DNA of 6,764 nt, taken from an uncultured Chromatiaceae bacterium. GTDB taxonomy: Bacteria > Pseudomonadota > Gammaproteobacteria > Enterobacterales > Alteromonadaceae. Location of the stretch: NCBI GenBank assembly GCA_946482615.1, contig CAMLSF010000182.1, positions 1 to 6,764 of the forward strand, read 5' to 3'. Under the pieces are notes generated by a model. The model did no database searches, had not been told where the DNA came from, and saw nothing but the letters and a program-made list of their open reading frames with translations. Each line of letters opens with the position of its first letter. Positions within the stretch are counted from its first letter, which is position 1. Positions 1 through 6,764 of the stretch are shown in pieces. A program made the position numbers and the translations under genes.

Positions 1-1082
1 GTAATGGGATAGACCGACAAACGATGATACAAGTCGGCGCGAAAATGACCTGCTGCCACTTCAGCAGCTAAATCTCTGTTGGTGGCGGCTATCACCCGCA
101 CATTCACCGTTTTTACGTCATCTTTGCCAACAGGCTGAATTTCGCCGCTTTGCAGCACCCGCAATAATTTACTTTGCACGCTCAGTGGCAGTTCTCCGAC
201 TTCATCGAGGAAGATAGTGCCGCCATCGGCCAGTAAAAATTTACCAGGTCTTTCCCGCTCGGCGCCGGTAAAAGCACCTTTGGCATGACCAAACAACTCA
301 GATTCAGCCAGGGTTTCAGGCAAAGATGCACAGTTTAAATGCACCAGTTGCCGTTTGGCTCTTCTGGATAACTGATGAACAGTGCGGGCGACCAGCTCTT
401 TACCCACACCAGTCTGGCCCTGAATCAGCACTGTGTAATCCGAACCCGCCACCAGTTGAATATCACTTTTTAGCGCCAGCATGGCCTGGCTTTGACCTAT
501 CAGCTCACCACCATCCCGGATCAGGGCTTCATGGGTCAGTTCTTCAACCAGATGTTGCGCCTGCAGCGCCTGTTGTTCGAGTTTTTTCAGCTGAATAGCG
601 GTTTTTAGGGTTGCTGCCGACATAGCCGCAATCAAGTCTAAGGTCCGTTCAGCTATCGCAGAAAAAGCATCAGGTTTCAGGCTGTCCAGCGTCAGCACTC
701 CTATCAGTTGACCATCTGAATACAAAGGTAAACCCATACAGGAATGCACGGGCAAATCACCGGCTTGCGCCAGCAACAAGCCATCGTAAGGATCGGCCAG
801 TTCAGTGTCGGATGGAAAACGCACCGGGCTGCTGCTTTGGCAAATGATCGCAAGGCGAGGGTGATCCTTCAGAGCGAAACGACGGCCTAAGGTATCAGCT
901 GTTAGGCCCTGGATGGCCAGCGGCATTAATAGCTCCCCCTGATAAGAGAGCAATACCACAGCATCGCAGTTAATAGCTTTACGCACAGAGCCCAGCAAAC
1001 GGTCAAAGCGATCTGTAGTAGTGATGCTGTTCGCCAGATCCAGCGCTACTTCCAGCAACAAGGTGGAGTTGAGTTCAGCCAT
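1..1082 (-). CDS. norR: NorR, NO-responsive sigma54-dependent transcription activator (partial, 3' end off the window)
   Basis: The first 360 codons plus two bases are present. The start is the ATG at 1082, with AGGAG (plus-strand 1088-1092) five bases upstream. Residues about 20-165 form the GAF sensor domain. Arg76, Asp97, Asp100, Cys115 and Asp133 line up with the five residues proposed to hold the mononuclear iron in E. coli NorR (R75, D96, D99, C113, D131), so NO sensing looks intact. The AAA+ domain starts near residue 193, with Walker A GQTGVGKE (222-229), the sigma54-contacting GAFTGA (269-274) and Walker B TIFLDE (289-294). Similarity to E. coli NorR is continuous, including FGHxKGAFTGA and FRADLxHRLSV. 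E. coli NorR is about 504 residues, so roughly 140 residues with the end of AAA+ and the Fis-type DNA-binding helix lie beyond the edge. It is divergent from the operon it probably activates. Confidence 0.95.
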
Positions 1083-1114
1083 GGCAGCTCCTGCTGATAT
1101 TGATTCTGCCTAAA

Positions 1115-1129
1115 TTGTGTCACAAAGAA
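1115..1129. promoter_or_regulatory. possible degenerate third NorR site or separate dyad
   Basis: TTGTG-T-CACAA (1115-1125) is a perfect dyad apart from its central base. Overlapping it, GTCACAAAGAA (1119-1129) keeps GTCA and the GA of the NorR palindrome but ends AA instead of AC. E. coli norR-norVW has three NorR sites, so a weak third site on the norR side is plausible. It could equally be an operator for another regulator or chance. Confidence 0.3.
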
Positions 1130-1137
1130 TCTTGTTT

Positions 1138-1148
1138 GTCATTTTGAC
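1138..1148. promoter_or_regulatory. NorR enhancer site 1 (GT-N7-AC)
   Basis: GTCATTTTGAC is a near-perfect palindrome (GTCA-N3-TGAC) matching the GT-N7-AC core known for NorR sites. It lies about 110 bases upstream of the predicted sigma54 start, a normal distance for an enhancer-binding protein. The assignment rests on the motif, its twin at 1163-1173 and the adjacent norR gene. Confidence 0.8.
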
Positions 1149-1162
1149 TCTTTTATTCTGTT

Positions 1163-1173
1163 GTCATTATGAC
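1163..1173. promoter_or_regulatory. NorR enhancer site 2 (GT-N7-AC)
   Basis: GTCATTATGAC differs from site 1 by one central base. Its centre is 25 bp from that of site 1, about two and a half helical turns. Repetition of the same 11-mer with only one spacer change in a 205-base intergenic region argues strongly for a real operator pair. Confidence 0.8.
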
Positions 1174-1196
1174 TCTTTATTTTGCGTATTTTATAT

Positions 1197-1209
1197 TAAA
1201 TTGTTGATT
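1197..1209 (-). promoter_or_regulatory. IHF binding site
   Basis: Read on the minus strand, AATCAACAATTTA matches the IHF consensus WATCAANNNNTTR at every defined position. It sits between the NorR sites and the -24/-12 promoter, in an AT-rich stretch, exactly where IHF bends DNA to bring an enhancer-bound activator to sigma54 polymerase. Confidence 0.65.
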
Positions 1210-1217
1210 TTGTTCAA
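1204..1217 (+). promoter_or_regulatory. FNR/DNR-like box overlapping the IHF site
   Basis: TTGAT-TTTG-TTCAA matches the Crp/Fnr-family consensus TTGAT-N4-ATCAA at nine of ten positions. Its centre (1210.5) is about 42 bases upstream of the predicted sigma54 start and it shares six bases with the IHF site. FNR and the NO-responsive DNR/NNR proteins recognise this motif and control many NO genes. The region is AT-rich, so a chance match is possible. Confidence 0.35.
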
Positions 1218-1226
1218 AAAAATAAT

Positions 1227-1242
1227 TGGCATCAGAACTGCA
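1227..1242 (+). promoter_or_regulatory. sigma54 (-24/-12) promoter of the NO-defence operon
   Basis: TGGCAT-N5-CTGCA fits TGGCACRNNNNTTGCW: the invariant GG (1228-1229) and GC (1240-1241) have the required ten bases between them. The predicted start of transcription is near 1253, about 35 bases before the first gene. The NorR sites and IHF site upstream complete the standard arrangement. A sigma70 -10-like TATAAG (1246-1251) lies just downstream but has no convincing -35. Confidence 0.85.
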
Positions 1243-1262
1243 CTATATAAGGAAACCAAACC

Positions 1263-1284
1263 GGAGTCAGGGACTCCACAGGAG
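1263..1284 (+). other. leader hairpin next to the ribosome binding site
   Basis: GGAGTC (1263-1268) and GACTCC (1272-1277) form a 6-bp stem with a three-base loop, ending three bases before the AGGAG (1280-1284) of the first gene. CTCC (1274-1277) could instead pair with GGAG (1281-1284) of the ribosome binding site, so the two structures exclude each other. The pairings are seen directly; any regulatory role is inference. Confidence 0.4.
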
Positions 1285-1287
1285 CTG

Positions 1288-1560
1288 ATGATGTTTTATG
1301 TTGCCCAATTGTTTAGTAATGAAAAACTGTCCACCTCTGACAAATTCGAAGTCTTGTTGCTGGGTGCTAATACGTTATTAGCTTTGTCTTTTAGTGTACT
1401 GCTGGCCACAGTGCTGGTCTGTTATCCGCTGTCTTACCTGTTTTCGTTTGAGCTGCAACTGGCAGGGCATGTCACTATGATTTTCAGCGCAACTTTTGTG
1501 AAAATTGCCTATGTCTGCCGCTGTATAGCTCAGTACGAACTGCATAAAGAAGTACGTTAG
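1288..1560 (+). CDS. small two-helix membrane protein, first gene of the NO-defence operon
   Basis: This 90-residue protein is not one I can name. The start is placed at ATG 1288 or ATG 1291. AGGAG at 1280-1284 is three bases from the first and six from the second, which fits better. The frame extends upstream to a GTG at 1117, but that would put the NorR, IHF and sigma54 sites inside the gene and start before the predicted transcript. Residues about 22-46 and 57-77 are hydrophobic and likely membrane-spanning. The short N-terminal part and the basic C-terminus (RCIAQYELHKEVR) are probably both cytoplasmic. Histidine 61 and cysteines 45, 77 and 79 lie in or next to the helices. The stop is three bases before the GTG of nnrS, so the two are probably translationally coupled. 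It is likely an accessory to NnrS or an NO-stress membrane factor, which is inference from context only. Confidence 0.8.
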   Translation: MMFYVAQLFSNEKLSTSDKFEVLLLGANTLLALSFSVLLATVLVCYPLSYLFSFELQLAGHVTMIFSATFVKIAYVCRCIAQYELHKEVR

Positions 1561-1563
1561 GTT

Positions 1564-2811
1564 GTGAGTAAAAGAATGAGCCAGCGTCCTCCTTTGATCA
1601 ATATCCACTGGCCTGAACAGGCAGAGGCGGGTAAGCGCAAAGCTTTATCGGCTTATCCTTTGTTTGCTTTGGCATTCCGGCCTTTTTTTCTCTTTGGTGC
1701 TTGCTGGGCTTTTTTGGCAATCAGCATCTGGGCCTTGTGGTTTAGTGGCCTGATGTCGTTTCAGTTTGGTTTTCCTGCCACTTTGTGGCATGCCCATGAA
1801 ATGCTCTTTGGTTTTGGTGCTGTGGTCGCAGTCGGCTTTTTGCTGACGGCAGCACAAAACTGGACAGGCTTGCCAAGCATTTCGGGCAAACCCTTGCTGC
1901 TCCTAAGCAGCCTGTGGCTGACTGCCCGTTTTAGTTTGTTATTCGCCCACTACTCGCCGTTGTTGTGGCTATTTAGTGCGGCTCAGCTGCTGTGGTGGCT
2001 TGGTGCTATTTACAGCCTGGCGAGCTTACTCTTCAGGGCGAAAAGTAAAAACAACTATCTGTTTATTCCACTCTTGTCTGTGATGACTTTGCTGAATACG
2101 GCTTTTATTTACGCCGCTGCAACAGAGCAGTTTGCCTCGGCTTCGCATTTAAGTCACAGCATGATCCTGCTGTTTGGCATTTTGATGGGCATAGTAGGCG
2201 GACGGGTGATCCCATTTTTCACCGCCAGGGCATTAGGACTGGAGCAAATCAAAACGCCATTGCTGGATAAGTTGTTATTGCCGTTGTCCGTGTTTGGCAC
2301 TGTGTTGTTTATTACAGGTTTTTTTGTCCAGTTACCACTGAAAGCGGGCTGGTTGATGCTGCTGGTGGGGTTTTTACATCTGCTGCGTTTATCCTTCTGG
2401 ACGCCATGGAAAATCTGGGCAGCCCCTTTGCTGTGGTCTTTACAGCTGGCTTATCTGGCCTTGGCTTTAGGTTTAATTCTACTCGGCATCAGCGATTTAA
2501 CTCAGCTCCTTGTTTTTAAAGATGTGCTGCATCTGCTCAGTATCAGTGCTATGGCGGGTTTGATCCTCGCCATGATGGCACGGGTGTCTTTAGGTCATAC
2601 AGGCCGGCTACTGCAGGTTGGCAAAACTATCACTGTAGCTTTTGCTTTGCTGTTGCTGGCTGGCCCGGTGCGGATGCTGGCCAGCTTAGCAGGCTTTCCT
2701 TTGTTGTTCTGGCAGGCCAGCGCTGTGTTATGGCTCTGCGCCTTTGCAATTTTTATTCGGTTTTATTGGCCTGTTCTGACTCAGCCCCGGGCTGATGGCA
2801 GACCAGGTTGA
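1564..2811 (+). CDS. nnrS: NnrS family haem- and copper-containing membrane protein
   Basis: The product is 415 residues, close to the usual 400 for the family, very hydrophobic, with around a dozen probable membrane helices. Recognisable NnrS signatures are AYPLFALAFRPFFLFG (30-45), LWHAHEMLFGFG (74-85), GGRVIPFFTARALG (212-225), LH (322-323) and MARVSLGHTGR (338-348). His76, His78, His323 and His345 are candidate metal ligands. NnrS proteins sit in the inner membrane, belong to NO/NNR-type regulons in many proteobacteria, and in Vibrio cholerae protect against NO stress without removing NO. GTG 1564 follows the preceding stop by three bases. ATG 1576 (MSQRPP) is an equally reasonable start, and neither has a strong Shine-Dalgarno. 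It is placed between the small membrane protein and hmp in one apparent transcript. Confidence 0.93.
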   Translation: MSKRMSQRPPLINIHWPEQAEAGKRKALSAYPLFALAFRPFFLFGACWAFLAISIWALWFSGLMSFQFGFPATLWHAHEMLFGFGAVVAVGFLLTAAQNWTGLPSISGKPLLLLSSLWLTARFSLLFAHYSPLLWLFSAAQLLWWLGAIYSLASLLFRAKSKNNYLFIPLLSVMTLLNTAFIYAAATEQFASASHLSHSMILLFGILMGIVGGRVIPFFTARALGLEQIKTPLLDKLLLPLSVFGTVLFITGFFVQLPLKAGWLMLLVGFLHLLRLSFWTPWKIWAAPLLWSLQLAYLALALGLILLGISDLTQLLVFKDVLHLLSISAMAGLILAMMARVSLGHTGRLLQVGKTITVAFALLLLAGPVRMLASLAGFPLLFWQASAVLWLCAFAIFIRFYWPVLTQPRADGRPG

Positions 2812-2862
2812 TGTTGTTCTGAACTATTCACTGACACTTACTTACTCAAAAGAGGTTTTATT

Positions 2863-4056
2863 ATGTTATCTGCTCAAACTATTGCCATCGTAAAAAGCAC
2901 TGTGCCCTTGCTGGAAGGGGCAGGTGTGGCTATCACTAACCATTTTTATCAGCGTATGTTTCAGGTCAATCCTGAGCTGAAAGATATTTTTAATATGACC
3001 AACCAGCACAGTGGCCGTCAGCAGTTTGCCTTGTTTAGTGCTATTGCGGCTTATGCCAAAAATATCGATAACCTGTCTGTACTGACTGAAACAGTGGAGC
3101 GGGTGGCGCATAAACACACCAGCTTTTTTATTCAGCCTGAGCACTACGACATAGTGGGTCATCACCTGATTGAAACTTTACGTGAACTGGCGCCGGATGC
3201 CTTTACACCAGAGGTAGAACAAGCCTGGACAGAAGCTTATGGCGTGCTGGCGAATATTTTTACCGGTCGTGAGCGTCAGCTGTATAACCAGACCGAACAA
3301 AAACCGGGTGGCTGGTATGGCCCACGTCGTTTTATCGTCAAAGAAAAAATCCGTGAATCTGAGCTGGTCTCCAGCTTTGTATTGGTACCCAAAGATGGTG
3401 AAGCTGTGGTGGATTACCTGCCGGGCCAGTATCTGGGAGTGAAAGTCAAACCTGCCCATTGTGACTACTATGAAATCCGTCAGTATTCTTTGTCTGACAA
3501 AGCCAATGGCCACAGCTACCGCATCAGTGTGAAACGTGAAAATGGCGAAGTGGCAGGTCTGGTCTCCAATTACCTGCACGACCATATTCAGGCCGGAGAT
3601 GAGCTGGATATTCTGCCGCCAGCCGGTGACTTCTTCCTGCAATCGGCCCATTTACCTACAGTGCTGATCTCCGCTGGTGTAGGTTTAACTCCTATGCTGT
3701 CGATGCTGGAAAGCATAGTGGCGTTAAAGCAGCAAACCCAGGTGTTTTTCCTGCACGCCTGCGAAAGTCCACAGCAGCATTCTTTCGCACAGCGTATTTC
3801 GCAACTGGAACAAGACTACCCATTACTGCACAACTTTACCTGGTACAACAAAGCAGAGCAGAACACAGCGGCCGGTCAGTTTGCTGGTTTGATGGATCTG
3901 AAAGCCGTCGCCAATGAGTTACCGCTGCAAAGTGCCAATTTCTACCTCTGTGGTCCTACAGGTTTTATGAAGTTTGCCAAAGATCAGTTATTGGCTTTGG
4001 GTGTGGCTTCGGCACAAATTCACTATGAAGTTTTTGGTCCTCACAGCGAGCTGTAA
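2863..4056 (+). CDS. hmp: flavohaemoglobin, nitric oxide dioxygenase (EC 1.14.12.17)
   Basis: This cytoplasmic enzyme converts NO, O2 and NAD(P)H to nitrate. Its 397 residues compare with 396 in E. coli Hmp. The globin domain (about 1-138) keeps Tyr29 (B10), Phe43 (CD1), Gln53 (E7), the proximal His85 (F8) and Tyr95, and Glu137 aligns with E. coli Glu135, shifted by a two-residue insertion. The FAD domain (about 152-260) has PGQY (187-190) and RQYSL (206-210). The NAD domain has AGVGLTPML (271-279), YLCGPTGFM (361-369) and the C-terminal FGPH (391-394). AGAGG-like sequence at 2851-2855, seven bases before the ATG, is a good ribosome binding site. The 51-base gap after nnrS holds no convincing promoter or NsrR site, so transcription from the NorR-controlled promoter is most likely. 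Confidence 0.97.
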   Translation: MLSAQTIAIVKSTVPLLEGAGVAITNHFYQRMFQVNPELKDIFNMTNQHSGRQQFALFSAIAAYAKNIDNLSVLTETVERVAHKHTSFFIQPEHYDIVGHHLIETLRELAPDAFTPEVEQAWTEAYGVLANIFTGRERQLYNQTEQKPGGWYGPRRFIVKEKIRESELVSSFVLVPKDGEAVVDYLPGQYLGVKVKPAHCDYYEIRQYSLSDKANGHSYRISVKRENGEVAGLVSNYLHDHIQAGDELDILPPAGDFFLQSAHLPTVLISAGVGLTPMLSMLESIVALKQQTQVFFLHACESPQQHSFAQRISQLEQDYPLLHNFTWYNKAEQNTAAGQFAGLMDLKAVANELPLQSANFYLCGPTGFMKFAKDQLLALGVASAQIHYEVFGPHSEL

Positions 4057-4064
4057 TGGCAAAG

Positions 4065-4087
4065 AGGTCCGGCGTTTTGCCGGGCCT
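4065..4087 (+). other. stable hairpin between hmp and the chemoreceptor-like gene
   Basis: AGGTCCGGC (4065-4073) pairs over nine positions, one a G-U wobble, with GCCGGGCCT (4079-4087) around a GTTTT loop. It begins eight bases after the hmp stop. The following bases (GATTCACC) are not a T-run, so it is not a standard intrinsic terminator. It may protect the hmp mRNA 3' end, cause partial read-through or mark an RNA processing point. Confidence 0.5.
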
Positions 4088-4121
4088 GATTCACCAGTAG
4101 ATAACAAGCGAAGGGGGACTT

Positions 4122-5237
4122 ATGTGGAGCCTGGTACGCAGCGTAAAGTTGCAACAAACCGAACTGAAGCAGCGGGATATGGAGCAACAACTACAGCAGT
4201 TGCTCGAACAGAATCAGCAGCTTCAACATCAATTAGCCGCCAGGGATCTGCAGCTTAAAACCATCACTCAACAGCTGGAGAGCACGGCCAAAGCCGCCAC
4301 AGAGCTTGGGCAATTTGAGCAAAGTTTAATGCATATGGAGCACAGCATGCTGCGGCTCTCTGATGATTTAAAGCAGCAGCAACTTCGATCTACTGATGCC
4401 CGTGAGCTGGCGGTACAAGGGGGCAGGCAGATGCTGCAGTCGTACGAGCAACTGAAATCATTGCGGCAACAAAGTGATAACAGCTTGCGGACTCTGCACA
4501 AACTAAAAAGCGAAACTAAGGTCATTTCAGGCGTCGTTGAATTGATCCGGGCTGTGTCTGAGCAAACCAATTTATTATCGCTGAATGCTGCAATAGAAGC
4601 GGCAAGAGCAGGTGAACATGGCCGGGGTTTTGCCGTGGTGGCCGATGAAGTCCGCAAACTGGCGCTGAAAACTACAGCTGCAACCAGCGAGATCAGTGGT
4701 TCTATTCACAGCATCTTATCTGAAGTGGATGAAGTCAGCTTACATGTGACCAGCATGGACGATGAACTGCTGAAGTTGTCAGACCTATTTACTGAGACCG
4801 CAGAGGCGAGCGGCCATATCAGCCGGAATTGTATTAGTGCAGAGCAAAGCAGCACCTACTCCGCCATAGTATTTGCGGTGGAACTGGCCAATCTGCAGGA
4901 ACTGGTGATGAAAATGATGGTGTATCGCACCTTATTAGGCGGTGCCAGCTTTCAGTCCAATGACTTACCAGACGAACACCAATGCCGGCTCGGTGCTTTA
5001 TACGGGCAATTACCCACACAACAGCCTATGACCAAAGGCTCGGTCTACCAACAGATTGAAGCGCCACACGAAGCCGTGCATCAACAAGCCAAACTGACTC
5101 TGGACTATTACCATCAGGGGCGCTGGCCAGAAACCTTACACAGCCTGAGCCAAATGGAACAAGCCAATTTAAAGGTGATGCAACTGATGCAGCAATTATT
5201 GGCGGAAATGGATTTAGGGCAGGCAGCAAGAGCTTAA
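4122..5237 (+). CDS. soluble methyl-accepting chemotaxis-like protein with C-terminal CZB zinc-binding domain
   Basis: The protein has 371 residues, with AAGGGGG (4111-4117) four bases before the ATG. Residues about 8-60 are a Gln-rich coiled coil. There is no signal peptide, membrane helix, PAS or Cache domain, so it should be cytoplasmic. Residues about 60-245 form a short chemoreceptor hairpin whose tip is near consensus: [20 protein letters not shown] (146-165) followed by [16 protein letters not shown]. CheA/CheW contacts therefore look intact; there is no NWETF-type CheR tether. Residues about 250-365 resemble the chemoreceptor zinc-binding (CZB) domain: MVYRTLLGG (266-274), CRLG (288-291) and PHEAVH (315-320), with Cys288, His316 and His320 as ligands. 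The usual first ligand His is Glu260 (LQELVMK) and two typical Trp are Met263 and Leu293. Known CZB proteins (TlpD, DgcZ) respond to zinc or oxidants. Its place after hmp suggests NorR control and NO-linked signalling, which is inference. Confidence 0.85.
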
Positions 5238-5271
5238 CATCATCTGCCCCGGGGGTTGGCCTGTTGTTGGA

Positions 5272-5619
5272 TTACTGCGGCTTTTGCTCTGTAATTTCTG
5301 CCCGTTCAGCATGGCTTGCTCCCCAATCTCTCATCAATATCAGCAGTGGTGTCAGGGTTTTACCATAGTCAGTCAGGGAATATTCAACATGAGGGGGGAC
5401 AAGATCCAGTACCTCTCTGTGAATCACGCCGTCATCGACCAGCTCTTTTAATTGCATGGTCAACATTCGCTGTGTAATGCCATTAATCATTCGCTTCAGG
5501 GCATTAAATCTGCATTTTTCATTTTCCAACAGATTGAACAAGATGATTGGTTTCCATCGGCCGCCAATCACCTTGAGTGTTGTGGTCACAGAGCAGCCAA
5601 ATGGTTCATCGTAGTTCAT
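5272..5619 (-). CDS. HxlR-family (DUF24) winged-helix redox-type transcription regulator
   Basis: The product is 115 residues from ATG 5619. A TTG at 5646 would add nine residues, but it lies upstream of the start predicted from the TATACT -10 box, so ATG is preferred. The HxlR pattern is clear: CSVTTTLKVIGGRWKPIIL (from Cys9), recognition region FNALKRMINGITQRMLTMQL, and wing plus end PPHVEYSLTDYGKTL. Cys9 is at the position of the single redox-sensing Cys of members such as YodB and QorR; a second Cys (36) follows the first helix pair. Family members are dimeric repressors that respond to quinones, aldehydes or disulfide stress. It is divergent from an MDR quinone reductase-like gene, the same pairing as qorR-qor2 in Corynebacterium, so that gene is its likely target. 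It converges on the chemoreceptor-like gene with only 34 bases between, in which I see no clear terminator. Confidence 0.9.
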   Translation of the reverse strand: MNYDEPFGCSVTTTLKVIGGRWKPIILFNLLENEKCRFNALKRMINGITQRMLTMQLKELVDDGVIHREVLDLVPPHVEYSLTDYGKTLTPLLILMRDWGASHAERAEITEQKPQ

Positions 5620-5637
5620 AAGATCGTCACTTTTTGC

Positions 5638-5655
5638 AGTATACAAAATGATACT
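5638..5655. promoter_or_regulatory. probable HxlR operator overlapping the regulator's -10 box
   Basis: AGTAT (5638-5642) and ATACT (5651-5655) form an inverted repeat separated by eight AT-rich bases. The minus-strand TATACT (5643-5638) is a five-of-six match to a -10 box for the regulator gene, with only a weak -35 (TTTTGT) 17 bases upstream. TACAAAAT at 5642-5649 recurs at 5660-5667, 18 bases later, so there may be a second binding unit towards the oxidoreductase. HxlR proteins typically bind such short AT-rich inverted repeats. The oxidoreductase promoter is not clear; GATATA (5696-5701) is a candidate -10. Confidence 0.45.
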
Positions 5656-5733
5656 ACATTACAAAATTGTGCGTACTTATGCAAAAAGAACTTTTGATAT
5701 AGACTGCAAAAAATTCAAATTTCGGAGAAAAAA

Positions 5734-6687
5734 ATGAAAGCTGTAGTCATTGAACAATTTGGCGCTTCCAATCTGATGAAGCTGGTAGAGCTACCCACCC
5801 CTGTTCCGGCGGACGATGAAGTTCTGGTCAGAGTAAAAGCGGCCTCTGTGAACCCTGTGGATATACAAACCAGAAGGGGAGACTACAAAAGTAGTGTCGC
5901 CTTACCGGCAAGGTTGGGTGTTGATTGTGCTGGTATCATTGAGAAAGTGGGGAAAGAGGTCCGGGGCCTTGCCGTAGGGGATGAAGTGTTTTATGTGCCG
6001 CGATTGCTTGAAAACGAAGGCAGTTATGCCACGCATCATGTTGAGAAAGCATCCATAGTGGCAAAGAAACCTAAAACTATTTCTTTTGAACAAGCTGCTA
6101 CCTTGCCTTTAGCCGCCGGTACTGCATGGGAATGCCTGATGGAAAGGGGACGCTTAAAGTCTGGTGATAAAGTGCTGATCCACGGTGGTGCGGGAGGTGT
6201 TGGTGTTTATGCAATCCAGATCGCAAAGTTTTTTGGTGCCCATGTGGTTACTACAGCTGGTCTGCACAATAAAGACTTTGTCGAAATGCTGGGAGCGGAT
6301 GTCAGTTATGATTACCGAAATGAGTCATTGTATGAAGAGCTTCGTCAGGACTATGCCTCAGGTTTTGACATTATCCTGGATACAGTAGGTCAGAAAACCA
6401 TAGAAAATAGTCTTTCCTTACTGGCGAACTCTGGCAGGTTAGTGTCCATTGTCGATATGTCCGAACCGCAAAACCTGATCAGTGGCTGGCAGGTCAATGC
6501 AGAGATCCATTTTGTTTTTACCACTCAGTCTGCACAGCGACTGACCGAATTAGCCAAAGTGGTCGACGCAGGTGGTATCAAACCTATTATTGAACGTGTG
6601 ATGAAGTTAAGCGAGATAGTAGCAGCTCATGATCTTATCGAGACGGGAAACCGAAAAGGTAAGATTGCACTCTCAGTCGATGAATGA
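5734..6687 (+). CDS. NADP-dependent quinone oxidoreductase-like MDR enzyme (zinc-free)
   Basis: This 317-residue cytoplasmic enzyme belongs to the medium-chain dehydrogenase/reductase superfamily, quinone oxidoreductase/zeta-crystallin branch. GGAGA (5724-5728) lies just before the ATG. The N-terminal GroES-like domain contains VKAASVNPVDIQTRRGDY (34-51) and LGVDCAGIIEKVG (61-73). The Rossmann fold has the dinucleotide-binding GGAGGVGVYAIQIAK (151-165), followed by GADVSYDY (187-194) and FDIILDTVG (211-219). The catalytic and structural zinc Cys/His ligands of alcohol dehydrogenases are absent, as expected for this branch. It probably reduces quinones, enals or related electrophiles with NADPH; the exact substrate cannot be read from sequence. 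The divergent HxlR regulator suggests induction by the electrophile it detoxifies. No terminator is visible before the tRNA. Confidence 0.9.
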   Translation: MKAVVIEQFGASNLMKLVELPTPVPADDEVLVRVKAASVNPVDIQTRRGDYKSSVALPARLGVDCAGIIEKVGKEVRGLAVGDEVFYVPRLLENEGSYATHHVEKASIVAKKPKTISFEQAATLPLAAGTAWECLMERGRLKSGDKVLIHGGAGGVGVYAIQIAKFFGAHVVTTAGLHNKDFVEMLGADVSYDYRNESLYEELRQDYASGFDIILDTVGQKTIENSLSLLANSGRLVSIVDMSEPQNLISGWQVNAEIHFVFTTQSAQRLTELAKVVDAGGIKPIIERVMKLSEIVAAHDLIETGNRKGKIALSVDE

Positions 6688-6718
6688 TTCATAAAGAAGA
6701 AGCGAAGAGTTTGATAAA

Positions 6719-6764
6719 TGGTGGCCCCACCTGGACTTGAACCAGGGACCTGCCGATTATGAGT
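6719..6764 (-). tRNA. tRNA-Ile2 (CAU anticodon), 3' part only
   Basis: The last 46 bases (nucleotide 31 to the encoded CCA) are present; the 5' 30 bases lie beyond the edge. On the minus strand the anticodon loop is CTCATAA with anticodon CAU (plus-strand 6759-6761). The T arm is CCTGG-TTCAAGT-CCAGG, and the acceptor strand is TGGGGCC with discriminator A and CCA (6721-6719). CAU could mean initiator Met, elongator Met or Ile2. The ACTCATAATCG segment, T-loop TTCAAGT and GGGGCCACCA end closely resemble E. coli ileX and differ from metT and fMet, so Ile2, whose C34 becomes lysidine (TilS), is the best call. Confidence 0.85.

What the first reader, a model, noticed from the sequence alone, without database searches (positions are those of the whole stretch)
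4122..5237. Soluble chemoreceptor-like CZB protein as the last gene of a NorR-controlled NO-defence operon
Seen: an intact receptor signalling tip, no membrane segment, and a CZB domain, co-directional with and 65 bases behind hmp, with no obvious promoter of its own. Known: CZB domains bind zinc through Cys and His, and the zinc-thiolate in TlpD-type receptors reacts with oxidants such as HOCl. Inference: a zinc-thiolate is also a plausible NO target, so this protein could report NO or nitrosative stress to a chemosensory array, coupling detoxification with movement or biofilm decisions. I know of no described system of this composition.
Basis: partly seen in the sequence, partly recalled or inferred. 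Interest (0 to 1): 0.75.

Follow-up and report, generated by a model that had tools for sequence, protein, structure and literature searches.

The report
NO-operon chemoreceptor with altered zinc site
A soluble bacterial chemoreceptor sits in a nitric-oxide defence operon and belongs to a group of such receptors, often placed beside nitric-oxide genes, in which one of the four zinc-binding residues has been swapped, so it probably lets swimming cells respond to nitric oxide or the stress it causes.

Summary
Window 4122-5237 encodes a 371-aa soluble MCP+CZB protein, 65 nt behind hmp, in an operon (small membrane ORF, nnrS, hmp, czb) divergent from norR, with two NorR-type sites and a sigma-54 element upstream. 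First, the CZB domain is not standard: the first zinc-ligand His (DgcZ H22) is Glu260, while Cys288, His316 and His320 remain. Proteins with this change form one clade, 99/95 support with the ligand columns removed. Second, the clade is repeatedly found in NO loci. An NO marker (nnrS, norR, nsrR, ytfE, norB, norD, hmp) lies within 9 kb in 44 of 83 loci, against 2 of 53 other CZB loci; thinned, 28 of 53 against 1 of 30. In 19 of 83 the marker is on the same strand within 250 nt, with four different partner genes. NorR-type sites plus sigma-54 elements recur between norR and ytfE-czb in four loci. Exceptions: 39 of 83 clade loci are unlinked, and two His-type CZB genes outside the count lie beside nnrS. 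That the protein senses NO itself is inference.

The parts
3..1082 (-). norR (C-terminal part cut off by the window), divergent NO-responsive sigma-54 activator
   Evidence: NCBIfam NF003451 NorR 550.6 bits over a cut-off of 476; GAF + Sigma54_activat
1138..1148 (+). NorR-type site GTCATTTTGAC
   Evidence: exact GTCANNNTGAC match; same site order in three further Rheinheimera-type loci, L002, L003, L148
1163..1173 (+). second NorR-type site GTCATTATGAC, 25 bp from the first
1227..1242 (+). sigma-54 (-24/-12) element TGGCATCAGAACTGCA
   Evidence: exact pattern match; the pattern with one mismatch is as common as chance, but the same element recurs at the same place in L002, L003, L148
1288..1560 (+). 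small 90-aa hydrophobic ORF, first gene of the operon
   Evidence: no Pfam/NCBIfam family; 28 homologues, none with a Pfam domain; hydropathy
1564..2811 (+). nnrS
   Evidence: Pfam NnrS E 1.1e-94
2863..4056 (+). hmp, NO dioxygenase (flavohaemoprotein)
   Evidence: NCBIfam NF009805 559.8 bits over a cut-off of 432
4065..4087 (+). 9-bp stem, 5-nt loop hairpin in the hmp-czb gap, no T run
   Evidence: not more stable than shuffles (z -1.3)
4122..5237 (+). soluble CZB chemoreceptor with Glu replacing the first zinc-ligand His
4392..4832 (+). MCP signalling domain (residues 91-237), hairpin tip motif from residue 147
   Evidence: Pfam E 1.8e-32; tip position
4899..4901 (+). codon of Glu260, at the place of DgcZ His22 (and, by motif, TlpD His315)
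   Evidence: alignments
4983..4985 (+). codon of Cys288, retained metal-ligand Cys
5067..5081 (+). codons of His316 to His320, retained metal-ligand His pair

Best explanation
The gene encodes an NO-inducible cytoplasmic chemoreceptor. Inferred from sequence: NO activates NorR, and sigma-54 polymerase transcribes the small ORF, nnrS, hmp and czb. Shown: the protein has an MCP signalling tip and a CZB domain from a distinct clade in which the first metal-ligand His is Glu260, with Cys288/His316/His320 kept; the clade is enriched beside NO genes. Inferred: the remodelled metal-thiolate site reacts with NO or its products (S-nitrosation of Cys288 or metal loss). This changes the helix register between CZB and tip, as described for zinc disruption in TlpD, and so changes CheA activity, letting cells that are already detoxifying NO bias their swimming or another chemosensory output.
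For: NorR-type sites and sigma-54 element in the window. NorR-type sites (GGTN7ACC) 25 bp apart plus sigma-54 elements between norR and ytfE-czb in L009, L022, L025 and L043. Within 9 kb of an NO marker: 44 of 83 clade loci against 2 of 53 other CZB loci, p 2.5e-10; only loci with at least 12 kb of flank, 39 of 71 against 2 of 43; 44/83 against 4/55 if the two His-type counterexamples outside the count are added, p 7.9e-9; thinned 28 of 53 against 1 of 30. In 19 of 83 a marker is on the same strand within 250 nt: ytfE 7, nsrR 5, hmp 4, nnrS 3. In the class sample (29 of 105 listed places fetched) two clade members were both linked, 0 of 19 His-type and 0 of 7 unassigned were. Single clade, 99/95 without the ligand columns. 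CheA in 25 of 25 genomes. TlpD: loss of the H315-zinc bond accompanies shifts that reach the kinase interface (PMC12871147, section 9 read, passages of section 10); H315 is, by motif, the residue replaced here.
Against: 39 of 83 clade loci have none of the seven markers within 9 kb, including all 13 Pseudomonas, all four Vogesella and both Azospira loci. In the genus of L002 the gene is optional: 4 of 10 hmp-bearing genomes have it. A His-type CZB gene stands beside nnrS in G105, and a His-type CheW-CZB-like frame near nnrS in G012. No direct evidence of NO or metal chemistry. NorR-type sites immediately upstream of czb genes are, if anything, rarer than in His-type controls (12 of 82 against 13 of 36 at one mismatch), so the NorR argument rests on operon leaders. 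L032, L033 and L047 showed no NorR-type sites in the scanned 450 nt, L188 had sites but no sigma-54 element, and in L006 and L011 the NorR-type promoter points away from czb.
Confidence: 0.5

Rival explanations
1. NO is only the inducer. The receptor senses zinc availability, oxidants, oxygen or redox state, as proposed for Salmonella McpA, and steers NO-exposed or denitrifying cells toward better electron acceptors or away from stress. The Glu substitution merely tunes metal affinity.
For: McpA is reported to respond to Zn2+ depletion, ROS and O2 (PMC13370339, abstract and passages). Clade members also recur beside anaerobic genes ubiT, ubiU/V, hemN, narX/narL and nrdD. Half of the clade is not NO-linked.
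Against: His-type CZB receptors, which that model also covers, are hardly NO-linked (1 of 36), although 23 of 27 class-sample CZB genomes tested (not all typed) carry nnrS.
Confidence: 0.3
2. The site has become a mononuclear non-haem iron centre (His316/His320/Glu260 facial triad plus Cys288) that binds NO directly, in the manner of the iron centre of NorR (recalled).
For: Glu260, Cys288, His316 and His320 are all present in 54 of 54 thinned clade rows (Glu260 and Asn257 by definition of the class), with coordinated changes K257N, D259E/Q and S349N. Two His plus one carboxylate is the classical ligand set for NO-binding ferrous sites (recalled).
Against: No metal data; a CZB site with Glu could still bind zinc; no solved structure of the domain was found by sequence, and no model coordinates were available to check geometry.
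Confidence: 0.12
3. The gene is a passenger: NO loci tolerate insertions, and the receptor has no NO-related role.
For: Patchy presence in the genus of L002, 4 of 10 hmp-bearing genomes; partner genes differ between lineages.
Against: Different NO partners in different lineages, with the same receptor clade each time, is what selection for the association predicts; linkage far exceeds that of other CZB genes.
Confidence: 0.08

Closest known systems
TlpD-like soluble CZB chemoreceptors (Helicobacter TlpD, Salmonella McpA)
   Same: Soluble MCP with C-terminal CZB, signalling tip, Cys and the two-His motif of the metal site
   Different: First zinc His (H315 in TlpD, PMC12871147 section 9) is Glu260; no PAS domain found; NorR-type operon with nnrS and hmp. 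In the papers opened those receptors are tied to HOCl, ROS and zinc
E. coli DgcZ CZB
   Same: Aligns at C52, H79 and H83
   Different: H22 is Glu260 here; output is a receptor tip, not a diguanylate cyclase
NorR regulon (norVW, hmp, nnrS, ytfE operons; gene list partly recalled)
   Same: Divergent norR, paired NorR-type sites, sigma-54 element
   Different: Carries a chemoreceptor; the 2005 comparative reconstruction of nitrogen-oxide regulons has no hit for chemotaxis, methyl-accepting, mcp or chemoreceptor in its main text (PMC1274295, term search only)
Haem-based NO sensors with signalling modules (H-NOX with MCP, abstract of PMC9814294 in listing; sCache_heme, abstract of PMC12889525)
   Same: Proposed to link NO or related gases to signalling outputs
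   Different: Those use haem; this protein has no haem domain in Pfam and a CZB metal-thiolate site

Membership tests
Pfam CZB (PF13682) | Profile score over the curated cut-off | tested here: met
   41.6 bits against 29.4
Pfam CZB (PF13682) | 3His/1Cys zinc motif, described as ubiquitous (PMC8262984, section 11) | tested here: not met
   First His is Glu260; Cys288, His316 and His320 kept
TlpD-like soluble CZB chemoreceptors | Soluble MCP with C-terminal CZB | tested here: met
TlpD-like soluble CZB chemoreceptors | HOCl or zinc response through the zinc Cys | not testable with these tools
   Cys288 is present; no chemistry possible
Chemotaxis receptor (MCP) | Signalling domain, and CheA in the genome | tested here: met
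   MCPsignal E 1.8e-32; CheA in 25 of 25 clade genomes tested, chosen partly for NO linkage. The window's own genome is not held, so CheA there is untested
NorR regulon | NorR sites and sigma-54 promoter upstream of the operon | tested here: met
   (sequence only)
NorR regulon | NO-dependent, NorR-dependent transcription reaching the gene | not testable with these tools
   No expression data; no terminator or sigma-70-like site listed in the gap
Non-haem iron NO sensor | Bound ferrous iron that forms an iron-nitrosyl | not testable with these tools
   Only the ligand set is suggestive

The most novel reading that the evidence does not exclude
A whole proteobacterial clade of chemoreceptors has converted the CZB zinc switch into an NO sensor. 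Replacing the first zinc His by Glu turned a 3His/1Cys zinc site into a 2His/1Glu/1Cys site that holds ferrous iron (or a much more reactive zinc thiolate) and binds NO directly. NorR- or NsrR-controlled expression beside the detoxifying enzymes arms the receptor only when NO is present: a haem-free NO taxis system.
Probability: 0.15. Interest if true: 0.9.

Novelty: new variant of a known kind. Interest (0 to 1): 0.72.

Why it matters
In the papers opened, CZB receptors are discussed as sensors of HOCl, ROS or zinc. A clade with a changed metal ligand, spread over many proteobacterial genera and repeatedly placed in NO loci, gives a concrete candidate for a haem-free receptor that links NO detoxification to swimming. 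It makes two questions testable: whether bacteria perform NO taxis through a cytoplasmic receptor, and what the first zinc ligand does in CZB signalling, since nature has already exchanged the ligand that lets go of zinc in the TlpD zinc-disrupted state.

Tried and rejected
Direct NorR or DNR sites immediately upstream of czb genes: no enrichment; NorR-type matches were rarer than in His-type controls and DNR-type matches 1 of 82 against 1 of 36. The sites are at operon leaders instead. A terminator between hmp and czb: a conserved hairpin exists but has no T run and is not more stable than shuffles. Fold comparison of the AF2 model (mean pLDDT 88.2, pTM 0.63) returned chemoreceptor coiled coils at the top, then unrelated long helical proteins at poor E-values that I disregard; it added nothing on the metal site, and no coordinates were available. 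A profile of the domain found no PDB sequence. A possible CZB remnant behind hmp in L201 (31 aa, E 8e-4) was not reproduced in the wider region L207 and is treated as chance. Ten neighbour genes at nine unlinked loci showed no common theme: six matched no Pfam family, one at L018 is a Crp-type regulator. Co-occurrence is uninformative: nnrS is in 24 of 25 clade genomes (a set chosen partly for linkage) but also in 23 of 27 other CZB genomes and 4 of 11 genomes without CZB that I picked from the class sample. The first, quick tree had long branches and included the ligand columns; one search replaces it.

From the class search I fetched 29 of 105 listed places, chosen by frame length of about 370-550 aa and not exhaustively; G105 (569 aa), later found beside nnrS, fell outside. 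Glu-type was defined by Asn257 plus Glu260, so their invariance within the class is by definition; among anchors with letters at both columns no mixed type occurred. The 80 main loci come from a motif search whose first pattern itself contains the Glu; they were not chosen by neighbourhood. The marker profiles were built from genes around these 80 loci, and the control set has a different origin (same genomes, genus, class sample), so the comparison is not perfectly matched.

Full report
WHAT IS THERE. The window holds a norR gene on the minus strand (3-1082, cut by the window edge) and, divergent from it, a small hydrophobic ORF (1288-1560), nnrS (1564-2811), hmp (2863-4056) and the gene in question (4122-5237). 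The protein has 371 residues, an MCP signalling domain (E 1.8e-32) and a CZB domain (41.6 bits, cut-off 29.4), and no evident membrane segment. AlphaFold2 with 72 sequences gives a long helical receptor body plus a C-terminal helical domain, mean pLDDT 88.2. Two exact GTCANNNTGAC sites 25 bp apart (1138, 1163) and a sigma-54 element (1227-1242) precede the operon. The same order of sites stands at L002, L003 and L148. In the 65-nt gap behind hmp the scan lists neither a sigma-70-like site nor an intrinsic terminator.

WHICH ORGANISM. No genome is held for the window. The closest loci are L001 (an unnamed gammaproteobacterial MAG), L002 (Rheinheimera faecalis) and L003 (Rheinheimera sp. MAG), with 86-88% DNA identity over the stretch shared.

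THE METAL SITE IS CHANGED. In an alignment with E. coli DgcZ, its C52, H79 and H83 match Cys288, His316 and His320, but H22 matches Glu260. The TlpD preprint names H315, C340, H368 and H372 as ligands (PMC12871147, section 9); the spacing of the His pair is the same, and H315 corresponds to Glu260 by motif (the TlpD sequence itself was not aligned). All 12 homologues chosen for alignment A2 share Glu260. The Pfam CZB match starts only at residue 264, after the first ligand. The 2021 survey calls the 3His/1Cys motif ubiquitous (PMC8262984, section 11 read), and a review says 3 histidines and 1 cysteine are conserved among CZB domains (PMC8846402, passage).

ONE CLADE. Sorted by residue, CZB genes fall into Glu-type (Asn257 + Glu260), His-type and a few degenerate or unassigned ones, with no mixed case among anchors with letters at both columns. 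A tree of 84 thinned rows, with residues 250-266 left out, puts the 54 Glu-type rows on one side of a branch (99/95, 100% of 200 bootstrap trees). Compared with nine His-type rows from the same larger branch, the change is coordinated: K257N, D259E/Q, H260E, S349N. The window and L001 sit on a long stem inside the clade (2.09 changes per column, placement 90/55), so which branch they come from is unsure.

NO LINKAGE. Clustering the neighbour genes of the 80 loci, without a prior list, gives NnrS as the commonest family (16 loci); NorR (10), an NsrR-like Rrf2 regulator (10) and YtfE (9) follow, among other clusters such as LysR-type (14), a GGDEF/EAL-like family (12) and NarL (11) (LysR and GGDEF/EAL named by eye; others). 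The NsrR model is matched below its curated cut-off, and the NnrS cluster is named by its overlap with the window's NnrS hits. With profile searches for seven NO markers, 44 of 83 Glu-type loci (80 + L148, L185, L188) have one within 9 kb, against 2 of 53 other CZB loci (36 His, 14 unassigned, 3 Tyr). Within 2 kb the figures are 40 of 83 and 1 of 53; with at least 12 kb of flank read, 39 of 71 and 2 of 43. Thinned at 82% identity: 28 of 53 against 1 of 30 His-type. Without the four Rheinheimera-type rows and without the ambiguous NorB marker: 40 of 79 against 1 of 53. The class sample (29 of 105 places, chosen by frame length) held two Glu-type loci, both linked, and 19 His-type plus 7 unassigned, none linked.

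OPERON-LIKE ORDER. In 19 of 83 loci the marker is on the same strand within 250 nt: ytfE (7), nsrR (5), hmp (4), nnrS (3). The ytfE-czb loci include Halomonas, Billgrantia and Modicisalibacter (titles). Between the divergent norR and ytfE-czb of L009, L022, L025 and L043 stand GGTN7ACC sites 25 bp apart and a sigma-54 element about 50 bp on. In L006 and L011 such a promoter lies beside norR but points away from czb. L032, L033 and L047 gave no NorR-type sites in the scanned stretch (L032 may be a start-site error, since its norR ORF is overlong), and L188 had sites without a sigma-54 match. Among 198 ORFs of the same loci, which were not cleared of the norR ORFs themselves, 9 had at least one GTCAN3TGAC site and 30 a sigma-54 match upstream, so single matches mean little; the repeated arrangement is what counts.

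WITHIN THE GENUS. Of 22 genomes in the genus of L002, 10 have hmp; 4 of these carry the Glu-type gene directly behind hmp, and none of the 12 without hmp has a Glu-type gene (Fisher 0.029). In five of the six others norR, nnrS and hmp are present in the same order and no CZB gene follows hmp (the sixth contig, L212, is too short to judge). The receptor is therefore an optional addition.

RESULTS AGAINST. 39 of 83 Glu-type loci have no marker within 9 kb, among them all 13 Pseudomonas, all four Vogesella and both Azospira loci. A His-type CZB gene stands upstream of nnrS in G105, and a His-type CheW-CZB-like frame near nnrS in G012 (L146, dropped by my profile). Adding both to the control gives 4 of 55, still far from 44 of 83 (p 7.9e-9). 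The two control positives in the count are L138 (a COX1-family hit that may not be NorB) and L144 (NorB- and NorD-like). Sites directly upstream of czb are not enriched. nnrS itself is common in CZB genomes, so it is the position, not the co-occurrence, that marks this clade.

MECHANISM. Shown: operon position, sites, clade, linkage, residue change, CheA in all 25 clade genomes tested (this set was picked partly because of NO linkage). From the literature: zinc-bound TlpD is thought to be kinase-ON and apo TlpD kinase-OFF, and loss of the H315-zinc bond comes with shifts that reach the kinase interface (PMC12871147); McpA is proposed to read Zn2+ as a messenger of redox state (PMC13370339, abstract and passages). 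Inferred: a Glu at the labile ligand either makes the Cys thiolate more reactive or changes the metal, so that NO or its products alter occupancy and signalling. An iron-based NO site is possible but without direct evidence.

LITERATURE SEARCHED. CZB domain (16 papers), NorR/nnrS/chemotaxis protein, nitric oxide/chemoreceptor/NnrS, NsrR regulon/methyl-accepting chemotaxis, nitric oxide/chemotaxis/denitrif/chemoreceptor/zinc, TlpD/CZB/zinc/His, chemotaxis/nitric oxide/NosP/H-NOX (20 of 67 listed), CZB/nitric oxide/chemorecept, norR/ytfE/methyl-accepting and Rheinheimera/chemotaxis/nitric oxide. In the listings and the passages opened I saw no description of a CZB receptor in an NO operon or of a Glu-type CZB clade. 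The main texts of PMC8262984, PMC13370339, PMC6715182 and PMC12871147 have no occurrence of nitric oxide; the one nitrosative hit in PMC13370339 is a reference title. The one paper found with norR, ytfE and methyl-accepting (PMC10256816, passages) reports NO genes up and two MCP genes down with tomato exudates; the passages seen do not link them. The library is open-access only; the founding CZB paper (PMC3165512) is not held.

VERDICT. Observation confirmed, interpretation partly supported and strengthened by comparative evidence. The finding is a new variant of a known kind: a chemoreceptor clade, often in NO loci, with an altered CZB metal site. What it senses is open.

Noticed in passing
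window 1288-1560: A conserved 90-aa hydrophobic ORF opens the operon; it has no Pfam or NCBIfam family and 28 homologues without any Pfam domain, found in most of the hmp loci fetched from the genus (not in L198/L201/L207), with a weak relative in Marinobacter L063. A candidate new member of NO-defence operons.
   Followed up: partly
window 4065-4087: Hairpin in the hmp-czb gap largely conserved in five Rheinheimera-type sequences but with no T run; could set the hmp:czb ratio.
   Followed up: partly
L111-L135: Other genomes of the genus carry tandem CZB receptors: a His-type gene beside a degenerate one with Tyr at the first ligand and Ser, Gln, Lys or a gap at the Cys column.
   Followed up: no
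L045, L049, L056, L058, L061, L063, L065 (Marinobacter): Glu-type CZB genes lie among narX/narL, ubiT, ubiU/V and hemN, i.e. anaerobic respiration genes.
   Followed up: partly
L213:1381-4579: A His-type CZB receptor frame directly upstream of nnrS, near a moaA-like ORF (moaA by eye, not searched).
   Followed up: partly
L146:9554-10510: A His-type CheW-CZB-like frame near nnrS in an Azospira genome (G012; CheW by eye, not searched).
   Followed up: partly
window 4122-4160: The N-terminus begins M-W or M-F in most homologues aligned; a possible localisation or interaction motif.
   Followed up: no
window 5272-5646 and 5734-6687: Divergent HxlR regulator and zinc-type quinone oxidoreductase downstream; this segment has no DNA match in L002, L003 or L148, and in L003 the flanks lie next to each other.
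   Followed up: no
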